From NCBI GenBank assembly GCA_011389515.1, contig JAABUA010000008.1, forward strand, positions 1 through 64,000: DNA of 64,000 bases. Direction: 5' to 3'. The stretch comes from Desulfobacteraceae bacterium (GTDB taxonomy: Bacteria > Desulfobacterota > Desulfobacteria > Desulfobacterales > Desulfosalsimonadaceae). This document shows positions 1 to 64,000 of this stretch, piece by piece (within the stretch, counting starts at the first letter, position 1; the number at the start of each line of letters is the position of its first letter). Below the pieces are notes generated by a model. It did no database searches. It was not told where the DNA came from and saw nothing but the letters and a program-made list of their open reading frames with translations. Position numbers and translations under genes: made by a program.

Positions 1-938
1 GCCATTCGCTGAACCCCCATGGCCAGCGTTATGGTCATGACCGCCGGAAGCCCCTCGGGGATGGCGGCAACAGCAAGGCCAATGACGGCCATGAACAGTT
101 CGTCGATCTTGTAATCGCGGAAAAAATAGCCGAAAGCGAAAAAGGATGCCGTGACGATGAGAATGATGACCGAAAGCCGAATGCCAAAACGGCTGATCTG
201 CTGAATAAGGGGCGTAGTGATGCTTTCTACTTCTGACATCATCCGGTTGATTTTGCCCAGTTCCGTATCGGTGCCCGTGGCGATCACTATGCCGGTCGCG
301 TTGCCATAGGTGATCGCGGTGCCGGAAAAGAGCATGCAGCTCCTGTCCCCCAAAACAGCGTCTTTGGACACCGGATCGGGGGTTTTGTCCGTTTCCGTCG
401 ATTCCCCCGTAAGGGGCGATTCTTCTGCCCGGAGATTTTTGGCCTGGACAATGCGAAGATCCGCGGGCACCTTGTCACCCGATTTGACAAGCACGATATC
501 TCCGGGAACAAGCTGCTCCGCGTCCATGTCGCTGCGGGTTCCCCCGCGCAAAACCGTGGCCTTGAGGGAAAGCATCTTCCGGATTCCCTCCAGTGCATTT
601 TCCGCCTTTCCTTCCTGGATAAAGCCGATGAAGGCATTGATAAAAACGACCCCCAGAATAACGCCCGTGTCGATCCAGTGATCCATGAGAGCCGTAATGG
701 CCGCCGCCACTATGAGTACATAAATAAGTACGTTGTGAAACTGGGAGAGAAAGCGCATCAGCGCGCTTCGCCGGGGCGGCTCTGGAATCTCGTTTTTCCC
801 GAATTCGGCGAGACGACTTTTTGCCTCATTGTCGGAAAGTCCCGACGCCACGGATGATTCAAATGCGCTGAGAACCTCTTTCGGTTCAAGGGCATGCCAT
901 GCGCTGCTTTCCCGGTCTACAGATTTCAATGACGGCAA
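1..938 (-). CDS. Cation-transporting P-type ATPase, type II (5' part; 3' end outside the window)
   Basis: About 312 N-terminal codons are present. The translation shows an N-terminal cation-ATPase domain (ALEPKEVLSAFESS, LAEFGKNEIPEPP), transmembrane pairs, the actuator-domain TGES loop (EESPLTGESTETDK) and the membrane motif PEGLPAVMTITLA. It leaves the window just before the expected DKTGT phosphorylation site. PEGLPA is typical of type II pumps (Ca2+ or Na+/K+ type); the exact ion cannot be read from this part. I chose a TTG start at 938 because AAAGGA lies about 6 bases upstream and the reading frame has no suitable upstream ATG. Divergent from the dehydratase-like genes across a 195-bp AT-rich gap (939-1133) that holds a weak promoter-like TATAAT at 1082-1087 on the plus strand. 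Confidence 0.9.
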   Translation of the reverse strand, partial: MPSLKSVDRESSAWHALEPKEVLSAFESSVASGLSDNEAKSRLAEFGKNEIPEPPRRSALMRFLSQFHNVLIYVLIVAAAITALMDHWIDTGVILGVVFINAFIGFIQEGKAENALEGIRKMLSLKATVLRGGTRSDMDAEQLVPGDIVLVKSGDKVPADLRIVQAKNLRAEESPLTGESTETDKTPDPVSKDAVLGDRSCMLFSGTAITYGNATGIVIATGTDTELGKINRMMSEVESITTPLIQQISRFGIRLSVIILIVTASFFAFGYFFRDYKIDELFMAVIGLAVAAIPEGLPAVMTITLAMGVQRM

Positions 939-1133
939 TGGTTTTTTCCTTTCAAGGTGTTGGATTCAAACAGGGCGCTATTTCAAACTAGGCGCATTTG
1001 TCCTTTGCTGCAAGTTTTTGAAATCGAATCGGAAAGGTTTTTTTCTGCAAAATATATTGTTCCCTATGTATTTCTCCTATATATAATTACTGAATTACCA
1101 TTAATCCTGATCGGTTAAATAAGCATCTGCCAT

Positions 1134-2255
1134 ATGAAAAACAACCCGATCCAACCTTTTGAAAAGACAATCGAAGACAGTCGTCAACGGCTTATGGCGT
1201 TATCCGCGTCCGGTCGGAAAACAATCGGTTATTTCTGCACCTACACGCCCATAGAAATCCTTCATGCGTGTGGATTGGTTCCCATCCGCATCCGTGCCGG
1301 GGCCGGCCGGATGGACAAGGCAGGCGCGCACCTGCCGGACTTTATCTGTCCGTATATGAAGCTGTCCCTTGAAAAAGCGCTTGACGGCCACTACGATTTT
1401 CTTTCAGGAATCGTCCAGGGCTATTCCTGTGATGCGGCCTGCGGCCTGGTCAATGTCTGGAAAGATATCTTTACGGACCGGTTTTTTCACGCCATGCCGC
1501 TCCCGTACAACGATACCCGTGCGTCCAGAACATATTACCGGTCGGCCCTTTTTGAACTGGCCTCCAGGCTCGAAGATCTGGGCGGGCATTTCAGCGAGAC
1601 CGCCCTGACGGAATCCCTTAATCTGTATTCCTGCATTCGAAGTCTCCAGCTTGAATTATACGATCATCGCAATAAAGGGAACTCCGCCGTAACTTCAAGG
1701 AACCTTATGGCCATTGTTGATGCGGGGTTTTTATTGCCGCCCGGTGAGTATCTTTCGATGCTTGCAGATTTCATGGACCGGCTTCCCCCGGACCCTCCGG
1801 CTGCAGAAAACGGTTTCCCGGTCATGGTCAGCGGCAGTCTGGTTGAAGACCCCAAAATTCTTGACACTATCGAAGCTTCCGGGGGCCGGATAGCCGCCGA
1901 CGACCTGTGCAACGGCTTTCGGCAGATATTTCCCGCGGATGGCCGGGGAAAAACGCCTGTAGATCGCCTTGTTGACAGATACATCAACCGTTTTCCATGC
2001 CCTGCGAGAGCCAGGGCAACGGATCGCAGCGATCGTCTTCTTGCACTTGCAAAAGATAGCGGTGCAAAAGCGGTGGTCTTTATTGTCCAGAAATTCTGTA
2101 CGCCGCACCTTGCTGATTACCCGACACTGTCAGAAGTGCTTAAAAGAAACGGGTTGGCCTCGATCCTGATTGAAATGGATGAAACCTGGCAGATGGAATC
2201 GCAGGTAAAAACACGGCTGGAAAGTTTTTTTGAAATGATGGGGAGCGCAGGGTAA
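1134..2255 (+). CDS. 2-hydroxyacyl-CoA dehydratase / benzoyl-CoA reductase family subunit (HgdB/BcrC-like)
   Basis: 373 residues, the usual length for the family. N-terminal GYFCTYTPIEILHACG matches the family signature. Cys35, Cys72 (ICPYMK) and Cys99 (YSCD) sit where family members hold a [4Fe-4S] cluster. The family performs low-potential, ATP-activated radical dehydration of 2-hydroxyacyl-CoA or ring reduction of benzoyl-CoA, as a two-subunit enzyme driven by a separate ATPase activator. The partner subunit follows after 6 bases. No activator ATPase gene is visible in the window, so the substrate and even the activity are open; the family also contains paralogues of unknown role. The start lacks a good Shine-Dalgarno sequence. 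Confidence 0.88.
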   Translation: MKNNPIQPFEKTIEDSRQRLMALSASGRKTIGYFCTYTPIEILHACGLVPIRIRAGAGRMDKAGAHLPDFICPYMKLSLEKALDGHYDFLSGIVQGYSCDAACGLVNVWKDIFTDRFFHAMPLPYNDTRASRTYYRSALFELASRLEDLGGHFSETALTESLNLYSCIRSLQLELYDHRNKGNSAVTSRNLMAIVDAGFLLPPGEYLSMLADFMDRLPPDPPAAENGFPVMVSGSLVEDPKILDTIEASGGRIAADDLCNGFRQIFPADGRGKTPVDRLVDRYINRFPCPARARATDRSDRLLALAKDSGAKAVVFIVQKFCTPHLADYPTLSEVLKRNGLASILIEMDETWQMESQVKTRLESFFEMMGSAG

Positions 2256-2261
2256 CGACCC

Positions 2262-3506
2262 ATGGAAAAAACGCACAAATCGACCAAACGCCTCAAGACT
2301 GCCAAAGAACTTCAAAAAGTCGTTTCCGACTATTACCTCCGGTGCATATCCGCCAGGTCAGAAGGGAGGCCGGTGGGGTGGATGCCGCCCATGAACGGGG
2401 TTATTGAACTTTTTTATGCCATGGACCTTCAGCCGGTATTCCCGGAAAACTGGTCGCCGGTGTGCGCGGCCTTCGGTCTTGCGCCAGAAAACTTTTCGGT
2501 TTCCGAAAATATGGGCTACTCCCGGGATCTGTGCGGCTATCTTCGAAATATCATCGGATACGTCCACGGCCTGATGAATGAAAAAGATTCTCCCTTCGGC
2601 GGCCTGCCGGAGCCGGACATGCTCATGTCTCCCGGCGGCGGCTGCGTACCGGTGATGAAAATCTTTCATGAGCTGGAGCGGCGCTTCCCGGATGCCAAGG
2701 TTTTCTATGCAGACCTGCCCCAGGTGGCCGTTGAAGACATTCAGGCATATCACATTGACTACGCCGTGGCGGAAAGCCAGCGGCTTGTTGGGTTTTTAAC
2801 GGAAGCAACCGGACGCCGACTGGATGAAGACCGCCTGAAAGAGGTCGTCCGCCTTTCGGACCGGGCATGTGAACTCTGGGATGAAATCATGTCTTTCCGC
2901 CGCTGCCGTCCGGTACCTTTCTCCGCTGCGGAAATGGGGATCATGTTTGTCATGGTGACGCTGCAGGGCACCCAGACGGCGGTGGATTATCTGACACGGG
3001 TCCGCGACGAGATCCGGCAAAAGGCAGAAGCCGGCACCGGTGTCATTGAAGATGAAAAAATCCGGCTCTTCTGGGACAATATCCCCTTGTGGTACAATAT
3101 GGGATTGTTCAATTATTTTGAAAAATATGGCGGCGTGGTGGTAGCTGAAACCTATTCCGCGGCGTGGTCCATACGGCTTGACAAAGAAAACCCCATAAAA
3201 TCCCTCGCACTGAAAAGTCTCATGTCCTACCCGCTGGTCTCGTGTGTCTCCATTAACAAGCGCAAGGAAATGGTGCTCAAGGCCTGCCGGGACTATGCCA
3301 TTGATGGGGTGATTTTCCACCGCAACAAGTCCTGCCTCCCCATTACCCTTGGCCAGATGGAAATCAAAGAGGCCCTGGAAAAGGAACTGGGCATCCCGTC
3401 AGTGATCATTGATGCAGACCACATGGATGAACGCAATTTTTCCCTGGCCCAGTTCCAGACCCGGGTAGATGCGTTTATGGAGATGCTGCTGGATAGAAAA
3501 GAATAA
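2262..3506 (+). CDS. 2-hydroxyacyl-CoA dehydratase family subunit, second of a pair
   Basis: 414 residues. The C-terminal segment (DGVIFHRNKSC, then GIPSVIIDADHMDERNFS and TRVDAFMEML) is characteristic of the HgdA/HgdB/BcrB-type fold, and the central MSPGGGCVPVMKIFHELE segment fits as well. It lies 6 bases after its paralogue and is surely cotranscribed, which supports a heterodimer. AGGG lies about 9 bases before the ATG. The nitroreductase gene follows after 59 bases and may be in the same transcript. Substrate unknown. Confidence 0.87.
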   Translation: MEKTHKSTKRLKTAKELQKVVSDYYLRCISARSEGRPVGWMPPMNGVIELFYAMDLQPVFPENWSPVCAAFGLAPENFSVSENMGYSRDLCGYLRNIIGYVHGLMNEKDSPFGGLPEPDMLMSPGGGCVPVMKIFHELERRFPDAKVFYADLPQVAVEDIQAYHIDYAVAESQRLVGFLTEATGRRLDEDRLKEVVRLSDRACELWDEIMSFRRCRPVPFSAAEMGIMFVMVTLQGTQTAVDYLTRVRDEIRQKAEAGTGVIEDEKIRLFWDNIPLWYNMGLFNYFEKYGGVVVAETYSAAWSIRLDKENPIKSLALKSLMSYPLVSCVSINKRKEMVLKACRDYAIDGVIFHRNKSCLPITLGQMEIKEALEKELGIPSVIIDADHMDERNFSLAQFQTRVDAFMEMLLDRKE

Positions 3507-3565
3507 GGGGAGTTTCCCCCGGAGAGCAAAAAACACCATTTCATGAAGACAAAGGTAAAAATCTT

Positions 3566-4426
3566 ATGGCCGACCTGACGAATATACCAATCACGGATAT
3601 CATCAAAAAAAGAAAATCCTGGCGGACCTATACCGACAAGCCTGTAGAAATCGAAAAAAAAGAACAGGTTCTACAATTTATTGCGAATCTGAAAAAACCG
3701 CCTTTCAACTCGGCGACAAGGTTTGAAATGGTTGATCTGGATATGAACTTCACTGGAAAAGTTTCCGGGACTTACGGCGTGATCAAGGGCGCGGAAACAT
3801 TTATTGCAGGCATTGTCGGCAAAGGCCCAGGGGATATGGAAGATGTGGGATATTTATTTGAACGGATTATTCTTTTTGCTACAGCCATAGACCTGGACAC
3901 TTGCTGGATGGGGGCAAGCTTCAGCAGGGAACTGTTTGCCGAAAAAATCACACTGAAACCCGAAGAAACCCTGCCTGTTGTGAGTCCGATTGGATACCGC
4001 GCCGGCAGGCGCAGTTTGACGGATTTGGTTTTTCACATGAGCGCCGGATCAAAAAACCGAAAATCCTGGCCGGAAATCTTCTTTTATCGCACATTCAATG
4101 AATCACTGGATAAAAGCAGCGCCGGTAAGCTTGAAATGCCTTTTGAAATGGTCAGACTCGCTCCTTCGGCCGTGAACAAGCAGCCTTGGCGACTAGTTGA
4201 AGATGATAACGCTGTTCATTTTTTTCTCAAGCGGACAGCAGGATTTAAAAGCATGTTCACAATGGACTTACAACGTATCGACATGGGAATCGCAATGTGT
4301 CATTTTGAAATTGCTGCCAACATCACTTTCAAAAGCGGCCTCTGGAAAATTGAAAACCCCGATATCCCCTACGTGCCGAAAGATGTGGAATATATTGCCA
4401 GTTGGAAATATCTGAAGGATAATTAA
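3566..4426 (+). CDS. Nitroreductase-like FMN protein (TM1586 type)
   Basis: 286 residues. The N-terminus (IIKKRKSWRTYTDKPVE) is the nitroreductase FMN-phosphate-binding start. The protein holds two nitroreductase-like halves, with a second motif MVRLAPSAVNKQPWRLVEDD near residue 195, as in the TM1586 subgroup, whose physiological substrate is not established. It follows the dehydratase pair in the same direction, so a redox role beside those flavin/Fe-S chemistries is possible but only inferred. AAAGG lies upstream of the ATG. Confidence 0.8.
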   Translation: MADLTNIPITDIIKKRKSWRTYTDKPVEIEKKEQVLQFIANLKKPPFNSATRFEMVDLDMNFTGKVSGTYGVIKGAETFIAGIVGKGPGDMEDVGYLFERIILFATAIDLDTCWMGASFSRELFAEKITLKPEETLPVVSPIGYRAGRRSLTDLVFHMSAGSKNRKSWPEIFFYRTFNESLDKSSAGKLEMPFEMVRLAPSAVNKQPWRLVEDDNAVHFFLKRTAGFKSMFTMDLQRIDMGIAMCHFEIAANITFKSGLWKIENPDIPYVPKDVEYIASWKYLKDN

Positions 4427-4485
4427 TTCCATTATCCAGGCAATCAGCGGGCTCATGAGCACCACTACCCGAGACTGTTTTTGAC

Positions 4486-4519
4486 GAAAAAAAGGATTAT
4501 GGAAAATCCATAATCCTTT
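4486..4519 (-). terminator. Rho-independent terminator of tRNA-Pro
   Basis: A perfect 12-bp stem (AAAGGATTATGG at 4491-4502 and its complement at 4508-4519) with a 5-base loop. Read on the minus strand it is followed by six T residues, just downstream of the tRNA. On the plus strand it is followed by a weaker T-rich stretch and may also stop transcription from the nitroreductase gene. Confidence 0.85.
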
Positions 4520-4526
4520 GATTTTA

Positions 4527-4605
<79 letters not shown>

Positions 4606-4667
4606 GATATTTAAAACAAGCGTATCCTTACCATTTGCAAACCGGGCTGTCAAGCTTCATTATCCGC

Positions 4668-5861
4668 TTATATTTTGCCCGCTTTTTCAAGGGCCCGGTC
4701 AATATCATCGATGATATCTGCGGTGTCTTCCAAGCCGACAGCCAGCCGGATCAGTCCGTCTTTGATGCCCAGCGCGGTTCTTTCTTCCTTGGTATGCATG
4801 TAGTAACTGATGGTGGCCGGGTGGGTAATCAGGGATTCGACACCGCCAAGGGAAGGGCCGATATTCAAGATTTCAAGGTTGCTCAGAAAAGCAAGGGCAT
4901 ATTCGACATCGTCTTTTACCTCGAAGGTGACCACGGAACCATAACCGCGCATCTGCTGTCTGGCAACCTCATGATGGGGGTGGCTTGGCAGGCCGGGATA
5001 GTAGACCCGCTTTATGCCGGGGAGCTTTTCAAGATGTTCGGCAACCTCCTGGGCGCTCTGGTTGAGCCTTTCCATCCGCAGGGCGAATGTTTTCAGGCCC
5101 CGGATGAGAAGGTACGAGGAATTGGGGTCAATAACGCCGCCGGTAATTTTCAGAAATTCCCGGATGGGATCGGTCAGTTTTTTGGCGCCGAGCAGAACCC
5201 CGGAGAGAATGTCATTGTGCCCTGCCAGGTACTTGGTGGCGCTGTGAATAACGAGATCCACGCCGTACTTGAGGGGCTGCTGGTTGTATGGCGTGGCAAA
5301 CGTTGAGTCTGAAATGACAAGGATGCCCCGGTTTTTGAATATGCCCATCAACCGCTCGAGATCCATGATATTCAGGTAAGGGTTGGTGGGAGATTCAGAA
5401 AAAAATACGCGGGTGTTTGGCTTGATGGCCTTTTCCAGGGCTTCATAGTCGCACATCTTCACCACGGTGCATTCGATATCGTAGCGGCCGAGATAGCTTT
5501 TGCAGAAATCCAGCGTCCGCTTGTAGGCATCGTCGGTTATGATCATGTGATCGCCTGCTTTCAGCAGAAACAGCAGGGAGGTTGTAATGGCGCTCATGCC
5601 GGATGAAAAGAGAACCGCGTCTTCCGCCTCTTCGAGTGCGGCCAGCTTTCTTTCCGCGGCCAGCTGCGTGGGGTGCCCGTAGCGGCCGTATTCAAATCTC
5701 TCCACGTCGCCGGTTACGAGTTTTCGAATGTCTTCGACATTCCTGAAAATAAACGTCGACGTTTGAACGATCGGGGTGGTTATACTGCCGTATTCGTTAT
5801 ACCGTATTTCTCCGGCATGTACCGCACGGGTCGAATATCCCGTCTTGGGTTTGTCGCTCAT
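4668..5861 (-). CDS. Cys/Met metabolism PLP enzyme (cystathionine gamma-synthase / gamma-lyase family)
   Basis: 397 residues. The PLP lysine is Lys210 in VIHSATKYLAGH. Further family marks are the N-terminal TRAVHAGE, YGRYGHPT and ISDSTFATPYNQQPL. Members make or cleave cystathionine or act as methionine gamma-lyase; sequence alone does not separate these here. A sulfhydrylase of the same superfamily (metY) is encoded at 16760, so the two probably have different substrates. Last gene of a minus-strand run after lemA. Confidence 0.88.
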   Translation of the reverse strand: MSDKPKTGYSTRAVHAGEIRYNEYGSITTPIVQTSTFIFRNVEDIRKLVTGDVERFEYGRYGHPTQLAAERKLAALEEAEDAVLFSSGMSAITTSLLFLLKAGDHMIITDDAYKRTLDFCKSYLGRYDIECTVVKMCDYEALEKAIKPNTRVFFSESPTNPYLNIMDLERLMGIFKNRGILVISDSTFATPYNQQPLKYGVDLVIHSATKYLAGHNDILSGVLLGAKKLTDPIREFLKITGGVIDPNSSYLLIRGLKTFALRMERLNQSAQEVAEHLEKLPGIKRVYYPGLPSHPHHEVARQQMRGYGSVVTFEVKDDVEYALAFLSNLEILNIGPSLGGVESLITHPATISYYMHTKEERTALGIKDGLIRLAVGLEDTADIIDDIDRALEKAGKI

Positions 5862-5941
5862 ATGTCACTCCTTGAAAAAAGCGCTTTCAATGCAAAGTAG
5901 TACTTATGCCACCAATCCATGCCAGACGCAAGGCCTAATCG

Positions 5942-6508
5942 TTAGGAACGATTGAATTGAATCGCCACATCTTCCCTGTGTCCGGGTTCAATCTGCCAGA
6001 GCTGCCTGGGGTCAAGTTTCATCATGTTGGCGACAAAAATATCGGGAAACTGCTCAATACGGATATTGAAGAGGTTGACGCTGGAGTTATACATTTCCCG
6101 CCGGTCCGCGATCTGGTCTTCCAGTTGGGAAACCCGGGACTGGAGCTGGCGGAAAGCCTTGTCCGCCTTCAGATCGGGATAATTTTCCACTACGGCGAAC
6201 AGGGATCTGAGGGCGGATGTGATGGCGTTGTTGGCGTTTAGCACCTCGCCCCCGGAAGAGGCGTTGTCCAGCTGCGCCCGGGCCTTGGTAACGTTTTCCA
6301 GCACGGCCTGTTCATGCTTCATGTATCCCTCGCAGACGCTGACCAGCTTTGGCAACTCGTCATAACGCTGTTTCAGAAGAACGTCGATGTTGCTCCAGGT
6401 CCTGTCGATGTTGTGCTTCAGATTGATAAGGCCGTTATAGATAATAATGACGTATACGATCGTCGCAATAATGATGCCCAGTATGATCAACAGTATAATC
6501 GTTGCCAT
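5942..6508 (-). CDS. lemA: LemA family protein
   Basis: 188 residues. One N-terminal transmembrane helix (about residues 3-25), then the LemA helical domain with YNGLINLKHNIDRTWSNIDVLLKQRYDELPKLV. LemA proteins are membrane-anchored with an unknown biochemical role. The gene lies 78 bp after the GIDE-domain gene on the same strand, a pairing also seen in other bacteria, and suggests a shared membrane process. Confidence 0.92.
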   Translation of the reverse strand: MATIILLIILGIIIATIVYVIIIYNGLINLKHNIDRTWSNIDVLLKQRYDELPKLVSVCEGYMKHEQAVLENVTKARAQLDNASSGGEVLNANNAITSALRSLFAVVENYPDLKADKAFRQLQSRVSQLEDQIADRREMYNSSVNLFNIRIEQFPDIFVANMMKLDPRQLWQIEPGHREDVAIQFNRS

Positions 6509-6586
6509 GGTCTAAAATCCTTTTCTCTCGAAATATTATTTGTAACGCACGTTTTTCTTCTTGCGGCGGACGATGCCGACGGTGGC

Positions 6587-8599
6587 TTAAAACACGTAGC
6601 GCTGCATCAGCATTTGAACGCCGGTTATGATCAAAAGCATTCCCCCGGCCAGAAACAGCCAGACACGGAATCCCAGCTTCCGGATGATTCCCTCTTCTGA
6701 ATCGGCGATGATAAGGGGGAGCATTCCATAGCCCGGCTTGCCGATCACCACCTGTTCTATGTCCCCCCCGTTCGCGAGCATGTCTGCATATACCTTGTTT
6801 TCAATATCCCTGCGCGCGGTTTCCCATTCTTCCATGTCCACGCGTCCGTTGTTGTCCGCGTCATATGCCATAAGCCGGTCGTTGTCTTTTTTGAGCGCCC
6901 GGAGTTCCTCGGTGATTTTTTCCGAAACAGAGCCGTCGATCTTTTCCGGCCGGGCCTTGCCCAGCACATAAATGCGCGCGCCGTCGGGAACGATATCCTC
7001 GTAAATCCTCGTGTTGGATCGTCCCATATGCGAGGGAGTGAACATGCCGAAGGTGCCGGAAAATTCCTGCCGGAACTTTGAAATATGGAAAAGCGCCCCC
7101 TTGGGACGCACCAGAACCCTGCCGGTTTCGTCCTCAATATAAAAAGGGAGTCGGCCCGACGCGGTCTGGCGTTCCAGAACCCAGTTTTCGGAGTTTCTCA
7201 CGGAAGGCTGAAACAGAGAAACCCTGTTTGCCAGCCCGCTGCTTCTTTTCCGGTAGTAGCGGCAACGAAAATAGATGCACCGTGTGCCGCTGTGCGAGGT
7301 CTTCAGGTCGTAATACTGCCGGGCCTGTCCGGTGACTTCCGCCATTCCCATGGCCATGGAGCGTATTTTGGACGTCGGGGTATTTTGCACCATCCGTTTG
7401 TAGTTGAGAACCAGAAGCCCGTAGGGAAACACCAAAAGGCCGGCGCCTGTCAGCAGGATGCCGGTCGCCGTTTCCCAGAACAGTGGATATGCGGTATCCC
7501 CTGTTTGCACGAACACAGAGGCAAACGGCGCCATCAGGAATACGGCAGCATAGATGATTTCATGGGGCGTGGAAAAAATCCGGGCGATGATTCCCCCGTG
7601 CTGAACAGGGGGAGGGGGTTTCGGACGATGTGCCTCTTTCGTTTCATCCTTTTTTTCTGATTCACCGGCATGGTCGGCCAATTTGTCCTTGTACGGTGCG
7701 CTTTTTCCATTGTGCTTGCCCGGAATGAGACCCGGAAGCGCCGGGCTGAAAGAAAAATCGGCGGCCATTTTGCCGTCAGGTACCAACAGGCCGGCTTCGG
7801 CCGCAGCAATCATGTAGCTGGCATAGCGGCCCATGTTTGCAATAATTTCCTGCTTGCTGCTGCTCTCGTCATGGACGATGCGGGCAAGTGTTGTCGATGA
7901 AAAACCATGATCGGGAATGCAGGTTTTTGCATATTTCATTGCTCTTTGGACCAGCACCCGGAAATTCGCGGCCGCACTCATCTGCATGTATTCGTCCATG
8001 CTTCGATAATGAAACGACGAATGCTCCAAAAGAGCGCATTCAATTCCTTCGCCGCCGATGCGGCAGAAAACCGCCGCGGGGCTTCCGATGGAGATTTTTT
8101 TCAGCGCGTCCTCAAAAGGCTGTTCCGTTATGTGCTCATTGAAATCGGGGTTAATAAAAGCCTGTTTTCTCTTTTTTTCCGCCAGATCGGCCGCAATAAT
8201 GAGCAGTTTTGTATCCTTGTCAATCCGGAATACGGGGTTGTCTTTCCGGTCGTAAAACTGAAGTTCAGTGCCTGTAATGACCACACGGCGAACTGCGGGA
8301 AGGTGGATTCTTCGCTTGAGGGATTTCTCGTCGACAATGACCGCGGGAATCCCCATATCGCGCATTTCGGCCACGAAATCTTTCTGCTTCTGCCGCGGTA
8401 ATGTGGGGGTAAGGCGGTTGACGCCCCTGCCAACCATTTTGTAGCGGAGATCCCCTGCATGGAGTCCGGATGCCAGCGCGAGGCTGTGTAACATCTCCTC
8501 CGGATTTTTTGGCAGGCGCAAAAAAGGAAGGTATAAAATCACTCCCGGCGCAGCATCTTCCTGTTGTTGACTTGTACCCTGTTTTTTCAGCGTCGTCAT
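6587..8599 (-). CDS. GIDE-domain membrane protein with an EF-hand loop
   Basis: 670 residues. Residues 1-340 are a soluble region I do not recognise, with a proline-rich linker around 335-342. Two transmembrane helices lie near 347-370 and 384-401. A GIDE-like domain (related to the non-RING part of eukaryotic MULAN/GIDE E3 ligases) spans about 420-565. An exact 12-position EF-hand loop runs D580-A-D-N-N-G-R-V-D-M-E-E591, followed by a final helix at 652-668. No RING motif is present, so ubiquitin-ligase activity is not implied. It sits 4 bases after the STAS gene and upstream of lemA, so these three probably form an operon. Calcium binding is an inference from the loop residues. Confidence 0.8.
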   Translation of the reverse strand: MTTLKKQGTSQQQEDAAPGVILYLPFLRLPKNPEEMLHSLALASGLHAGDLRYKMVGRGVNRLTPTLPRQKQKDFVAEMRDMGIPAVIVDEKSLKRRIHLPAVRRVVITGTELQFYDRKDNPVFRIDKDTKLLIIAADLAEKKRKQAFINPDFNEHITEQPFEDALKKISIGSPAAVFCRIGGEGIECALLEHSSFHYRSMDEYMQMSAAANFRVLVQRAMKYAKTCIPDHGFSSTTLARIVHDESSSKQEIIANMGRYASYMIAAAEAGLLVPDGKMAADFSFSPALPGLIPGKHNGKSAPYKDKLADHAGESEKKDETKEAHRPKPPPPVQHGGIIARIFSTPHEIIYAAVFLMAPFASVFVQTGDTAYPLFWETATGILLTGAGLLVFPYGLLVLNYKRMVQNTPTSKIRSMAMGMAEVTGQARQYYDLKTSHSGTRCIYFRCRYYRKRSSGLANRVSLFQPSVRNSENWVLERQTASGRLPFYIEDETGRVLVRPKGALFHISKFRQEFSGTFGMFTPSHMGRSNTRIYEDIVPDGARIYVLGKARPEKIDGSVSEKITEELRALKKDNDRLMAYDADNNGRVDMEEWETARRDIENKVYADMLANGGDIEQVVIGKPGYGMLPLIIADSEEGIIRKLGFRVWLFLAGGMLLIITGVQMLMQRYVF

Positions 8600-8603
8600 T
8601 TGG

Positions 8604-8957
8604 TCACGAATCAGAGGCTTCGCCCTGGAAAGCTTGAACGGCGTCTTTTTTGGTGGGGTGAATATCGATAATCCGGTCGATCCTGACCAGCTTGAACAGT
8701 TGTATAACCTGCTGCTTTACGTTGCACATGTTCATGCCGCCGCCCTGGTTGTGAATTTTGCGAAGGCAGGAGAGAATCGCTCCGATACCCGAACTGTCGA
8801 CAAATTTGACCCGGCTCATGTTGAACACGACAAAATCGCATTTGTCCAGAATGGGTGCGATGTCGGTTTTGAACGTCATTACATTGCCCGCATCCAGCGC
8901 ATCCATCGGCATTTCAATGACGGTTATGTCATCTATGGTTTCCGTATTGAATTTCAT
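8604..8957 (-). CDS. STAS-domain protein (anti-anti-sigma factor type)
   Basis: 117 residues from the start MKFNTETIDD. The STAS core is complete, and VKFVDSSGIGAIL carries the serine pair (55-56) that is phosphorylated in SpoIIAA-like antagonists. No matching serine kinase or sigma factor is in the window. An alternative upstream start (9011) would add 18 residues with no STAS similarity, so I prefer the shorter form; neither has a strong ribosome-binding site. First gene of the STAS-GIDE-LemA run. Confidence 0.88.
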   Translation of the reverse strand: MKFNTETIDDITVIEMPMDALDAGNVMTFKTDIAPILDKCDFVVFNMSRVKFVDSSGIGAILSCLRKIHNQGGGMNMCNVKQQVIQLFKLVRIDRIIDIHPTKKDAVQAFQGEASDS

Positions 8958-9081
8958 GGTTTTTCTACTTGTATAATGTGGATGGTTGATGTGAAGCCGG
9001 GTACGGCTCATTTCTGCCGGAAAAAAACAACGGCAGCGCCAGCAGTCTTTTTTTCCCGTAAGTAAGGGGCAAGATGCACAA

Positions 9082-9105
9082 CGGACTTACCATAGCAGAA
9101 GTCCG
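9082..9105. other. Intergenic hairpin downstream of the methyltransferase gene
   Basis: Perfect 7-bp inverted repeat CGGACTT/AAGTCCG with a 10-base loop, just after the minus-strand methyltransferase stop. There is no T-run on either side, so it is a weak or non-canonical terminator at best. The rest of 8958-9114 shows nothing recognisable. Confidence 0.4.
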
Positions 9106-9114
9106 ATATTGGAA

Positions 9115-9792
9115 TCAAGCGGGTTTTTTCGGCGTCATGATGTGAATGACCACCTGTTTTTTTTCGTCGCCCATGGTCATCGATTTCCCGGTATGCGCAA
9201 TCTCGAAATACCTACCGGCTTCCGCCAGAAAATCGATCATGGAGAGGCGCTTGATGTCGTGGGCGAGATAAACGGTCCCCTCGGGTTTTATGCTTTTCCG
9301 GACGGCATTCATCGCCGGCTGTATGTCTGCTTGCCGGTAAACCAGTTCGGCACCGCAGACGATATCAAAAGTGCCCGGTGATTCAAAATGGTTCCAGTCC
9401 AGTTGCCGGACAGTCACCGACGTAAGCCCGTTTCTTTCCGCGTTTTTTTCCAAAAGCGCCAGGGCATCCGGGTTATAATCCGTCAAGGTCACCGGATGGC
9501 CGGAGGCCGCAAGAAACAACCCTACAACCCCCATGCCGGCACCCAACTCAAGAACGGTTCGGTTTTTGTCCAGGTTCTGTTCGGCAAGGTATGCTGCCAG
9601 AATAATGTCGGATTCCCATATCTTGATCCAGTATGGAAACGACGCAAGGGCCGTTTTATCTTTTTCCTCCAATTCAAGAAGAAGGGGTTCGATGTTTTTA
9701 ACGGTAAGCAGCTCGAGCGTATTGTCGCCGATACGGATCGGGCTGGCATCGAGCGGCAGTCTGTTCAGTATAAAAGCGTCGTTCATTTTCAT
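9115..9792 (-). CDS. SAM-dependent methyltransferase (small-molecule or protein-lysine type)
   Basis: 225 residues. Motif I is VLELGAGMGVVGL (about residues 79-91), followed by VTLTDYNPDAL (acidic motif II) and FDIVCGAELVYR. The layout resembles the Methyltransf_16/METTL group that methylates protein lysines. The start codon overlaps the stop of the Crp/Fnr gene by a few bases, so the two are translationally coupled. Target unknown; cotranscription with the regulator is the best clue. Confidence 0.82.
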   Translation of the reverse strand: MKMNDAFILNRLPLDASPIRIGDNTLELLTVKNIEPLLLELEEKDKTALASFPYWIKIWESDIILAAYLAEQNLDKNRTVLELGAGMGVVGLFLAASGHPVTLTDYNPDALALLEKNAERNGLTSVTVRQLDWNHFESPGTFDIVCGAELVYRQADIQPAMNAVRKSIKPEGTVYLAHDIKRLSMIDFLAEAGRYFEIAHTGKSMTMGDEKKQVVIHIMTPKKPA

Positions 9793-10484
9793 TCCTCGGT
9801 ATGTATTCTGCCGGTTTCGGCAAGATCAATCAAGCCGTCATAGTCTTTCAGGCGGATCCTTCTTCCCTCGACTTCGATCAGTTCCTGATCGCTCATTTTT
9901 TTGAGCATCCGCGACAGGGTTTCCGGAATCGTTCCTAAAAACCCGGCAAGCTGCCCCTTGGAAATGTTTAGGGTTACGGATTTGCTGTTCTTCTGTTCTT
10001 CGGATAACAGGAGAAAATAGCCTGCAAGGCGCGCTGGTACTTCCTTGAGCGAAAGGTTCTCCACCTGGATGGTGAAATGGCGCAGCCGCTTGGAAAGGAT
10101 CGCCAGCATGTTCAATGCCAGGGTTGGTTTTTCAATCAGCAATTCCACAAATTTTTTCCGGGGGAAATACAGGACCGTGCTGTTTTTTATCGCTTCCGCA
10201 TTTGCGGGAAACACGCCGCCGGAAAAAACCGGAACTTCACCAAAGGGCTCTCCGGGTCCGAACATGTGGAGAATCTGCTCCTTGCCGTTTGGAGAAAGTT
10301 TGTGGATTTTCACCATCCCGTCCGCTACCATGTAAAATCCGTCTGCCGGGTCTCCCTCGAAAAAAATGATTTCGCCGGTATTTATTGGTTTCTCAACGGC
10401 AATGGAGAGTACGGCATCCATCTGCTCTTCGGGCAGTTCGCCGAAAAGGACGGATTGGCTGAGAAGCGGCAGGTATTGTTTCAT
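9789..10484 (-). CDS. Crp/Fnr family regulator, HcpR-like candidate
   Basis: About 231 residues from the start MKQYLPLLSQ, chosen because AGGA lies 8 bases upstream; an ATG two codons earlier is also possible. Much longer in-frame extensions lack family similarity. The cyclic-nucleotide-type sensor domain (GEIIFFEGDPADGFYMVADGMVKIHK, FGPGEPFGEVPVFSGG) is followed by a dimer helix and a Crp-type helix-turn-helix (ISKGQLAGFLGTIPETLSRML). There is no N-terminal FNR-type cysteine set, so an Fe-S sensor is unlikely. The TTGAC-N4-GTCAA palindrome at 10570 lies upstream, and the same palindrome precedes hcp, which suggests an HcpR-like nitrosative-stress regulator. That identity is inferred. Confidence 0.85.
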   Translation of the reverse strand: MKQYLPLLSQSVLFGELPEEQMDAVLSIAVEKPINTGEIIFFEGDPADGFYMVADGMVKIHKLSPNGKEQILHMFGPGEPFGEVPVFSGGVFPANAEAIKNSTVLYFPRKKFVELLIEKPTLALNMLAILSKRLRHFTIQVENLSLKEVPARLAGYFLLLSEEQKNSKSVTLNISKGQLAGFLGTIPETLSRMLKKMSDQELIEVEGRRIRLKDYDGLIDLAETGRIHTEE

Positions 10485-10516
10485 CGACATTGTCCTGTAA
10501 ATGCAATTATGGGGGT

Positions 10517-10542
10517 TGAAACCATATTGGAGGATGGTTTCA
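10517..10542. other. Hairpin in the leader of the Crp/Fnr gene
   Basis: Perfect 9-bp inverted repeat TGAAACCAT/ATGGTTTCA with an 8-base loop, about 35 bases before the regulator start codon. It falls inside the expected 5' untranslated region on the minus strand and has no T-run. Role unknown; possible mRNA structure or a second protein-binding palindrome. Confidence 0.5.
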
Positions 10543-10569
10543 GGTAACCCGGATTTTTTATAACGGGAA

Positions 10570-10583
10570 TTGACGCAAGTCAA
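10570..10583. promoter_or_regulatory. Candidate HcpR-type operator (TTGAC-N4-GTCAA)
   Basis: TTGACGCAAGTCAA has perfect 5-bp arms and lies between the regulator (minus) and the siroheme-ferredoxin fusion (plus). On the minus strand its right arm also reads TTGACT, which could be the -35 of a promoter whose TATAAA (10562-10557) lies 15 bases on, so binding there would allow autoregulation. A third TTGAC follows at 10587. The same palindrome is found upstream of hcp at 57684. Confidence 0.65.
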
Positions 10584-10638
10584 GCAATTGACGATACTAA
10601 TATGGTACAGGTTGGCATAAATGGAAAGGAATGCTTTT

Positions 10639-11484
10639 ATGAAATGGGAAGAAGCCGCCGATGCTTTGATAAAGCGGATGCCGGTTGACAGCCGTCGGAA
10701 AGTGAAGTCCCGTGCGGAAGCCGCTGCCTTGAAAGCCGGAAAAAATATTGTGACCATGGCGGATGTGGAAGATTTCTGCAAAGCATCTACTGGCAGCGTT
10801 TCGCATGAATCAATCGGTTTCCGCTTGGATGCTTGTTCCGGCAACGGCGTATGCTCCAACCGGGCGCACGGGACCGGCAATGATACTATCAATCAACTAT
10901 TTGAAAAAATACGGGATCTTCTTGAGAAGGAAGACCTGGGGGATTTTCTGAAAAAGCCGGTAAACGGGCCGCTGCGTCCCCATCATGTGTTCCGGGTCTC
11001 CCTGTCGGATTGCCCCAATGCGTGCTCCCAGCCGCAGATCAAGGACATCGGTATTCTTGCCGCGGCTGTCCCTATGCTTACCGAAAAGGCGTGCATCCTG
11101 TGCGGGTCGTGTGAAAATGCCTGCCGGGAAAGTGCCGTTTGCGTGGATACGGAACGGGAGATTCCGGTTATCGACAAGGAGCGGTGCATTTCATGCGGAA
11201 GCTGCATCACGGTGTGCCCCACCGGTGCAATCGCTGCGGAAGTTTGCGGCTACCGGGTGATGATCGGCGGCAAATTGGGGAGGCATCCCCGGTTGGCAAA
11301 TGAACTGCAAGGTATCCATGACGTGGAAACCGTACTTTTTATCATTAAGTGGTGCGTTGACGTATACAGGGTAAAGAGCCGCCGCGGAAAGCGGTTTGCG
11401 GAGATCGTCGCCCAGGAGAAAAAATCCATTTTATCAAATTTGGAGCAGGCGCTTCAAAAAAATAACACGAAAAAAAGGAGATGA
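10639..11484 (+). CDS. PCP reductase family protein: siroheme-type cluster domain fused to a 2[4Fe-4S] ferredoxin
   Basis: 281 residues from ATG 10639, which has AAAGGA 8 bases upstream; the ATG 18 bases earlier has no such site. Residues 1-48 (WEEAADALIKRMPVDSRR, then VTMADVEDF) resemble the PCP_red domain at the end of protochlorophyllide reductase B subunits. Cys66/Cys72 (CSGNGVC) and Cys125/Cys129 (CPNAC before SQPQIKDIG) match the C-x5-C and C-x3-C ligands of nitrite/sulfite reductases. Two ferredoxin motifs follow (C152-155-158-162 and C183-186-189-193). It is much shorter than a full sulfite reductase, so an electron-transfer or one-domain reductase role is likely. Divergent from the Crp/Fnr gene with the shared operator between. 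Confidence 0.85.
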   Translation: MKWEEAADALIKRMPVDSRRKVKSRAEAAALKAGKNIVTMADVEDFCKASTGSVSHESIGFRLDACSGNGVCSNRAHGTGNDTINQLFEKIRDLLEKEDLGDFLKKPVNGPLRPHHVFRVSLSDCPNACSQPQIKDIGILAAAVPMLTEKACILCGSCENACRESAVCVDTEREIPVIDKERCISCGSCITVCPTGAIAAEVCGYRVMIGGKLGRHPRLANELQGIHDVETVLFIIKWCVDVYRVKSRRGKRFAEIVAQEKKSILSNLEQALQKNNTKKRR

Positions 11485-11486
11485 TC

Positions 11487-12512
11487 ATGCCAATTCCAGG
11501 AAACCTGCTGACAACGGCCATGGCGGTGATGCCGCATACGGATGTGGAAAGGGCCCTTGAAACCGCCTTGAGCCTGGATATTCCGTTCTGGCCCCAGCTG
11601 CCGAGGCTGAATTACCATGAAGACATGTACGTTCAGGCCGCCGAACATTTTCCCGGAATTGTCCTGGATCTCGAAAAGCGGACGCTGAAATTCTCCATGG
11701 AAAAATTCATGGCGGAACTGGAAGACGTGATGAACCATTTCGATTCGCCGGATATTTTTGATATCAGCAAAACGTATTCCGCCGTATATCATCGTTTCCT
11801 GGAGTTCGACCTAGCTGGTCGCCCAGCGATCCGCGGGCAGCTTGAAGGGCCCATCAGCTTCGGTTTTAACGTGATCGATGAAAACGACCGCCCCATACTC
11901 TTTGACGACACGGTCCGCCCCTTTTTGTTCGAGTTCATGGCCCGGCGGATCAATGTACAGCTTGCACGTCTTCTTGAAAAAAACGACAATGCGTTCATGT
12001 TCATCGATGAGCCGGGCCTGCAGTTTTTGTTTTCCGCCATGTCCGGTTACGGAGACGTTCAGGCCAGAACCGACATGGAGCTGTTCTTCAGCATGATTGA
12101 CCGTCCGAGGGGTGTTCATCTTTGCGGCAATCCGGACTGGGATTTTCTTTTGAACCTGGACATGGAGATTTTGTCTTTGGACATTTACACCAATCATGAT
12201 GTGTTCGCCTCCTATGCGCCCGGCGTAAAGCGTTTTCTGGAAAAAGGGGGCGTCCTTTCCTGGGGAATCGTGCCGACCAATGTCGAGCCCTTTGAGAAGG
12301 AACCCATGGATTCGCTGGAAGCGATGCTTGAGGAAACGTGGGGGAAGCTTTTCAAAAAAGGGATCGACCGGGAGCAGCTCCTGGCGCAAAGTCTGATTTC
12401 TCCCGCGACGTGCTGTCTTGTCAATCCGGATATCGAAAAGACCGTTGAAAAGGGGTTTGCGGTGACGCGCAGGCTTTCTGCACGCTTGCGGGAAAAGTAT
12501 GATCTTGCCTGA
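11487..12512 (+). CDS. Core-MetE / UroD-like zinc methyltransferase
   Basis: 341 residues from ATG 11487, which has AAGGAG about 6 bases upstream; an ATG at 11481 overlaps the previous stop. The fold reads as the UroD/MetE barrel. Zinc-ligand positions of MetE appear conserved: His211-x-Cys213 (VHLCGNP), Asp232 in LDMEILSLD where MetE has Glu, and Cys309 in SPATCC. The long N-terminal half of classical MetE is absent, as in core-MetE proteins that take methyl groups from a corrinoid protein. It is translationally coupled to the siroheme-ferredoxin fusion. The substrate pair (homocysteine or another thiol) is an inference. Confidence 0.72.
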   Translation: MPIPGNLLTTAMAVMPHTDVERALETALSLDIPFWPQLPRLNYHEDMYVQAAEHFPGIVLDLEKRTLKFSMEKFMAELEDVMNHFDSPDIFDISKTYSAVYHRFLEFDLAGRPAIRGQLEGPISFGFNVIDENDRPILFDDTVRPFLFEFMARRINVQLARLLEKNDNAFMFIDEPGLQFLFSAMSGYGDVQARTDMELFFSMIDRPRGVHLCGNPDWDFLLNLDMEILSLDIYTNHDVFASYAPGVKRFLEKGGVLSWGIVPTNVEPFEKEPMDSLEAMLEETWGKLFKKGIDREQLLAQSLISPATCCLVNPDIEKTVEKGFAVTRRLSARLREKYDLA

Positions 12513-12542
12513 TTTTTTGGGTGACCCCAGGAATGTTTTCCA

Positions 12543-12556
12543 ATGACCCCGGTCAA
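12543..12556. promoter_or_regulatory. Weak third TTGAC-type palindrome upstream of nifU
   Basis: ATGACCCCGGTCAA matches 9 of the 10 arm positions of TTGAC-N4-GTCAA. Its centre is about 38 bp upstream of the nifU -35 box, near -72 relative to a start deduced from the promoter, a position used by Crp-family class I activators. One mismatch and a different spacer make it doubtful. Confidence 0.35.
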
Positions 12557-12587
12557 TGAATTTGACCCGCAGGTGAAAGTCGTGTAG

Positions 12588-12615
12588 TTGAAAAAACGGC
12601 GGTTGTGCTTATAAT
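12588..12615 (+). promoter_or_regulatory. Sigma-70-type promoter of the nifU sulfur operon
   Basis: TTGAAA (12588-12593) and a perfect TATAAT (12610-12615) are separated by 16 bases. The deduced start near 12622 leaves a leader of about 125 bases before nifU, with no evident riboswitch or terminator. Confidence 0.65.
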
Positions 12616-12747
12616 TGTTGAAATAATGTATTTTTGATATGGGTAGTGGATAAGGTACATATAGAAACGAAACATCCGCATTGGTTCATAGCGTAACCGA
12701 TCACTTGCAGCTTGCTACATGCGACGAACAATAACAGGAGAAACGCC

Positions 12748-13578
12748 ATGTGGGAATATACGGACAAGGTAAGGGAGCATTTTTTACATCCCAGAAACGT
12801 CGGGGAGATTGAAAATCCGGACGGGGTCGGGGAGGTCGGTTCAATGGCCTGCGGTGACGCATTGAAGCTGATGTTCAAAGTGGACGATAACGAAAGAATT
12901 TCGGACGTGAAGTTCCAGACCTTCGGTTGCGCCAGCGCCATTGCATCGTCATCGGCATTGACCGAAATGATCATGGGGAAAACCATCGAGGATGCGGAAA
13001 CGATCACCAATGATGATATTGCCGCATACCTGGGTGGGCTGCCCAAGGAAAAGATGCATTGCTCCGTAATGGGAAAGGATGCCTTAAAAAAGGCGATACT
13101 CCATTACCGTGGGTTGGAGGCGCCTGAAATTGAAGGGAAAATCATATGCGAGTGCTTCGGGGTAACGGATAAGGCGATCGAAGAATCCGTCCGGGAAAAC
13201 AAGCTCAAATATGTCGAGGAAGTTACCAATTATATCAAGGCGGGTGGCGGATGCGGCCAATGCCATGATGCCATCCGGGAAATCGTGAACCGGGTGTATA
13301 ACAAGACCGAAACACCGCCGGAGCCGAAAAAGAAGCTGACCAATATCGAAAAAATCAAGATGATCGAAGACACCCTGGATCGGGAAATCAAGCCGGCGCT
13401 GGAAAAGGACGGCGGCAGCATCGAGCTGGTGGATGTGGACGGAAGCGTCGTTTACGTGAAACTTATCGGGACGTGCGCGACATGCGCGGCTTCTGAACTG
13501 ACCCTGAAGAATTACGTCGAGAGCAAGCTGCGGGAACTTGTGACACCCGATCTGGTGGTTGAGGAGGTGAAAAAATGA
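12748..13578 (+). CDS. nifU: NifU Fe-S cluster scaffold protein, full three-domain form
   Basis: 276 residues from the ATG at 12748, which has AGGAG 7 bases upstream; an ATG 12 codons earlier lacks one. The IscU-like domain carries scaffold cysteines Cys35, Cys61 and Cys105. The central BFD-type [2Fe-2S] domain has Cys134, Cys136, Cys169 and Cys172. The C-terminal NifU domain has GTCATCAAS with Cys243/Cys246. It assembles and hands on Fe-S clusters using sulfur from NifS. nifS overlaps by 4 bases. There are no nitrogenase genes nearby, so this is probably the general Fe-S system of the cell, as in many anaerobes. Confidence 0.95.
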   Translation: MWEYTDKVREHFLHPRNVGEIENPDGVGEVGSMACGDALKLMFKVDDNERISDVKFQTFGCASAIASSSALTEMIMGKTIEDAETITNDDIAAYLGGLPKEKMHCSVMGKDALKKAILHYRGLEAPEIEGKIICECFGVTDKAIEESVRENKLKYVEEVTNYIKAGGGCGQCHDAIREIVNRVYNKTETPPEPKKKLTNIEKIKMIEDTLDREIKPALEKDGGSIELVDVDGSVVYVKLIGTCATCAASELTLKNYVESKLRELVTPDLVVEEVKK

Positions 13579-14753
13579 AGGTCATTTACCTTGACAACAA
13601 TGCGACAACACGGGTGGCGCCGGCGGTGGTGGAGGAAATGCTGCCGTATTTTTCAGAGCAGTACGGCAATCCTTCGAGCATGCATACCTTTGGGGGGATG
13701 CTGGGGAAGAAAATTGTCGAGGCCCGTGAAAAGGTCGCTGATTTGATCAATGCGGATCCGGATGAAATCATATTTACCAGCTGCGGCACCGAAAGTGACA
13801 GCACCGCGATTTATGCCGCGCTCCATTCCAATCCGAAAAAAAAACATATCATCACCACGCGGGTGGAGCATCCGGCCATAAAAAACCTGTGCGAGCATCT
13901 TGCCAAAAACGGGTACCGGGTGACGTGGGTGCCGGTGGATCGGGAAGGCCGCCTGGACATCGACTACCTTTACGATCACATGGCCGATGACACCGCGATT
14001 GTCAGCATCATGTGGGCGAACAATGAAACCGGAGTTATTTTCCCCATAGAGCAGCTTGCCCATGCGGCGGCCGAGAGAGGCATCGTGTTTCATACAGATG
14101 CGGTCCAGGCGGTGGGAAAGGTGCCGGTGGATGTCAAACAAACAGGCGTAAGCATGCTTTCGCTTTCCGGCCACAAGTTTCATGCGCCCAAGGGTGTCGG
14201 TGTGCTTTATGTGAAAAAGGGAACCCGGTTTTCCCCCTTCCTGATCGGCGGACACCAGGAGAAGGGGCGCCGCGGCGGCACGGAAAACGTTGCTTCCATA
14301 ATCGGTTTGGGAAAAGCCGCCGGGATGGCCCAAAAGGATCTTGAAGGGGAAATGGACCGCGTCCGGATGCTGCGCGACCTTCTGGAATCCAGCATTCTTG
14401 AAAACATCCCCAACACGCTTCTCAACGGCAGCCGCGAAAATCGCCTCCCCAATACCCTGAGCGTCAGCTTCGAGTATGTCGAGGGGGAATCGATCCTGCT
14501 GATGCTCGATCAGTTGGGGATATGCGCTTCATCAGGTTCCGCATGCACTTCCGGAACACTTGAACCGTCGCATGTGTTACGAGCCCTGGGCGTTCCTTTC
14601 ACGGCGGCACATGGATCGATCCGGTTCAGCCTGAGCACATACACGACCCGCGAAGAAATAGACTATGTATGCGAGAAGATGCCGCCCCTGATTGAACGGC
14701 TCCGCAGCATGTCGCCCTTCTGGAAACAAGGGGCGTCATGTGCGGCCCAGTAA
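13575..14753 (+). CDS. nifS: Cysteine desulfurase (NifS/IscS class I)
   Basis: 392 residues. PLP lysine Lys201 in SLSGHKFHAPKG and active-site Cys324 in the flexible loop SSGSACTSGTLEPSHVL, followed by the NifS-type ending. It converts cysteine to alanine and passes persulfide sulfur to NifU. The start overlaps the nifU stop (ATGA), so translation is coupled. The following cysE and cysK genes would supply its cysteine substrate. Confidence 0.96.
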   Translation: MKVIYLDNNATTRVAPAVVEEMLPYFSEQYGNPSSMHTFGGMLGKKIVEAREKVADLINADPDEIIFTSCGTESDSTAIYAALHSNPKKKHIITTRVEHPAIKNLCEHLAKNGYRVTWVPVDREGRLDIDYLYDHMADDTAIVSIMWANNETGVIFPIEQLAHAAAERGIVFHTDAVQAVGKVPVDVKQTGVSMLSLSGHKFHAPKGVGVLYVKKGTRFSPFLIGGHQEKGRRGGTENVASIIGLGKAAGMAQKDLEGEMDRVRMLRDLLESSILENIPNTLLNGSRENRLPNTLSVSFEYVEGESILLMLDQLGICASSGSACTSGTLEPSHVLRALGVPFTAAHGSIRFSLSTYTTREEIDYVCEKMPPLIERLRSMSPFWKQGASCAAQ

Positions 14754-14807
14754 TATTTTGTGATACATCGTTGCCCGTTTTGACTTTTACCGGAAGGGGG
14801 GTGAAGT

Positions 14808-15809
14808 TTGTCCACAATTGATGAAAACCATGATATCGGGACTTGCAAGGAAAGCGCCGCAACCTATTCGGATTACCGATGCCGGTTGACGGGCGTAATC
14901 GAAAATATTATTTCTTCGACCGAAGACAAGAAGCATTATTCCCACATTGATTATGAACCGATCCCGTCTGAGGACGTGATTGTTGAAATTGTTGAAAAAA
15001 TCAGGGAAATCCTTTTCCCCGGGTATTTTAACCGGGAAAAGGTCGATCCGGTAAACATGAAGTACAGGATCGGGCAGTTGACCTCGGCGGTGTTTGACCT
15101 GCTTTCCGACCAGATTTGTCGGGCCATTCGCTATGAATGTTTCAAGTATGACCTGCCATGCTCCGATTGCACACGGCGGGGATACGAGGCGGCCCTGGTT
15201 TTTCTGGAGGCTGTTCCCGGACTGCGGAGCACCCTGGCCATGGATATAGAGGCCGCTTATCACGGAGATCCTGCGGCAAAAAGTTTTGACGAGATTATTT
15301 TCAGCTACCCCGGCATGTATGCCATCTCCGTATACCGGATGGCGCATAAGCTTCACGAACTGGGCGTTCCCCTCATACCGCGGATCATGACGGAGCATTC
15401 CCACAGCCTGACGGGAATCGACATCCATCCCGGCGCGGAGATCGGCGAAAGCTTCGTAATCGATCATGGCACGGGAGTGGTGGTCGGAGAAACGTCCATT
15501 ATCGGCAGCAACGTCCGGATCTATCAGGGGGTCACGATCGGTGCCTTGTCCGTGCCGGAGGACAAGTGCGAGGATATGCGGGGCATTAAACGACATCCCA
15601 CCATTGAAGATCACGTGGTGATCTATTCCGGCGCCACGATTCTTGGCGGTAAAACCATTATCGGTGCCGGTTCCGTCATCGGCGGAAACGTATGGCTGAC
15701 CGAATCGGTTCCGCCGAAAACAACGGTTCTTATTGAAAAACCCAGGCTCATATACCGGAGAAATGGCGAAAACGCAGCCTGCCTGGAAGAAAAGGATACC
15801 CTGCCATGA
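14808..15809 (+). CDS. cysE: Serine O-acetyltransferase (EpsC-type CysE)
   Basis: 333 residues from a TTG start with a GGAAGGGGGG purine tract upstream. The C-terminal half carries the left-handed beta-helix with [30 protein letters not shown] and the hexapeptide turns IYQGVTIGA and IYSGATILG. The long N-terminal domain is the EpsC form found in many anaerobes. It makes O-acetylserine from serine and acetyl-CoA. cysK overlaps by 4 bases, so the two steps of cysteine synthesis are coupled. Confidence 0.94.
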
Positions 15810-16732
15810 CTCTTTACAGCAATATCGCCGGCATCCTTGGCCAAACGCCAATGGTCCGTCTCAATCGGATTGCAGAGGGCGTGAAAGCGGATGTTTATGC
15901 AAAGCTGGAATTTTTCAATCCCCTGGGAAGCATCAAGGACCGTATCGGGGTGGGGATGATCGAGGCGGCTGAAAAAGAAGGGTTGATCGGACCGGAAACA
16001 ACCATCATAGAACCGACCAGCGGAAATACGGGGATTGCCCTTGCCTACATATGTGCAGCGAGGGGATACCGGCTCATGCTGACCATGCCCGAAACCATGA
16101 GCCTGGAGCGGAAAAAGCTGCTGGCGCACCTGGGCGCCGAACTGGTTCTGACGCCGGGGGATAAGGGAATGAACGGGGCCATTGCAAGGGCGCGGGAGAT
16201 TTTATCGGAAAATCCGGATTTTTATATGCCGGACCAGTTTTCCAATCCCGCGAATCCGGAAATACACCGGAAAACAACGGCGCAGGAGATATGGAGCGAT
16301 ACGGACGGCAAGGTGGATATTTTTGTCGCGGGAGTGGGTACAGGCGGCACCATCACAGGGGTCTCCCAGGTGATAAAACAGCGGAAACGCTCTTTTCGGG
16401 CGGTTGCAGTCGAACCGGCCGATTCGCCGGTGCTGTCCGGAGGAGGGCCCGGTCCGCACAAAATTCAGGGGATCGGTGCCGGTTTCGTGCCGGACGTGCT
16501 GGACCAATCCGTCATCGACGAGGTGATAACCGTTTCCAATAATGACGCGTTCCGGACTGCACGCCTCCTTGCTTCCTCTGAGGGGCTGCTTTGCGGGATT
16601 TCATCCGGGGCTGCGGTTCATGCGGCCCTGGCAGTGGCCTCCCGCCCGGAGTCGGAAGGAAAATGCATTGTTACGATCCTGCCGAGCACGGGAGAGCGGT
16701 ATATCAGTACCCCCCTTTTTGAAGGGGAGTAA
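15806..16732 (+). CDS. cysK: Cysteine synthase A (O-acetylserine sulfhydrylase)
   Basis: 308 residues. PLP lysine Lys44 in NPLGSIKDR, substrate loop [12 protein letters not shown] near residues 71-82, phosphate-binding GTGGTITG and the ending [13 protein letters not shown]. It makes cysteine from O-acetylserine and sulfide, and sulfide would be plentiful in a sulfate reducer. Overlaps cysE and precedes metY by 27 bases. Confidence 0.96.
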
Positions 16733-16759
16733 CAACCGAAGACCAAGGAGACAAACCAA

Positions 16760-18046
16760 ATGGAGAACAAGCGGCAGTTTGAAACTCTCTGCCTGCATGC
16801 AGGGCATACGCCGGATTCGGAAACCCTGTCGCGGGGGGTGCCGATTCACCGGACGACATCCTATGTTTTCAAAAACGCCCGGCATGCGGCGGATTTGTTT
16901 TCACTAAAGAAGCCGGGAAATATCTATACGCGTATGATGAACCCCACAACCGATGTTTTTGAAAAGCGTATGGCGGCATTGGAAGGGGGGAAGGCCGCCC
17001 TGGCCTTAGCATCGGGAACGTCCGCTGTTTTCTATTCCATCATCAATATCTGCAAAGCCGGGGATCATGTGGTATCGGCCGAAAACCTGTACGGCGGCAC
17101 CTATACCATGTTCAACGACATTCTGCCGCAGTTCGGCATCACGACAACTTTTGTAGACCCGCGTGATCCGGCGAATTTTGACGCCGCGGTCACGGAGAAA
17201 ACCCGCGTCATTTTCGCCGAGATCATCGGGAATCCCACCCTGGAGGTCACGGACCTGGCAGCTGTTTCCGAAGTCGCCAAAAAGCATCACCTGCCATTTA
17301 TCGTGGACGCGACCTTTACAACGCCGTATCTTGTCAGGGCGATCGATCACGGGGCCGATGTCGTGGTCAATTCAGCGACCAAGTGGATCGGCGGGCACGG
17401 CACCGGCATCGGCGGCGTAGTGGTCGATGCGGGAACCTTTGATTGGACCGATCCGAAGTTCGCTTTTTATAATACGCCGGAACCGAGCTATTCCAATCTT
17501 CGTTTCGCCCATGATCTGGGCGACCTGAATCCGGTTGCATTTGCCCTGCGGATGCGCCTGGTAGCACTCAGGAACCTGGGGGCCTGCATCTCCCCGGATA
17601 ATGCGTGGCTGTTTCTCCAGGGGCTTGAAACCCTTCCCCTGAGAATGGAGCGGCATAGCGAAAACGCCATGAAGGTTGCAGGCTTCCTGAAAAACCATCC
17701 GGATGTTCAATGGGTTCGTTACCCGGGGCTGCCGGACGACCCTGCGTATCCGACCGCCAGCCGCTACCTGAAGAAAGGCTTTGGCGCCATGGTGGTATTC
17801 GGCATCAAGGGGGAAAAAGATGCCGGCCAAAGGTTTATTGATCACCTGGAACTGTTTTCCATTCTTGCCAATGTGGGGGACGCCAAAAGCCTGGCGCTCC
17901 ATCCGGCCAGCACGACCCATTCCCAGCTTACGGAAAAGCAGCAGGTAGAAGCGGGCATTACGCCGGACATGGTGCGTCTGTCTGTCGGCATCGAGCATAT
18001 CGACGATATTTTGGCCGATCTTTCTCAGGCGCTGGGGAAAATCTAA
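16760..18046 (+). CDS. metY: O-acetylhomoserine sulfhydrylase
   Basis: 428 residues, the length of MetY rather than the shorter cystathionine enzymes. PLP lysine Lys208 in VVNSATKWIGGHGTG; N-terminal ETLCLHAGHTPDSETLSRGVPIHRTTSYVF. It makes homocysteine directly from O-acetylhomoserine and sulfide. AAGGAG lies 9 bases before the ATG. It extends the operon from cysteine to homocysteine and methionine supply. Confidence 0.93.
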   Translation: MENKRQFETLCLHAGHTPDSETLSRGVPIHRTTSYVFKNARHAADLFSLKKPGNIYTRMMNPTTDVFEKRMAALEGGKAALALASGTSAVFYSIINICKAGDHVVSAENLYGGTYTMFNDILPQFGITTTFVDPRDPANFDAAVTEKTRVIFAEIIGNPTLEVTDLAAVSEVAKKHHLPFIVDATFTTPYLVRAIDHGADVVVNSATKWIGGHGTGIGGVVVDAGTFDWTDPKFAFYNTPEPSYSNLRFAHDLGDLNPVAFALRMRLVALRNLGACISPDNAWLFLQGLETLPLRMERHSENAMKVAGFLKNHPDVQWVRYPGLPDDPAYPTASRYLKKGFGAMVVFGIKGEKDAGQRFIDHLELFSILANVGDAKSLALHPASTTHSQLTEKQQVEAGITPDMVRLSVGIEHIDDILADLSQALGKI

Positions 18047-18065
18047 AGATTCACGAATTTCTGAT

Positions 18066-19406
18066 ATGGCCTTTGAAACACTGATCACCAACGGGATCAT
18101 TATAACCGTCAATGCCGACTTTGAGATCATTTATAACGGTGCGGTGGGCATTGCCGGCGGCAGGATTGCATACGTGGGACCGGCGGCGGATGTTCCCGGC
18201 GAAACGGCTTCCACCCCGCATATCATCGATGCGGACGGCGGCCTGGTAATGCCCGGGCTGGTCAATACCCATACCCACCTGCCCATGTCTCTTTTTCGCG
18301 GGCTTGCCGATGATATCCCCCTTGACCGATGGTTGAACAACCATATCTTCCCTGCCGAGCAGAAACATCTTCGGCCGGAAACGGTCAAATGGGGAGCCCT
18401 TCTGTCCTGCGCCGAAATGCTGCTTTCCGGAACCACAACCTGCTGTGACGGCTACTTTTTCGAGGATGCCGTTGCTGAAGCGCTCAGCGAAGCGGGCATG
18501 CGGGCGGTACTGGGGCAGGGGGTGATTGATTTCCCGGCTCCGGGATTGCCTGATCCAGGTGCCAATATCCAGCATGCCGTCGATTTTGCAAGGAAGTGGA
18601 AAAACCGCTCGCCCCTGATCCTTCCGTCCATTTTCTGCCATTCCCCATACACCTGTTCTGCGAAAACGCTGGTATCGGCAAAACAGGCAGCCAAACGGGA
18701 AAATGTCCTTTTCCAGGTGCATGTCGCTGAAACGAGAAACGAGCCGGATCTTGCAGGGCTGCCACCGGGTAGATCGCCGGTGAAATATCTTGAAAGCCTG
18801 GGTGTACTGGATGCGGATACGCTTGCCGTTCATGCCGTTTGGGTGGATATGGATGATCTTTCCATTCTTGTAAGAAACAATGTAAAAATATCCCATAATC
18901 CGGAAAGCAATATGAAGCTTGCTTCCGGGATCTCCCCGGTGGGCGCGATGATAGATTGTGGGCTGGTGGTGGGGTTGGGCACCGACGGATGCGCCAGCAA
19001 CAACAATCTGGACATGTTTTCGGAAATGGGTACGGCCGCCAGGCTCCACAAGGTGTCGCGTAAAGATCCGACGGTCATGAATGCGGAAAAAGTGATCCGC
19101 ATGGCCACGATCGAAGGGGCGCGGGCCATAGGCTTAGGCGATCGGATCGGGTCTGTTGAGACAGGCAAGGAAGCGGATCTGGTGGTTGTCGATATCCGTC
19201 AACCCCATCTGCTTCCGTTGTATCATCCCGTGTCGCACGTGGTCTATGCAGCAAGGGGGGGCGATGTCAGGTATGTAATGATCAATGGAAATCTGTTGGT
19301 CAGCAATTTCAGGCTTACGCAGCTTGATGGCAAGGACATAATGGCAAGGGTGAATGCTGTTGCGAAAAATATCCGGTTTTCCGACAGGGATGAATGCCGC
19401 CCCTGA
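18066..19406 (+). CDS. mtaD: Amidohydrolase, 5-methylthioadenosine/S-adenosylhomocysteine deaminase type
   Basis: 446 residues. Metal ligands are visible: NTHTHLPMSLFRGLADD (HxH), HVAETRNE, HAVWVDMDD and GTDGCASNNNLDM. The closest known group is MtaD-like deaminases that turn SAH or MTA into inosine forms. It sits 19 bases after metY, which fits recycling of the SAM by-product made from the methionine supplied upstream. Other aminohydrolase substrates (for example guanine or chlorinated triazines) cannot be excluded. Confidence 0.85.
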   Translation: MAFETLITNGIIITVNADFEIIYNGAVGIAGGRIAYVGPAADVPGETASTPHIIDADGGLVMPGLVNTHTHLPMSLFRGLADDIPLDRWLNNHIFPAEQKHLRPETVKWGALLSCAEMLLSGTTTCCDGYFFEDAVAEALSEAGMRAVLGQGVIDFPAPGLPDPGANIQHAVDFARKWKNRSPLILPSIFCHSPYTCSAKTLVSAKQAAKRENVLFQVHVAETRNEPDLAGLPPGRSPVKYLESLGVLDADTLAVHAVWVDMDDLSILVRNNVKISHNPESNMKLASGISPVGAMIDCGLVVGLGTDGCASNNNLDMFSEMGTAARLHKVSRKDPTVMNAEKVIRMATIEGARAIGLGDRIGSVETGKEADLVVVDIRQPHLLPLYHPVSHVVYAARGGDVRYVMINGNLLVSNFRLTQLDGKDIMARVNAVAKNIRFSDRDECRP

Positions 19407-19422
19407 TACGAGGGGCTGATCC

Positions 19423-20184
19423 ATGGCACCGACTCCGGCGTGGTCCTCTCCGCAATCCGCCTCCCAGGAGGAGATGACGACGGATGATGCGGATATATGG
19501 CGCGTTTCGCTCGACCGGACGCCCGGTGAAATCCGTCTGCTTTTCAAGTCCCTTTCCGCAGAAGAACAGGAAAGGGCCGACCGGCTGCGTTTTCCGGTTC
19601 ATCGCAACCGCTACATTGCCTCCCGCGGTTTTTTACGACAAATCCTGGGCGGTTATATTCATATCGCTGCCCAGGAGATCCGTTTTTTATCCGGTTTCCA
19701 TGGAAAGCCGCAGCTGAATGTTTTCCCCGGAAAGACCGATCTTCAATTTAACCTGTCCCATAGCCATGGCTTGGCATTGTATGCGGTTTCGAGAAAACAA
19801 AATATCGGCATCGATGTTGAATACCTGGGTCGTGCGTGCAATGCCCTCAAGATCGCGAGACGGTTTTTTACCCCCGGAGAGGCGGAAATGATCGCCGGTT
19901 TGCCGGAGAAAATCCGCTGGAGGGCATTTTTTACATGCTGGACAAGAAAAGAGGCCTTTTTGAAGGCAAAGGGGGTGGGCCTTTCCATCCCTCTTAACCG
20001 GTTTGCGGTATCCGTTCTTCCGGAAGACCCTCCCGTATTGCTTCATGCCGCCTGGGACAGGGAGGAGCATGCAAAATGGCAGCTTTTTGATATTGACCCC
20101 GGAAGGGATTATGTGGCAACACTAGCCGTTGAAAGAGGAGTATCGCGGTTCAGGTTTTTTGACGGGGGCGCTGAAATGATTTAA
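19423..20184 (+). CDS. 4'-phosphopantetheinyl transferase (Sfp type)
   Basis: 253 residues. Sfp-family motifs: FNLSHSHGLALYAV, IGIDVEYLG (Mg2+-binding Asp/Glu) and FFTCWTRKEAFLKAKG. It activates carrier proteins by transferring phosphopantetheine from CoA. GAGGGG lies 8 bases before the ATG at 19423; a second start at 19474 is possible but its purine tract is too close. No carrier-protein substrate lies next to it. Confidence 0.9.
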   Translation: MAPTPAWSSPQSASQEEMTTDDADIWRVSLDRTPGEIRLLFKSLSAEEQERADRLRFPVHRNRYIASRGFLRQILGGYIHIAAQEIRFLSGFHGKPQLNVFPGKTDLQFNLSHSHGLALYAVSRKQNIGIDVEYLGRACNALKIARRFFTPGEAEMIAGLPEKIRWRAFFTCWTRKEAFLKAKGVGLSIPLNRFAVSVLPEDPPVLLHAAWDREEHAKWQLFDIDPGRDYVATLAVERGVSRFRFFDGGAEMI

Positions 20185-20356
20185 CGGTAGCACTGTCTTT
20201 GCCGCCCTGGTGATTTTTGTCAGTATATGGTAAAGATGCAGCCAAGTAATGAAGGATGCCTCCATTACATGGTTGTATCTTTATATACGGGTTTGAATGC
20301 CGAGTTCGGGGGCCGGGCAGCAGCGGTGTATCGTAAGGCAATAAAGGAGTTAAAAA

Positions 20357-22759
20357 ATGGTTAATGTCATATCCCAGATCATCACCGATGAAGAACACCG
20401 GGATTTTGCGGATTTCATGTATCGCCTGTTTACCGAGGAGGGCAAATTTTTTCTCAGGAATGATGTATGGCTCAAGTGGCGCCAATGGTGCCGCGAGCAT
20501 GAAAAACCTTCAGGCGTCATGGAAAACTCGAAGACAGCCGGATTTCTGAGAAAAGTCAACGAACTGTTGATCATCGACAATCTTGCATTGATCATGCACC
20601 GCCATGAACGGGGAAAGATCCGTTTATACCGGATGAACAGAAGCTGCGACTATCTGCAGGAAATCAGCATCAGCCGGTATCTCGACTACAAGGACGCATA
20701 CGTTATAGGGAATAAGCCTTCGGCAAACCGCGATACCCTTGAAATTGATTTCATGCCGTTTTACGATTATTCGCCCAATGTGCGAACCGTCAAAAACGTG
20801 GGCAAGGGGGTCAGCTTTTTAAACAAGCACCTGTCTTCAAGGATGTTCCAGAAGGCGGACGAATGGGGGAATAAGCTGTTTGATTTCATAAAGCTGCACA
20901 GGATAAACGGCCAGCAGCTGCTGGTGAACCAGGCAATTCTTCAAAACCGGGATGATTGTCTGGATGCCCTCGAAAAGACCATCCAGATGCTTGAAAAAGA
21001 GGACCCGGAAACACCTTATGTACAAATCGAGCGGGAAATGAAGCTGAACGGATTCGAGCCGGGCTGGGGGTATAATGTTCAGCGGATCACGGAAACCATG
21101 GAGCTGCTCAAGGGGCTTTTTTACGAGCCCAGGAGTGGTGCCCTCGAGGAATTCATTTCGCGGGTGCCGATGATTTCCAAGGTCGCCATATTATCGCCGC
21201 ACGGCTGGTTTGGCCAGGAAAACGTACTGGGCAAACCGGACACGGGGGGGCAGGTGATCTATATATTGGACCAGGTGCGCGCCCTGGAAAAGTACCTTGT
21301 TTCTGAGTATGAAATGGCGGGCATCGATGTCACACCTAAAATTATCGTTCTTACCCGGCTCATACCCAACGCCGGCAATACGAGTTGCAATCAGCCCAAA
21401 GAGGATATCATCGGGACGGAGTATTCCTATATTCTGAGGATTCCGTTTTATGATGACGGAGGCAATGTCATCCAGGACTGGATCTCAAGATTCAAAATAT
21501 GGCCTTATCTGGATCGGTTTGCCGAAGATTGCGAAAATGAGCTGCTGGCGAAGCTGAGCGGCCGGCCAGACCTTATTGTCGGTAATTATTCCGATGGAAA
21601 CCTGGTGGCCACCCTGTTGTCGGACCGCCTCAAGGTTATCCAGTGCACCATTGCGCACGCGCTGGAAAAGACGAAGTACCTGTTTTCCGATCTTTACTGG
21701 GAAAATATGGAGCAGGATTATCATTTTTCCTGCCAGTACACGGCAGATCTCCTTTCCATGAACCGGTCGGATTTTATTATAACCAGCACGTACCAGGAGA
21801 TCGCCGGCACCGATGACCGGATGGGACAATATGAGTCCTATCAGTATTACACAATGCCGGGACTCTACCAGGTAATAAACGGCATCAACCTGTTTTCCCC
21901 GAAGTTCAATGTGGTTCCCCCGGGAGTCGACGAGGTCAATTATTTTCCGTATTACGATGTCGACAAGCGGACGGACAGCAGGACCCGGTATTGGGAAGAG
22001 CGCATTTTTCACGATCAGGAAGAGGATATACATGGATACCTGGAGGATCCGGAAAAACCGCCTGTGTTTACAATGGCCAGGCTTGACAGGATCAAGAATA
22101 TCACGGGGCTCGTAGAAGCGTTCGGCATGGACCCGGAACTCCGAAAGCACTGCAACCTGGTCGTGGCCGCCGGTACCATTCGCATGGAGGAATCCGAAGA
22201 CGTTGAAGAAAGAAATGAAATCGAAAAAATGTATTCCCTGATTGAAAAATATCAGCTCAAAGGGAGTATCCGCTGGCTGCCGTCCGTTCCCAAGCAGGAA
22301 ACCGGATCGGTATACCGCATTATCGCGGACAAGGGCGGCATGTTTGTCCAGCCCGCACTTTTCGAAGCTTTCGGGCTTACGGTACTGGAGGCGATGCAGT
22401 GCGGACTACCCACATTCGGACCGATATTCGGGGGGCCGTCCGAGATCATCATTAACAAAAAAAGCGGATACCTGATGAATACAAGCAGACCGGAAATGAT
22501 GGCGGGAGACATCATGGAATTTATTGCAAAATGTGAAAAAGACCCTGAACACTGGAAAATGATTTCCGAAAACGGTATAAAGCGGGTCAGGGAAAATTTT
22601 ACCTGGGCCCGCTACAGCGACAAGCTGATCCGGCTGACAAAGCTTTACGGATTCTGGCGATTTGCAGAATCAGAGGAAGGGATGGTAAGAATGAATCGCT
22701 ATTGCGACCTATTGTACCACCTTTTTTTAAAACCGAGGGCCAGGGCCATTTTAGGATAG
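20357..22759 (+). CDS. Sucrose synthase
   Basis: 800 residues, the length of plant and bacterial sucrose synthases. An N-terminal regulatory region of about 270 residues precedes the GT-B part (SPHGWFGQENVLGKPDTGGQVIYILDQVRALE). The donor site has the E-x7-E pattern in EAFGLTVLEAMQCGLPTFGP. It interconverts sucrose plus nucleoside diphosphate with NDP-glucose plus fructose. AAAGGAG lies 7 bases before the ATG. No sucrose-phosphate synthase, phosphatase or transporter is nearby. The 172-bp gap upstream shows no clear promoter or riboswitch. Confidence 0.93.
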   Translation: MVNVISQIITDEEHRDFADFMYRLFTEEGKFFLRNDVWLKWRQWCREHEKPSGVMENSKTAGFLRKVNELLIIDNLALIMHRHERGKIRLYRMNRSCDYLQEISISRYLDYKDAYVIGNKPSANRDTLEIDFMPFYDYSPNVRTVKNVGKGVSFLNKHLSSRMFQKADEWGNKLFDFIKLHRINGQQLLVNQAILQNRDDCLDALEKTIQMLEKEDPETPYVQIEREMKLNGFEPGWGYNVQRITETMELLKGLFYEPRSGALEEFISRVPMISKVAILSPHGWFGQENVLGKPDTGGQVIYILDQVRALEKYLVSEYEMAGIDVTPKIIVLTRLIPNAGNTSCNQPKEDIIGTEYSYILRIPFYDDGGNVIQDWISRFKIWPYLDRFAEDCENELLAKLSGRPDLIVGNYSDGNLVATLLSDRLKVIQCTIAHALEKTKYLFSDLYWENMEQDYHFSCQYTADLLSMNRSDFIITSTYQEIAGTDDRMGQYESYQYYTMPGLYQVINGINLFSPKFNVVPPGVDEVNYFPYYDVDKRTDSRTRYWEERIFHDQEEDIHGYLEDPEKPPVFTMARLDRIKNITGLVEAFGMDPELRKHCNLVVAAGTIRMEESEDVEERNEIEKMYSLIEKYQLKGSIRWLPSVPKQETGSVYRIIADKGGMFVQPALFEAFGLTVLEAMQCGLPTFGPIFGGPSEIIINKKSGYLMNTSRPEMMAGDIMEFIAKCEKDPEHWKMISENGIKRVRENFTWARYSDKLIRLTKLYGFWRFAESEEGMVRMNRYCDLLYHLFLKPRARAILG

Positions 22760-22765
22760 AGTATT

Positions 22766-22892
22766 GATGGCGTCGTTAAAAGTACCATCTACTGCGTTGT
22801 AACAATTTTTCATCCGCTTAACATACTACAGGTATGCCTTCGCGTATGAAAAATTGCTACGCCTTGTATATGGAACTTTTAACTTAGCCATC
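22766..22892. repeat. MITE-like element A with terminal inverted repeats and a central stem-loop
   Basis: The ends form an imperfect inverted repeat of about 26 bp (left GATGGC-N3-GTTAAAAGT at 22766, the complement ending at 22892). Inside, CAATTTTTCAT (22803-22813) pairs perfectly with ATGAAAAATTG (22846-22856), and a smaller CATAC/GTATG pair lies in the loop. It begins 7 bases after the sucrose synthase stop and has no coding capacity. Layout and flanking words (CTGCGTT before the stem, CGCCTTG after it) are shared with the element at 35747. Confidence 0.7.
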
Positions 22893-22936
22893 TGTTACGT
22901 ATCTTGTAACTTTTTACGAATTCATCAGTATTGACC

Positions 22937-23761
22937 ATGACCATAAAAAAAATAGTATCCGGTGGGCAGACAGGGGCCGACCGTGCGGCGCTTGATTTTG
23001 CAATAGAATATGGGGTTGCCCACGGTGGTTGGGTGCCCGAGGGGCGAAAGGCGGAAGACGGGTCTGTACCCATGCGATACAGCCTGCAAGAGATGTCCGG
23101 CGGGGATTATGCTGACAGGACGGCGAAAAATGTACTGGACTCGGATGGAACGCTGATCATAAGCCACGGCGAGCTGACGGGGGGATCGTTGTTGACTTGG
23201 ACGCTATCGAAAAAGCACGGAAAGCCGGTTCTCCATGTGGACATGGTAAAGCTCATTGCCTTTGATGCAGCTATTGATATCCATGAATGGATAGATCTCC
23301 ATGAAGTAGAGGTGTTAAACGTTGCCGGACCCCGTGCGAGCAAGGATCCGAAAATATACAAAACGGTCCGCAATGTTCTGGAGACGGTATTTCATATCGA
23401 CATCATTGCCAATACAATGCCCGGGACCGCGATGCAGTTTTCCCGGGGAAAAGGTGCTCCGGGAATGGATGATGGTTTTCCCCGGACGGTCGAACAGGCA
23501 GTGGCTTTTTTGATGAATTACCTTTCTTCCATGGAAAAGATGCGCATTGCCAGTGCAAAAAAAGAAAATCTGCAGGATTTTTCCGAAGTATTGAAAAAAC
23601 CATTGGGTTTTGAATCGGGGAATCCGGAACTCGTTTTGAATTGTCAAAAAATTGCCGGTCTTTCAGGTTCGGACATGGATGCTGCGGGTGCTTCAATGGT
23701 GATTCTGCGGATTTTCTGGGAAAAGCTCAGGAATGTGGGGCATCTTAGGGTTGTCAGGTAG
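22937..23761 (+). CDS. SLOG-superfamily protein (putative molybdenum-carrier / cpYpsA type) with a C-terminal extension
   Basis: 274 residues from ATG 22937. Residues 1-150 match the putative molybdenum carrier family: IVSGGQTGADRAALDFAIE, GGWVPEGRKAEDG, YPLQE-like YSLQEM, TLIISHGELTGGS and LNVAGPRASKDP. The SLOG fold binds nucleotides or cofactors; a true molybdenum-carrier function is not established. The C-terminal 120 residues (FPRTVEQAVAFLMNYLS near residue 185, later MVILRIFWEKL) look like a DUF6794-type domain, a resemblance I could not verify. There is no convincing ribosome-binding site. Preceded by repeat element A. Confidence 0.7.
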   Translation: MTIKKIVSGGQTGADRAALDFAIEYGVAHGGWVPEGRKAEDGSVPMRYSLQEMSGGDYADRTAKNVLDSDGTLIISHGELTGGSLLTWTLSKKHGKPVLHVDMVKLIAFDAAIDIHEWIDLHEVEVLNVAGPRASKDPKIYKTVRNVLETVFHIDIIANTMPGTAMQFSRGKGAPGMDDGFPRTVEQAVAFLMNYLSSMEKMRIASAKKENLQDFSEVLKKPLGFESGNPELVLNCQKIAGLSGSDMDAAGASMVILRIFWEKLRNVGHLRVVR

Positions 23762-23795
23762 CTTGTGGGCGAAAAAATGTGCATTTTTCTCTGAA

Positions 23796-24173
23796 TTATC
23801 GCCTGACCTCCCAGGTGCTTATTTTTTCGTAGGTTTCCCCCCTGATTTGGAATCGTTCCATCAGCATCCTGCTTTTTCCGGGTGCGATGGTGCCGGTGAA
23901 CCTGATATTCTGCAGGATAAAGCCATCCTCGTCCTTCCCTGCCACATCAATGGCCACGTTTTCCGACTCTCCATTGTTTATTACATGCGCCCTGATGGTA
24001 ACCATGTAGGTGCTGGCACCCTTTTCCACGTATACGGGTTCGATGCTGGCCACATGCAATGATTCCGTGCCGGCCGACTCCTCGGCAAAAGCGGGCGCAG
24101 CAGCCGTTTTGGAGTAAGCGTCGAACGCTGCCAGCAATAATATGATCAGCAAAATATGTTTCGCCCGGTACAT
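23796..24173 (-). CDS. Secreted hypothetical protein
   Basis: 125 residues from the ATG at 24173, just downstream of GGGGAGG; ATGs farther up lack a site. The N-terminus MYRAKHILLIILLLAAFDAYS followed by an Ala-rich stretch ending AFAEE is a clear signal peptide. The mature part, about 90 residues, looks like one beta-sandwich domain (YVEKGASTYMVTIRAHVINNGESENVAI, then GKDEDGFIL), similar in feel to FxLYD-type domains. Function unknown. A good promoter lies upstream at 24374-24403. Confidence 0.7.
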   Translation of the reverse strand: MYRAKHILLIILLLAAFDAYSKTAAAPAFAEESAGTESLHVASIEPVYVEKGASTYMVTIRAHVINNGESENVAIDVAGKDEDGFILQNIRFTGTIAPGKSRMLMERFQIRGETYEKISTWEVRR

Positions 24174-24373
24174 TTTCCTCCCCATTGTTTCAAGGGTTCC
24201 ATTCCTGCGGTTCATCGCCGGTTTATTGTCTGAAAGCGACATTCCGTTGTCCTCCAAGTGGTTTTTTAGGTGAACGCTCCAAGAATACAGGCTTTTGTCT
24301 GCACCCGATCCTGTGGATTCGCATAGAGCAGGCGCACACGCATGTAGAATGTTCGATAAAATATAAAATTTTT

Positions 24374-24403
24374 ATTAAAGCAGATAATGTATTTACATGT
24401 CAA
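24374..24403 (-). promoter_or_regulatory. Sigma-70-type promoter of the secreted hypothetical gene
   Basis: On the minus strand a perfect -35 TTGACA (24403-24398) and TTTAAT (24379-24374) are 18 bases apart in AT-rich DNA. The start codon is about 200 bases farther on. No terminator for the large gene ending at 24491 is visible in this gap. Confidence 0.6.
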
Positions 24404-24490
24404 TGTTATTTTTATGGAGATATGGCTTTTACACGCGCGGATTCTTGTAGCATTTGCTCCAAGAGAACCTGCCCGGGGTGAAGGGCTTCA

Positions 24491-27400
24491 CTACTGCAGG
24501 GAATATCGATTGACGACCTGGCGGATTCTTTCGTCCGGATCTTTTTTTAGGCGCTGCATGAGCGCGTTGGCTTTTTCACCGGGAAGCTGAGCCAATGCAA
24601 AGGCTGCGGCCACGCGAACGGAGGCATCGTATTTTTTCCGGCGGAAAAGGCGGCGTTTTGGAATCAGAATTTCCGCAAGAGGCGAAATGAAAACCGCGTC
24701 ACCCGTCTGTCCCATTGCCCGGCTGCATGCGATGAGAATTTCAGAATTACCGGACTCCTTCATAATGATTGATAGCGTTTCTGCAAGAAATCCAGGCTTC
24801 TGCTTTACCAGTGTATGGATGGCTGGAAGGGCCAACCGGGCATCCCCGCTTTTGGCGGCATTGTTTGCCAGGGCCAGGGCCTCGGGCGTCCTGAGCCGCT
24901 CAATGAGCTTGAATGCGCTGCGCCTGACATTTTCTTCCGGGTCGGAAAGCGCATGCGCCAGCTCGTGTTCCAGCTCAACCGTCACTGTATCGATGATATC
25001 TAATATCCGTGATTTTTGCTCCGGACGCAGCGCATTGGTGATGTTTTTTTTCAGAATATTCCCGCCCGGTTTTCCATGCTTCTGGAGTAATCCCGCGGCA
25101 AGATGCCGTGTCCGAAGCTCTTTTGATTCCATTATGACATCGATGAGAAAGGGAATCATGCAGGCGCCCATGCTGCTGACAAGCTGGGCGGCGTCCTGCT
25201 GCCGCAAACGATCACCCGATTGCAGATCTTCGGCGATTGCATCTCTTACCCTGGGATCGAGTGTTCTGCCGAATACCTGTATCTCTGCGGAATTTCCAGC
25301 AATATCCTCCGCTCTGCTGCGGTTCGGGAATGCAGCTGCAAACCGGGAGGCCATTTTGGTATGTATCCAGGAGGCAAAGGTATATTCACCGAACAAGATA
25401 AACGTTGTGGTGCATTCATGGCACAGGTCAAGGAGCTTTTTCAAGATGGCTTCATCTTCTTCGGATTCCAGCAGCGTGATGACATGATTTGCGATCAGTT
25501 TGATATAGGCGCTGCTGGGTTGCCAATCTTCCGGAAACAAGGCCTTGCGGAAGGTTTTTACAAGTTTCAGTTTGCTGTTGCTGCCGGCATTCAGGTACGT
25601 TTCGACCGCCTTGTGCAGGATCGTTTCAAGACCCTTGATATCGCCTTTCAGGTATAATTCTTTGGCCTTTGTCGGCATATCGATGCGGTCAAATTCATAT
25701 TCTGTTTTTTCATTGCCCGTTTCTGCTTCGTCCTTTTTCAGCGACTCCTTTTCTTCGCCTGTTTCCGCGGGGATGATGTCATAGATGCTCTGGTTGAAAA
25801 GAATGTTGTTGATCTGTTTTTGTGCGGCCAGTTTCTGCCAGAAATCCGGACCTGCCGATTCCGCCGGCATACGGCATGCGGCGAGGATAAAATCGACGAT
25901 CTCATTTGCGCTGATTCCGCCTGTAAAGGAAAGACTGTTCAATCCGGTTTCCGTTAGCATTTTCAAAAAGCCGTCCGCCAGGCTTTCAAAGTCACGGGTA
26001 TCGATTTTTATCCCGTTAACGAGAAGCCTGTTATCGATCCGGGCAACCGTGAAAACCGGCCATGTTTTCAGAAATGCATTCAAATGCGTGACGACCTGAA
26101 AAACGGCTTTTGTGGCCACCTGGCCGCGGGACGGATAGAGTTTTATTTTGTTAAAAGCGGACAGGAGGGAGCTGATAATGAGTTGTATGGCTTTTTTCTC
26201 TTCGGTGCTGAACTGGTGACCGATTTCCGCTTCCAATGGCTCGATGCGATCTTCCGGCATGATCCCGGCCACGTTTTCAATCGGTTTTTGTCCGGGTTCG
26301 ATTTTTGCGTACCTCACCTGAATTGGAATAATATTGCCAAGGTTGTTTTCCTCGGCAAATCGTATCCAGAATTTGGGTGTGACCGCTTTTTTTCCTACGG
26401 TGCTGATCTGTTTCACAACGGCAAGGAGCTCATTTTCGGTAACGCCTCTTTTTATGGTGAGGCATTTTAATTCCAGGCGGTTCCAGAGCTCGACGATTTT
26501 TGCGGCCACTGCCGGAAGGGACATGGTGTCCAACGGTTGTGAATTGATCAGCAGTATGTTTTTTTCCACAATGATACTGAAACACTCGTTTGTGTTAAGG
26601 ATTTCCCGCACAAGCCCGGTCAGCCTTCCGGTCATGATTGTCACGGATTTGCTTTTTTCCGGATATAGGCGGAAATTTCTTACGGAAACAACAAGGGCAT
26701 GAAGCATTTCCGGGACCATTTCAAGCCCCTTTTCCGAGAGGGCTTTATCGGCAATTTCCTGCTCCCTGCCGGCGCCTTCTTCCTCCGCGCCGCTTTCTTC
26801 CTCGAAAGGATTTTCTTTATAGACCTCTTTATTGTACCGGGCCATCAACTGGTCGTATGTATTGGCTTTTTCAAGGTTGCCGGACTGCTTGAAATGGTAT
26901 GCAAGGTGAGAGGCGGAGGGGAGCACGTTCTGAAAGTATAGTTTTTCATGGTAACGGCCGATTTCTTCGTGCAGTTTTTTCCTTTCGTCCTCCCCGATTC
27001 TCTCATAGATCACTTCCCGCACAAACTTGTTCGAAAAGCGGATATTTTCATCATCATCACTGTATTCGTGACGCATAAGCCCGTTATCTACGGCTTCCTT
27101 GATGATTTCATACACCTGGTATGATTCCTGTTTTGTAAAACCTTCAAGCATGCTGAGCGAACACGATTCCCCGAAAGCGGATACCCTGTCAATGAATTCT
27201 TTGTTCCGGCTGTCCAGACTGTCCAGTTTCTCCCGGATAATCTGTTCAAACGATCCCGGGAAATATCCGGTTTCAAGCTCTCCTACGGTCCATCGGTTTT
27301 CAGACTGCAGAATTTTCCGGTCTTCAATCATTTTAATAATGATCGCAACGAGAAACAGGGGATTTCCTCCGGTAACGCGAGCGAGTTCATCGGCAAGGCT

Positions 27401-28696
27401 TTCCGGGAGATGGATGCCGGGGAAAATGAGGTTGATGTATTTTGTTATGTCCACCGGCACCAGCGGATTCAGGTATATGTTTTTTATATCAAGGCGTTCA
27501 CTGTATGCCGTTCGAAACAGGGAAAGCGGAATGGCGTGTGAATGCTCCTTTTCTCCGCTGGAAGCCGCTGCACAGATGAATAAGGAGGATTCCCCCCTGG
27601 TCATCAACGCATGGAGAATATCAAGGGAAGCCGGATCGGCCAGGTCGAAGTCATCTATAAGCAATACAAGGGTCTGGTTTTCAGCCAGCTTTGACAAAAA
27701 TCGATTGATTGCATTGAATACGGTTTTGGGTTTGTCCGGAAAATCACCCGGTACGATTTGTATCTTTTCATCCGCCAGTTGGGGGATGATATGCAAAAGG
27801 CAGGCGAGGTCTTCTTTGCTGGTGGATTCAATAATGGTAATGCCCTTGTCTTCGCGCCGGTTCATCAACGCGATGATGGCGTAAGAAATAAGATAATAGG
27901 GGCGGAATGATTCCTGGATGATGCCGTTGACCCGGATCGGTTGTAAACGTGTTTTTTCAAGATTTCGTTTGACGGCGTCGATAAAGCTGGTCTTTCCCAT
28001 GCCGGGAGCGCCGTCGACAATGAAGAATTGATTCTTTCCCCTGGCCAGGTCTCTGAAGCCGGCGCTGACAATATCGAAATGGAATTTGCGGCCCACGATG
28101 CCGGCACTGTGAATATAGCGGATCGCCAGGCGGTCGACGTCCGAGGCATCAACAATGCTGCCCCCCCCTTTTTTCCTCGCATGGAAAAGAGCGGTGTCCG
28201 CCCGGTCGATCAGCAGTTTTCCGTAGTCGGCATCATCGGGCGCACAAGCAGCGCCGATAACCATGGATACCGGTATTGGTTTGCCCGCTTCGGAAGAGAA
28301 AAAAGGATTTTCCCGGAACGCTGAAATCAAAGACGCTGCTGTTGCAATGCCTTCCTGCTTGTCTTTTCCGGGGAGGAGCATGATGAATTCGCCGACGCCA
28401 TATCGCACGAGCAGATCTTTTTCCATTGCCAGCGGCTTCATTATTCCCGATATGTGAACGATGATCTCGTCGCCCACATTCCGGCCGTATTTTCGGTTGA
28501 TCCTCTCCAGGTCGTCTATGCCGACCATCAAAAGGCAAAGGGGATGGTGAGGACGATTTTGCCGGTCGATGTCATTTTCGAAAAACTGAAACAAGCGGCG
28601 TCTGTTGCCGAAACCGGTGAGTTCATCCTCAAATACGAGCGTATCAGGATCTTTTCCGAAATTTTGAAGAAAATGGAGAAGTTTCCGGTATTTCAT
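24491..28696 (-). CDS. Giant signalling protein: degenerate GGDEF, AAA/STAND ATPase, duplicated unnamed domain, HEAT repeats
   Basis: 1401 residues. Residues 20-180 are a diguanylate-cyclase-type domain (DELTGFGNRR) whose active motif reads GVGEF (100-104) instead of GGDEF, so it is probably inactive. Residues 205-600 are an AAA_16/STAND NTPase with Walker A GAPGMGKTS (229-237) and Walker B LVLLIDDF (343-350). Two copies of an unnamed domain follow: LYP at 677-679 and 853-855, each with LLINS/LLVNG 38 residues on and a G-(V/I)-(T/S)-x-N-E turn 74 residues on. HEAT-like helical repeats fill about 1150-1400. The last helices end in RIRQVVNRYSLQ. There is no transmembrane segment, so it is cytoplasmic. 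Own promoter at 28821-28849. Confidence 0.85.
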   Translation of the reverse strand: MKYRKLLHFLQNFGKDPDTLVFEDELTGFGNRRRLFQFFENDIDRQNRPHHPLCLLMVGIDDLERINRKYGRNVGDEIIVHISGIMKPLAMEKDLLVRYGVGEFIMLLPGKDKQEGIATAASLISAFRENPFFSSEAGKPIPVSMVIGAACAPDDADYGKLLIDRADTALFHARKKGGGSIVDASDVDRLAIRYIHSAGIVGRKFHFDIVSAGFRDLARGKNQFFIVDGAPGMGKTSFIDAVKRNLEKTRLQPIRVNGIIQESFRPYYLISYAIIALMNRREDKGITIIESTSKEDLACLLHIIPQLADEKIQIVPGDFPDKPKTVFNAINRFLSKLAENQTLVLLIDDFDLADPASLDILHALMTRGESSLFICAAASSGEKEHSHAIPLSLFRTAYSERLDIKNIYLNPLVPVDITKYINLIFPGIHLPESLADELARVTGGNPLFLVAIIIKMIEDRKILQSENRWTVGELETGYFPGSFEQIIREKLDSLDSRNKEFIDRVSAFGESCSLSMLEGFTKQESYQVYEIIKEAVDNGLMRHEYSDDDENIRFSNKFVREVIYERIGEDERKKLHEEIGRYHEKLYFQNVLPSASHLAYHFKQSGNLEKANTYDQLMARYNKEVYKENPFEEESGAEEEGAGREQEIADKALSEKGLEMVPEMLHALVVSVRNFRLYPEKSKSVTIMTGRLTGLVREILNTNECFSIIVEKNILLINSQPLDTMSLPAVAAKIVELWNRLELKCLTIKRGVTENELLAVVKQISTVGKKAVTPKFWIRFAEENNLGNIIPIQVRYAKIEPGQKPIENVAGIMPEDRIEPLEAEIGHQFSTEEKKAIQLIISSLLSAFNKIKLYPSRGQVATKAVFQVVTHLNAFLKTWPVFTVARIDNRLLVNGIKIDTRDFESLADGFLKMLTETGLNSLSFTGGISANEIVDFILAACRMPAESAGPDFWQKLAAQKQINNILFNQSIYDIIPAETGEEKESLKKDEAETGNEKTEYEFDRIDMPTKAKELYLKGDIKGLETILHKAVETYLNAGSNSKLKLVKTFRKALFPEDWQPSSAYIKLIANHVITLLESEEDEAILKKLLDLCHECTTTFILFGEYTFASWIHTKMASRFAAAFPNRSRAEDIAGNSAEIQVFGRTLDPRVRDAIAEDLQSGDRLRQQDAAQLVSSMGACMIPFLIDVIMESKELRTRHLAAGLLQKHGKPGGNILKKNITNALRPEQKSRILDIIDTVTVELEHELAHALSDPEENVRRSAFKLIERLRTPEALALANNAAKSGDARLALPAIHTLVKQKPGFLAETLSIIMKESGNSEILIACSRAMGQTGDAVFISPLAEILIPKRRLFRRKKYDASVRVAAAFALAQLPGEKANALMQRLKKDPDERIRQVVNRYSLQ

Positions 28697-28820
28697 CTGC
28701 CCCTCTGCCCGGCCGTCGGTCGGGGGTTATGGAGGATGGGTTCTATTAAATCTGCGTATTGACTGAAATTACGGAATGGATCAACAAGAACACGTGCCCT
28801 GAATGTGTCGTCCGGTTCAT

Positions 28821-28849
28821 ACTATATAAAACATTGAGGAAATGATCAA
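28821..28849 (-). promoter_or_regulatory. Sigma-70-type promoter of the GGDEF/ATPase/HEAT gene
   Basis: TTGATC (28849-28844) and TATAGT (28826-28821) are separated by 17 bases on the minus strand. The leader is about 120 bases. Confidence 0.6.
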
Positions 28850-28857
28850 CAGATAAG

Positions 28858-28884
28858 ACAAAATGTGTACGTAACAAAATGTGT
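28858..28884. repeat. 11-bp direct repeat upstream of the GGDEF/ATPase promoter
   Basis: ACAAAATGTGT occurs at 28858-28868 and 28874-28884, a 16-bp period, immediately upstream of the -35 box on the minus strand. The placement fits a tandem activator site; the cognate regulator is unknown. Confidence 0.5.
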
Positions 28885-28889
28885 GAACA

Positions 28890-31800
28890 TCAAAAATTGT
28901 GCCGATAAAAACTGCTTTTAGCGCTCCGACGCTTCAGGCGATCGATGCCCTCGTGGATGTCGTCCAGAATCATGTATCCCGCCGGGATCAGCAGCAGCGT
29001 GATCACCGTGGCAAAAAGAACGCCGAAGGCCAGGCTGATGGCCATGGGAATCAAAAATCGCGCCTGGAGGCTTCTTTCCAGGATGATGGGGGTAAGGCCC
29101 CCGAAGGTGGTGATGGATGTCAGGATAATGGCCCGAAACCGCATTTTACCGCCTTCGATTACTGCTTCAAGGGCGGATACCGCTGTACCCCGGCGTATTC
29201 TGTTTACCCGGTCGATGAGCACCAATGATGCGTTGACCACAACGCCGGACAAACCAACAATGCCGAAAAGGCTCATCACGCTGAGGTTGTATCCCATCAA
29301 CAGGTGCCCCATTACTGCTCCCACGATACCGAAAGGAATGGCTGCCATTACGATGGCCGGTTGTGAAAACGATCGGAATGGAACCGCCAGAAGAACGTAA
29401 ATGGCAAAAAGGGCGATGATGAAGTTTCTTTTCAGTCCGGCAAAAACCTCGGATTGCTCCTGCCCCTCTCCTTCTATGGTATATTTCAGCCCCGGGTAGG
29501 CGGCCGCCAGATCCGGAAGATATTCGGCTGCGAGGAATTGCCGGACTTCGCTGGCATTGGTGACGGCTTCGTCCACATCCGCAGAAACCTTGATGACCCG
29601 CAATCTCCGGGAGCGCTCGATGCTTGCATAGCCCTGCTCCATTTTTACTTTCGCCACTTCGGAAAAAGGAACTTCCTTGCCGGCAGGCGTTCGAATGCGC
29701 ATGGATTCAACGTTTTCCATGGAAAGCCGCTCCTCCTCCGGGTATCTTACCAGTACTTTTACTTCGTCTTTATCTCTCTGAAACCGCAGTGCTTCCGCAC
29801 CATAGAACCCATGCCGAACCTGGAGGGCCAGGTCACTCAATTTCAGGCCGAGTCCTGCCGCTTCCGGCAGAAGCGAAAGCTGCATTTCCATCTTGCCGGG
29901 CAGAAAGCTGTCCGCAACGTCAAATACACCGGCGAATCCTTCGAGCTCTGTTTTCAGCCTCCCCGTCGCTTCCAGCAGAAGCGAGTGATCGTCCATTGAA
30001 AGATGAACTTCAACAGGACTGCCCACGCTGTGTATTTCGCTGCTGAACATCATTGATTCGGCATCGGGTATTGCCCCCACTTGGCTGCGCCACTTGTTGA
30101 TCAACAGTTGGGAGCTGATTTCCCGGCGTTCGCCTTCGAGCAGCTGGATAAAAATGTGCGCCAGGTGACCGCCGACTTCTCCGCTCCCTCTTGGATTGAT
30201 GTGAACGCCGATAATTGAAACACTGTGCTCCATGAGAGGCGGGGCGTCTTCAGGACGCAGCCCGTCTTGATCGGCCAGCATTTGAAGGGCGGCTTCCTCT
30301 ATCTGGCGCACCGCGTCGAGCGTCCGATGCTCGGGTGTGCCGGAAGGCATGGTCAGTGTACACTGCATGACATCCCCTTCGACTTTGGGAAAAAAGGTGA
30401 ATTTGACGATGCCGGCGGCCCATATGCCCAGTGTCAGCATAAGAATGCCCACACCGGCCGCAAGGGTAATGTATCGCCACTTGACACATACTCTCAGAAT
30501 TTTGTCATAGGGGTTGTCTATGAACCATTGCAGCGCCCGGGTCATTCGTTTGGGGCGTATTTCTTTTCCTTTTTGTTTTTTCCTGCTTCGTTCCAGATGG
30601 GCAGGGAGTATCATCAGGGATTCAATAAGGGAGCCCAGCAGTACGGCAATGATCACAACCGGCACGTGTCGCATGATGTTTCCCATGACGCCGCCCGCCA
30701 TTAACAGGGGCCAGAATGCGGCCATGGTGGTCAGGACGGAAAAGATAACCGGTCTTCCTACCTCATAGGTGCCATCGATCGCCGCAGGAAGGGAATCATA
30801 GCCTTCTTCATGCTTTCGGAACACGTTTTCGCCCACAATGATGGCGTCGTCCACCACGATTCCCAGCACCATGATAAAGGCGAAAAGGGATACCATGTTG
30901 AGGGAAACATCGTACTCCGGCAGAAAAATCAGGCCAAAGGCAAAGCTCACGGGAATGCCCAGTGTCACCCAGAACGCCAGCTTTGCATTAAGGAAGAGGG
31001 TAAGGAGAAGGCTCACCAGGATAAGGCCCAGCAGCATGTTTTTCAAAAGGAGATCGATTCGGCTTTTCAGAATAACAGACATGTCCTGGTAGTAGTCCAC
31101 ATGCACCCCGTGGGACAATGACGGACGAACCTGCTCCACGTATTCCCTTACCTTACGGGCCACCTCCAGGGCGCTCTGGTCCGCCACCCGGAAGACGGTT
31201 ATCAGTATGGCATCCTTTTTCTGAAACCTTGCCGACAGATCGATTTCAGCGAATCCTTCCCGTATCTCCGCAATTTGTTCCAAGGGTATCCGGGTTCCGT
31301 CGGGCCGGGCGACAACCGGAATGTCCATATATTCCGGGGCGAAATAACGGCGCCCCTTTGCCCGGATCAGAACCTCTCCTTCCGCTGCTTTTACACTGCC
31401 AGCGGGCAGATCAAGGCTGCTTTTTGAAATTGCATCGGCGACCATGCCCAGGGTGAGCCCATATTGCCGCAGGGTTTCTTCGGAAATTTCAACATGAATT
31501 TCACTGGGCCGTTCCGCGGCCAGTTCCGCCTGGGTGATCCCTTCTATGGCCGTCAGTTCGTCTTTTATTGTCTGGGCGAGTTGCTTGAGCGTGCTTTCCG
31601 GGACATCTCCGTAAACGGCAAGGCTGATGACCTGTATCCGCTGGGTCATCTCTCCGATAACGGGCGCTTCGGCCTGTTCCGGCAGGGTGGTGATCCGGTC
31701 TACTTCGGACTTGATGTCCTCCAACAGTTTTTTTATGTCCCCGCCCACAATGGCTTCCACGGTAATGACGCCGATGCCTTCCCTGGCAATCGAATCGATC

Positions 31801-32039
31801 CGCCGGATGCCTTCCAGCCCGGCGATGTTTTCTTCAATCTGCCGGATAATCCCGTCTTCGACTTCTGAAGGGGAGGCGCCGGGATACGCCACGCTGATCT
31901 GAACCTTGTCCAGGGCGCTGTCAGGGAAGATCTCCAGTTTTATACCTACGGCGGTAAGCGCCCCTGCAACGAGGATGAAAAACATCAAAAGGTTTGCAGC
32001 AACATGATTACCGGCAAACCATGCGATCATGCCTTTCAT
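28890..32039 (-). CDS. RND family efflux permease (inner-membrane pump)
   Basis: 1049 residues from the start MKGMIAWFAGN, which has GGGGA 7 bases upstream and begins 1 base after the adaptor stop. N-terminal helix ANLLMFFILVAG, large periplasmic loops and the central helices with FAFIMVLGIVVDDAIIVGENVFRK (conserved acidic pair of the proton path) identify an AcrB-like pump of the hydrophobe/amphiphile class. Substrates cannot be read from sequence. It completes a tripartite operon with the adaptor and outer-membrane channel upstream. Confidence 0.94.
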   Translation of the reverse strand: MKGMIAWFAGNHVAANLLMFFILVAGALTAVGIKLEIFPDSALDKVQISVAYPGASPSEVEDGIIRQIEENIAGLEGIRRIDSIAREGIGVITVEAIVGGDIKKLLEDIKSEVDRITTLPEQAEAPVIGEMTQRIQVISLAVYGDVPESTLKQLAQTIKDELTAIEGITQAELAAERPSEIHVEISEETLRQYGLTLGMVADAISKSSLDLPAGSVKAAEGEVLIRAKGRRYFAPEYMDIPVVARPDGTRIPLEQIAEIREGFAEIDLSARFQKKDAILITVFRVADQSALEVARKVREYVEQVRPSLSHGVHVDYYQDMSVILKSRIDLLLKNMLLGLILVSLLLTLFLNAKLAFWVTLGIPVSFAFGLIFLPEYDVSLNMVSLFAFIMVLGIVVDDAIIVGENVFRKHEEGYDSLPAAIDGTYEVGRPVIFSVLTTMAAFWPLLMAGGVMGNIMRHVPVVIIAVLLGSLIESLMILPAHLERSRKKQKGKEIRPKRMTRALQWFIDNPYDKILRVCVKWRYITLAAGVGILMLTLGIWAAGIVKFTFFPKVEGDVMQCTLTMPSGTPEHRTLDAVRQIEEAALQMLADQDGLRPEDAPPLMEHSVSIIGVHINPRGSGEVGGHLAHIFIQLLEGERREISSQLLINKWRSQVGAIPDAESMMFSSEIHSVGSPVEVHLSMDDHSLLLEATGRLKTELEGFAGVFDVADSFLPGKMEMQLSLLPEAAGLGLKLSDLALQVRHGFYGAEALRFQRDKDEVKVLVRYPEEERLSMENVESMRIRTPAGKEVPFSEVAKVKMEQGYASIERSRRLRVIKVSADVDEAVTNASEVRQFLAAEYLPDLAAAYPGLKYTIEGEGQEQSEVFAGLKRNFIIALFAIYVLLAVPFRSFSQPAIVMAAIPFGIVGAVMGHLLMGYNLSVMSLFGIVGLSGVVVNASLVLIDRVNRIRRGTAVSALEAVIEGGKMRFRAIILTSITTFGGLTPIILERSLQARFLIPMAISLAFGVLFATVITLLLIPAGYMILDDIHEGIDRLKRRSAKSSFYRHNF

Positions 32040-32040
32040 G

Positions 32041-33213
32041 TTAATTCCCCGCATCCACTGGCCGGACCTGCATTCCGCCGGTGACGGACTTGGGTGTGGA
32101 CACCACCACGCGGTCGCCGTCATGCAGCCCCTTTTGAATCACCACGCCGCGCTCATCTTTCCAGGCGATTTCCACATTCCGGAAATGAAGGCGGTCATCT
32201 GCGTCCACGACCCAAACGGTGCCGGCTTCCCGAAGGGCTGCACGGGGTATAACCGCCGCCCCGGAAAGGGTAGCGCCGTCAATCCGGACGTTTGCAAACT
32301 GCCCTACATAGAGGGATGGAATGGTGGAAAGGGGTTCATTCACACGGATCACGATGTTGATCATGCGGGTCTGCGGATCGATTGTTCCATGGGTGCGAAC
32401 CACCCGACCCGGCCAGGATATTTCACGACCCGCAGCGGCAGCCGAAACCGTTGCCGCTGCTCCGATGGTATCGGTGGTGTTGAAACCGGGCACGTCAAAC
32501 CAGGCAAGGGCGGTACTTTCCATGGGAACAACGATTTCAAGCGCTTCGGTGGCATAGATGGTGCCGAGCGGCTGTCCGGGTGTGACAAACTGTCCTTCGG
32601 ATACATTTTCAGTGCCGGTACGGCCGTTGAACGGGGCAAGGATTTTTGTGCGTTCCAGGTCGAGCTTTGCTTTTTCCAGGTTCGCGCGCTGGGCTTCAAG
32701 GTGTGCGGCGGCAGCGGCAAGCTGCGGCTGTTTTACCGCCAATGGGGGCGGTTCGATACCGGGATTCAAATGTGTCCATTCCTCGCGGGCGGCCTTTGCG
32801 TCTTCTCCTGCCAGCTGGTACCGGCTTTCCGCTTCCCTGACGCCGGCTTGGGCAAGGGTATGGGCGATTTGATAGTCCGCATCCTCAATGGCAATCAGCA
32901 GGTCCCCTTTTGAAAAGGTGCCGCCGTTCAGCAATCCGGAGGATGTGTAAACGACCTTGCCCCCGACGCGGGGAACAACCTGGATTTCCCATACCGGCCT
33001 AACCGTTCCCTCTCCGTTTATGACAATATCAACGGAGCCGGGAGATACGTTCACAGTACGAACCATCGGGTAAACGGCTTCCGGCTGGCGGCGCTCCAAA
33101 TCCGGCCGCCCGGCCTGCAGCGCTTTGAATCCCATCAGAGATATGGCAATGATGAAAATTGCCGCCCCTGCCTGCAGAACAGCTTGTTTTTTAGTGGTCA
33201 TTTTTCTGCCCAT
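32041..33213 (-). CDS. RND efflux membrane-fusion (adaptor) protein, HlyD/AcrA type
   Basis: 390 residues. N-terminal membrane anchor (about residues 12-30), then lipoyl-like halves (VDIVINGEGTVRPVWEIQVVPRVGGKVVY and KILAPFNGRTGTENVSEGQFVTPGQPLG) flanking a coiled-coil hairpin (about 110-175), and a beta-barrel domain. It links the pump to the outer-membrane channel. The start overlaps the end of the channel gene by about 20 bases; an ATG four codons later is an alternative start. Confidence 0.93.
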   Translation of the reverse strand: MGRKMTTKKQAVLQAGAAIFIIAISLMGFKALQAGRPDLERRQPEAVYPMVRTVNVSPGSVDIVINGEGTVRPVWEIQVVPRVGGKVVYTSSGLLNGGTFSKGDLLIAIEDADYQIAHTLAQAGVREAESRYQLAGEDAKAAREEWTHLNPGIEPPPLAVKQPQLAAAAAHLEAQRANLEKAKLDLERTKILAPFNGRTGTENVSEGQFVTPGQPLGTIYATEALEIVVPMESTALAWFDVPGFNTTDTIGAAATVSAAAAGREISWPGRVVRTHGTIDPQTRMINIVIRVNEPLSTIPSLYVGQFANVRIDGATLSGAAVIPRAALREAGTVWVVDADDRLHFRNVEIAWKDERGVVIQKGLHDGDRVVVSTPKSVTGGMQVRPVDAGN

Positions 33214-34660
33214 GTAACGGATGCGGAGCGTTCAGAACGTGGTCCCATCCACCGCCCAACGCCCGGTGAAGGCGGACCCGGTTTGCATATATGGCGGACT
33301 CGATTTCCACCAGTTCCATTTGCGCCTGGTACCTGGCCTGAAGCGCGTCAAGGACATCTGAATAGTTGATCAAACCCCGACGGTATCGATCCTCGGCGAT
33401 TTTTTCAGTCCTTTCCGCGCGTTCCAGAAACCGTTCCAGGTGAATTCGACGCTCAATCTGCTGCTGCCGAGTGAAAAGCGCGCCTTCCACTTCCCCGAAG
33501 GCCGCAAGCACAGCCCTGGCATATGCAACCGATTGCGCCTCGAATCGTGCTTCAGCCGCCCGCTGGCCGGCGGCCAATCTTCCGGCATCGTATAACGGCT
33601 GGAGACCTTCGGCGGCGATATTCCATATTTCGTTCTGGGAAGTAAAAAAGGATGCCAGGGAATCGCTGGTATAACCGAAAGCGCCGGTAAGCGACAACCT
33701 GGGAAACCGGGCGGCTTTTGCCTGGCCGATTCGGGCGGATGCGGCTTCCAGCACGGCCTCGGCCGCCATGATGTCGGGCCGCCGGTGCAAAAGCGCCGAA
33801 GGCAAGCCTTCCGGAACCGGATCAAGCATTTCGAATGAGTACGGCTGCCGGTCTGCCGGATTTTTTGAAACGGGATATTCCCCCTGCATAATGGAAAGCG
33901 CCTGTTCAGACAGTCCGGCGGCCTGGCGGAGTGCCGGCAGGCGGGACTGTGCGTGCGCAAGGGTTCTTTCGGCCTGGTGCAGCTCGAATACCGGGGCCAG
34001 GCCACGTTCATACCGGTTTTTCAAAAGTTCTACGTGCAGCCGGGAAGTCTCAACCATTTTTTCGGTGATGGATATCTGCTCCTCCAGGGCGCGTATTTCC
34101 AGATACCGGGCCACGGTTTCAGCGATCAGGGACTGGATGAGGGTTCTGCGGTTAAGTTCAACCGCCATCAGTTCGGCCCGGCCGGCCTCGGAAGCGCGTG
34201 CAAGCCTGCCCCACAGATCGATTTCAAAGGAAGCAGGAACGGAAAGAGAAAAGTGTTTCGATTCCACCGACAGGGTTCCGCCGGTAAGCGGGTTCGGAAA
34301 GGATTGTCTCTGGCGCGATGCCTGCGCGGCAACACCGACCCGTGGGTATCGATCCGCGTCAATTTGATCGAGGAGGGCGCGGGCCTCCATTACAGTAGCG
34401 GCCGCATGGCGGATATCGTGATTGCTTGTGACAACCTTTGGCACGATTTCATTCAGCAGCGGATCGTTAAAGGATTCCCACCACTTGTCGTCCTGGAAAT
34501 ATTGCCCGGAAGAAATGGCATTTTCATAAGTTTCCGGCACGGTAAATGAGACATCCGGACGCACGTAGTCAGGCCCTGCCTTCATGCAGCCGCCTGACGC
34601 GATGGCCGTCATGATCAATATGCACATGTATGCGCATCGCATCAAGGGATTGATCCTCAA
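33191..34660 (-). CDS. Outer-membrane efflux channel lipoprotein (NodT/TolC family)
   Basis: 489 residues. Lipoprotein signal peptide with lipobox ASGGC (Cys25), then two outer-membrane-efflux repeats (SFEIDLWGRLARASEAGRAEL; FPRLSLTGAFGYTSDSL). The exit duct of the RND system encoded downstream. First gene of the operon; the 53-bp gap upstream contains an interspersed repeat copy. Confidence 0.94.
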   Translation of the reverse strand: MRINPLMRCAYMCILIMTAIASGGCMKAGPDYVRPDVSFTVPETYENAISSGQYFQDDKWWESFNDPLLNEIVPKVVTSNHDIRHAAATVMEARALLDQIDADRYPRVGVAAQASRQRQSFPNPLTGGTLSVESKHFSLSVPASFEIDLWGRLARASEAGRAELMAVELNRRTLIQSLIAETVARYLEIRALEEQISITEKMVETSRLHVELLKNRYERGLAPVFELHQAERTLAHAQSRLPALRQAAGLSEQALSIMQGEYPVSKNPADRQPYSFEMLDPVPEGLPSALLHRRPDIMAAEAVLEAASARIGQAKAARFPRLSLTGAFGYTSDSLASFFTSQNEIWNIAAEGLQPLYDAGRLAAGQRAAEARFEAQSVAYARAVLAAFGEVEGALFTRQQQIERRIHLERFLERAERTEKIAEDRYRRGLINYSDVLDALQARYQAQMELVEIESAIYANRVRLHRALGGGWDHVLNAPHPLHGQKNDH

Positions 34661-34690
34661 GTGCCGTTTACGTAGTTGGAACTTATCTCA

Positions 34691-34720
34691 AAATCCGAAT
34701 GTTGAGATGGGTTCTATAAA
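34691..34720 (+). repeat. Interspersed repeat copy (core TTGAGATNGGTTC)
   Basis: Contains AATCCGAATGTTGAGATG followed by GGTTCTAT. It is almost identical to the copy at 61042 and overlaps the last codons of the nitronate monooxygenase gene, which runs the other way. Confidence 0.65.
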
Positions 34721-35715
34721 AACACTTTCAACCGTTTTTCGAGTTCTGCAAAGCCTGCGGAAATGTCTTTCACGATGGCCGCCAAAAGGTCGCCGGCATC
34801 GGGAATGTCATTGATCAATCCGGCACCCTGGCCGCAGCATATTTCAGACTCCCCGGCCTTTCCCAAATGCTGGGCATGATACGCGGAGTTCCGGTCGAGA
34901 AAATCGATTATCGTTTCCAGCGGGGCGCCGGATTCATAGAGCTTCAGATATTCTTCCGTAAAGCTGTTTTTAAGATCCCTTGCAAGCATTTTTCCTTTGG
35001 GGATGGAAACCGTGCAGGCGTCACGGCTTTTGACAATGGCCTCTTTCACGCTTTCATGACTTTCCGCCTGGCGGGTAGCCATGAAACGAGACCCCATGTA
35101 AACGCCGTCCGCACCCAGGGCAATTGCCGCGATCACGCCGCGGGCGTCCGCAATGCCGCCGCCCGTGATTACCGGAATATCCACCGCATCGGCCACCATT
35201 GGCGTCAGTGCGAAGGTGGTCAGTTCTGTCAGTCCCTTGTGGCCGCCTGCTTCATATCCTTCGCAGACAACGGCATCCACGCCGGCTTCCTGGGCTTTTC
35301 CAGCGTGTTCCGCTGTGGATACGGCGTGCAACACTTTGATTCCGGCATTTTTGAGCCTTTCGGTATACACCCGGGGACTTCCCACGGAGACGACCGCCAC
35401 CGGCACCCGTTCCTCTATGATTACTTGCACGACTTTTTCCGAATACTTCGTATCTTCCCCGAAACCGACGACGATGTTCACGGCAAAGGGGAATTTCGTT
35501 AGTTTCCGGATGGTTTGTATCCGTTCGCGAATTCGCTCCCCGGTCAGTTCCACGTCATGGGTGATGTCGCTTGAGCCCGCGTTGGGGCCGAGCGTCCCGA
35601 GACCGCCGGCACCGGATACCGCCGCGACCAGCGCAGGCCCTGACACCCAGTTCATGGGCGCCTGGATAATCGGATAACGGATATTCAAAAGTTCGCATAT
35701 TCTGTTTTTGCTCAT
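34714..35715 (-). CDS. Nitronate monooxygenase / enoyl-reductase-like FMN protein
   Basis: 333 residues from ATG 35715, which has AGGAGG 5 bases upstream. TIM-barrel FMN family marks: YPIIQAPMNWVSGPALVAAVSGAGGLGTLG, CEGYEAGGHKG (catalytic-type histidine), PVITGGGIADARG and GADGVYMGSRFMATRQ. Members oxidise alkyl nitronates with oxygen or are FabK-like enoyl-ACP reductases. In an anaerobe an oxygen-using role is unlikely, so the physiological reaction is open. Confidence 0.87.
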   Translation of the reverse strand: MSKNRICELLNIRYPIIQAPMNWVSGPALVAAVSGAGGLGTLGPNAGSSDITHDVELTGERIRERIQTIRKLTKFPFAVNIVVGFGEDTKYSEKVVQVIIEERVPVAVVSVGSPRVYTERLKNAGIKVLHAVSTAEHAGKAQEAGVDAVVCEGYEAGGHKGLTELTTFALTPMVADAVDIPVITGGGIADARGVIAAIALGADGVYMGSRFMATRQAESHESVKEAIVKSRDACTVSIPKGKMLARDLKNSFTEEYLKLYESGAPLETIIDFLDRNSAYHAQHLGKAGESEICCGQGAGLINDIPDAGDLLAAIVKDISAGFAELEKRLKVFL

Positions 35716-35746
35716 ATCTTCCTCCTGGTTTTTCAGCAACCTGTTA

Positions 35747-35917
35747 TATATGACGACTTCGCAAAAAGTCCAATATCTGCGTTACGAACAATTTTGAAGA
35801 ATCTCACGTACGGCTAAGTACACTCAATTCTTCAAAAATTGCTCGCGCCTTGATCTTGTCACGCCATGGCGTGATTCGAAGCCGTCTGATCGCGACTTTT
35901 TATGAGTCCATCATATA
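35747..35917. repeat. MITE-like element B with terminal inverted repeats and a central stem-loop
   Basis: The ends read TATATGACGACTTCGCAAAA at 35747 and, on the other strand from 35917, TATATGATGGACTCATAAAA, an imperfect inverted repeat of about 24 bp. CAATTTTGAAGAAT (35789-35802) pairs with ATTCTTCAAAAATTG (35827-35841) around a loop holding two GTAC words. It shares TCTGCGTT, the AACAATTTT stem start and CGCCTTG with element A. No open reading frame. It abuts the UspA stop codon. Confidence 0.7.
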
Positions 35918-35919
35918 TA

Positions 35920-36816
35920 CTATATCCAGAAAAAACGTTTCGATTTTTTGTTTTTAATGATGAGCAGCGGGATTTTTGTTTCCATGTTGTAAAAGTTTTT
36001 GGAGATATTTCCGAGCAGGCTCGTGGGTTCCTCGATTCCACCGGATGCGCCGATGACGATAAGATCCGCTTTTTCATCCTGCGCGGTTTCGTATACCGCT
36101 TCTGACTGGTTTTCAGTGGGATCTATTTTCCGGAAGCGGCAGGGAATGCTGTCGGGGGACAGGTCGAAGCGTTCCAGAAATTCCGCGTGTTCCTTGCGGA
36201 ACCTCTCCTGCTGTGCATTTGCACTGCTGGCGGTGGTGGAGGGAAAATAGGTTTGGGCGGTATCATAGAGGAAGTAATTGGTAATCTCTGCGTTGGTCGC
36301 TTCGGCGATTTCCAGGGCGCGCCCGAAGGCCGTTTCCGCATCCTTTGAGCAGTCGATTGCGCATAGTATTTTTCGAATGCGGGTTTCTGCCTGCTCCGGT
36401 ATGAAAATGATGTCGCAGTCCGCCCCTGACGCAACTTTGTGACCGTACCGAGCCTCCCGGTTTGACCCGTATTTCTGGCCGATGAACAATAAATCGGTTT
36501 CGGTTTCGGCGGCAAAATCAATAATGGCTGCAGATGCATCTTCGGTCTCGATGCGGGTTTCGATTCCGAATGGACGGTTCTTTTTGAAATCGGCGTCGAC
36601 CTCCTCTTTTATCTTGTTGTAGATGATCTCATAGAGTTCTTCCGTATCGGGGAGATCCTGGCTGCCTTTGTCCGGCAGGGCATATTCCTGAATGACATGG
36701 AGGAAATAGATTTTTTGGGCATTCGTTGTTTCTGAAATGAACGCTGCATATTTGATCAGGACCGGATCTATGTAGGTCAAATCCAGGCAGACGAGTATGT
36801 TTTTTACCGGGTTCAT
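35920..36816 (-). CDS. Tandem universal stress protein (UspA)
   Basis: 298 residues forming two Usp domains (about 1-145 and 148-290). The first has FIGQKYGSNREARYGHKVASGADCDIIFIP, the second VIGASGGIEEPTSLLGNISKN, both in the nucleotide-binding position. GGGGGTG lies before the ATG. It starts 20 bases after the BCCT transporter stop and is probably cotranscribed with it, which suggests an osmotic-stress role. Confidence 0.9.
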   Translation of the reverse strand: MNPVKNILVCLDLTYIDPVLIKYAAFISETTNAQKIYFLHVIQEYALPDKGSQDLPDTEELYEIIYNKIKEEVDADFKKNRPFGIETRIETEDASAAIIDFAAETETDLLFIGQKYGSNREARYGHKVASGADCDIIFIPEQAETRIRKILCAIDCSKDAETAFGRALEIAEATNAEITNYFLYDTAQTYFPSTTASSANAQQERFRKEHAEFLERFDLSPDSIPCRFRKIDPTENQSEAVYETAQDEKADLIVIGASGGIEEPTSLLGNISKNFYNMETKIPLLIIKNKKSKRFFWI

Positions 36817-36836
36817 AGAATCACCCCCTGCGCTTG

Positions 36837-38456
36837 TTATTGGTCTTTTTCCTGCATCAGTTTTTTGACGATATCCTGATAGGACTCCCGTTCGATTTCT
36901 TGTTTGCGGAGCGCGTCTTTTTCATACTCTTTTTCAAGTCCCTGTTTCAGGCTGTAGCCCATGATAAGCAATATCCCTGCAAAAGGTAAACCCGTGATAA
37001 TTGCGGCCGTCTGAAGGGCGGTAAGGCCTCCGCCAAGCAGGAGGACCGCCGCCATAACGCCCTGAAGCACCGCCCAGAAAATGCGCTGGGTAACCGGGGA
37101 TGTCAGCTTGCCGCCCGATGTAAAGGCGTCCACCACCAGGGAGCCGGAATCCGAGGATGTGATAAAAAAACTGATTACGAGCATGATGGCGGCAAGGTTT
37201 GCAACCAGTGAAAAGGGAAAATGCTCCAGTAGTTCGTAAATGGAAATGGCGACATTTTCCTTCACCGGCCCATATATGTCGGCTATCCCCTTGAGCTCGA
37301 GAAGTATGGCGGAACCGCCAAAAGCGGTGACCCACAAAAAGGTCAGCATCGTCGGGATGATCAGGACGCTTAAAACGAACTCCCTTATTGTTCGCCCCTT
37401 GGAGATGCGGGCAATGAACATGCCCACAAAAGGGGACCATGAGATCCACCAGGACCAGTAAAATACCGTCCAGGAGTTCTGCCAGTCGGTCTGTTCGTAG
37501 CTCTCGGTCCAGAAACTGATTTCGAAAAAATTGTCCAAATAAGCCCCAGTGCTTTGAATAACCGCATCGAGTATAAACACGGTGGGACCGAAAATCAGAA
37601 TGAACAAAAGCAGCAATGCCCCGAGATTAAGGTTCAGTTCGGAGAGCCGCTTGACGCCGCGGTCAAGACCCGATGCAACGGAAGCCGATACTGCAAGTGT
37701 GATGGCACCGATGAGCAGAACCTGCACGTTTGTGGACACGGTCACGCCAAACAGATGGCCCAGGCCTGCATTGACCTGCTGAACGCCAAAACCAAGGGAC
37801 GTGGCCAGGCCGAAAAGCGTTGCCAGAACCGCAAGCACGTCGATGGCGTCCCCCCATATCCCGTGGACTTTTTCGCCCAGCAGGGGATAAAACACGGACC
37901 TTATGGCGAGGGGGAGCTTTCGGTTGTAGGAGAAAAAGGCCAGTGCAAGCCCCACCATTGCGTATATTCCCCAGGGGTGCAGACCCCAGTGCAGAAATGT
38001 GGTTTTCATGGCAAGCGATGCCGTTTCAAGGGTGGCGCCTTCGCCGGAAGGCGGATCCATGAAATGAAAGACGGGTTCCGCAACACTCCAGAAAAGAATG
38101 CCGATGCCCATGCCTGCGGAAAAAAGCATGGCAAACCAGGATATGCGCCCGAATTCCGGCACGGCGTTTTTCCCGCCAAGCCGGATATTGCCATATTTGC
38201 TGAAAGCGAGATAGAGCATGAAAAAAAGGTAGATGTTTACGGAAATGATAAAAAACCATCCGAAATTGTCTGAAATCCATCCCTGTATGGCGGAGAAAAC
38301 CTCCTTCATGGGTGCGCCCACAACCAGGGTGATCGTGATGAACGTGATGGACAAAATGGCCGCTGGCCAGAATACCGGCGGGTGGATATCAAAAAAACGG
38401 TTTTCCGGGGGCGTGTATTTCGGGTCGACTGTTTTTTCCGGCATTTTTTTAAACAA
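36837..38456 (-). CDS. BCCT family betaine/choline/carnitine transporter
   Basis: 539 residues, 12 predicted helices. The family signature is clear in WTVFYWSWWISWSPFVGMFI followed by ARISKGRTIREF. These carriers import quaternary ammonium osmolytes with Na+ or H+. The start is uncertain: TTG at 38456 has AGGA only 2 bases away, and an ATG four codons later has it 14 bases away. Upstream there are two copies of ATTGTTCA (38488 and 38511). Confidence 0.94.
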   Translation of the reverse strand: MFKKMPEKTVDPKYTPPENRFFDIHPPVFWPAAILSITFITITLVVGAPMKEVFSAIQGWISDNFGWFFIISVNIYLFFMLYLAFSKYGNIRLGGKNAVPEFGRISWFAMLFSAGMGIGILFWSVAEPVFHFMDPPSGEGATLETASLAMKTTFLHWGLHPWGIYAMVGLALAFFSYNRKLPLAIRSVFYPLLGEKVHGIWGDAIDVLAVLATLFGLATSLGFGVQQVNAGLGHLFGVTVSTNVQVLLIGAITLAVSASVASGLDRGVKRLSELNLNLGALLLLFILIFGPTVFILDAVIQSTGAYLDNFFEISFWTESYEQTDWQNSWTVFYWSWWISWSPFVGMFIARISKGRTIREFVLSVLIIPTMLTFLWVTAFGGSAILLELKGIADIYGPVKENVAISIYELLEHFPFSLVANLAAIMLVISFFITSSDSGSLVVDAFTSGGKLTSPVTQRIFWAVLQGVMAAVLLLGGGLTALQTAAIITGLPFAGILLIMGYSLKQGLEKEYEKDALRKQEIERESYQDIVKKLMQEKDQ

Positions 38457-38593
38457 GTTCCTGTTACATCGGAGAGGTAGAATTCAAATTGTTCAATAAA
38501 TACAAATACTATTGTTCATATGATCTGGTTTGTCAATACCAACCGGATTTTCCGGGACAGTTACAATTCTTTGTATTTGTCAATAGACCTCTT

Positions 38594-38609
38594 GTAGGGG
38601 CGCCCCTAC
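38594..38609. repeat. 16-bp GC palindrome in an otherwise AT-rich gap
   Basis: GTAGGGGCGCCCCTAC is a perfect palindrome and is followed by GGGC, in the 278-bp gap between the BCCT and MBL genes. Similar words recur in intergenic DNA of many environmental bacteria. No other gene or RNA is visible in this gap. Confidence 0.5.
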
Positions 38610-38734
38610 GGGCCCATACACTGCGTGAATATTTATCGTGTCTACACAAGAATGCAAAAATTAGTATGTCCTTGAATGCCCAGGCATCCATGATTCCGGA
38701 GCGCTGCATCGCAACGCCCAAAAGCGTTTATGGG

Positions 38735-39436
38735 TTACATGAGGGACAAAAGGGACTGCCATCGGTTGTTTTCGGTTTCTGCAGGCAGCCCCCTGCCTTT
38801 CAGTATGGCCGTAATTTTTTCGTCATTGACGCGAAGATATGGGTTAACGCGGATTTCTTCGGCAAGCGTATAAAAAAGATGATCGGGGTCGTATTTCTGC
38901 CGGTATGAATCGATATGGGGATTATCCGGTTCAAGTTGTCTTGAAAAATCCAGGTATTCCATCACATAATCGTGTCCGGCATAGACCTTTGTTTTTCCCG
39001 GCAGTTCGAGAATTGTTTTAATGGAGCGCAGAAATCCGGCATGATCACCGGTGAAGCATCGGCCAACTTTGCCGTTGAAAAGGGTGTCGCCGGATATCAA
39101 TGTGTCATTGAAATAAAAACAAACCGAATCAAAGGTATGACCGGGCGTTTGCAGAACCTGTATATATGCGCCTCCCAGTTCAATCTTGCCGTCCGCTGCA
39201 AGTCCGTCAAATCCGAGAAACCCGGCACCTGTGTTTTCAAGCAAAACGGCATTCCCAACGGTATGATCCGGGTGTGAATGAGTGTTGGTGACATATTCAA
39301 GCACAAGCCCCTTGCTTTCAATGTATGCCAGTATTTCAGATGTGGCCCCGCCGTCAATGACCATGGCTTTTTCTCGCCCGTAAACGAGATAGCCGAGATT
39401 GTCTTTTGCATAGGGAAACTGTTTGATATGCAGCAT
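38735..39436 (-). CDS. MBL-fold metallohydrolase (glyoxalase II-like)
   Basis: 233 residues. The metal motif is THSHPDHTVGNAV (HxHxDH), with GHTFDSVCFYFNDTLISGDTLF and a later VYAGHDYVMEYLDF supplying the other ligands. GGGAGGAG lies before the ATG. The arrangement resembles hydroxyacylglutathione hydrolase-type enzymes; the true thioester or phosphodiester substrate is unknown. Confidence 0.87.
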   Translation of the reverse strand: MLHIKQFPYAKDNLGYLVYGREKAMVIDGGATSEILAYIESKGLVLEYVTNTHSHPDHTVGNAVLLENTGAGFLGFDGLAADGKIELGGAYIQVLQTPGHTFDSVCFYFNDTLISGDTLFNGKVGRCFTGDHAGFLRSIKTILELPGKTKVYAGHDYVMEYLDFSRQLEPDNPHIDSYRQKYDPDHLFYTLAEEIRVNPYLRVNDEKITAILKGRGLPAETENNRWQSLLSLM

Positions 39437-39572
39437 GTGTTCTCCTCCCTTTTAAAAAGCTTTTCACGACATACCCGTATCTGGTAATAGATAATCTATT
39501 CGTAAATATAATCTTTTGCCCGTGATTTTGCCAGAAGAGCCGGAAGATCCGAAAGATAAGGAAAAGTATATC

Positions 39573-40154
39573 ATGCCTGTCAATCTGCCGGAACTGCATG
39601 TATCCCTGCCGGGTTGGATAGCGCCTTTCGTCGCGCGATATCCTGAACCATTGCCCGATATGGAAGCGCGGATGAAAATGGTGATCGCATTGTCCATGGA
39701 AAATGTTCGAAATGGTCTCGGGGGGCCTTTTGGTGCGGCGGTTTTTGATGAAGAGGGCAGACTTGTCGCCCCGGGCGTCAACATGGTTACGCTGGCGAAC
39801 AACTCGGTCCTCCATGCGGAAATTGTCGCGCTCATGCTGGCGCAGAAAAAGAGGGGGAATTATGATTTAAGCGACGGCGCAAATCGTCGCCTGGAACTTT
39901 ATACCAGTACGGAACCATGTGCCATGTGTTTTGGTGCGATCTGCTGGTCCGGAATAAGCAGGCTTGTATGCGGTGCTTCAAGCGAAGATGCAGAAGCCAT
40001 AGGCTTTGACGAGGGGCCCCGGTATCCGGACCGGGCAGCGGAATTGACCTCCCGCGGAATCGACGTGGTCCTGGAGGTATGCCGGGCGGAAGCCGCAGCG
40101 GTGCATCGCCGCTACGTGGCGGCCGGCGGAATCATCTACAACGCTGCCCTATAG
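39573..40154 (+). CDS. Nucleoside/guanine deaminase (cytidine-deaminase fold)
   Basis: 193 residues from ATG 39573, with AAGGA 10 bases upstream. Zinc motif HAEIVAL followed by TSTEPCAMCFGAICWSG, the HAE/PCxxC pattern. The length and the C-terminal helix resemble guanine deaminase GuaD-type enzymes rather than TadA. The outer-membrane protein gene follows after 12 bases. Confidence 0.87.
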   Translation: MPVNLPELHVSLPGWIAPFVARYPEPLPDMEARMKMVIALSMENVRNGLGGPFGAAVFDEEGRLVAPGVNMVTLANNSVLHAEIVALMLAQKKRGNYDLSDGANRRLELYTSTEPCAMCFGAICWSGISRLVCGASSEDAEAIGFDEGPRYPDRAAELTSRGIDVVLEVCRAEAAAVHRRYVAAGGIIYNAAL

Positions 40155-40166
40155 GAATATAACAGG

Positions 40167-41318
40167 ATGATGCATTTGAAAAACCGGTCCTTTCGATACC
40201 TGCTTCCGGTATTGCTTTTTTTCTTTTTGGCCTTTGCTGCGTTTCGGCCGGCGGCATGCTTCGGCACCGAAATAAAGACCAAGATTGTTCCTGAAATAGA
40301 TACGGAAACGATCGGCAGAAAACGTTCCGGTTTCCTTTTTGTCCCTTTTCCAATTTATACCCCCGAAACAAAGGCCGCGCTCATATTGACCGCCATGTAT
40401 CATTTTCGTGAAACTGAAACGAGCTATCCATCAACGCTCATGGGTTTTCTGGCGTATTCGCAGTTGAACCAGTTTCGGACGGCGGGAATAAGCCAGTTGT
40501 ACCTGGCAGATGGTATGGCGCATGCCACAATAAGCGTGGGCTTTGCAAACTGGCCGGATAAATTTTTCGGCATCGGAACGGATAACACCAAAGACGACGA
40601 AGAAGATTTCACGTCCGAAAGCGTTGATTTGCGTCTTGCCCTTCAGTATTGCATCAATGGCCGTCTGAAAGCGGGGCTTAATACGGAGTTCCGGAATTAC
40701 GAAATAACGAAGACCGAAAGCGGGCGCATGCTGGATTCTTCGGATATCCGGGGCGCAAAAGGGGGAGACGTCTTTGGTATCGGCCCCATTGCTACCTGGG
40801 ACAGCCGGGATGACTCTTTTTTCCCCAGGAAAGGCTTCTGGGGACAGGTCTCCGCCCTGATGTTTCTGGACAGCCCCGGGGATTACGAATTTCAGAGGTA
40901 CCGGCTGGATATGCGGCAGTACATGCCGATCGGCGAGCAGGGCGTAATCGCTTTTCAGGAGTATATCAATATCGTGCGCGGGGATATTCCTTTTCTGTTC
41001 CTTTCCAAAATCGGTGATTTAAGCAGATTCAGCCTCCTCAGGGGGTATTTTTCAGGGTTTTTCCGGGAAAAGGATGTCGCAGCGATGCAGGTGGAGTACC
41101 GCACCCCTTTGTGGAAAAAGCTGGGTGGTGCCGTATTCGGGGGTGCAGGCGCAATCGGACCCGATCTGCCGAGGGGCAGGGACCTGGCCGTTAAGCCTGC
41201 TGGCGGTGTTGGATTGCGATACCGTGTGGGCGGGGGTGAAGCCATCAACCTCCGGCTCGATTTCGCTGTTGGCAAGGATTCAACCGGTATTTATTTCAAC
41301 ATTTTAGAATCATTTTGA
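40167..41318 (+). CDS. BamA/TamA-like outer-membrane beta-barrel (surface antigen D15 type)
   Basis: 383 residues. Signal peptide with core LLPVLLFFFLAFAAF, cleavage near ACFGTE. The rest alternates beta strands (GIGPIATWDSRDDSFFPRKGFWGQVSALMF, VGLRYRV) and ends in phenylalanine, as outer-membrane barrels do. There are no POTRA domains, so it is not BamA itself; it resembles patatin-linked or stand-alone Omp85 barrels. Role unknown. A short CCCATG/CATGGG hairpin lies after the stop (41328-41346). Confidence 0.82.
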   Translation: MMHLKNRSFRYLLPVLLFFFLAFAAFRPAACFGTEIKTKIVPEIDTETIGRKRSGFLFVPFPIYTPETKAALILTAMYHFRETETSYPSTLMGFLAYSQLNQFRTAGISQLYLADGMAHATISVGFANWPDKFFGIGTDNTKDDEEDFTSESVDLRLALQYCINGRLKAGLNTEFRNYEITKTESGRMLDSSDIRGAKGGDVFGIGPIATWDSRDDSFFPRKGFWGQVSALMFLDSPGDYEFQRYRLDMRQYMPIGEQGVIAFQEYINIVRGDIPFLFLSKIGDLSRFSLLRGYFSGFFREKDVAAMQVEYRTPLWKKLGGAVFGGAGAIGPDLPRGRDLAVKPAGGVGLRYRVGGGEAINLRLDFAVGKDSTGIYFNILESF

Positions 41319-41391
41319 ATAACATGCCCCATGCAATTGACATGGGATTCGTGTTCTGGTAATCGGCGTATCTATATCTGTTTCAATTATT

Positions 41392-41409
41392 ATTTTGAGA
41401 TGGGTTATA
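41392..41409 (+). repeat. Interspersed repeat copy (core only), upstream of the potassium channel gene
   Basis: ATTTTGAGATGGGTTATA matches the repeat core with one change near its end. It lies 41 bases before the channel start codon. Confidence 0.5.
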
Positions 41410-41449
41410 GTAACCTGCAACGAACATACTACCGGATCAATCGACTGCC

Positions 41450-43144
41450 ATGAAATTCATCGTAAGCACCATTCTTTCAATGATGCCAGTTACAAGGCGT
41501 CGCAATTATATACTGCTTTTAAAGTTCTTTCTATTTCTTCTGTTTATCGTCGCGCTCTACAGCGTGGTCTTTCATTTTATCATGCTGATGGAAGGCCGCT
41601 ATTACTCATGGGTCACGGGAGTTTACTGGACCCTGACCACGATGTCTACCCTGGGTTTCGGAGATATCACCTTTGAAAGCGATACCGGCAAGATTTTTTC
41701 CGTGATCGTGTTGCTTTCGGGTATTGTTTTGCTCCTTGTCATGCTGCCGTTTACCTTTATACGGTTTTTTTATGTTCCATGGCTGGAAGAACAGGCCGGT
41801 GCCCGGGCGCCCCGGGAACTGCCGGCAGACACCCGGGGGCATGTAATTCTGACCAGTTTTGATATGACCATTGCCCAGCTCGTGGACAAGCTCAGGCAGT
41901 ATGGGTATCCGTATGTGATCCTGTTTGAAGATATTCAGGAAGCGTTGAAATCATATGACCTTGGGTACCGGGTGGCCGTCGGGGAACTGGCCGATCCGGA
42001 AACGTACAGGAGGTTGCGGGCCGACAATGCATCCCTCGTGTTTGCAAGCGTAAACGACATGATAAATACCAGCATCGCGTTTACCGCCAGGGTAATCGCA
42101 GATAAGACCCCCATCGTGGCCAATGCCGAAAGGGATGATTCCGTTGATATACTGGAACTTGCCGGTTGCACCCATGTGTTCCAGTTCATGAAAATGCTTG
42201 GGCAGTCTCTTGCCAGGAGAACCATGGGCGCAAGCACCAATGCCAACGTGATCGGCAACGTGGAGTCGATCCTGATTGCGGAGGCGCCGGTCATGCGAAC
42301 GCCCCTGCAGGGCAAAACCCTTCAGGAAACAAGGCTGCGGGAAACCATCGGGGTAACCGTCGTCGGCATATGGGAGCAGGGGCAATTTATTTTGCCGACC
42401 GCTTTGACACGAATCGGGCCGGCCTCTGTGCTTCTTCTGGCCGGTTCACAGGAGCAGTTACGCGAATACGACAGACAATACGGGCAGTATCAGAAGTCCG
42501 ATGCCCCTGTACTCATATTGGGCGGCGGAAGGGTTGGAAAAGCGGCGGCTGAAGCGCTGCGTGAACGAGGGATAACATATTTCATCATTGAGAAGAATCC
42601 CAAGGTGAGTCGTGACAGGAAAAGCTACATTCAGGGAAATGCCGCCGATATCAACACGCTGAAACGCGCAGGAATCGACACAGCCCCCACCATTATCATC
42701 ACTACCCACGACGACGCCACCAACATCTTTTTGACCATCTACTGCAGGCGTCTGCGACCGGATATTCAGATAATCAGCAGGGCGGAGATCGATCGCAATG
42801 TTCCCATACTGCATAATGCGGGAGCGGACCTGGTAATGTCTTACGGGTCCATATCCACAAACACGGTGATGAACCTTTTAAAGCCCAATGAACTGTTGAT
42901 GCTCTCCGAGGGGCTTAGTGTGGTGAGTCTCGACGTTCCTTCTCCGCTTGCGGGAAAATCCATTGCGGAAAGCCAGATCCGTTCACACACAGGCTGCAGT
43001 GTTATCGGCGTAAAGGCTGGAGACGACACATATTTAAACCCCGACCCCTCTATTGTTCTGAAGTTGGGCAATGAATTGATCATTATCTGCACGGACGAAT
43101 CGCATAAGCGCTTTTTGAAACGGTACCCGGCCAAAAAGACATAA
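41450..43144 (+). CDS. Two-helix potassium channel with tandem RCK (TrkA) domains
   Basis: 564 residues. Two transmembrane helices (about 22-46 and 82-106) flank the pore loop with filter TLGFGD (67-72), a variant of TVGYGD. First RCK domain begins HVILTSFDMT, lacking the glycine-rich nucleotide motif. The second has LILGGGRVGKAAAEAL (GGGRVG at 358-363) and looks able to bind NAD(H). Both RCK-C parts are present (about 275-335 and 485-560). Likely a ligand-gated K+ channel for turgor or membrane-potential control. Confidence 0.9.
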   Translation: MKFIVSTILSMMPVTRRRNYILLLKFFLFLLFIVALYSVVFHFIMLMEGRYYSWVTGVYWTLTTMSTLGFGDITFESDTGKIFSVIVLLSGIVLLLVMLPFTFIRFFYVPWLEEQAGARAPRELPADTRGHVILTSFDMTIAQLVDKLRQYGYPYVILFEDIQEALKSYDLGYRVAVGELADPETYRRLRADNASLVFASVNDMINTSIAFTARVIADKTPIVANAERDDSVDILELAGCTHVFQFMKMLGQSLARRTMGASTNANVIGNVESILIAEAPVMRTPLQGKTLQETRLRETIGVTVVGIWEQGQFILPTALTRIGPASVLLLAGSQEQLREYDRQYGQYQKSDAPVLILGGGRVGKAAAEALRERGITYFIIEKNPKVSRDRKSYIQGNAADINTLKRAGIDTAPTIIITTHDDATNIFLTIYCRRLRPDIQIISRAEIDRNVPILHNAGADLVMSYGSISTNTVMNLLKPNELLMLSEGLSVVSLDVPSPLAGKSIAESQIRSHTGCSVIGVKAGDDTYLNPDPSIVLKLGNELIIICTDESHKRFLKRYPAKKT

Positions 43145-43179
43145 CAGCGCATCCTGCCAAGCTCTCCGTCGAATTTGGC

Positions 43180-43208
43180 TTGACAATTTTTCCGGCCGGA
43201 TTTATTCT
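43180..43208 (+). promoter_or_regulatory. Sigma-70-type promoter of the acyl-CoA dehydrogenase genes
   Basis: A perfect TTGACA (43180-43185) and TATTCT (43203-43208) with 17-base spacing, about 97 bases before the first start codon. Confidence 0.55.
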
Positions 43209-43304
43209 TTTTCTTCCATCAAACGCTGGAAGCAAAATTTTAATATTGGCACGCCATAAGAAGTATTTTTGCCGCACCATCAATCTTTGGCAAGGGGAGT
43301 GACA

Positions 43305-44465
43305 ATGGAGTTTGAACTGAGCAAGCCTCAAAAGGAAATCCAGAAAGCGGCCAGGGACTTTGCAAAGGGAGAGTTTGACAAGGAAGAGGGGATTGCGTTT
43401 TCCAAGAGCCGGAAGTATCCGGAAAAAATTCTCAAAAAAGCGGCGGAATTAGGTTTTATTGGCATTCACTACCCTCAGTCCTGTGAAGGTGCGGGCATGG
43501 GAATGTTGGAGAATGCCATCGTTGCCGAACAGTTCTGCAGGCAGGATTCCGCCATGGGAATGGCGGTTTTGCTTTCCGGATTTGGCGCGGAATGCGTCTT
43601 TCGGTTCGGGGAAAAAGAGATTGCGAAAAGACTTGTTCTGCCGGTCGTGGAAGGAAAAGCCCTTTCCGCCCTGGCTTTCTTTGAAACAAAAATGGTTGGC
43701 CGGATCGACGCCGTGTCTACCTTGATCGCCGAAGATAACGGAGACATCGCCATCAACGGGGAGAAAAATTTTGTTTTAAACGGTATGAATGCCGATTTTT
43801 ACGTGGTGCTGGGGCGCAATGCGGAAGGGGCGTCCTTTGCCGGCGACCGTTTTTTCCTGGTTGCGGTGGAAAGCGATCGCAAAGGCATACACCTTACCGA
43901 TGCGGGGCAAACGATTGGTAACAATATGGTTTCATTTGGCCATGTACATTTCGACAATGTTCGTGTTCCCGCTGAAAATCTTTTGCAGAAAAGCGGTTCG
44001 GGTCCCGACAGGCCCCTTGCGCTTGTCAATGAGGCGAGGATTCAGCTCTCTGCAATGGCCCTGGGAACGGCACAGGGGGCTTTTGACAGGGCCCTGGACT
44101 ATATCCGGCAAAGGGAGCAGTTCAGCAGAAAGCTGGCCCAGTTCCAGGTGATCCGTCACAAGATCGCGGAAATGGCCGCGCGTATCGAACAGACCCGGTG
44201 GCTTGTTTACAAAACCGCCTGGAAATTTGACAAAAAAAAGTGTGATGCCGGGGATGCGGCCATCGCCAAACTGACGGCATCCAGGTGCGCCCTGGAAGTA
44301 ACGGATGAGGCCGTTCAGCTTCTGGGCGGATACGGTTACATGACGGAATACGAGGTTGAACATTTTTACAGGGATGCAAAGACCATTGAAATTATGATGG
44401 GCTCCAGTTTCCAGCTCAAAGATGCAATCGCGGACGTGGTGATCGGAAAACCTGGGAAAAAATAG
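43305..44465 (+). CDS. Acyl-CoA dehydrogenase-like protein lacking the usual catalytic glutamate
   Basis: 386 residues from ATG 43305, with GGGGAG about 6 bases upstream. The fold is complete (GFIGIHYPQSCEGAGMG, REQFSRKLAQFQVIRHKIAEM, LLGGYGYMTEYEVEHFYRDAK). The position of the MCAD catalytic Glu is Met365 (IEIMMGSS), and the alternative helix-G position (as in isovaleryl- and long-chain enzymes) is Ala244, with Glu243 beside it. The TEP-type FAD/substrate loop is also altered (FFETKMVGR). It may be a non-catalytic partner of the next gene or use a different base. Confidence 0.87.
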   Translation: MEFELSKPQKEIQKAARDFAKGEFDKEEGIAFSKSRKYPEKILKKAAELGFIGIHYPQSCEGAGMGMLENAIVAEQFCRQDSAMGMAVLLSGFGAECVFRFGEKEIAKRLVLPVVEGKALSALAFFETKMVGRIDAVSTLIAEDNGDIAINGEKNFVLNGMNADFYVVLGRNAEGASFAGDRFFLVAVESDRKGIHLTDAGQTIGNNMVSFGHVHFDNVRVPAENLLQKSGSGPDRPLALVNEARIQLSAMALGTAQGAFDRALDYIRQREQFSRKLAQFQVIRHKIAEMAARIEQTRWLVYKTAWKFDKKKCDAGDAAIAKLTASRCALEVTDEAVQLLGGYGYMTEYEVEHFYRDAKTIEIMMGSSFQLKDAIADVVIGKPGKK

Positions 44466-44470
44466 ACATC

Positions 44471-44489
44471 AAGTTGCAGGTTGCAACTT
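44471..44489. other. Hairpin between the two acyl-CoA dehydrogenase genes
   Basis: AAGTTGCA and TGCAACTT form a perfect 8-bp stem around a GGT loop, 5 bases after the first stop. There is no T-run, so it may set relative expression or mRNA decay rather than terminate. Confidence 0.5.
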
Positions 44490-44523
44490 ACAACTGACAA
44501 CTTATTCCATCCGGAGTTGCTTC

Positions 44524-45669
44524 ATGAAAATACTTCAATATACCGAGGATCACGAAAGTTTCCGAATGCGGATGCGCGGGTTTCTGGAAAGTGAAATCAT
44601 GCCGTACACGGATCAATGGGAAAAGGAACACATAACGCCCAAGTGGGCATGGCAGAAAATGGGGCAGGCAGGCTTTCTTTGCACAGCCGTGCCGGAAGAA
44701 TACGGCGGTCTGGGCGGTGATTTCCTCTATTCGGTAATCGCAGCGGAGGAAATGACCAGAACAAACCATACCGGGCTTGCAACCATGCTTCACAGCGACG
44801 TGGTAGTCCCGTATATCCATACTTTTGGCTCCAACGGGCAAAAACAAAAATACCTGCCCGGTTGCGTTTCGGGTGATATCATCACCGCAATTGCCATGAC
44901 CGAGCCGGATGCCGGCTCCGATCTTGCCTCCATGACGGCCACAGCGGAACAATCCGGCGATTGGATTGTATTGAACGGGTCGAAAACATTCATATCAAAC
45001 GGGATCAACGCGGACCTGGTAATTGTTGCGGCAAAAAATCCGGCGGTAGACAATCCGTATGAGTCGGTTTCCCTTTACCTGGTCGAGGCGGGAACGCCCG
45101 GCTTCAACAGGGGACGGCAACTTGAAAAAATGGGTTTTCACAGCCAGGATACGGCCGAAATGTTTTTCAGCAATTGCCGGATTCCAGAAGAAAACCGACT
45201 GGGCAATGATGGCGCGGGATTTTACATGCTCATGGAGAAACTTCAGCAGGAGCGCCTCATGACCGCCATCGGCGGCCAGGCGGCTGCGGAATACATGCTT
45301 GAACTAACGCAAAAATTCTGCCGTGAAACAACGGATGCAAGCGGAAAACCGCTTTCCAAACAGCAGGCGGTCATGTTTGCACTGGTTGAGATGGCCACCG
45401 AGGTGAAGATCGGACGGGCCTTTCTGGACAAACTCATCGCCGGTCATGCCGCCGGCGAACCGGAAATCGTGGAAACTTCCATGGCAAAATACTGGATAAC
45501 GGATCTTGCCAAGCGCATATCGCAAAAGTGCCTGGACCTTTACGGCGATTATGGTTTTACAGAAGCCTGCCCCATCGCAAGGGGCTTTCGCGATATCCGG
45601 GTAATGTCGATTTTTGCCGGAACCAATGAAATCATGAAGCAGATTGCCGGAAAGTTCATGGGGCTGTAG
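44524..45669 (+). CDS. Acyl-CoA dehydrogenase, long-chain (LCAD-like) type
   Basis: 381 residues. Family marks: VPEEYGGLGGDFLYS, AMTEPDAGSDLASM, GSKTFISNG and the C-terminal FAGTNEIMKQI. The MCAD catalytic position is Ala365, but Glu243 in KLQQERLMTAIGGQ matches the alternative catalytic base of long-chain acyl-CoA dehydrogenase. It oxidises acyl-CoA to 2-enoyl-CoA with electron-transfer flavoprotein. It follows the other dehydrogenase after 58 bases and probably pairs with it. Confidence 0.91.
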   Translation: MKILQYTEDHESFRMRMRGFLESEIMPYTDQWEKEHITPKWAWQKMGQAGFLCTAVPEEYGGLGGDFLYSVIAAEEMTRTNHTGLATMLHSDVVVPYIHTFGSNGQKQKYLPGCVSGDIITAIAMTEPDAGSDLASMTATAEQSGDWIVLNGSKTFISNGINADLVIVAAKNPAVDNPYESVSLYLVEAGTPGFNRGRQLEKMGFHSQDTAEMFFSNCRIPEENRLGNDGAGFYMLMEKLQQERLMTAIGGQAAAEYMLELTQKFCRETTDASGKPLSKQQAVMFALVEMATEVKIGRAFLDKLIAGHAAGEPEIVETSMAKYWITDLAKRISQKCLDLYGDYGFTEACPIARGFRDIRVMSIFAGTNEIMKQIAGKFMGL

Positions 45670-45732
45670 AAAAAGACCCGGCATGTACGGATCAGGATCA
45701 ATCAATTGGGAATAGGTGGTGTTATTGAAGCA

Positions 45733-46509
45733 ATGAAGGTAATGACGTTTAACCTGCGTTTTGAAAATGACAGAGATGGCGCGGATGGATGGGCCAGCCG
45801 GAAGAGCCTGGTAGTGGACCTGATCAATCGCCATTCGCCGGACATACTGGGCACCCAGGAAGGGAAGCCCGCGCAGTTGATCTTTCTTGAAGAAATGCTG
45901 CCCCAGTACATCGTATACATGTCCGGGCGGCCGCAGGAATCCAGTGCGCAATGCCCAACCCTGCTTATCCGGAAAGAGCGTTTTGAACTCATCAGCGGCA
46001 AAGATGTCTGGCTGTCGGAAACACCGGACGTTTATCTCAGCAAATCCTGGGACAGTGCTTTTCCGAGGATGATGAGCCATTGCCGCATGCGTGACCGTAA
46101 TACAGGCAGGCGGCTTTATGCCGGCGTAACGCACCTGGATCATCTCGGGGAAGAAGCGAGGGTCAACCAGGCCGGAATCATCGCGGATTGGGCAAGACAG
46201 GTGGAAGATCCCCTGATTGTAATGGGTGATTTTAATGAACAACCGGGATCGACGGTTCACCGGGTCCTGACCGAACCCGAAGCGCCCCTTCTGGACACAT
46301 GGCAGACCCTGCAAAACCAGGAAGGGGAAGGCGCGTTTACCCATCATGGTTTTACCGGCATCCCCCAGCGCGCCCGCATGGACTGGATACTTGCCTGTCC
46401 CGATTTCAAGGTGCTCGATGCAAGCATCCTTCGGGATCAAAAAAACGGTAAATACCCGTCGGACCATTTCCCCTATATGGTCGAACTTGAAGTGCAACAG
46501 GGAAATTAA
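45733..46509 (+). CDS. Endonuclease/exonuclease/phosphatase family hydrolase
   Basis: 258 residues from ATG 45733. EEP motifs are present: MTFNLRFEND, DILGTQEG (metal Glu), VTHLDHLGEEAR, MGDFNEQPGS and SDHFPYMVELE (catalytic Asp-His). There is no signal peptide. Members cleave nucleic acids, phosphoinositides or other phosphodiesters; the substrate is not evident. The ribosome-binding site is weak. Confidence 0.87.
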   Translation: MKVMTFNLRFENDRDGADGWASRKSLVVDLINRHSPDILGTQEGKPAQLIFLEEMLPQYIVYMSGRPQESSAQCPTLLIRKERFELISGKDVWLSETPDVYLSKSWDSAFPRMMSHCRMRDRNTGRRLYAGVTHLDHLGEEARVNQAGIIADWARQVEDPLIVMGDFNEQPGSTVHRVLTEPEAPLLDTWQTLQNQEGEGAFTHHGFTGIPQRARMDWILACPDFKVLDASILRDQKNGKYPSDHFPYMVELEVQQGN

Positions 46510-46562
46510 ATCGGTGTGCACCCGATTTGACTTGACCTTTCCGACAGTTGTCTTACATTCGA

Positions 46563-46608
46563 AATCGATCCCGAAAAAACGAAATCTGAATTTTGAGATG
46601 GATTTTAT
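46563..46608 (+). repeat. Interspersed repeat copy overlapping the HAD gene start
   Basis: Contains AATCGATCCCGAAAAAACGA then ATCTGAATTTTGAGATGG and ends ATTTTAT. The first part closely matches 60999-61023 and the second the TTGAGATNGGTTC core. The A of the HAD start codon falls next to or inside this copy. Confidence 0.65.
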
Positions 46609-47074
46609 GGATATCGACATCCCCGGATACGGCAAATTGCGTATGAGACACTTGGTCATGGACTATAACGGCACCCTGGCGGTTGACGGCCGACTGGTGG
46701 ATAGCGTAAAAGACGCCCTGAACCGTTTGGCTGGAGACATGGACCTGCATGTGATTACGGCGGATACCTTCGGTCTGGCTGCGGAAGGGTTGAGAGGGGT
46801 TGACTGCGGGCTCCGGGTGCTGACCGGAAAGGATCACGCCCGGGAAAAAAGAGATTTTGTCAATGCACTCGGGGGCAAAGAAACGGTCAGTATCGGAAAC
46901 GGCAGAAACGACAGGTGGATGCTCGAAGCATCCGCCCTGGGCATTGCCGTGGTTCTTGAAGAAGGGGCTGCGGTGGAAACCTTCATGGCCGCAGATATTG
47001 TCTGCCCTTCCATTTTATCCGCCCTTGGTCTGCTTGAAAATCCGATGCGCCTGAAAGCTACCCTGAGATCCTGA
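46607..47074 (+). CDS. HAD-fold protein of the soluble P-type-ATPase-like group
   Basis: 155 residues from ATG 46607; an ATG three codons earlier is also possible. HAD motif I is [12 protein letters not shown], with Asn at the second acidic position, motif II region VITADTFG, and motif [17 protein letters not shown]. This matches the small COG4087-type proteins that resemble the catalytic domain of P-type ATPases but lack membrane parts. Function unknown. The start region lies within an interspersed repeat. The J-domain gene follows after 5 bases. Confidence 0.8.
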
Positions 47075-47079
47075 AAAAC

Positions 47080-47568
47080 ATGAAAACCTTGATATCTATC
47101 GTTCTTGTTACACTGGGCATACTCTATGTCCTCTCCCCGTATGATCTGCTGCCCAATTTTATACCGGTTATCGGATGGATGGACGACATTGCCGTAACTG
47201 CATTGATGATTTATTATTTCAGATACGGGAGGCTGCCGGGTTTCATCACTCGTTTCCTGGGGGGGCTTACCGGCCGTGGCCGACAGCAGGCCGGGGGCGG
47301 CTATCACCACGCAGACGGGGAGGAGAATCACTCCCGGCAGCAGGGTGCCGGCAGCAGTTCGTATGCGAGAGGGCGCGCCAAAAGCCCATACGAAATTCTG
47401 GGTATATCCCCCGACGCCTCTGAGCAGGAAATCCATTCCGCATACCGGAAACTGGTTCAGCAGTATCACCCGGATAAAGTTTCTCATATGGGAAAAGAAA
47501 TACAGGAGACGGCAAAGCGGAAATTCGTGGAGATCCAGGCGGCGTACGAGAGTGTAAAGAGGAGATAG
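47080..47568 (+). CDS. DUF1232 (YkvA-like) membrane segment fused to a J-domain
   Basis: 162 residues. Residues 1-50 form a hydrophobic DUF1232 unit ([22 protein letters not shown]). A glycine- and His-rich linker follows, then a J-domain ([24 protein letters not shown]) with the HPD triad in QYHPDKV near residue 130. It should stimulate a DnaK-type chaperone at the membrane. No dnaK gene is nearby. Converges with nth; a GCCTGCGCAGGC palindrome lies in the gap. Confidence 0.87.
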
Positions 47569-47615
47569 GATTTATAATTTCCCTGTTTCTCCGTATAGCC
47601 TGCGCAGGCGGTCAG

Positions 47616-48275
47616 TTACTCCGTTTCCCTTTTGTCTTTCGAAGAACAGAGGTCGTTTAAAAAGCAGCTGGGGCAGTCGGGTTTTCGGGCGTTGCAGATT
47701 TCCCTTCCGAAATAGATCAGCCACAGGGAGAAATCATTCCAGAGATCTTCCGGAATGATTTCCATCAAATCGTATTCGATTTTTTCCGGGTTGGTGTTCC
47801 CGGTCAGATCCAACCTGCGGGATATGCGCGCCACGTGGGTATCCACCACGATGGCCGGCGCACCGAAAACGGCTCCCCTCACAACATTTGCTGTTTTCCG
47901 GCCCACGCCCGGCAGTGTGACCAGATCCTCCAGGCTTTCCGGAACCCTGCCATTGAAGCGTTCGGCAATATGGCGGGCGCAGTTTTTCAGGTGCCGCGCC
48001 TTATTTTTATAAAATCCCGTAGATCGTATGAGCGTTTCTATCGCCTCTGTGGGCGCTTCTGCAAAATCTTCCGGCGTCTTCATGTGTTTGAAAAGTTCCC
48101 GGGTAACCATGTTTACCTGCCTGTCCGTGCACTGGGCCGACAGGATCGTGGCCATGAGAAGCTCGAAAGCGTTTTTGTGGGCAAGCTGCGTCTTGACAAT
48201 CGGGTAATGTGCGTTTAGCCTTTCAAGAATTTTTGCGATTCTCTCTTGCTTTTTTTTTGACCGGTTTTTTGGCAT
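47616..48275 (-). CDS. nth: Endonuclease III
   Basis: 219 residues. Helix-hairpin-helix LPGVGRKTANVV with catalytic Lys127, catalytic Asp145 in VVDTHVAR, and the [4Fe-4S] loop Cys194-x6-Cys201-x2-Cys204-x5-Cys210. It removes oxidised pyrimidines and nicks abasic sites. Alone on the minus strand here. Confidence 0.96.
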   Translation of the reverse strand: MPKNRSKKKQERIAKILERLNAHYPIVKTQLAHKNAFELLMATILSAQCTDRQVNMVTRELFKHMKTPEDFAEAPTEAIETLIRSTGFYKNKARHLKNCARHIAERFNGRVPESLEDLVTLPGVGRKTANVVRGAVFGAPAIVVDTHVARISRRLDLTGNTNPEKIEYDLMEIIPEDLWNDFSLWLIYFGREICNARKPDCPSCFLNDLCSSKDKRETE

Positions 48276-48331
48276 GAATCCGTTTCCCTGGAAATAGGGT
48301 ATTTTATGTAAGGTGGACGAATCTGGTTATC

Positions 48332-49333
48332 ATGAACGAAAATAAAAAGAAAGTCAAAGCGCTGGGCCTCTGTTCCGGAGGGCTCGACAGCATATTGTCC
48401 GGTGTAGTGCTCGCACGCCAGGGGGTCGATGTGGTCTGGGTATCCTTTGAAACCCCGTTTTTTTCAGCCGAAAAGGCCCGCAGGGCTTCGGATATGACAG
48501 GAATTCCATTGATCGTTACGGATATTTTTCATCGGTATCTTCCCATGCTGAAAAATCCTCCGGCCGGTTACGGCCGGTACATGAATCCGTGCATGGACTG
48601 CCATGCGCTCATGTTCCGCATCGCCTGCGAACAGATGCCGCAAATCGGCGCCGATTTTTTGTTCTCGGGCGAGGTGATGGGGCAGCGCCCCATGTCCCAG
48701 ACCAAGTCATCGCTTCGTTATGTTGAAAAACATTCCGGATGCGAAGGGCGTATTTTGCGACCCCTTTCGGCAAAGCGCCTCCCGGAAAGCGACATGGAAA
48801 AAAGAGGGCTGGTCGATCGCCAGAGGCTGTTCGATTTTACAGGGCGCAGCAGGAAACCCCAGATCAGGCTTGCCAGGGAACTGGGGATTGTCGATTATCC
48901 TGCTCCCGGGGGCGGATGCATGCTGACGGATCCAAATTATTCAAAAAGGGTAAATGATCTGCTCGACCACGTTGAGAATCCCGAATGGGAAGATTTTGAG
49001 TTGCTCCAATACGGCAGGCATATCCGGCTTTCAACCGGGGTGAAACTGGTTGCCGGGCGTTATCTTGAAGACAATAATCATATACTTTCCCTGTACCGGC
49101 CTGAAACAGACGTCAGAATCGTCATGAAAGACAAACCCGGCCCGGTGGGCCTCATCCCCCGCTGTGACCCGGAAGAAGAAAGGATAAAAACAGGGGCTGC
49201 CATTTGCGCAGGATACGGACAGGGCGCTGATGATGAATCGGTGCAGGTGATTGTCACGTCCCCGAAGATTCATGAGACCCTGTCTGTAATACCAATAAAG
49301 CCCGATCAAATCAGCACATTGGTGATCATGTGA
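48332..49333 (+). CDS. PP-loop ATPase, ThiI/MnmA-like tRNA thiolation family
   Basis: 333 residues. The PP-loop SGGLDSILSGVVL is at residues 16-28. Conserved cysteines lie in NPCMDCHALM and GGGCMLTDP, and MGQRPMSQTK is typical of the adenylating domain. Related proteins adenylate and thiolate tRNA uridines. The C-terminal 120 residues (after KLVAGRYLEDNNHIL) resemble an NFACT-R-like RNA-binding part found in such enzymes from anaerobes. The exact tRNA position is not determined. Divergent from nth. Confidence 0.8.
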   Translation: MNENKKKVKALGLCSGGLDSILSGVVLARQGVDVVWVSFETPFFSAEKARRASDMTGIPLIVTDIFHRYLPMLKNPPAGYGRYMNPCMDCHALMFRIACEQMPQIGADFLFSGEVMGQRPMSQTKSSLRYVEKHSGCEGRILRPLSAKRLPESDMEKRGLVDRQRLFDFTGRSRKPQIRLARELGIVDYPAPGGGCMLTDPNYSKRVNDLLDHVENPEWEDFELLQYGRHIRLSTGVKLVAGRYLEDNNHILSLYRPETDVRIVMKDKPGPVGLIPRCDPEEERIKTGAAICAGYGQGADDESVQVIVTSPKIHETLSVIPIKPDQISTLVIM

Positions 49334-49511
49334 AAAGGCGGGCATATCACCGAAGGCATATTTTATTGTGATGCGGCTGGCGCTGCATGTGGCATGGTCT
49401 GGTTGTACGCATTATCTTGGATATATGACAAGAGTTTCAATAAAAATTTTTTTCTCACAAAAAAAAGTGAATAATAGTAGCAAACATGATATTTTGGTCT
49501 TGATTCCGGTA

Positions 49512-49549
49512 AAAGATATTGGGGCGAAAGACAATTTTGAGATGGGTTC
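49512..49549 (+). repeat. Interspersed repeat copy, long form
   Basis: 38 bp that match 57519-57556 (opposite strand) at 35 positions, including AAAGATATTGGG, CGAAAGACAAT and the core TTGAGATGGGTTC. It lies 45 bases before the sigma-54 activator gene. The rest of the 260-bp gap is AT-rich and shows no other signal. Confidence 0.7.
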
Positions 49550-49594
49550 GAAAGAACCCTGCCGGTCTTAAACCTAAACTTATGGCGTACGCTT

Positions 49595-51109
49595 ATGAGC
49601 ACGGTCATTGATAAAAGAGAGTATTCCATCAATCGGCTAAAAGACATTTCATCGTGGGTTTCTTCGGTGCATGATCTGAATCAGCTTCTGGAATTGATAC
49701 TCGAATCCGGAACCCGCATCATGCATGCAAAAGCCAGTTCCCTGCTTTTTCTGGATGAAAAAAAACGAAAGCTGTACTTCAAGGTGGCCACCGGCCTGAA
49801 AAAAGAGGAAATCAAGCAGTTCGAGATAAACATGGGGCAGGGCATCGCTGGCCTTGTCGCGCAGACCGGCAAGCCGATCCTCATTGAGGACGTATCCAAG
49901 GACAAGCGATGGGAGCGCAGCATCAGCGAGAAGATGGGGTATAAAACAAAATCCATCGTCTGCTCCCCGATGATGGTTGAAAACAGAATCATAGGTGTTA
50001 TACAGTTTATCAATAAGGCCGATGGCAGCAGTTTTCAGCATAGCGACCTTGATTTGCTGACCGTGTTCGCCGATCTTGCCGCCCTGGCGATTGGCAATGC
50101 CCGAAAGTTCCAGCTGGTGGAAAGGGAAAACCGAACCCTCAAGGAGGATCTGGGTGCCACCCGTGAAATTATTGGTGAGAGCCAGGCCATTCGCAGCGTT
50201 GTTTCCGAGGCGCTCCGGGTTGCCGATTCGCAGGCGAGTACGCTTATCATGGGGGAAAGCGGCACCGGCAAGGAACTTGTCGCCCGCCTGATTCACCAGG
50301 CCAGTCCCCGGAAGGAGAGGCATCTGGTCACCATCAATTGTGCGGCAATGCCGGAATCCCTTCTGGAAGACGAGCTATTTGGACATGAAAAGGGTGCTTT
50401 TACGGGGGCCATCGGTCAGAAGATCGGAAAATTTGAGTTTGCGGATGAAAGCACAATTTTTTTAGATGAAATCGCTGAAATGAGCCAGACCATGCAGGCA
50501 AAGCTCTTGCGGGTCCTGCAGGATGGGATCTTTTACAGGGTTGGTGGAAACATTCCGATTTCGGTCGATATCCGTGTTATGGCCGCCACCAATCAAAACA
50601 TCGTCGAGGAGATTAAAAAGGGCAACTTCAGGAAAGATCTCTATTACCGGTTGAATGTGGTTGAAATTCATATGCCGCCCCTGAGGGAGCGCAAGGAGGA
50701 TATCTTGCTTCTGGCAAGACATTTCGTCGATGTTTTTCAACGGGAAAAGGGATATGTGAACCTGGAAATCTCTCCCGAAGCAATGAGCAAAATGACCCAG
50801 TATGAATGGCCCGGCAATATCCGTGAACTCAAAAACGCAATCGAACGGGCGGTGGTAATGGGAAACGGCCGGCAGATTCTGCCCCGGGATTTGCCGATCC
50901 TGCAGGAAAAGGCCTCGCTTGATTCTGTACCTGTCGGCATTCCGCTTAAGGATGCGGTTGATGAATTCAAGAAGCGCTTCATAGAGGCAAACCTGAAAAT
51001 GACCGGCGGCAACCAGAGCAAGGCGGCCGGCATAATGGAAATTCAGCGGACATACCTTTCCAGACTGATATCCCGGTACGCCATTAAGCGGAAAAACGAC
51101 ATTGAGTAG
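49595..51109 (+). CDS. Sigma-54-dependent transcriptional activator with GAF sensor
   Basis: 504 residues. GAF domain about 25-175, AAA+ domain with Walker A GESGTGKE (220-227) and the sigma-54 contact loop GAFTGA (267-272), then a Fis-type helix-turn-helix (about 460-500, GNQSKAAGIMEIQRTYLSRLI). It lacks a receiver domain, so it senses a small molecule or redox state through GAF. I found no -24/-12 promoter in the flanking gaps, so its targets are probably elsewhere. There is no strong ribosome-binding site. Confidence 0.94.
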   Translation: MSTVIDKREYSINRLKDISSWVSSVHDLNQLLELILESGTRIMHAKASSLLFLDEKKRKLYFKVATGLKKEEIKQFEINMGQGIAGLVAQTGKPILIEDVSKDKRWERSISEKMGYKTKSIVCSPMMVENRIIGVIQFINKADGSSFQHSDLDLLTVFADLAALAIGNARKFQLVERENRTLKEDLGATREIIGESQAIRSVVSEALRVADSQASTLIMGESGTGKELVARLIHQASPRKERHLVTINCAAMPESLLEDELFGHEKGAFTGAIGQKIGKFEFADESTIFLDEIAEMSQTMQAKLLRVLQDGIFYRVGGNIPISVDIRVMAATNQNIVEEIKKGNFRKDLYYRLNVVEIHMPPLRERKEDILLLARHFVDVFQREKGYVNLEISPEAMSKMTQYEWPGNIRELKNAIERAVVMGNGRQILPRDLPILQEKASLDSVPVGIPLKDAVDEFKKRFIEANLKMTGGNQSKAAGIMEIQRTYLSRLISRYAIKRKNDIE

Positions 51110-51145
51110 AACCCACTTTTATGGCCGGAAGTGCAGAGGAGATCA

Positions 51146-52867
51146 ATGGCACCGGGGAAAACCGCCGAGTTGATTAAGGTCGCCAAGGGGGAAATGCCCG
51201 CTGACCTGTTGCTGACGGATGCCCGCATTATCAACGTGTATACCGGGCAAGTGGTTCCGGGAAACATTGCCATTTGTGCAGGTCGCATTGCCGGAATAGG
51301 GAATTACCCCGCAAAAGCGACCGTCTCCCTGCACAATCGGTTTGTCGCGCCGGGGTTCATCGACGCCCATGTTCACATCGAGAGCACCATGACGGGTGTT
51401 TCCACATTTGTTCGCGGCGTGCTCCCCAAAGGGACCACCACGGTCGTGGCAGACCCCCATGAAATCGCCAACGTTCTCGGCATGGACGGTGTTGCCTATA
51501 TGCTTGCCGCCGCTGAAAACCAGCCGATGAATATCTACTTTATGCTTCCCTCATGCGTGCCCGCCACTCCCATGGAAACCGCCGGTGCTGTTCTTGACGC
51601 GAACAGCCTCATGCCCCTCCTTTCCCATGAAAGAATTTTAGGCCTTGGCGAGATGATGAATTTCCCGGGGGTGCTGAACACGGACAAGGACGTGATCCAG
51701 AAAATTGAAAGCACCTTTTCCCATGGCAAGATCATCGACGGCCACGCACCGGGGCTAACCGGGAAAAACCTTGCGGCATACCTGGCTGCGGGTATTTCTT
51801 CCGACCATGAAACCGTAACCGCCGGGGAAGCGTTTGAAAAATTGGCCGCGGGCATGTTCATTATGATCCGTGAGGGGACGGGGGCCAAGAACCTTTTGGA
51901 TCTGAAATCCGTTATAACTCCGTATACCGAACCGTTTTTGATGTGGTGCACCGATGACCGGCACCCGGAAGATATCCAAAGCCAGGGGCATATTGATTAT
52001 CTTATCCGAAAAGCCGTTGGGGCGGGTATTGACCCCATGAGGGCCATACGCATGGCGACCATCAACCCGGCGCGGTATTTCGGCCTCTCCCACATGGGCG
52101 CCATTGCCCCGGGGAAAATAGCGGATATCGTGGTTTTATCCGATATGGAGACCCTCAGGGTTGAAAGCGTATATACGTCGGGCCGGCTGGTGTCGGAGAA
52201 CGGTTTTATGGTTCCGGGGATCAGCGCACCGGAATCGGTTTCGTGCCCTTCTGCCATGCATGTGAATTCCGAAGCGCTTGAATTTGCCATTGCCGGGGAA
52301 GGGAAAAAAGCAAAAGTGATCGAGCTGGTGCCGGATCAGCTGATAACGAAACGCAAGACCTCGGAGGTTCTCCGGAAAAATGGAAAGGCTGTTTCCGATC
52401 CCTCGCGCGATATGCTCAAGCTGGTGGTGGTGGAACGGCATCAAGGCAGTGGCAGGGTGGGGAAAGGTTTTGTATCTGGTTTCGGTCTTGAAAAAGGCGC
52501 CCTTGCATCCAGCGTTGCCCATGATTCTCATAACATTGTCGCTGTGGGCGCAGATGATGCGGATATACTGGCAGCGGTGCAGGCGGTGGTGGAAATGGGT
52601 GGCGGTTTGGTGGTGGCATCGGACGGCAAGGTTGATGCGTTTCTTGCCCTGCCCATAGCCGGTCTTATGGCGGATGAAGATTTCGATACCATCCGACGAA
52701 GAACCAAAACTCTCAATCATGCTGCATATAAACTGGGATGCCGGGTCGAAGACCCCTTCATGACCCTTTCTTTTCTTGCCCTGCCGGTGATACCGGAACT
52801 CCGGTTGACGGACCTGGGACTGTTTGACGTTGAGGCGTTTTCCCACGTCCACCTGATGGAACCGTAA
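51146..52867 (+). CDS. ade: Adenine deaminase
   Basis: 573 residues from ATG 51146, with GAGGAG upstream; a GTG 15 bases earlier is less likely. Amidohydrolase marks: GFIDAHVHIESTM, TTTVVADPHEIANVLG, DGHAPGLTGKNL and CTDDRHPEDI. The C-terminal half (DSHNIVAVGADDADILAAVQ, GLMADEDFD) is typical of bacterial adenine deaminase. It converts adenine to hypoxanthine. It follows the sigma-54 gene closely, which may or may not indicate control by it. Confidence 0.94.
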   Translation: MAPGKTAELIKVAKGEMPADLLLTDARIINVYTGQVVPGNIAICAGRIAGIGNYPAKATVSLHNRFVAPGFIDAHVHIESTMTGVSTFVRGVLPKGTTTVVADPHEIANVLGMDGVAYMLAAAENQPMNIYFMLPSCVPATPMETAGAVLDANSLMPLLSHERILGLGEMMNFPGVLNTDKDVIQKIESTFSHGKIIDGHAPGLTGKNLAAYLAAGISSDHETVTAGEAFEKLAAGMFIMIREGTGAKNLLDLKSVITPYTEPFLMWCTDDRHPEDIQSQGHIDYLIRKAVGAGIDPMRAIRMATINPARYFGLSHMGAIAPGKIADIVVLSDMETLRVESVYTSGRLVSENGFMVPGISAPESVSCPSAMHVNSEALEFAIAGEGKKAKVIELVPDQLITKRKTSEVLRKNGKAVSDPSRDMLKLVVVERHQGSGRVGKGFVSGFGLEKGALASSVAHDSHNIVAVGADDADILAAVQAVVEMGGGLVVASDGKVDAFLALPIAGLMADEDFDTIRRRTKTLNHAAYKLGCRVEDPFMTLSFLALPVIPELRLTDLGLFDVEAFSHVHLMEP

Positions 52868-52909
52868 TCGCGATTTGTTTCAATTGGCCCCTGAAAATAA
52901 AGGTATCCG

Positions 52910-54091
52910 ATGATTTGCCATGTGGATATGGATGCATTTTTTGCATCGGTCGAGCAGATGGACGAGCCTTCTCTTGCCGGCAAGTGTGTGATCATTGGCG
53001 GTATTTCGGATCGGGGTGTTGTCGCGGCCGCAAGCTATGAAGCAAGGCAATACGGGGTGCGCTCCGCCATGCCGGTTTATATGGCGAAGAAGCTTTGCCC
53101 CGGGGGCGTTTTTCTTTATCCCCGCCGGCAGCGATATAAACAATTGTCCGGCATGGTCATGGAGGTGCTCGGCACGTTTTCACCGGTGTTGGAGCAGGTG
53201 TCCATTGACGAGGCATATCTGGACCTTGCCGGATGCGAGGGGCTTTTTGGCTCCTACGGGAGCATCGGTGCGGCGGTCAAGCAAAAGATAAGGCAGCAAG
53301 TCGGGCTGAACTGTTCTGTTGGCATCGCCCCCCTGAAATTTCTGGCCAAAATCGCCTCCGACATGAACAAGCCGGATGGCCTGCGCGTGGTCCTGCCGGA
53401 AGAAGTGCCGGATTTTATCAACGCGCTGCCCGTCTCAAAGGTGCCGGGGGTCGGCCCTGTAACCGGAAAAACCCTGGAAAAGATGGGCATTCGTTTTCTG
53501 GGCGATGCCGGAAAATACCGTGCAAAAGACCTTGCGGCGCGCCTTGGTCGCTTTGGCTACCGCCTCCACGATCTCTCCGTTGGCATCGACCGCAGCCCCG
53601 TGGTACCGGTCCGTCCCGTCAAATCCATCAGCAGCGAGGAAACCCTGACATCCGATACCATGGATATGGCTGTTCTGGAGAGGCTCATGCTGAAGCATGC
53701 ACAAGACGTGGGGCGCCAGGCCCGGAAAAAGGGAGTCCTTGCAAAAACGGTGTTTATAAAGCTCAAGGACAGAGATTTTCGGCAGATCACCCGGCAGGCC
53801 CCGCTGCCGGAACCCACCCAGTCGGCCGAAATGATATACCGGGCCGGACAGGAGCTGCTTGCGGCCTGCCGGCTGCAAAAACCGGTTCGCCTTGCCGGGC
53901 TCGGCGTATCCGACCTTCTGCACCGGCAGACTCCGGTGCAGATGCCCCTGTTTGAAGAAACGGGTACTGCAATGAATAAGTGGGCGCAGGTGGACGAAGC
54001 CGTGGATGCCATTGCAGACCGCTTCGGCCCGGACGCCGTTCGAAAGGCGCGGCTCTGCGATTCCAAAAAGAACCCCATACAGGATCAATGA
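52910..54091 (+). CDS. dinB: DNA polymerase IV (Y family)
   Basis: 393 residues. The active site shows HVDMDAFFASVEQ (Asp6, Asp8) and VSIDEAYLDL (Asp-Glu), with a helix-hairpin-helix in VSKVPGVGPVTGKTLEKMG. The C-terminus has a beta-clamp-like motif (QMPLFE). Translesion polymerase. No LexA-type box is evident upstream. The sulfatase start overlaps the stop (ATGA). Confidence 0.94.
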   Translation: MICHVDMDAFFASVEQMDEPSLAGKCVIIGGISDRGVVAAASYEARQYGVRSAMPVYMAKKLCPGGVFLYPRRQRYKQLSGMVMEVLGTFSPVLEQVSIDEAYLDLAGCEGLFGSYGSIGAAVKQKIRQQVGLNCSVGIAPLKFLAKIASDMNKPDGLRVVLPEEVPDFINALPVSKVPGVGPVTGKTLEKMGIRFLGDAGKYRAKDLAARLGRFGYRLHDLSVGIDRSPVVPVRPVKSISSEETLTSDTMDMAVLERLMLKHAQDVGRQARKKGVLAKTVFIKLKDRDFRQITRQAPLPEPTQSAEMIYRAGQELLAACRLQKPVRLAGLGVSDLLHRQTPVQMPLFEETGTAMNKWAQVDEAVDAIADRFGPDAVRKARLCDSKKNPIQDQ

Positions 54092-55683
54092 AAGGGAAAA
54101 AAGCCATGACAGAAAGGCGCTGGACCCGGAAAAGAATCGTTTCAGCCAGCTTCGTCCTTATTCTTGCCCTTTTTTTTCTTCTGGGTGCATTGAAACTTCT
54201 CAAACGGAAGGATATCGACGACCTGTACGGGGCGTATCCGGATGAGGCGGACCTGAAGGATCCGGCCCTTGTTGACGTCAATGCCCCGAAGCCCAATGTC
54301 ATCATTGTCTATCTGGATGACCTGGGATACGGAGACCTGGGCTGCTTTGGCAGCGAGGCGATTCAAACGCCGAATATCGACAAAATGGCCGATGAAGGGG
54401 CAATGTTCACCAATTACCATTCCGTGGCCTCGGTGTGCGCCCCGTCGCGGGCCGGCCTCCTTACCGGCCGCTATCCCTTCCGAACCGGTGTGATCGGTAA
54501 CCCCTACCCGGCGGACGAACCTTTTGTGAACAAGGCGCAGAAAAAAGCGGCAAACCTCCTTTTGGAGATGGGCGTTGCGGACCTGGACGAAGCATACGTC
54601 GCGGAAGGCCTTTCCCAAAAGGAAATCACCATTGCCAAAGCCCTCAAGACCGCCGGCTACCGGACAAAAATGATCGGGAAGTGGCATTTGGGCGACTATG
54701 GCAAAAAGGCGTACTACAACCCCGTCAATTACGGGTTTGATTCCTATTTTGGGGTTCCGTACAGCAATGACATGATTCCCTATCCCTTGTATCGGAACAA
54801 AGAGGAGTTGATTGCCAATGTCGCCGGCGAAGCGCAGTCCATGCTGACCGGGTCGTTTACGGATGAAGCCATCGAATTTATAAAAGAATCAAGGGGGGAG
54901 CCTTTTTTTCTTTACCTTGCCCATGCGTTTCCCCACCAGCCTCTGTATGCCTCAGAAGGTTTTCAACGGGTATCAAAAGGGGGGGTGTACGGAGACGTGG
55001 TGGAGGAGATTGACTGGAATATGGGTCGAATCCTCGATTTCCTGGAGGAAAACGGACTGGATGAGGACACGCTTATCGTGCTGACCAGCGACAACGGCCC
55101 TTGGTACGAGGGGAGCGCCGGCGGCTTCCGGGGGAGAAAAGGCGAGGTTTACAGCGGCGGTTTCCGGGTTCCCTTTATCGCCCGGTATCCCGGGAAAATA
55201 CCCGGGGGGCTGGTCATGGACACGGCGATTGCCAGCATCGACCTGTTCCCGACCATCCTGACCCTGGCCGGGGTCGGGATTCCGGAGGACCGGACCATAG
55301 ACGGCAGGGACGTTTTTGACAACCTTACGGGGGCTTCGGCAAAATCGCCCCATGACGCCCTGTATTTTTACCATTACACGGAATTGCAGGGAATCCTTTC
55401 CGGCGGGTTCAAATACGTGAAAAGAATGAATCGCTACACGTGGCCGGTGCCGCTGACCACGGCGTACATCCCCATGGAGGTGTTCAAGGCAAAGGTCGCT
55501 TTGGGAGACATTTTTCCGCTGCTCTATGATATGGCGCTGGATCCCGGGGAAGCGTATAACGTGATCCAGACGTACCCCGACATTGCAGAAGGGCATGCCC
55601 GGATGATGAGGGAGTGGGAAGCGCGCGTGGCAGAAAACCCGCGGGGGTTTGGGGCTGCAGCGCAAAAGAGGGCGGTGAAATAA
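54088..55683 (+). CDS. Cys-type sulfatase, membrane-anchored or exported
   Basis: 531 residues from ATG 54088; ATG 54106 is an alternative. An N-terminal hydrophobic segment (about 18-37) anchors or exports it. Alkaline-phosphatase fold with metal Asp77/Asp78 (VYLDDLGYGD) and the sulfatase signature VCAPSRAGLLTGR, where Cys117 would become formylglycine. The GKWHLGDYG motif follows. The next gene encodes the matching anaerobic maturase. The substrate, a sulfate ester, is unknown; perhaps sulfated polysaccharide. Confidence 0.94.
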   Translation: MKGKKAMTERRWTRKRIVSASFVLILALFFLLGALKLLKRKDIDDLYGAYPDEADLKDPALVDVNAPKPNVIIVYLDDLGYGDLGCFGSEAIQTPNIDKMADEGAMFTNYHSVASVCAPSRAGLLTGRYPFRTGVIGNPYPADEPFVNKAQKKAANLLLEMGVADLDEAYVAEGLSQKEITIAKALKTAGYRTKMIGKWHLGDYGKKAYYNPVNYGFDSYFGVPYSNDMIPYPLYRNKEELIANVAGEAQSMLTGSFTDEAIEFIKESRGEPFFLYLAHAFPHQPLYASEGFQRVSKGGVYGDVVEEIDWNMGRILDFLEENGLDEDTLIVLTSDNGPWYEGSAGGFRGRKGEVYSGGFRVPFIARYPGKIPGGLVMDTAIASIDLFPTILTLAGVGIPEDRTIDGRDVFDNLTGASAKSPHDALYFYHYTELQGILSGGFKYVKRMNRYTWPVPLTTAYIPMEVFKAKVALGDIFPLLYDMALDPGEAYNVIQTYPDIAEGHARMMREWEARVAENPRGFGAAAQKRAVK

Positions 55684-56937
55684 ATGGATGCGGATTTTTC
55701 CCCGGCGTTTCATATCATGGCAAAGCCCATCGGGCCCGTGTGCAACCTGAATTGCACATACTGCTACTATATTGAAAAGCATGCCCTTTTCGGGCATAAG
55801 AAAAATTTCCGGATGTCCGGGCGGGTGCTCGAAGAATTTATTAAAAAATATATCACCACCCAGGATATACCGGAAATCGCCTTTATCTGGCAAGGGGGGG
55901 AGCCCACCCTGCTTGGCATCGATTTCTTCAAAAACGTCGTGTCGCTGCAGAGGAAATATGCCGCGGGAAAAACCGTAACCAATGCCATTCAAACCAACGG
56001 AACGCTGCTTACCAACGAGTGGTGCTCGTTTTTTGCGGAAAACCGTTTTCTGGTGGGACTGAGTATTGATGGGCCCGAAGAGATTCATGACCGGTACCGG
56101 GTGGACAAGGCGGGAAACGGGACCTTTAACCGGGTCTATAGCGGTTTGCAGCTGCTTCAGAAACATTATGTGGAGGTCAATGCGCTCACGTGCATAACAA
56201 GGGAAAGCGCCACTCACCCGCTGGAGATTTACCGGTTTCTGAAGGAGGCGGGGATAGGGTTTATCCAGTTTATTCCGATTGTGGAAAGAGTTGCCGACAA
56301 GGCCGCAATTGACCTTGGATTGAAGCTTTCCGGGCCGCCAGAAGTAGACGATGAAACATCATCTGCAGAAACGACGCCCTGGAGTGTCGCACCGGAAGCC
56401 TACGGCGATTTTTTAATTCAGGTGTTTGACCAATGGGTGCGAAGCGATGTGGGGACGGTGTTTATCATGAATTTTGAAGCCTGGCTGGGTGCCTGGATGG
56501 GGTTGGAGGCCGCCACCTGCGTAAATGCAAAAGAGTGCGGAAGAAGTCTGGTTATGGAGCATAACGGCGATATTTACGCATGCGACCACTTTGTTTATCC
56601 GGACAGGCGCCTTGGAAACATCCTAAACGACATGCCCCATGAATTGATCAGAACAAGCAGGCAGACCGGATTCGGGAGCCGCAAGCAAAGTGCGCTTCCC
56701 ACGGTCTGCCGCAATTGCGATGTCTTGTTTGCCTGCAGGGGGGAATGCCCCAAGCACCGATTCTGCAAAACCAAAGAGGGGGAGCCGGGGCTCAATTATC
56801 TGTGCAAGGGATATAAAAAGGTTTTTACCCATATAGACAAGTACATGAAGACGATGGCCCTACTTTTGAACAAGGGGTATCCTGCAGAAAAGGTCATGGA
56901 TGCCATTAAGGGGCCTATCGCCTTATATCCATACTGA
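55684..56937 (+). CDS. Anaerobic sulfatase maturase (radical SAM, SPASM)
   Basis: 417 residues, starting right after the sulfatase stop. Radical-SAM motif Cys20-x3-Cys24-x2-Cys27 (VCNLNCTYCYY), GGEPTLLG, and SPASM cysteines near the C-terminus (CVNAKECG, ACDHF, CRNCDVLFACRGECP) for two extra [4Fe-4S] clusters. It oxidises the sulfatase active-site Cys or Ser to formylglycine without oxygen. Tight coupling with the Cys-type sulfatase makes a complete two-gene module. Confidence 0.95.
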   Translation: MDADFSPAFHIMAKPIGPVCNLNCTYCYYIEKHALFGHKKNFRMSGRVLEEFIKKYITTQDIPEIAFIWQGGEPTLLGIDFFKNVVSLQRKYAAGKTVTNAIQTNGTLLTNEWCSFFAENRFLVGLSIDGPEEIHDRYRVDKAGNGTFNRVYSGLQLLQKHYVEVNALTCITRESATHPLEIYRFLKEAGIGFIQFIPIVERVADKAAIDLGLKLSGPPEVDDETSSAETTPWSVAPEAYGDFLIQVFDQWVRSDVGTVFIMNFEAWLGAWMGLEAATCVNAKECGRSLVMEHNGDIYACDHFVYPDRRLGNILNDMPHELIRTSRQTGFGSRKQSALPTVCRNCDVLFACRGECPKHRFCKTKEGEPGLNYLCKGYKKVFTHIDKYMKTMALLLNKGYPAEKVMDAIKGPIALYPY

Positions 56938-56961
56938 CCCTGAAGATCTAAAGGAGGCCTC

Positions 56962-57519
56962 TTGATACGCCACGAATTTGTCGCAACACGCAATGACTGC
57001 CTGCTGCTTGTTATTGATTTTCAGTCTGCCATGCTGAAAGTCATGCAAAACTGGAAGGAAGTCGCCCGCACGGTGAACCAGCTTGCCGGGGCAGCCCAGG
57101 CGCTTGACATTCCGATCCTTCTGACCGAGCAGTACACAATAGGGCTTGGCCCGACCATCCCCGAGGTGTTGGATAATATCGGCTCCCCCACGGTTTTTCA
57201 CAAGGAGCATTTCAGCGCCTGTCTGGAACCGGATTTTCTTCAAACCATCGATTCTTATGGTCGTAAAAAAATCGTGATCGTCGGCATGGAAACCCATGTG
57301 TGCGTCCTTCAGACAAGCATGGATCTCATCAGGGCGGGCTACCAGGTGCATGTCGCTTCGGATGCGGTGGCATCCAGGACAGCTGAAAACCGGAATATCG
57401 CCTTGGATCTGCTGCGGGATGCGGGGGCGGTAATCACTTCAACCGAGATCGTTATCTTCCAGTGGGCGCACCGGGCCAATACAGAGGACTTCCGCAGGTT
57501 GCTTCCGATTGTGAAGTAG
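56962..57519 (+). CDS. Isochorismatase-like cysteine hydrolase
   Basis: 185 residues from a TTG start with AGGAGG upstream. Catalytic triad candidates: Asp in LLLVIDFQSAM, Lys in VFHKEHFSACL and Cys in GMETHVCVLQTSMDL. Members hydrolyse isochorismate, nicotinamide or other amides; this subgroup (YcaC-like) has no settled substrate. Followed at once by an interspersed repeat and then a strong terminator. Confidence 0.87.
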   Translation: MIRHEFVATRNDCLLLVIDFQSAMLKVMQNWKEVARTVNQLAGAAQALDIPILLTEQYTIGLGPTIPEVLDNIGSPTVFHKEHFSACLEPDFLQTIDSYGRKKIVIVGMETHVCVLQTSMDLIRAGYQVHVASDAVASRTAENRNIALDLLRDAGAVITSTEIVIFQWAHRANTEDFRRLLPIVK

Positions 57520-57556
57520 AACCGATCTCAACATTGTCTTTCGACCCAATATCTTT
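57519..57556 (-). repeat. Interspersed repeat copy, long form, reverse orientation
   Basis: Begins at the isochorismatase stop codon. On the minus strand it reads AAAGATATTGGG, then CGAAAGACAATG and TTGAGATCGGTTC, matching 49512-49549 at 35 of 38 positions. Confidence 0.7.
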
Positions 57557-57620
57557 GTTGGCGCCGGCGTAAGGCCGTTTTGCCGATTTCAAAATCCGTT
57601 ACGGTAATTTTTTTGCGAAA

Positions 57621-57675
57621 ATCCATCCCTGGTTTATCTTTACAAAGGATAAACGGGGATTTTTTTTATTTTTTA
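57621..57675 (+). terminator. Rho-independent terminator upstream of hcp
   Basis: GTTTATC (57632-57638) pairs with GATAAAC (57648-57654), extended by the ATCC and GGAT outer arms with a mismatch, and is followed by a run of eight T and more T-rich sequence. It ends the isochorismatase transcript and isolates the hcp promoter region. Confidence 0.8.
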
Positions 57676-57683
57676 TGGATATC

Positions 57684-57697
57684 TTGACCTAAGTCAA
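57684..57697. promoter_or_regulatory. Candidate HcpR-type operator of hcp (TTGAC-N4-GTCAA)
   Basis: TTGACCTAAGTCAA, extended to perfect 6-bp arms CTTGAC/GTCAAG (57683-57698). It lies 92 bases upstream of the hcp start codon. If transcription starts near 57732, where a weak TACATA -10 would fit, the centre is about -41.5, the standard position for Crp/Fnr class II activation. The same palindrome lies beside the Crp/Fnr gene at 10570. Confidence 0.7.
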
Positions 57698-57789
57698 GGT
57701 TTCCATCTCTCATCCGGGATACATACAGGACAAAACTGTGAGCGCATTTTTTCACGAAAGGTAAAAAACAACCAAAAAGGAGGTATTCC

Positions 57790-59421
57790 ATGTTTTGTTT
57801 TCAATGCGAACAAACGGCAAAAGGTGAAGGCTGCACCAAGATCGGTGTATGCGGCAAGCAGTCCGATGTGGCCGAGCTTCAGGATGTTCTGGTGTACGCG
57901 GCCAAGGGGCTGGCCCAGGTAGCCAACGAAGGCCGGAAAGTGGGTGTAAGGGATCCGGCAATCGACCATTTTATGTGCGAAGCCATGTTCGCCACCCTGA
58001 CCAACGTGGATTTTGATCCGGACCGCTTTGTCGAGCTCATCCATACATGCGTGGATCACCGGGAAAAACTCAAGAAAAAAGTGGAAGAAGCAGGCGGCTG
58101 GACCGATTATACCACCGGACCGGCCACGTTCACCCCGGCAAAAACCATTGACGAGCTTGTCGCCCAAGGGGAAAGTTTCGGACCCGAGGCGGAAAAAGAC
58201 AAGGTGGCCCAGGATATTCTTTCCTTGAAAGAGACCCTCACATACGGCATCAAGGGGGTGTGTTCCTATGCGGACCACGCGGCCATCCTGGGCAAAACCG
58301 ATGATACGATTTTTGATTTCGTCCACGAAGGGTTGGCCGCCACTCTGGACGACAGCCTGGGTATTGATGATTTGCTGGGGCTCGTGCTCAAGTGCGGCGA
58401 GATCAACCTCAGAACCATGGAACTGCTGGATGAAGCCAATACCGGCACTTATGGCAACCCGGTCCCCACCGAGGTGCCCCTCGGCGCCAAACAAGGAAAG
58501 GCGCTTCTGGTTTCCGGTCATGACCTCAAAGACCTGGAGCAGATCCTGAAGCAGACCGAAGGCAAGGGGATCAATGTCTATACCCACGGAGAGATGCTCC
58601 CCTGCCATGGGTATCCGGAATTGAAAAAATACCCGCATTTTTACGGTCACTACGGCACGGCATGGCAGAACCAGAAAAAGGAGTTTGCTGAATTTCCCGG
58701 TGCCATTGTTATGACCACCAACTGCATCCAGAAGCCCCAGGAATCCTACCAGGACAATATTTTCACCACCGGACTTGTGGGGTGGCCGGACGTCACGCAC
58801 ATCGCGGACAAGAATTTTACACCGGCCATTGAAAAAGCGCTTGCCCTGCCGGGTTTTGATGCGGATACCGACAAGGGTACGGTCATGGTGGGATTTGGCC
58901 ATAACGCGGTCCTGGGTGTTGCCGGCAAGGTTATCGAGGGCGTCAAAAACAAGGATATCCGGCATTTTTTTCTGGTGGCCGGGTGCGACGGCGCCAAGCC
59001 GGGGCGAAACTATTACACCGAGTTCGTGGAAAAGGTGCCTGAAGACTGTATCGTAATGACCCTGGCCTGCGGTAAGTTCCGCTTTTTCGACAAGAAGCTG
59101 GGCGATATCGGCGGCATCCCGCGCCTGCTGGATATCGGCCAGTGCAACGATGCCTATTCAGCCATCAAGATCGCGTCGGCCCTGGCGGATGCCTTTAACG
59201 TCGGCGTCAACGACCTGCCACTTTCCATGGTGCTGTCCTGGTATGAGCAGAAGGCCGTGGCGATCCTGCTGACCCTGCTGTATTTGGGAATCACGGACAT
59301 GCGGCTTGGGCCCAGCCTGCCGGCTTTTATTTCGCCGAACGTGCTTGGCGTGCTGGTGGATAAGTTCGATATCAAACCCATCAGCACGCCGGATGAAGAT
59401 CTGAAGGCAATTCTGGGATAG
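57790..59421 (+). CDS. hcp: Hybrid cluster protein (hydroxylamine / nitric-oxide reductase)
   Basis: 543 residues. N-terminal cubane ligands Cys3, Cys6, Cys15 and Cys21 (CFQCEQ, GCTKIGVCGK), the spacing of the strict-anaerobe class. Hybrid-cluster segments are present: HGEMLPCHGYPEL, TTNCIQKP, VAGCDGAKPGRNYY, LACGKFRFF and IGQCNDAYSA. It reduces hydroxylamine in vitro and nitric oxide in vivo in studied bacteria. AGGAGG lies 6 bases before the ATG. No frdX-type ferredoxin gene follows; the siroheme-ferredoxin fusion at 10639 may share its regulation. A hairpin terminator follows. Confidence 0.97.
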   Translation: MFCFQCEQTAKGEGCTKIGVCGKQSDVAELQDVLVYAAKGLAQVANEGRKVGVRDPAIDHFMCEAMFATLTNVDFDPDRFVELIHTCVDHREKLKKKVEEAGGWTDYTTGPATFTPAKTIDELVAQGESFGPEAEKDKVAQDILSLKETLTYGIKGVCSYADHAAILGKTDDTIFDFVHEGLAATLDDSLGIDDLLGLVLKCGEINLRTMELLDEANTGTYGNPVPTEVPLGAKQGKALLVSGHDLKDLEQILKQTEGKGINVYTHGEMLPCHGYPELKKYPHFYGHYGTAWQNQKKEFAEFPGAIVMTTNCIQKPQESYQDNIFTTGLVGWPDVTHIADKNFTPAIEKALALPGFDADTDKGTVMVGFGHNAVLGVAGKVIEGVKNKDIRHFFLVAGCDGAKPGRNYYTEFVEKVPEDCIVMTLACGKFRFFDKKLGDIGGIPRLLDIGQCNDAYSAIKIASALADAFNVGVNDLPLSMVLSWYEQKAVAILLTLLYLGITDMRLGPSLPAFISPNVLGVLVDKFDIKPISTPDEDLKAILG

Positions 59422-59463
59422 TGTTTTTGAATGAACAACCGGACACCTGTCCGCCTGAAATCG

Positions 59464-59506
59464 ATGCGGGCGTCTGTTTTTCGGGCGCCCGCATTCTTGA
59501 TTTTAT
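59464..59506 (+). terminator. Probable terminator of hcp
   Basis: ATGCGGGCG (59464-59472) pairs perfectly with CGCCCGCAT (59486-59494) and is followed by TCTTGATTTT, a modest T-rich tail. The remaining gap to 59626 shows nothing else. Confidence 0.65.
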
Positions 59507-59626
59507 GTGCGTTTCAGATTCCCCTTGCCTCAATTTGGCAATTGCCATATGTCATTTGCTGCGGCGCCCGTTGCGGAGAGGCCGTCCGGCCCGGGCATGT
59601 GAACCGATGATTGGAAGGAATAGTGA

Positions 59627-60997
59627 ATGAAGGATATCAAAGGGATTATCGCCGCACAAAGGGCGTTTTTTGCTTCCGGCAAGACCCGGGAGGTTTCTTT
59701 CCGGCGCCGGCAGCTTGGCATCCTGCGGCATGCAGTAAAGGAAAATGAAAAATCAATCCTGGATGCGTTGTATGCGGACCTGAGAAAATCCCCCTACGAA
59801 GCCTATTTGACCGAGATCGGTATTGTCCTGGAAGATATCCGGTTTTATATGAAAAATATCCGCAGGTGGGCAAGGCCCAAGCGGGTAAGGACCCCGTATT
59901 ATCATCTGCCCGCAACGAGTTGGATCTACCCGGAACCCTACGGGAAAGCCTTGATCATCGCCCCCTGGAATTATCCCTTTAATCTGGCTGTTGCACCCCT
60001 GGTTCCGGCCATTTCTGCGGGAAACTGCGCGGTAATAAAGCCTTCCGAGTTTTCCGTGAACACCTCCGAGGTTCTCGCCGATCTTTTCGGGCGGTATTTT
60101 GACCCGGCATATATCACGGTAGTAACCGGCGGGGTTGAAGCGAGCAAGTCCCTGCTGGCGGAAAAGTTTGACAAGATTTTTTTTACCGGAAGCCCCACCG
60201 TGGGGCGTATCGTCATGGGCGAAGCCGCCCGCCACCTTACCCCTGTCACCCTCGAACTGGGCGGAAAAAGCCCCTGCATCGTAGAAAAAGACGCCGATAT
60301 TTCTCTATCCGCCAAGCGGATTGTTTCCGGAAAATTCATCAATGCCGGGCAGACCTGTATTGCGCCGGATTACCTGGCCGTGCACCATTCGGTCCGGGAC
60401 CAGCTTGTGGATGAGATGGGGAAGCATCTTCGGCGGTTTTTCGGGAAAAATCCGGCAGACTCTCCGGTGTATCCCCGGATTATCAACAAAAAACACCTCG
60501 AACGGCTTTCGGGCCTTTTGGAAGGAACCACTGTTATTTTCGGTGGGGATCACGATCCGGACACCCTTTTTTTTTCGCCCACCCTTGTCACAGACATGGC
60601 GTTGTCCCATCCGGTCATGCAGGAGGAAATCTTCGGGCCAATACTGCCGGTTCTGACTTTTGACACCATCGCGGAAGTCATCGACATGGTCAATTCCCGG
60701 CCAAAACCGCTTGCGCTCTACCTGTTTACAAGCGATCCCGGAAAGGCAAAGGCCGTAATGAAACGAATATCGTTTGGCGGTGGGTGCGTCAATGACACCC
60801 TGATCCATTTTGCATCACCTTTCCTGCCTTTCGGCGGGGTGGGAAACAGCGGCATGGGTAGTTATCACGGCCGATACGGCTTCGATGCCTTCTCTCATCA
60901 CAAGGGGGTTCTGAAAAATACATTCCTCATCGATTTTCCGTTCCGCTATCCGCCGTTTTTCAAATATCTCCGCTTGCTCAGGAAGGTGCTGCGATAA
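59627..60997 (+). CDS. Aldehyde dehydrogenase, class 3-like (fatty-aldehyde type)
   Basis: 456 residues. NAD(P)-binding APWNYPFNLAVAPL, FFTGSPTVGR, general base Glu210 (TLELGGKSP) and catalytic Cys244 (NAGQTCIAPDY). The short length and hydrophobic, basic C-terminal tail (FPFRYPPFFKYLRLLRKVLR) match class 3 membrane-associated enzymes that oxidise medium- and long-chain aldehydes. Monocistronic. Confidence 0.93.
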   Translation: MKDIKGIIAAQRAFFASGKTREVSFRRRQLGILRHAVKENEKSILDALYADLRKSPYEAYLTEIGIVLEDIRFYMKNIRRWARPKRVRTPYYHLPATSWIYPEPYGKALIIAPWNYPFNLAVAPLVPAISAGNCAVIKPSEFSVNTSEVLADLFGRYFDPAYITVVTGGVEASKSLLAEKFDKIFFTGSPTVGRIVMGEAARHLTPVTLELGGKSPCIVEKDADISLSAKRIVSGKFINAGQTCIAPDYLAVHHSVRDQLVDEMGKHLRRFFGKNPADSPVYPRIINKKHLERLSGLLEGTTVIFGGDHDPDTLFFSPTLVTDMALSHPVMQEEIFGPILPVLTFDTIAEVIDMVNSRPKPLALYLFTSDPGKAKAVMKRISFGGGCVNDTLIHFASPFLPFGGVGNSGMGSYHGRYGFDAFSHHKGVLKNTFLIDFPFRYPPFFKYLRLLRKVLR

Positions 60998-60998
60998 T

Positions 60999-61070
60999 AA
61001 TCGATTTCGAAAAAACGAAATTCAAACAAGCGGATGGAAAGAAATCCGAATGTTGAGATCGGTTCTATTT
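60999..61070 (+). repeat. Interspersed repeat, composite copy
   Basis: First part AATCGATTTCGAAAAAACGA at 60999 contains the small stem ATTTCG/CGAAAT and matches 46563. The second part (61042-61070) is AATCCGAATG, TTGAGATCGGTTCTAT, nearly identical to 34691. It fills the gap between the convergent aldehyde dehydrogenase and UspA genes and overlaps the end of the latter. Confidence 0.65.
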
Positions 61071-61457
61071 TACCGTAACAACCGGGCAATGGGCATATAG
61101 AATGATGTGCTGCGCCGTGGAGCCGAAAAACACCTTGCCTACCTTTGACCGCTGCCGGATTCCAATGACGATTTCATCTACGTTTTTTTCTTTAGCATAC
61201 TGAACAAGATCTTCATCTGGCGTCAATCCGCGCACCAGCAGGTGGGCTTCGCATTCGATTCCCTCCGTTTGAACTTTTTCCGTTGCTTCCTGATGCACCT
61301 CCTCTATTTTGTTTATCTCTTCCTGTTCATCCGTGGTTCCTTTTTCCATGGAGGCAACCAGGCATATACTGCCGTTAAAGGTTTTCGCGTGCTGAATGGC
61401 GAGTTCCAACGCCTTGTGGGAAGACCTGGAACCGGTATAACATACCATGATTTTCAT
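61065..61457 (-). CDS. Universal stress protein (UspA), single domain
   Basis: 130 residues. KIMVCYTGSRSSHKALELA start and the ATP-binding pattern GIRQRSKVGKVFFGSTAQHI near the C-terminus. AAAGGAG lies 8 bases before the ATG. Unlike the tandem form at 35920 it stands alone. Confidence 0.92.
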   Translation of the reverse strand: MKIMVCYTGSRSSHKALELAIQHAKTFNGSICLVASMEKGTTDEQEEINKIEEVHQEATEKVQTEGIECEAHLLVRGLTPDEDLVQYAKEKNVDEIVIGIRQRSKVGKVFFGSTAQHIILYAHCPVVTVK

Positions 61458-61559
61458 GCCATAATCTCCTTTGCCTGTATTCAGTTGATTTTTCAGAAAT
61501 ACTGACGTGAAATAATATTCGTTTTTTGCGCCCGTGTATAGGTATGTTTTTTCATTTAA

Positions 61560-61683
61560 AACGCAAAAACCCTGAAATGAACCACCCTTTCAGGGAATGA
61601 AAAAGGCCCGCCTGATGAATTATGGGGCCTATACAGCAATGAAAACCGCTGGAGGGAATGCACATTCCCCCGGTGGTTTTTTT
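61560..61683. ncRNA. Structured non-coding stretch with an orphan terminator; possible small RNA
   Basis: Three hairpins follow each other: CCCTGAAA/TTTCAGGG (61570-61595), AGGCCC/GGGCCT (61604-61630), and a long imperfect stem AACCGCTGGAGGGAATG with CATTCCCCCGGTGGTT (61644-61678) that runs straight into seven T residues on the plus strand. The first hairpin is followed by TTTTT on the minus strand. No open reading frame explains either terminator and no convincing promoter is seen. The wider 574-bp gap (61458-62031) otherwise holds only the remnant at 61871. Confidence 0.4.
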
Positions 61684-61870
61684 GTCTCAACGCATTGTTT
61701 TTGCAGACGAACAGAAAGAGGACGGAGGCAAAGATTGCAATGAGATTCGTAAAAATGTATGATCAATCGTAAAAGTTTTCGGCCATTTACCGGGGCAGTG
61801 ATTATGATTTGCCGATAATGGGTTTGCTGCACGTCAACAGCGCCCGAACCTGAAAAGGGTGGGGGAAACC

Positions 61871-61990
61871 ATGCATATCCTTGTCATCAAAGGGAACCCG
61901 AAAAAAGGCGGGTTTATTGCCTCCAGGGCAGGGGTTGGCATTTATGCCAACGTGATACGAAGCCGGCGCAGGAACGGATACCTCTCTTGA
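61871..61990 (+). pseudogene. Flavodoxin / NADPH-dependent FMN reductase remnant
   Basis: 39 codons. The first 16 residues MHILVIKGNPKKGGFI match the start of flavodoxin-fold FMN reductases (first strand and phosphate loop), and the ATG has a good GGGGG site 5 bases upstream. The remaining residues (IASRAGVGIYANVIRSRRRN) do not fit the family and a stop follows. It looks like a gene truncated by a deletion just upstream of lnt, although a short real peptide cannot be ruled out. Confidence 0.5.
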
Positions 61991-62031
61991 CATGCGAAGG
62001 GGGGTGGCTTAGGAAGAGGAGTTTTGGAATA

Positions 62032-63597
62032 ATGGGGTTGAATGTACTGCTGGTTTTGATATCCACGATTCTGTATGTTGTTTCATTCCCTCTGTGGAAC
62101 GCGGGTTTTGCAGCTTTTTTTGCGCTTGTTCCCTTGTTTTGGGCCATTGAAAGGGCCCGGTCAATTCCCCGGGCCATGGGGTATGGCGTCGTTTGGGGGG
62201 CACTCGTCTCGGCAGGCATGGGATACTGGCTCCTTCCTACCCTGGTTACCCATTTTGGCATCCGGCCCCCATTGGCGGGGCTTTTTTTCCTTGCTTCCGT
62301 GATATTGCCGGTCTGTTTGATTTATGCTTTTCTGGTAGCTGTTTACCGTTTTGTTCACCACCGGCACCTTGCCTGGTATGCAATCGTCGTCCCTTCCCTA
62401 TGGATACTGGCGGAATATGTCAAGGAGATGATACCGGTGCTGATTCCATGGGGTGGCATCGGGTATGCGGCCATGCCGTTTCACCGGTACGTTCAGATCG
62501 CTGATCTTGGGGGCGTTCATGGCTTGACAGGTGTTATCGTATCGATCAACGCTGTTATGTGGTATATGGTGCGAAGTGTGCTTCCCATGTCTGTTGTTCC
62601 CCGCAAGTCTCTTTTAAGGGTAAATTGTTCTCCTGCGATTGTTCTTATTCTTGCGGTCTGTCTGCCTCTGGTTTACGGCCACTACCGTCTATCCCGGATT
62701 GATGAGGCAATCAATGAGAAAGCATCTGCGGGTCAACAGGTTCAGGCGATCCTGGTGCAGGGAAATTTCGACCTTGATGAGCGGTGGAGTGGGATGGGTT
62801 TTTACCGCCGCCTGCAGACATACCTGGAGATGAGCACAGAAAATTCCGGAGATATGGGGGCAGGAAATGCGGAAGATAGAAAATCACGGGTCATTGTTTG
62901 GCCGGAAACCACCCTGAACGAGCCTGCTCGCCTGAGTGGCAGCCTGTTCAGGCAGATCATGTCGCTGATCGGAGACGATGCGCTTCTGGTTTCAGGCGGG
63001 CTGAACCAGGATGACGCCACAGGACAGGTGACCAACTGCGCGTATCTTGTTTCAGGAGAAGGCGCATTGACGAGGTATGACAAGCGTATTCTGCTTCCGT
63101 ATGCTGAAACCACGATGTTGGTTGACTGGCTCGGTCAATACTATACCGCTCCCAGCGAGTTTGCACCCGGCCGGATACCACCGTCCATGGAGACGCCCCA
63201 TGGAAAGGTGGGCATGTCCATTTGTTTTGAAATCCTCTATCCCGGGTATATTGCCGGATCGGTAAATTCAGGCGCTTCGCTTCTCATTAACATGTCAAAC
63301 GATGCATGGTTCGGGGATTCGCCCATGCCCTATATGCACCTGAACGCGGCACGAATGCGTGCCATTGAAAACCGCCGGTTCCTGCTCCGCGCGGCCAACA
63401 GCGGGGTTTCAGCTGTCATCGCACCGTCCGGTCAGATTTCCGCCCGGACGGATCTTTTCCATCGCCAGAGAATTGACGGTGATTTTGTCCACCTGGACGT
63501 GATAACCCCTTATACCCGGTACGGAGACTGGTTGGTCTTTTTTTCCGGCTGCATGCTTGCCGTGGCACTGCTGCGTGTGGCTTTTGCAAAGGAGTGA
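62032..63597 (+). CDS. lnt: Apolipoprotein N-acyltransferase
   Basis: 521 residues from the ATG at 62032, with GAGGAG 10 bases upstream. The N-terminal 220 residues hold several membrane helices. The periplasmic nitrilase-fold domain has the catalytic triad Glu292 (VIVWPETTL), Lys351 (RYDKRILLPYAE) and Cys398 (MSICFEILYPG). It adds the third acyl chain to outer-membrane lipoproteins such as the efflux channel at 33191. Confidence 0.94.
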   Translation: MGLNVLLVLISTILYVVSFPLWNAGFAAFFALVPLFWAIERARSIPRAMGYGVVWGALVSAGMGYWLLPTLVTHFGIRPPLAGLFFLASVILPVCLIYAFLVAVYRFVHHRHLAWYAIVVPSLWILAEYVKEMIPVLIPWGGIGYAAMPFHRYVQIADLGGVHGLTGVIVSINAVMWYMVRSVLPMSVVPRKSLLRVNCSPAIVLILAVCLPLVYGHYRLSRIDEAINEKASAGQQVQAILVQGNFDLDERWSGMGFYRRLQTYLEMSTENSGDMGAGNAEDRKSRVIVWPETTLNEPARLSGSLFRQIMSLIGDDALLVSGGLNQDDATGQVTNCAYLVSGEGALTRYDKRILLPYAETTMLVDWLGQYYTAPSEFAPGRIPPSMETPHGKVGMSICFEILYPGYIAGSVNSGASLLINMSNDAWFGDSPMPYMHLNAARMRAIENRRFLLRAANSGVSAVIAPSGQISARTDLFHRQRIDGDFVHLDVITPYTRYGDWLVFFSGCMLAVALLRVAFAKE

Positions 63598-63602
63598 CGC
63601 TT

Positions 63603-64000
63603 TTACCTGGACTGCAGACCTTTTCCTTCGTATTCCCGCATCATTTTTTCCCTTTCGATCCGCATGGTTTCGCTCCTCCGAAACGCATCAGCCTGTTCGC
63701 CGAACATCTCCTCCTGGAGTTGGCGGAGTTTTTTTTCTTTGTCCGCCCCGGTCAGGTCCGGATTTTCAAGAAGCAAGAAGGCCTTTTCCCGGTAAAGGGT
63801 TTCCTGCTGCTGTTCCCGGACGATTTGACGGTCAACGCCTTCCAGGCGTTCTACTGCTTCCGGAGTGAAAAACTGTTGTCTGAATTCCCGTATTTTTTGC
63901 TGCCGGATTTCCTCCGAGGGGGTTTCAGAAAGGTCTTTTTCATAGATGCTTAGTTTTTCACGGTACCGCGTGTATTCATTGGGATGTGATTCCACGGTTT
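63603..64000 (-). CDS. C-terminal part of a lipase-chaperone (LifO)-like protein; 5' end outside the window
   Basis: About 132 residues are visible, highly charged and helical (YREKLSIYEKDLSETPSEEI, REFRQQFFTPEAVERLEGVD, EEMFGEQADAFRRSE). The pattern of repeated helices with an FG-E-A-x-R-F element resembles the extended helical domain of lipase-specific foldases. A GTG near the edge could be a start, but the family is more than 300 residues long, so the gene probably continues. The family call is tentative. Confidence 0.5.
   Translation of the reverse strand, partial: TVESHPNEYTRYREKLSIYEKDLSETPSEEIRQQKIREFRQQFFTPEAVERLEGVDRQIVREQQQETLYREKAFLLLENPDLTGADKEKKLRQLQEEMFGEQADAFRRSETMRIEREKMMREYEGKGLQSR

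Follow-up and report, generated by a model that had tools for sequence, protein, structure and literature searches.

A predicted HcpR regulator and its TTGAC-type operator at hcp in a Desulfobacteraceae genome

We analyzed a 64,000-nucleotide stretch of Desulfobacteraceae DNA (hereafter the window) and propose with strong confidence that the gene at 9789-10490 encodes HcpR of the TTGAC-binding HcpR1 type, a class-II activator of hcp at -41.5, and that a scattered regulon shares the same operator and geometry. The operator sites, their conservation, the promoter geometry, the co-occurrence and the single candidate regulator were all computed. We infer a mechanism in which NO or nitrite stress would activate HcpR, with heme as the NO sensor by analogy with HcpR and DNR; the HcpR dimer would physically bind TTGAC-N4-GTCAA and recruit RNA polymerase from the class-II activator position, -41.5, activating rather than repressing, and hcp, the ferredoxin operon and the flavodiiron protein would then be expressed. 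The scattered regulon would include an HD-domain/FrdX-like ferredoxin pair (HD-FrdX), and a cupin-flavodiiron pair; an RND efflux operon next to nrfHA is a probable member and a siroheme-ferredoxin fusion gene a possible one.

The earlier note had reported perfect palindromes at 57684 and 10570. Both 14-mers were recovered exactly there, TTGACCTAAGTCAA at 57684-57697 upstream of hcp and TTGACGCAAGTCAA at 10570-10583 in the gap separating the Crp/Fnr gene from the siroheme-ferredoxin fusion gene; at both sites the 5-bp arms are perfect inverted repeats, whereas the 4-bp spacers are asymmetric. The window contains no other exact TTGAC-N4-GTCAA, and 0.062 would be expected under a Markov-1 model of the window (probability of two or more, about 0.002). 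The genome (3.24 Mb in 156 contigs, 92% complete, 13% non-coding) yielded seven exact matches compared to one for the reversed control pattern. The earlier note had proposed comparing palindromes inside and outside genes, and gene calling around each site showed them to be concentrated outside: six of the seven are intergenic, against 0.4 expected at 13% non-coding. Five of these lie upstream of hcp, the cupin-flavodiiron pair, the HD-domain/FrdX-like ferredoxin pair, the RND efflux operon (which adjoins UspA and nrfHA) and a moeA-like gene, and the remaining one lies between the Crp/Fnr gene and the fusion gene. The seventh palindrome (C78:12271) falls within a large MMPL/RND-type membrane protein gene. 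The site before the moeA-like gene (C91:25860) is a doubtful HcpR operator; its spacer is different, the downstream TA described below is shifted by one base, and the locus gave no Rfam match. When one mismatch was allowed, sites with the -10 geometry were as frequent in the genome as for the reversed control (14 vs 14), and those inspected had no convincing target. Spacer variant palindromes, TTGACAACTGTCAA, were met repeatedly in relatives G002, G003 and G045 and may represent a different element from the HcpR operator.

The identity of hcp (57790-59421, plus strand) as a hybrid cluster protein gene of the hydroxylamine reductase family was confirmed by PF03063 (3e-175) and by scores over the cut-offs of TIGR01703 and PRK05290. 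The earlier note had asked whether the palindrome is kept upstream of hcp orthologues, and it is: among 30 hcp genes with readable upstream DNA (that of the window and 29 orthologues), the predicted HcpR site was exact in 22 and had at most one mismatch in 28, mostly 86-130 bp from the start codon, while none of 59 half-site-permuted control palindromes occurred exactly even once upstream of hcp. The two hcp genes that lack the palindrome belong to near-complete genomes in which the regulator is absent (G040 and G050). The palindrome was also present in most regulator-bearing genomes upstream of a more distant hcp subtype. In a tally made by hand, with the regulator-lacking group restricted to genomes at least 90% complete, a site upstream of an hcp gene was found in 32/35 regulator-bearing and 0/3 regulator-lacking genomes (Fisher P 0.002); less complete genomes with no regulator match, several of which carry a site, were excluded post hoc as the gene is possibly missing from them. 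In three regulator-bearing genomes (G036, G055 and G056) the regions read contained no hcp site at one mismatch or fewer, which counts against the proposal.

We considered the explanation that the palindromes match by chance. About 3.1 exact matches would be expected genome-wide, one of the seven is intragenic, and an ordinary -35 box could account for the site before the moeA-like gene, all of which would suit this explanation. Against it stand the conserved palindrome in 28/30 hcp promoters, with no control palindrome recovered, and the invariant -10 spacing, which together exclude a chance origin of the hcp site and reduce chance as a general account to a negligible probability.

That spacing emerged from the 28 hcp upstream regions aligned on the palindrome. 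The flanks were mostly weakly conserved, except for a TA located 29-30 bases to the right of the center in 28/28 promoters (57720-57721 in the window) and a second conserved element, Y-A-A-A, 40-43 bases from the center. Reading the TA as positions -12/-11 of a -10 hexamer, here TACATA at 57720-57725 on the plus strand, places the center of the palindrome at -41.5, in agreement with the earlier note, and predicts from the spacing a transcription start at 57732-57733, near the conserved Y-A-A-A. The same TA was found in 26/28 HD-FrdX promoters, compared to 4/56 regulator-side flanks and 0/8 flanks on the opposite (MYDKK) side of HD-FrdX operators, which served as internal controls for the spacing; because these promoters are related to one another, individual P values exaggerate their independence, and the contrast with the control sides weighs more. 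Exactly five loci in the genome combine the palindrome with a TA at such spacing, against 0.21 expected, namely hcp, HD-FrdX, cupin-flavodiiron, RND and the fusion gene.

The geometry bears on the possibility that the protein binds the hcp operator as a repressor inactivated by NO, as in the HcpR2 repressor model proposed for Desulfovibrio desulfuricans (PMC5701242). A center at -41.5 that leaves the predicted -10 free of overlap, at a spacing fixed in these hcp and HD-FrdX promoters, is the position of a class-II activator, and the D. desulfuricans model invoked an Fe-S cluster, whereas the window protein is cysteine-free. We therefore regard repression as improbable and retain activation as the preferred reading.

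The regulator itself is a protein of 233 aa encoded on the minus strand, with a cNMP-type sensor beta-barrel (PF00027, 1e-24) and a Crp helix-turn-helix (PF13545, 1e-16). The earlier note had given 9789 as the position of a Crp/Fnr gene; the identity was right, but 9789 is the stop end and the start codon is at 10490 or 10484. Its assignment to HcpR is upheld by three observations: it is the only protein in the genome over the PF13545 cut-off, its orthologues lie divergently beside hcp, and its recognition helix is of the TTGAC type. One weak partial PF13545 match elsewhere in the genome is below the cut-off, and the remaining PF00027 matches are proteins with no PF13545 match. The protein reached no NCBIfam model cut-off; its scores were 67 bits for CRP (PRK11753, cut-off 266) and 73 bits for FNR (PRK11161, cut-off 228), and none of its 233 residues is a cysteine, so that the FNR-type motif of cluster-binding cysteines is absent. 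The nearest solved structure by sequence is that of Pseudomonas DNR (3dkw; E 5e-40), and resemblance to Crp/Fnr proteins of solved structure is enough to establish the fold. The recognition helix, GTIPETLSR, was invariant across the relatives examined, and its T-I-P-E-T-L-S-R segment carries Pro180/Glu181 (CRP numbering assigned by eye), the published TTGAC-binding signature. We rejected NsrR as an alternative regulator, as no Rrf2/NsrR protein was found in the genome.

HcpR, the motif it recognizes and its connection with hcp have been known since 2004-2005 (Rodionov 2004, PMC545781; Rodionov 2005, PMC1274295). In HcpR proteins of non-Desulfovibrio delta-proteobacteria, the residue at CRP position 180 was reported to be Ser or Pro and the motif wyTTGACnnnnGTCAArw, while those of Desulfovibrio have Arg180 and the motif TGTGA-N6-TCACA (PMC545781, PMC1274295). 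In the window protein this residue is Pro, not Arg, and the hcp operator is TTGAC-type, not TGTGA-type, which sets it apart from Desulfovibrio-type HcpR. Judged by the published descriptions of HcpR1 proteins, the window protein fits an HcpR-type regulator of the HcpR1 branch. Its regulon shares with the HcpR1 regulons known from Desulfotalea psychrophila, Desulfuromonas and Geobacter a Crp/Fnr regulator with Ser or Pro at 180, that motif, and hcp and ferredoxin (frdX) as core targets. It differs in its layout, with hcpR, hcp and the ferredoxin operon lying apart from one another, in the HD-domain gene at the head of that operon, and in the sites at the cupin-flavodiiron pair and the RND operon. 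The HcpR/HcpR1 regulons of D. vulgaris and D. desulfuricans are likewise those of sulfate reducers with control of hcp and ferredoxin, and there too the regulon or its surroundings include a UspA gene together with a gene resembling sulfite/nitrite reductase. Pseudomonas DNR, a heme-based NO sensor, belongs to the same superfamily and has a similar DNA site, but it controls denitrification genes and is a distant relative whose heme ligands are not transferable to the window protein. HcpR2 forms a separate branch of the Crp/Fnr proteins, with the operator GTAACnnnnGTTAC in most members; it includes the HcpR of Porphyromonas gingivalis, which activates hcp on NO via heme, with Met68 as a heme residue (PMC12750200). 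The regulon seen from the window is a further case of the known HcpR kind, with a dispersed layout, a sharp geometry and some unstudied members.

Among 60 genomes searched (59 relatives and the window's own), 50 had a match to the regulator, and the orthologues formed a group at 45-85% identity with a clear gap to paralogues at 25-31%. The orthologue is divergent from hcp in six genomes belonging to other families (G037, G038, G043, G044, G045 and G049). Within 4 kb on each side of the regulator, 80 named genome loci contained hcp in 20, the HD-domain gene in 27 and the FrdX-like ferredoxin gene in 26, and a palindrome with at most one mismatch was located upstream of the regulator in 41/80. 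Orthologues thus co-localize with hcp and/or frdX; in the window genome, hcp is 47 kb from the regulator, a point against the link. Since the orthologue neighborhoods hold hcp and HD-FrdX, the window genome looks like a dispersed version of an hcpR/hcp/HD-FrdX cluster. At one locus (L151 2683-3489), an hcp-like frame near a contig end contains two in-frame stops and continues without a frame change into a flavodiiron protein, in the manner of a pseudogene or a misassembly.

A rival explanation keeps the operator but has another Crp/Fnr-type protein, FNR- or DNR-like and missing from the assembly, control hcp and leaves the window regulator to act only on itself and its neighbor. TTGAC-N4-GTCAA also resembles the consensus sites of FNR and DNR (PMC1274295), an assembly at 92% completeness may lack a second Crp/Fnr gene, and some relatives do encode second Crp/Fnr paralogues, those at 25-31% identity. 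We consider this arrangement quite unlikely, given that one protein in the genome exceeds the PF13545 cut-off, that it is the orthologue of the window protein, and no paralogue, that lies divergent from hcp across a shared palindrome, and that near-complete genomes with no regulator also have no hcp site. Control of hcp by the window's own HcpR remains the favored explanation.

The earlier note had read the 10570 site as an operator shared with hcp. The exact site and its conservation near the regulator gene bore this out, but the -41.5 fit toward the fusion gene is not conserved. The fusion gene encodes a PCP_red/siroheme/2[4Fe-4S] ferredoxin fusion (PF08369, PF01077, Fer4) with complete siroheme motifs (C-x5-C and C-x3-C), and among solved structures it comes closest to F420-dependent sulfite reductase, in the C-terminal part of that enzyme (2e-22). 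Its start had been placed at 10621; most alignments to homologues set in only at residue 7, which makes ATG 10639 the most likely start, giving a gene at 10639-11484 on the plus strand. The operator is 86 bp from the earliest candidate start codon of the regulator and 62 bp from this likely fusion start, and the TA at 10606-10607, within a possible -10 (TACAGG, 10606-10611, plus strand), fits -41.5 toward the fusion gene in the window. This fit was seen in 2/10 loci with the site and is absent in the nearest relative, while a palindrome close to the start of the regulator gene is conserved more widely; the conserved role of the 10570 site is therefore most likely regulation of hcpR itself, and its location suggests autoregulation. 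The hcpR side is AT-rich with no clear conserved -10 element, and for this reason we do not claim autorepression.

Whether the 10570 operator serves hcpR autoregulation only, with the fusion gene no target, is to our judgment an even question, and either answer is compatible with HcpR as the activator of hcp. The sparse conservation of the fusion-side fit and the wider retention of the palindrome near the regulator favor autoregulation alone. The exact geometry on the fusion side in the window genome, the position of the fusion gene after the HD-FrdX operon at L164 and L166, and the predicted control of a sulfite/nitrite reductase-like and polyferredoxin operon by Desulfovibrio HcpR (PMC545781) point the other way, and activation of the fusion gene by HcpR in the window genome is possible.

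The uncharacterized HD-domain protein (L016 5157-5885) is encoded by the conserved first gene of the FrdX-like ferredoxin operon at many Desulfobacterales loci. For the flavodiiron protein of the cupin pair, the best NCBIfam match was the anaerobic NO reductase flavorubredoxin, below the cut-off, and by its site and geometry the cupin-flavodiiron (NO reductase-like) operon is a likely HcpR target. The RND efflux operon beside nrfHA is probably also one. We rejected nrfHA as a direct target in the window genome, as the nrfH-UspA intergenic region had no site at fewer than four mismatches; the relative G053 has an exact site upstream of an nrfH-like gene. It is about equally plausible as not that a single HcpR across the Desulfobacterales governs a compact nitrosative-stress regulon of rigid -41.5 geometry, whose conserved core includes the HD-domain protein encoded in front of the FrdX-like ferredoxin, joined in certain lineages by the PCP_red-siroheme-ferredoxin fusion. 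If true, the HD-domain protein and the fusion would be unrecognized parts of NO defense.

The results provide a well-founded predicted HcpR regulon for uncultured Desulfobacteraceae-type sulfate reducers, the cited literature being mainly on Desulfovibrio. With the spacing between operator and -10 element fixed, a motif match becomes a precise promoter prediction; this spacing sorts likely direct targets (hcp, HD-FrdX and cupin-flavodiiron) from bystanders, and it marks uncharacterized redox and HD-domain proteins as candidate parts of NO defense.

Other genes in the window include a sulfatase gene with the Cys-type active-site motif CAPSR, followed directly by a radical SAM protein gene (53980-56937) whose product is probably the anaerobic maturase of the sulfatase. 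A sucrose synthase is encoded at 20357-22759 in this sulfate reducer. The protein of 1401 aa encoded at 24491-28696 combines GGDEF and AAA ATPase domains with about 1000 other residues that have no Pfam match at 1e-8.
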